In this document: positions 1 to 6,684 of the stretch, piece after piece
Layout of the letters: every line of letters begins with the position of its first letter
Numbering within the stretch: the stretch's first letter is position 1
From: Nitrospirae bacterium CG2_30_53_67
GTDB taxonomy: Bacteria; CG2-30-53-67
Reading direction: 5' to 3'
DNA length: 6,684 nucleotides
Assembly (NCBI GenBank): GCA_001873285.1
Contig: MNYV01000063.1
Span: 1-6,684, forward strand
Notes under the pieces: generated by a model
Database searches by the model: none
What the model was told of the DNA's origin: nothing
What the model saw: only the letters and a program-made list of their open reading frames with translations
Program-made: the position numbers and the translations under genes

Positions 1-146
1 CGAAAACCAAGATAATGATGGCGGTTCATGAGCGTATCCCACGTTTCACGCTCGGTGGCTATGATGGGGCGGACAAGAAGTGTATCTGTGGTGGGATAAA
101 CCTGCGGCGCGTGGTGAATCGGTGTGTGCGGGGGATCGTTTGCCAT
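1..146 (-). CDS. DUF4338 / DruA-like protein, N-terminal part only (runs off left edge)
   Basis: The minus strand reads ATG at 146 and stays open to base 1, giving 48 codons. The peptide has a low-complexity His/Pro N-terminus (MANDPPHTPIHHAPQ), then LLVRPI, and ends in WDTLMNRHHYLGF at residues 36-48. A Trp/Leu-Met segment followed by HHYLG is the signature I recall for the start of the DUF4338 domain. That domain occurs in the Druantia anti-phage protein DruA and in many stand-alone, transposase-like proteins. The rest of the gene, including any catalytic core, lies outside the window, so defence and transposition cannot be told apart. No Shine-Dalgarno sequence precedes the ATG. A TATAAC box ends 6 bases upstream, so the message may be leaderless. 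Family call rests on a short fragment; the reading frame itself is convincing. Confidence 0.6.
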   Translation of the reverse strand, partial: MANDPPHTPIHHAPQVYPTTDTLLVRPIIATERETWDTLMNRHHYLGF

Positions 147-152
147 AAAACC

Positions 153-160
153 GTTATACA
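153..160 (-). promoter_or_regulatory. Possible -10 element of the DUF4338 gene (leaderless start)
   Basis: On the minus strand the octamer TGTATAAC lies just upstream of the ATG at 146, with only 6 bases between TATAAC and the ATG. Transcription from it would begin at or next to the start codon. No good -35 hexamer is visible at 16-18 bp spacing (best TGGTTT). The same octamer is the -10 region of the opposite promoter at 277-284, in inverted orientation. Confidence 0.3.
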
Positions 161-256
161 CGATTCCCAATAGAAAAACCAGTGAAATATATTTGCGCTA
201 CGATATCAACAGGCTATGCCGAACTATGACATGACCCTGGTTCCAGCGATCCCTAA

Positions 257-284
257 TTGACATTTACACGTGTTTTTGTATAAC
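257..284 (+). promoter_or_regulatory. Sigma70-type promoter of the radical SAM gene
   Basis: A perfect TTGACA (257-262) is followed after 16 bp by TATAAC (279-284). Transcription would start near 291, giving a leader of about 19 bases before the ATG at 310. A GGGG run at 300-303 could act as a Shine-Dalgarno sequence. The spacer holds a perfect 8-bp palindrome, ACACGTGT (266-273), that could be an operator. Apart from these two promoters I see nothing definite in 147-309. Confidence 0.65.
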
Positions 285-309
285 ATTTCTATTTTTAACG
301 GGGCACATC

Positions 310-1641
310 ATGGCTTTTACAGTTTTTGCAGACCGGAGCGGGAAGATTTATGATCATCCTGAACTGGAGCTCTCCGGGCAATCCGGGCGGCAATGGATCC
401 GTATCCCTGAATCGGAATTGATCCCGCTTCCTGAGGGGAGCAAGCTTTTTACCATGCCCGGACGCGCCGCCGTGGGATGGGATCCCAAGACCGCGGCGTA
501 TTCCGTGTTCAACGGCTGGAAAAGCCTCGATGAGAACCAAGGTATCAAGCCTCACCAGGCCCATTCAGGATCCTTCACGGCCGTGGCCGCTTTTCTCCCT
601 GCCGGTTATACCCGCCTTTATCTTCCGGCGGTGTCGGTCGAAAAACCGAAGCCTTACCTCCCCCTCTGGACCTACACGTCCGTTGGGTGGACGGAACAAG
701 GGTTCTGTGCGCCGGCGGTACGGATCGATCCCATGACCCACTCGGAACCCTGTCATTATGACGACCGTGAAATCATAAAGCACGTGGAGAAACGAATCGC
801 CATGGACCCGGGGAACCGCCTTCTCCGCCATCTGAAGCGCTGTGCCCTTTCCGACCATTGTTTCGCCGCAAAAAATCTTTTCATGGGGCGATGGGAGGCC
901 CCGCTCCCCACCTCCCCGTCATGCAATGCCTCTTGCGCGGGGTGCCTTTCCTTGCAGCCCGAAAACGGGTGCGCCGCCTCTCAGGATCGGATCGATTTTG
1001 TCCCGACCCCGGATGAGGTGGTGCGTACGGCCCTTCCCCATCTTAAGCATGTGAAACAGGGGATCGTCAGCTTCGGCCAGGGGTGCGAAGGTGAACCCCT
1101 GCTTCAGTCCGCCCTCCTTTGCAAGTCCATCCGCAGGATGCGCCAAGAGACCGAGCTGGGAACGATCCATCTCAACACCAACGGGTTCTCTCCTCAATCC
1201 ATCAAGGGCCTCAGAAAGTCGGGCCTGGACAGCATCCGGATCAGTCTGAATTCACCACGAGAAGAGACCTACCAGGCCTATTACCGACCCAAGGCTTACC
1301 GATTCAGGGATGTGATCCGTTCCATTGGTACGGCCGTGGACTCGGGGCTTTACACCGCCATCAACCTCCTGGTCTTTCCGGGCATCACGGATCTGGAACC
1401 CGAGGCTGCGGCCCTTCTCGATCTGATCCGAAAGACCCGCGTGCAGATGATTCAAATGAGGAATCTCTCCATCGATCCTGAAATCTATCTCAATCTTTTC
1501 CCGTCGCTTTCCGGCCGGGCCATCGGAATCCTTAACCTCATTCGGCTGCTGAGAAAAGAGTTCCCGCAGATGGAGATCGGCTATTTCAACCGCCCCAGGG
1601 AGTTATTCAAAAAGCAGTTGGTCCGGGAGTTGACGATCTGA
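310..1641 (+). CDS. Radical SAM protein with a Cys-containing N-terminal domain; substrate unknown
   Basis: The 443-residue product is a radical SAM enzyme. The [4Fe-4S]-SAM motif CxxxCxxC is at C205, C209 and C212 (CNASCAGC). It is followed by SFGQGCEGEPLL at 254-265 in the place of the usual GGEP strand, LNTNG at 288-292 and RISLNS at 310-315, all typical of the half-barrel. Residues 1-195 form a separate N-terminal region that I cannot assign to a known fold. It contains C133, C148, C178 and C184, and another Cys follows the core at C221; some of these could bind a second cluster or metal. The stretch FAAKNLFMGRWEAPLPTSPS (185-204) leads into the core and resembles conserved, uncharacterised radical SAM proteins of anaerobes, as I recall them. 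Start at 310 fits the promoter at 257-284. The protein is probably cytoplasmic, as no signal peptide is visible. The gene stands alone, so context gives no substrate. Confidence 0.9.
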   Translation: MAFTVFADRSGKIYDHPELELSGQSGRQWIRIPESELIPLPEGSKLFTMPGRAAVGWDPKTAAYSVFNGWKSLDENQGIKPHQAHSGSFTAVAAFLPAGYTRLYLPAVSVEKPKPYLPLWTYTSVGWTEQGFCAPAVRIDPMTHSEPCHYDDREIIKHVEKRIAMDPGNRLLRHLKRCALSDHCFAAKNLFMGRWEAPLPTSPSCNASCAGCLSLQPENGCAASQDRIDFVPTPDEVVRTALPHLKHVKQGIVSFGQGCEGEPLLQSALLCKSIRRMRQETELGTIHLNTNGFSPQSIKGLRKSGLDSIRISLNSPREETYQAYYRPKAYRFRDVIRSIGTAVDSGLYTAINLLVFPGITDLEPEAAALLDLIRKTRVQMIQMRNLSIDPEIYLNLFPSLSGRAIGILNLIRLLRKEFPQMEIGYFNRPRELFKKQLVRELTI

Positions 1642-1673
1642 CTTCCGGACGGCAAGGTTCTTCTGTCCGGAGG
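1642..1673 (+). terminator. Hairpin directly after the radical SAM stop codon (weak terminator candidate)
   Basis: TCCGGAC (1644-1650) pairs with GTCCGGA (1665-1671). The stem can be lengthened with C1642-G1673 and a T-G wobble at 1643/1672. It starts right after the stop codon at 1639-1641. No T-run follows, so it is not a canonical Rho-independent terminator; it may only stabilise the 3' end. Confidence 0.3.
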
Positions 1674-1726
1674 CAGGATGCATAGAGAGTCTTAGATCAT
1701 CTCCAAAAGAGTAGGTGAAACCATCA

Positions 1727-1815
1727 GGGGTCAAGGGGCCAAGGAGTCAAGGGGTTGAGTGAAGTGCTTTTCAAGACTTGAGGGGTCAAAGATTCAAGGG
1801 GTTGAGTGAAGTGCT
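1727..1815 (+). repeat. GGGGTCAA-type direct repeats with a perfect 22-bp duplication
   Basis: A perfect 22-bp direct repeat, TCAAGGGGTTGAGTGAAG plus TGCT, occurs at 1747-1768 and 1794-1815, 47 bp apart. Both copies are preceded by GGGGTCAA-type words (1727-1734 and 1782-1789), and the first is part of a run with roughly 7-8-bp periodicity (GGGGTCAA, GGGGCCAA, GGAGTCAA). The tract is non-coding and lies between the radical SAM and HAD genes. It probably arose by slippage or tandem duplication of a dispersed intergenic repeat. Confidence 0.75.
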
Positions 1816-1818
1816 ATA

Positions 1819-1840
1819 TAGCCTTGCATAAATAAGGCTA
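1819..1840. other. Short perfect hairpin (7-bp stem, 8-nt loop)
   Basis: TAGCCTT (1819-1825) and AAGGCTA (1834-1840) form a perfect 7-bp stem around GCATAAAT. No T-run follows on either strand. It sits between the direct-repeat tract and the palindromic element at 1847-1966. No function can be assigned. Confidence 0.35.
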
Positions 1841-1846
1841 CATATT

Positions 1847-1966
1847 GTCATTCTCCGGCTTGACCGGAGAATCCAGATTTTTTTCTCTGGATTGCCCGAT
1901 CAAGCATGCCCTCCGATCCCCCGATCAAGTCGGAGGACAGGCCCGATCGGGGGGTCGGGCAATGAC
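1847..1966. repeat. Dispersed palindromic repeat, GTCATT...AATGAC type, copy 1
   Basis: The element is bounded by GTCATT (1847-1852) and AATGAC (1961-1966) in inverted orientation. Inside are serial stems: ATTCTCCGG (1850-1858) with CCGGAGAAT (1864-1872); ATCCAGA (1871-1877) with TCTGGAT (1886-1892) around a T-rich loop; and ATTGCCCGA (1891-1899) with TCGGGCAAT (1955-1963), which encloses CTCCGA (1911-1916) with TCGGAG (1930-1935). It shares CCCCCGATCAAGTCGG (1918-1933) exactly with 4150-4165 of the second element, and GATCAAGCATGCC (1898-1910) is the reverse complement of 4168-4180. The element is therefore a repeat family member, not a gene. The small reading frame across it is a by-product. 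On the right, 1967-2050 is AT-rich and without a convincing promoter, although TATACT at 1988-1993 resembles a -10 box. Confidence 0.85.
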
Positions 1967-2054
1967 GATAGAGCAGACAAGATTAAGTATACTATGCAAC
2001 GTTAAGAATAATATTATGTCGCTTTAATTATGCAATAATATATAAAAAACATCA

Positions 2055-2144
2055 GGGTTCAAGGGTTCCAGTGTTATTCTCTGGAAATTTTGCTTGCATT
2101 TAAGTATTTCACTTGACCCCTTGGACCCTGGAATCCTCGAACCC
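2055..2144. repeat. Imperfect inverted repeat of the GGGTTCAAGG family
   Basis: GGGTTCAAGGGTTCCAG (2055-2071) matches the reverse complement of 2128-2144 at 15 of 17 positions, across a 56-nt spacer. The right side continues inward on the minus strand as GGGTCCAAGGGGTCAAG (2111-2127), the same word family as the direct repeats at 1727-1815. CATCAGGG also occurs at both 1722-1729 and 2050-2057. The family therefore flanks the palindromic element at 1847-1966 on both sides. The remaining 2145-2217 holds the Shine-Dalgarno sequence of the HAD gene and no clear promoter. Confidence 0.7.
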
Positions 2145-2217
2145 AAGATACGTTTGGGAGAAAAACCAGAATTTCAGATGATAATCAAATGCACCATGAT
2201 GTCCAGAGGAAGGAACA

Positions 2218-2859
2218 ATGAAACAGAATCCCATTGAAGTGATCTTCTTTGATCTTGGGCGGGTGCTGGTTGATTTCGACCTCCACCGGATCGCGGAAAG
2301 GCTGTCTCTTGCATCCAGCGGCCGAGCGCGGTTGGACTCGAAAACCCTTTTTGAACGGGTCTTTGGTCCTGAACAGGGGCTCTCAAATGACTTCAATGCA
2401 GGCAGGATCAGCCCTGAAACATTCTATTTTAGGATCGCCGAGGAATTCGATCTTTCACTCCCGTTCGATTCCTTTGCTCGGATCTGGGCCGAGATTTTCA
2501 CGGAAAACCGGGAAGTCACCCGGATGATTGAAGAGCTGGCAGGACATTTCCGGCTCTTCCTGCTCTCGAATACCGATCCCATCCACTTCAAATATATCGT
2601 GAAAACATTTCCAGTACTGCGGCTCTTTGAATCCTGGATCCTCTCCTATGAAGTGGGTGTATGCAAGCCTGATGAGAAAATTTATCAGACAGCCCTCAGC
2701 TATGCCGGGGTCAGCGCCGGCCGCGCCGTTTATATAGATGATGTAGAGGAATATATCCGGGCGGCTGAAAAACTCGGGATCCGGGGGATCCATTTTACAT
2801 CCGCAGAATCCTTGAAAAAGGACCTGACGGCGCTTCTCCCTTTCCGATTCAGACCCTGA
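2218..2859 (+). CDS. HAD-superfamily phosphatase, YihX-like (subfamily IA)
   Basis: The 213-residue product carries all four HAD motifs. Motif I is FFDLGRVLVDFD with nucleophile D12. Motif II is LLSNTD with S117. Motif III is K150 in GVCKPDEKIY. Motif IV is YIDDVEEYIRAAEKLGI with D174 and D175. Residues 20-100 form the helical cap expected of subfamily IA. The second Asp of the usual DxD is replaced by Gly (D12-L-G14), as in E. coli YihX (FDLGNVIVDID), an alpha-D-glucose-1-phosphate phosphatase. A small sugar-phosphate phosphatase in the cytoplasm is thus the best guess, with substrate unproven. A strong Shine-Dalgarno sequence, GAGGAAGGA (2206-2214), fixes the start at 2218. The gene converges on yvcK with 35 bp between the stop codons and no clear terminator hairpin in that gap. 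Length is normal for the family. Confidence 0.88.
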   Translation: MKQNPIEVIFFDLGRVLVDFDLHRIAERLSLASSGRARLDSKTLFERVFGPEQGLSNDFNAGRISPETFYFRIAEEFDLSLPFDSFARIWAEIFTENREVTRMIEELAGHFRLFLLSNTDPIHFKYIVKTFPVLRLFESWILSYEVGVCKPDEKIYQTALSYAGVSAGRAVYIDDVEEYIRAAEKLGIRGIHFTSAESLKKDLTALLPFRFRP

Positions 2860-2894
2860 ATCAAAGCAGCTTATAGAGGGGGACGGATCTTCAT

Positions 2895-4037
2895 TCAACG
2901 CAGGAGTTTCAGGATATTTCGTGCGAGCTTCTCCGGGTCATGGCGAACCTTTTGATCATCGCTTGACAGCAGATCCGCTTCAACAGGATGGACTCCCATC
3001 CTGCGGATTTCTTCTATATCATAGCGCGTGGCTTCGGCCCCTTCGCCGTGGTAACGGGACTTAAGATGAAGGGGAAGCGGGGCATGGTTGATCAGGACAT
3101 GATCAATCAGGCGAAAGCCTGCGTGTTCATGGATCACACGGATATGATCTTCCACGGTGAAGCCCCGTGTCTCCTCCGGTTCAGTCATGAGATTCGCGAC
3201 AAGAATCTTTCCGGCGGGCGATCTTTTGATCGCGTCGGCCACCCCGTGAATCATCAAATTCGGCAGGATGCTGGTATAGAGGCTGCCGGGACCGATGATG
3301 ATCCCATGGGCTTTCTCCAGTGAAGCGATGGACTGATCCAGTGGTCTTGCGCCCTCCGGTTCGATCATGATCCGGCGGATCGGCTTTGGACAGGCATTGA
3401 TCGCGGTCTCGCCCTCGATCATGGATCCGTCGGCAAGCTCCGCCCTGAGAACGGCTTTTTCCAGCGTGGCGGGAAGGATCTGCCCGTTAATAGCCAGGAT
3501 GGAACTGAGGTCCGAGACGGCCTTGAAAAAACTCTGATTGATTTCGGATAAGGCCGCAAGGATCAGGTTCCCGAGACTATGGCCCGAAAGCCCGTTGTCA
3601 CCTTTGAAACGGAATTTCAGCAGCTTCGCCATCAGGGATTCATTCTCGGAGAGTCCGATCAGGCAGTTTCGGATATCCCCCGGCGGAAGGACGTTGAGTT
3701 CATGGCGCAGGCGGCCGGAACTCCCCCCGTCGTCGGTCATAGCGACGATGGCGGTGAGCCGCTCTCTAAAAGACGGCTCGATCATGTTTTTATCGGAATT
3801 CGTGAAGAGGTAGTGTTTCAACCCTCGAAGCAGAACCGGCAGACCGGTTCCTCCGCCGATGGAGACGATACGAAGATGGGGGTCCACCTGAAGCTTCCCC
3901 CCTGAAAGATCCTGCCCGGGTTCCATCTCCCAACGGGTCATCCCGGTATGCGCATCCACTACGGAACGGTAAGAAACCTCCCTGACGATTTCGTTTCCTT
4001 CTTCGTCATAGAGACGGATCGGGATCTTTTTCTCCAT
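2895..4037 (-). CDS. yvcK: YvcK/CofD-like family protein (gluconeogenesis and cell-shape factor)
   Basis: The 380-residue product has the hallmarks of the YvcK branch of the CofD family: GGGTGLPVLLRGL from residue 61, MTDDGGSSGRLR at 100-111, PPGDIRNCL at 118-126, GHSLGN at 152-157, IIIGPGSLYTSILPN at 246-260 and NLMTEPEETRGFTVEDH at 282-298. Characterised members (Bacillus YvcK, Mycobacterium CuvA) are needed for growth on gluconeogenic carbon sources and for normal peptidoglycan synthesis or cell shape, and bind UDP-sugars rather than making a cofactor. Here about 55 residues precede the GGGTG loop, longer than the short leader of many YvcK proteins. This extension (IPIRLYDEEGNEIVREVSYR) is charged and strand-like. 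The ATG at 4037 is the first possible start, since an in-frame stop lies at 4062-4064. It has no evident Shine-Dalgarno sequence. The gene is divergent from the acyltransferase gene and convergent with the HAD gene. Confidence 0.92.
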   Translation of the reverse strand: MEKKIPIRLYDEEGNEIVREVSYRSVVDAHTGMTRWEMEPGQDLSGGKLQVDPHLRIVSIGGGTGLPVLLRGLKHYLFTNSDKNMIEPSFRERLTAIVAMTDDGGSSGRLRHELNVLPPGDIRNCLIGLSENESLMAKLLKFRFKGDNGLSGHSLGNLILAALSEINQSFFKAVSDLSSILAINGQILPATLEKAVLRAELADGSMIEGETAINACPKPIRRIMIEPEGARPLDQSIASLEKAHGIIIGPGSLYTSILPNLMIHGVADAIKRSPAGKILVANLMTEPEETRGFTVEDHIRVIHEHAGFRLIDHVLINHAPLPLHLKSRYHGEGAEATRYDIEEIRRMGVHPVEADLLSSDDQKVRHDPEKLARNILKLLR

Positions 4038-4086
4038 AAATTCAGGATAAACGATTTTGTTTTAGAAACCAAGCGGAAACTTTTTT

Positions 4087-4366
4087 CAAGAACCCGGGTG
4101 TGCGACAAATTTGTGGGTAAATATTTCTCTAAGAACGTCATTCCCCGACCCCCCGATCAAGTCGGGGGGCATGCTTGATCGGGGAATCCACCCTTCGGCA
4201 GGCTCAGGGTGACAATTGTCATGGTGAGCTTGTCGAACCATGGATTGTCCGGTCAAGCCCCGGTAAACCGCCCCGGCAAGCCGAGGGCAAGAGGGGAAGC
4301 CGGACAATGACAAACATATATAATCCTGATGTTTACCCATAAATTTGTCGCAGACCCCAAGACCCC
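4087..4366. mobile_element. MITE-like insertion with 26-bp terminal inverted repeats and imperfect 9-bp target duplication
   Basis: The left end (4096-4121) and right end (4332-4357) are inverted repeats matching at 24 of 26 positions. The core TGCGACAAATTT is identical, followed after one mismatch by TGGGTAAA. Immediately outside lie CAAGAACCC (4087-4095) and CAAGACCCC (4358-4366), direct repeats matching at 8 of 9 positions, as expected for a target-site duplication. The element proper is 262 bp, encodes no plausible protein, and fills most of the divergent region between yvcK and the acyltransferase gene. Its interior is the palindromic repeat at 4137-4311. I do not recognise the terminal repeat as a named insertion sequence. 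A caution is that the right flank contains GACCCC twice (4353-4358 and 4361-4366), so the 9-bp duplication could be partly fortuitous. Confidence 0.65.
4137..4311. repeat. Two tandem palindromic repeat modules, GTCATT...AATGAC type, copy 2
   Basis: Module 1 begins at GTCATT (4137) and ends at GGTGACA (near 4214). It holds a stem of ATTCCCCGA (4140-4148) with TCGGGGAAT (4179-4187), stacked on CCCCCCGA (4149-4156) with TCGGGGGG (4162-4169), and then CACCCT (4189-4194) with AGGGTG (4206-4211). Module 2 begins at TTGTCA (near 4216) and ends at AATGAC (4306-4311). It holds CATGGT (4220-4225) with ACCATG (4237-4242), and ATTGTCCGG (4244-4252) with CCGGACAAT (4300-4308). The modules meet at a perfect 12-bp palindrome, TGACAATTGTCA (4210-4221). 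Words such as CCTTCGGCAGGCTCAGGGTG and GTGAGCTTGTCGAACCAT are, as I recall, common intergenic repeats in environmental bacterial genomes. Module 1 shares 16 identical bases with 1918-1933. Confidence 0.85.
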
Positions 4367-4373
4367 ATTCATC

Positions 4374-4402
4374 TTGCCTTTTTCATTAATGAATGCTAAC
4401 AT
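4374..4402 (+). promoter_or_regulatory. Likely extended -10 promoter of the acyltransferase-hydrolase gene
   Basis: TTGCCT (4374-4379) is spaced 17 bp from TAACAT (4397-4402), which is preceded by TGC (4394-4396), an extended -10. A start near 4409 would give a leader of about 25 bases. The spacer contains a perfect 12-bp palindrome, TTCATTAATGAA (4382-4393), a possible operator. The promoter begins 8 bases beyond the right flank of the insertion at 4087-4366, so the insertion may have changed what lies upstream of it. Confidence 0.45.
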
Positions 4403-4433
4403 GGTCTTAAAAGCGTTGTAATTTTAATGAGTT

Positions 4434-6684
4434 ATGGAGATTTCAAGAAAGGGCATCCCCTGCATGATCACCCAAAATGATCTCGTGATCAGCGAGAAAA
4501 ATTATAAAAGGACCCGCCTTGTCCTCGACATCCTTCGCCGGTTTCTCAAGGTCAACATCAAGGTCCATAACCTGACCGGCCAGTTTGAAACAGGGGACAT
4601 TTTCCTTTTTAATCATTTCGCCCGCTTTGAGACCTTTATCCCACAGTACCTGATCTTTGAGGAGACCGGGAAGATCAGCCGTTCCCTCGCCGCTCCCGAA
4701 CTGTTCAGGGATGATACCTTCGGAAAATATCTCATGAGTATCGGCGCTGTTCCCACGAATCTGCCGGACATTATCCATTTTATGGCCTGTGAGATCAACC
4801 GCGGATACAAGACCATTATATTTCCGGAAGGTTCCATGATCAAGGACCGGCGGGTTTTAGGACCCAAAGGCCGTTTCCGGATCTATGCAAGAGAAGAAAA
4901 GACCTACCGCAAACCGCACACGGGAGCGGCGGTGATCGCCCTTTATGCCCAGCAGTTGCGAGACCTTTTCATCCTGACTTATGAGAGGAAAAATCAAAAA
5001 ACCCTCAAGCAAATTTCATCCCTGTTTAAGATCGATGACCCTGAGCGATTCCTCTCGACCGCATCCCGGCCGGTGATGATCATCCCTGCCAACATCACGT
5101 TTCACCCCTTGCGGGGGGATGATAATTTTCTCAGAAAGATTTCAGAACGCATGGGAAGGATCAAGAACAACCGGATGGAAGAGGAACTGATCATAGAAGG
5201 GAATATCCTGTTCAAGGATACGGACATGGATATCCGGCTCGGAGATCCCATTCCGGTCAAGGACTATCTCGGCCGCACGGATTCCTTGCTCTTAAAATCG
5301 AGATATTTCATGATGAATGAAGCGATGCTGAAAGGCGCGGCCACCCGCCTGCTCAACCGCCTGGAGATCGTCCGTTCAGAGATCCTTTCCGAACGGATCA
5401 TGACCCAATACATGAAATCCATCTACTCCCTGGTGACCGTCAATATGGAACACCTCTGTGCCGAGATCATCTATGAGCTGATCCGGAAATATAAACAGCG
5501 TGAGGTGTCCAAAACTTTTTTTGTCCGCTCCCTTTATCTGACCATTAAGAAGCTTCAGAGAGCCGAGGGCGTTTTTCTTCACCGCGGTCTTCAGAACCCG
5601 GACCGGTACGATTCACTGCTCAAGTTCACCAACCGGGACCTCAGGGACTTCTTGATCAATGCGGCAGCTTCCGGGCTGATTCAGGAGAAGGATCATCAAT
5701 ACCTATTCCTGCCGGCGCTTGAGCAGAGCTACGACTTCGACGTCATTCGTATCAAGAACTTCATCAAGGTCCGCTACAATGAGGTTCAGCCCGTTCCTGC
5801 GGTCAGGGAGATGGTACATGAAGTCCTGACCCAATACGACAAGCTCAACACCCCGCAATCCAGGGCCGCTCTGCTCTATGATGACGACAAGAGAAGCTAT
5901 GTCTGGGATCAGGCCATTTTTTGCAAATCAAAATATGAGGAGATCAACAAGGAGGAAACCAGGGTCCAGCCCGGAGATCCTTTCTTTTTCATACCGGAGC
6001 ATGGCGTTGAACCCAAGGCGGGGGTCCTGCTGATCCACGGGCTGAGCGCCTCCCCTGCCGAGATGAGGCCTCTCGGGGAGTTTCTCTCCGAGCAGGGTCT
6101 TTTTGCCTACGGCGTGCGCCTTAAAGGACACGGCACCTCCCCCTGTGACCTGGATTTCAGAAAAATAGACCAGTGGTATCATTCGGCTTTCCGCGGGTGG
6201 GAAGCGCTTCGATGTTACTGCGATAAGATATTTGTCGCGGGATTTTCCATGGGGGGATGCATCGCATTGAAGCTTGCCGCCGAACATCAGCATGAGGTGA
6301 CGGGGATCGTCTCTATCTCCACACCGCTCCGCATCCGGAATAAGAATATCTTATTTGCAAGCCTCGCCAACCAGATCAACAGGCTGGTGGCCGTCCTTCC
6401 CTACCTCAACGGCATCAAGAGATTCAAAAAATCCTTTCCCGAAAATCCTGGGATCAACTATCAGAACATTCCCATCAGCGCGATCCATGAATTCAAAAAA
6501 CTGATGGAACAGACCGAGGTCTCTCTGGGGGAGATCTACCAGCCGGCCCTGATCATTCAGAGCAAGGGAGACCCCACCGTAGATCCGGTCAGCGCAGAGA
6601 TGATCATGAAAGGAATTACTTCCAAGGACAAACGGCTGCTGCTGATTGATTCAAATAAACACGTCATCGTCCTGGACAAGGGTT
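4434..6684 (+). CDS. PlsC-like acyltransferase fused to an alpha/beta-hydrolase (3' end outside window)
   Basis: The frame is open for 750 codons from ATG 4434 to the right edge. Residues about 40-260 are a glycerolipid acyltransferase domain: NHFARFE (60-66) as motif I, IGAVPTN (103-109) as motif II, FPEGS (130-134) as motif III and IIPANITFHPLR (216-227) as motif IV. Motif I is HX4E rather than the usual HX4D. Residues about 270-510 are a mainly helical middle region that I cannot assign; it may correspond to the C-terminal part of larger acyltransferases. Residues about 525-750 are a monoacylglycerol-lipase/carboxylesterase-like hydrolase: LLIHG (532-536) for the oxyanion hole, nucleophile S605 in GFSMGG, D713 in KGDPTVDP and H743 in NKHVIVLD. 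About 20-30 residues are probably missing. Together they suggest acyl transfer and acyl-ester cleavage on lipids at the membrane. No signal peptide is visible. An in-frame TGA at 4428 rules out an earlier start. M11 (4464), preceded by AAGAAAGGG, is an alternative start. Confidence 0.88.
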   Translation, partial: MEISRKGIPCMITQNDLVISEKNYKRTRLVLDILRRFLKVNIKVHNLTGQFETGDIFLFNHFARFETFIPQYLIFEETGKISRSLAAPELFRDDTFGKYLMSIGAVPTNLPDIIHFMACEINRGYKTIIFPEGSMIKDRRVLGPKGRFRIYAREEKTYRKPHTGAAVIALYAQQLRDLFILTYERKNQKTLKQISSLFKIDDPERFLSTASRPVMIIPANITFHPLRGDDNFLRKISERMGRIKNNRMEEELIIEGNILFKDTDMDIRLGDPIPVKDYLGRTDSLLLKSRYFMMNEAMLKGAATRLLNRLEIVRSEILSERIMTQYMKSIYSLVTVNMEHLCAEIIYELIRKYKQREVSKTFFVRSLYLTIKKLQRAEGVFLHRGLQNPDRYDSLLKFTNRDLRDFLINAAASGLIQEKDHQYLFLPALEQSYDFDVIRIKNFIKVRYNEVQPVPAVREMVHEVLTQYDKLNTPQSRAALLYDDDKRSYVWDQAIFCKSKYEEINKEETRVQPGDPFFFIPEHGVEPKAGVLLIHGLSASPAEMRPLGEFLSEQGLFAYGVRLKGHGTSPCDLDFRKIDQWYHSAFRGWEALRCYCDKIFVAGFSMGGCIALKLAAEHQHEVTGIVSISTPLRIRNKNILFASLANQINRLVAVLPYLNGIKRFKKSFPENPGINYQNIPISAIHEFKKLMEQTEVSLGEIYQPALIIQSKGDPTVDPVSAEMIMKGITSKDKRLLLIDSNKHVIVLDKG

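Follow-up and report, generated by a model that had tools for sequence, protein, structure and literature searches.

A probable ISKra4-family MITE inserted upstream of promoters in Nitrospirae bacterium CG2_30_53_67

In the window, which is the whole stretch of 6,684 nucleotides from Nitrospirae bacterium CG2_30_53_67 that was analysed, we identified a complete MITE copy of 262 bp that carries no gene (4096–4357, + strand). With high confidence we interpret it as a non-autonomous element of the ISKra4 family that is moved in trans and targeted to promoters. The MITE reading follows from multiple gene-less copies with inverted ends, a 9-bp target duplication, the empty site of a sister copy and an autonomous partner, and it bears out the MITE-like, non-autonomous element that a first-pass annotation had proposed from the sequence alone. 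The family assignment is based on 9-bp direct repeats, inverted repeats of 26–29 bp, a partner transposase that scores above its model cut-off, and a 16-bp promoter offset peak in three sets of flanks. The first-pass annotation had also suggested that the termini might define a new family. Instead, the partner encodes an ordinary ISKra4-family (prokaryotic Mutator-like) DDE transposase (NF033572).

Structure and distribution of the element

The left terminal inverted repeat, GGGTGTGCGACAAATTTGTGGGTAAA (4096–4121, + strand), is followed by the conserved subterminal sequence TATTTCTCTAAGA, and the right one, which reads GGGTCTGCGACAAATTTATGGGTAAA on the - strand (4332–4357), is followed inward by the conserved subterminal sequence CATCAGGATTAYATATG. 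The two arms pair at 24 of 26 positions, and pairing is 90% when they are stretched to 29 nucleotides (4096–4124 and 4329–4357). Directly outside them lie the copies of a 9-bp target-site duplication, CAAGAACCC (4087–4095) and CAAGACCCC (4358–4366), which agree at eight of nine positions. The ends and the duplication had been described in the first-pass annotation, with element coordinates that are right to the base. Positions 4131–4318 form a palindromic interior of variable length, composed of REP-like repeats (GTCATTCCCCGA...TCGGGGAATCCA and TGGATTGTCCGG...CCGGACAATGACA) that recur at other loci lacking MITE ends. The region is predicted to fold with -141.4 kcal/mol (z = -11.6), and no Rfam match was found for it.

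An 84-aa mechanical ORF within the element has no Pfam match and no protein family was found for the interval, in agreement with the earlier statement that no gene lies inside. The location between divergent genes was likewise described correctly: a YvcK/CofD-type gene (2895–4037, - strand) lies on one side and a long ORF from 4434 (+ strand) on the other. This ORF (4434–6683) follows the putative target promoter discussed below. A match to Hydrolase_4 (E = 9e-23) identifies its C-terminal part as an alpha/beta hydrolase; its N-terminal ~500 aa have no Pfam match and appear acyltransferase-like by eye.

A 21-nucleotide end pattern, searched with up to three mismatches, gave 46 matches in the 2.36-Mb source genome versus none for a reversed-pattern control, so the ends of the window element recur far beyond chance. 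From these searches 24 copies with paired ends could be delimited in the source genome, ranging from 96 to 262 bp. When direct repeats of 5 to 13 bp were scanned over the 24 copies, 19 had a 9-bp repeat (at least seven of nine bases identical, with all nine identical in 10 of the 19), one had an 8-bp repeat, and other lengths were not represented. In most copies some 45 bases of terminal and subterminal sequence are shared, reading GGGTSTGCGACAAATTTRTGGGTAAATATTTCTCTAAGAGCGTC on one side and GGGTSTGCGACAAATTTRTGGGTACACATCAGGRTTACATATG on the other. Their interiors consist of REP-like palindromes that vary greatly in length and order. Where such interior sequence occurs by itself, 10 of 11 loci checked had no terminal repeat within 300 bp. 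The window holds a second block of the same kind of palindromes (GATCAAGTCGG..., 1845–1967, matching at 85–96%) between a radical-SAM gene and a HAD-hydrolase gene, and MITE ends were not found there. Short direct repeats, AGGGGTCAAGGRGTCAAGGGGTTGAGTGAAGTGCT, are present downstream of the radical-SAM gene in three partly overlapping copies (1726–1815).

An unoccupied site is available for the sister copy L040 (contig C100 of the source genome, G000), which is flanked by GCGGGTTGC on both sides. The orthologous site in a genome of the same genus (L207, G001:C150) reads CATGACACATGACACGCTGGTTGCGGACC, and the L040 allele minus the element and one duplication reads CATGACACATGACCAGCGGGTTGCGGACC; the empty site has a single 9-bp copy, and the two are equal in length. 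For the window copy an empty site was not obtainable, either in the same-genus genome G001, where a yvcK search gave no match, or at the G004 locus, which is non-syntenic and has a different upstream neighbour.

The partner insertion sequence

Complete insertion sequences (ISs) with window-type ends, which the first-pass annotation had proposed to look for, do exist. A Candidatus Tectomicrobia contig (JACPSX010000281, genome G038; L101/L174, 1950–3780) carries one of 1,831 bp, flanked by the duplication CAGCCATCT with identity at nine of nine positions. Its transposase matches the ISKra4 model NF033572 (E = 3.2e-98) with 329.6 bits, which passes the cut-off of 205, and the ORF ahead of it, ORF1, matches DUF6788 (E = 1.1e-26). 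The source genome has a corresponding IS that is split over two contigs. At the end of C177 a terminus lies next to the final 76 aa of a transposase, 66% identical to that of L101, whose ORF runs off the contig; this fragment matches the last 70 positions of NF033572 (E = 2.4e-30) and is too short for the cut-off. At its start, C56 carries the other terminus along with the first part of a DUF6788 ORF. Because both termini are flanked on the outside by the same 9 bp, CTCCTCTTG (nine of nine), the two contig ends are most simply read as one IS insertion whose middle is unassembled. In G001, ten contigs end some 54 bp inside a terminus of this kind, as is typical of an IS present in many copies.

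Two further features were observed. On C177 (L062 2760–2800, together with L188 1–260 on C56), two IS termini are only 9 bp apart, separated by CTCCTCTTG, and the same 9 bp also adjoin the far end of the C177/C56 IS. The end–9 bp–end array could be taken for a circular junction; we set this reading aside because a -35 box in the C56 flank lies at a distance of 16 bp from these 9 bp. The newer IS and the end of an older one both adjoin the 9 bp, at that distance from one -35 box. The array is therefore explained by two insertions in succession, which apparently used one preferred site twice, at the same base upstream of a single promoter. Separately, the contig end at L107 ~8110–8846 (G001:C125) has a regularly repeated sequence, two frames of which encode repeating SQSFIHQVYVSH and RNPLFIKSMSLT peptides, and looks like a CRISPR array.

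In three full ISs (L101 1950–3780, L146 1283–3131 and L169 129–1991), ORF1 overlaps ORF2, the DDE transposase ORF, which is shifted to the -1 frame, and the overlap contains a run of eight or nine A residues. ORF1 is the DUF6788 ORF in L101. This layout suggests that the predicted two-ORF transposase may be made by programmed frameshifting. A pair of ends 1,971 bp apart on C13 of the source genome was rejected as an autonomous copy. Its ORFs, which by eye resemble SmpB and toxin-antitoxin proteins, include no transposase, and the pair is therefore read as two unrelated ends.

Apart from the termini of ~26 bp, the MITE has no sequence in common with the autonomous ISs, which are about 1.8 kb long. 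The link between donor and partner therefore rests on the ends, the duplication length and the common targeting. From these, the enzyme that moved the window element is most likely an ISKra4-family transposase, and we infer mobilisation in trans: the IS transposase would bind the MITE ends and move the MITE, and a staggered cut of 9 bp by the same enzyme would produce the 9-bp duplication.

Insertion upstream of promoters

The first-pass annotation had noted that the element adjoins a promoter, and this position reflects an insertion specificity of the family, which had escaped that annotation. We scored outward flanks at each offset for a -35 hexamer (at least 4/6), a -10 hexamer (at least 4/6) and a spacer of 16–18, with 500 shuffles that move two-base blocks as a simple control. 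At offset 16, sigma-70-like promoters are present at 16 of 56 distinct flanks in the source genome, compared with a shuffled mean of 0.42 per offset and a maximum of 5 at any offset. The peak at offset 16 recurs in the same-genus genome (6/17 flanks) and in the other named genomes (7/50), with shuffled means of 0.15–0.42 per offset across the three flank sets. The MITE family thus lands preferentially 16 bp upstream of the -35 box, and the preference is statistically strong. Among the complete copies, 11 of 24 reach the promoter threshold on at least one side, the window copy weakly. The offset is also seen at ends with an adjacent transposase in other genomes (L139, L141 and L147), and two species have independently acquired insertions at an orthologous promoter, one at 16 bp and the other at 14 bp.

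In the window, a putative target promoter (4374–4402, + strand) begins exactly 16 bp outside the element and consists of the -35 sequence TTGCCT (4374–4379), a 17-bp spacer and the -10 sequence TAACAT (4397–4402). It is a weak match (8/12 positions), and TTGCCT-17-TAACAT is not listed by a scan with a stricter consensus. This promoter-like sequence would be the target of the window insertion and would drive the ORF at 4434. Insertion of this kind would place the element edge 16 bp upstream of the -35 hexamer and leave the core promoter intact.

The same preference is known from complete elements. ISKra4-group elements insert 13–17 bp ahead of the -35 box of sigmaA promoters, and do so on either side if their inverted repeats are near-perfect (Guerillot et al. 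2014, PMC3942029), and the ISKra4 family has direct repeats of 8–9 bp and inverted repeats of 18–39 bp (PMC3942029). The window family resembles the ISKra4 family (p-MULT 4, prokaryotic Mutator-like; PMC3942029) in the length of its inverted repeats, its 9-bp duplication, the NF033572 transposase of its partner, and the placing of element edges 16 bp ahead of sigma-70-type -35 boxes, which may lie on either side; it differs in that the window element is only 262 bp and has no transposase. The two-ORF, -1-frame layout has been described for the ISMich2 group, whereas promoter targeting has been reported only for the ISKra4 group (PMC3942029). The partner ISs combine the two and so sit a little uneasily with the published grouping. 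TnGBS and ISLre2 (p-MULT 3) also have a promoter-upstream target 16 bp from the inverted repeat and duplications of 8–9 bp (PMC3942029). However, their transposase is different (the partner transposase scores 80.6 against NF033529, whose cut-off is 200), and their insertion is oriented, whereas the window family has promoters on either side. As in bacterial MITEs in general, the copies are gene-less, shorter than 300 bp and numerous, with intact inverted ends, a duplication and an autonomous partner in the same genome. Unlike these, the window family inserts at a precise distance from promoters and has an interior of independently dispersed REP-like palindromes.

Alternative explanations and implications

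The very stable predicted fold raises the question of whether the window sequence is a conserved structured RNA or a cis-regulatory hairpin belonging to the region between yvcK and the ORF, in which the two 26-bp arms form a stem and the likeness to a transposon is superficial. The lack of an Rfam match, the great variation in interior length among copies, and the occurrence of the element at unrelated loci, in 24 copies and with 9-bp duplications, all argue against such an origin. It is already refuted by the target duplications together with the empty site of the sister copy, and we give it almost no weight. The REP-like palindromes of the interior, which are also found alone elsewhere, could similarly point to a REP/BIME-like repeat moved by a Y1 transposase (TnpA-REP) rather than by a DDE enzyme. 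Movement by such enzymes is not known to make a target duplication. The copies have 9-bp duplications as well as long inverted ends of the IS type, and because of the duplications this origin is excluded for the whole element, for which we regard it as extremely improbable; it could apply to the interior only.

A different explanation concerns the offset itself. The distance of 16 bp from the -35 box could be set by host selection for a promoter-associated regulatory cassette, acting as a substitute for an UP element, an insulator or a protein-binding site, and not by transposase targeting. The exactness of the offset and a palindromic interior that is common to other dispersed repeats are both compatible with selection of this sort. 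However, full ISKra4-group elements have the same offset without such interiors (PMC3942029), as do the ends adjoining a transposase in L139, L141 and L147, and the independent hits at 16 and 14 bp on one orthologous promoter likewise speak against it. We therefore consider host selection an improbable source of the spacing and retain targeting by an ISKra4-family transposase.

Promoter-upstream targeting of full ISKra4-group elements was known, and the present analysis shows it also for a gene-less derivative at dozens of sites. No description of a MITE version of ISKra4 was found in the open-licence literature searched. A previously unassigned repeat is now tied to a known transposase family, and the tag GGGTSTGCGACAAATTTRTGGGTA can be used to annotate this group of IS and MITE copies, which many uncultivated lineages from groundwater and soil carry. 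The copies may affect the expression of neighbouring genes. It is conceivable, if rather unlikely, that this promoter-homing family constitutes a genome-wide regulatory module, in which long palindromic, REP-like interiors brought to a fixed distance of 16 bp ahead of the -35 boxes of many unrelated genes would replace upstream promoter elements and alter transcription coordinately. With each promoter-upstream copy a strong hairpin comes to lie directly ahead of a promoter that stays unbroken, and this makes the MITE family a natural test of the role of the sequence upstream of the -35 box.
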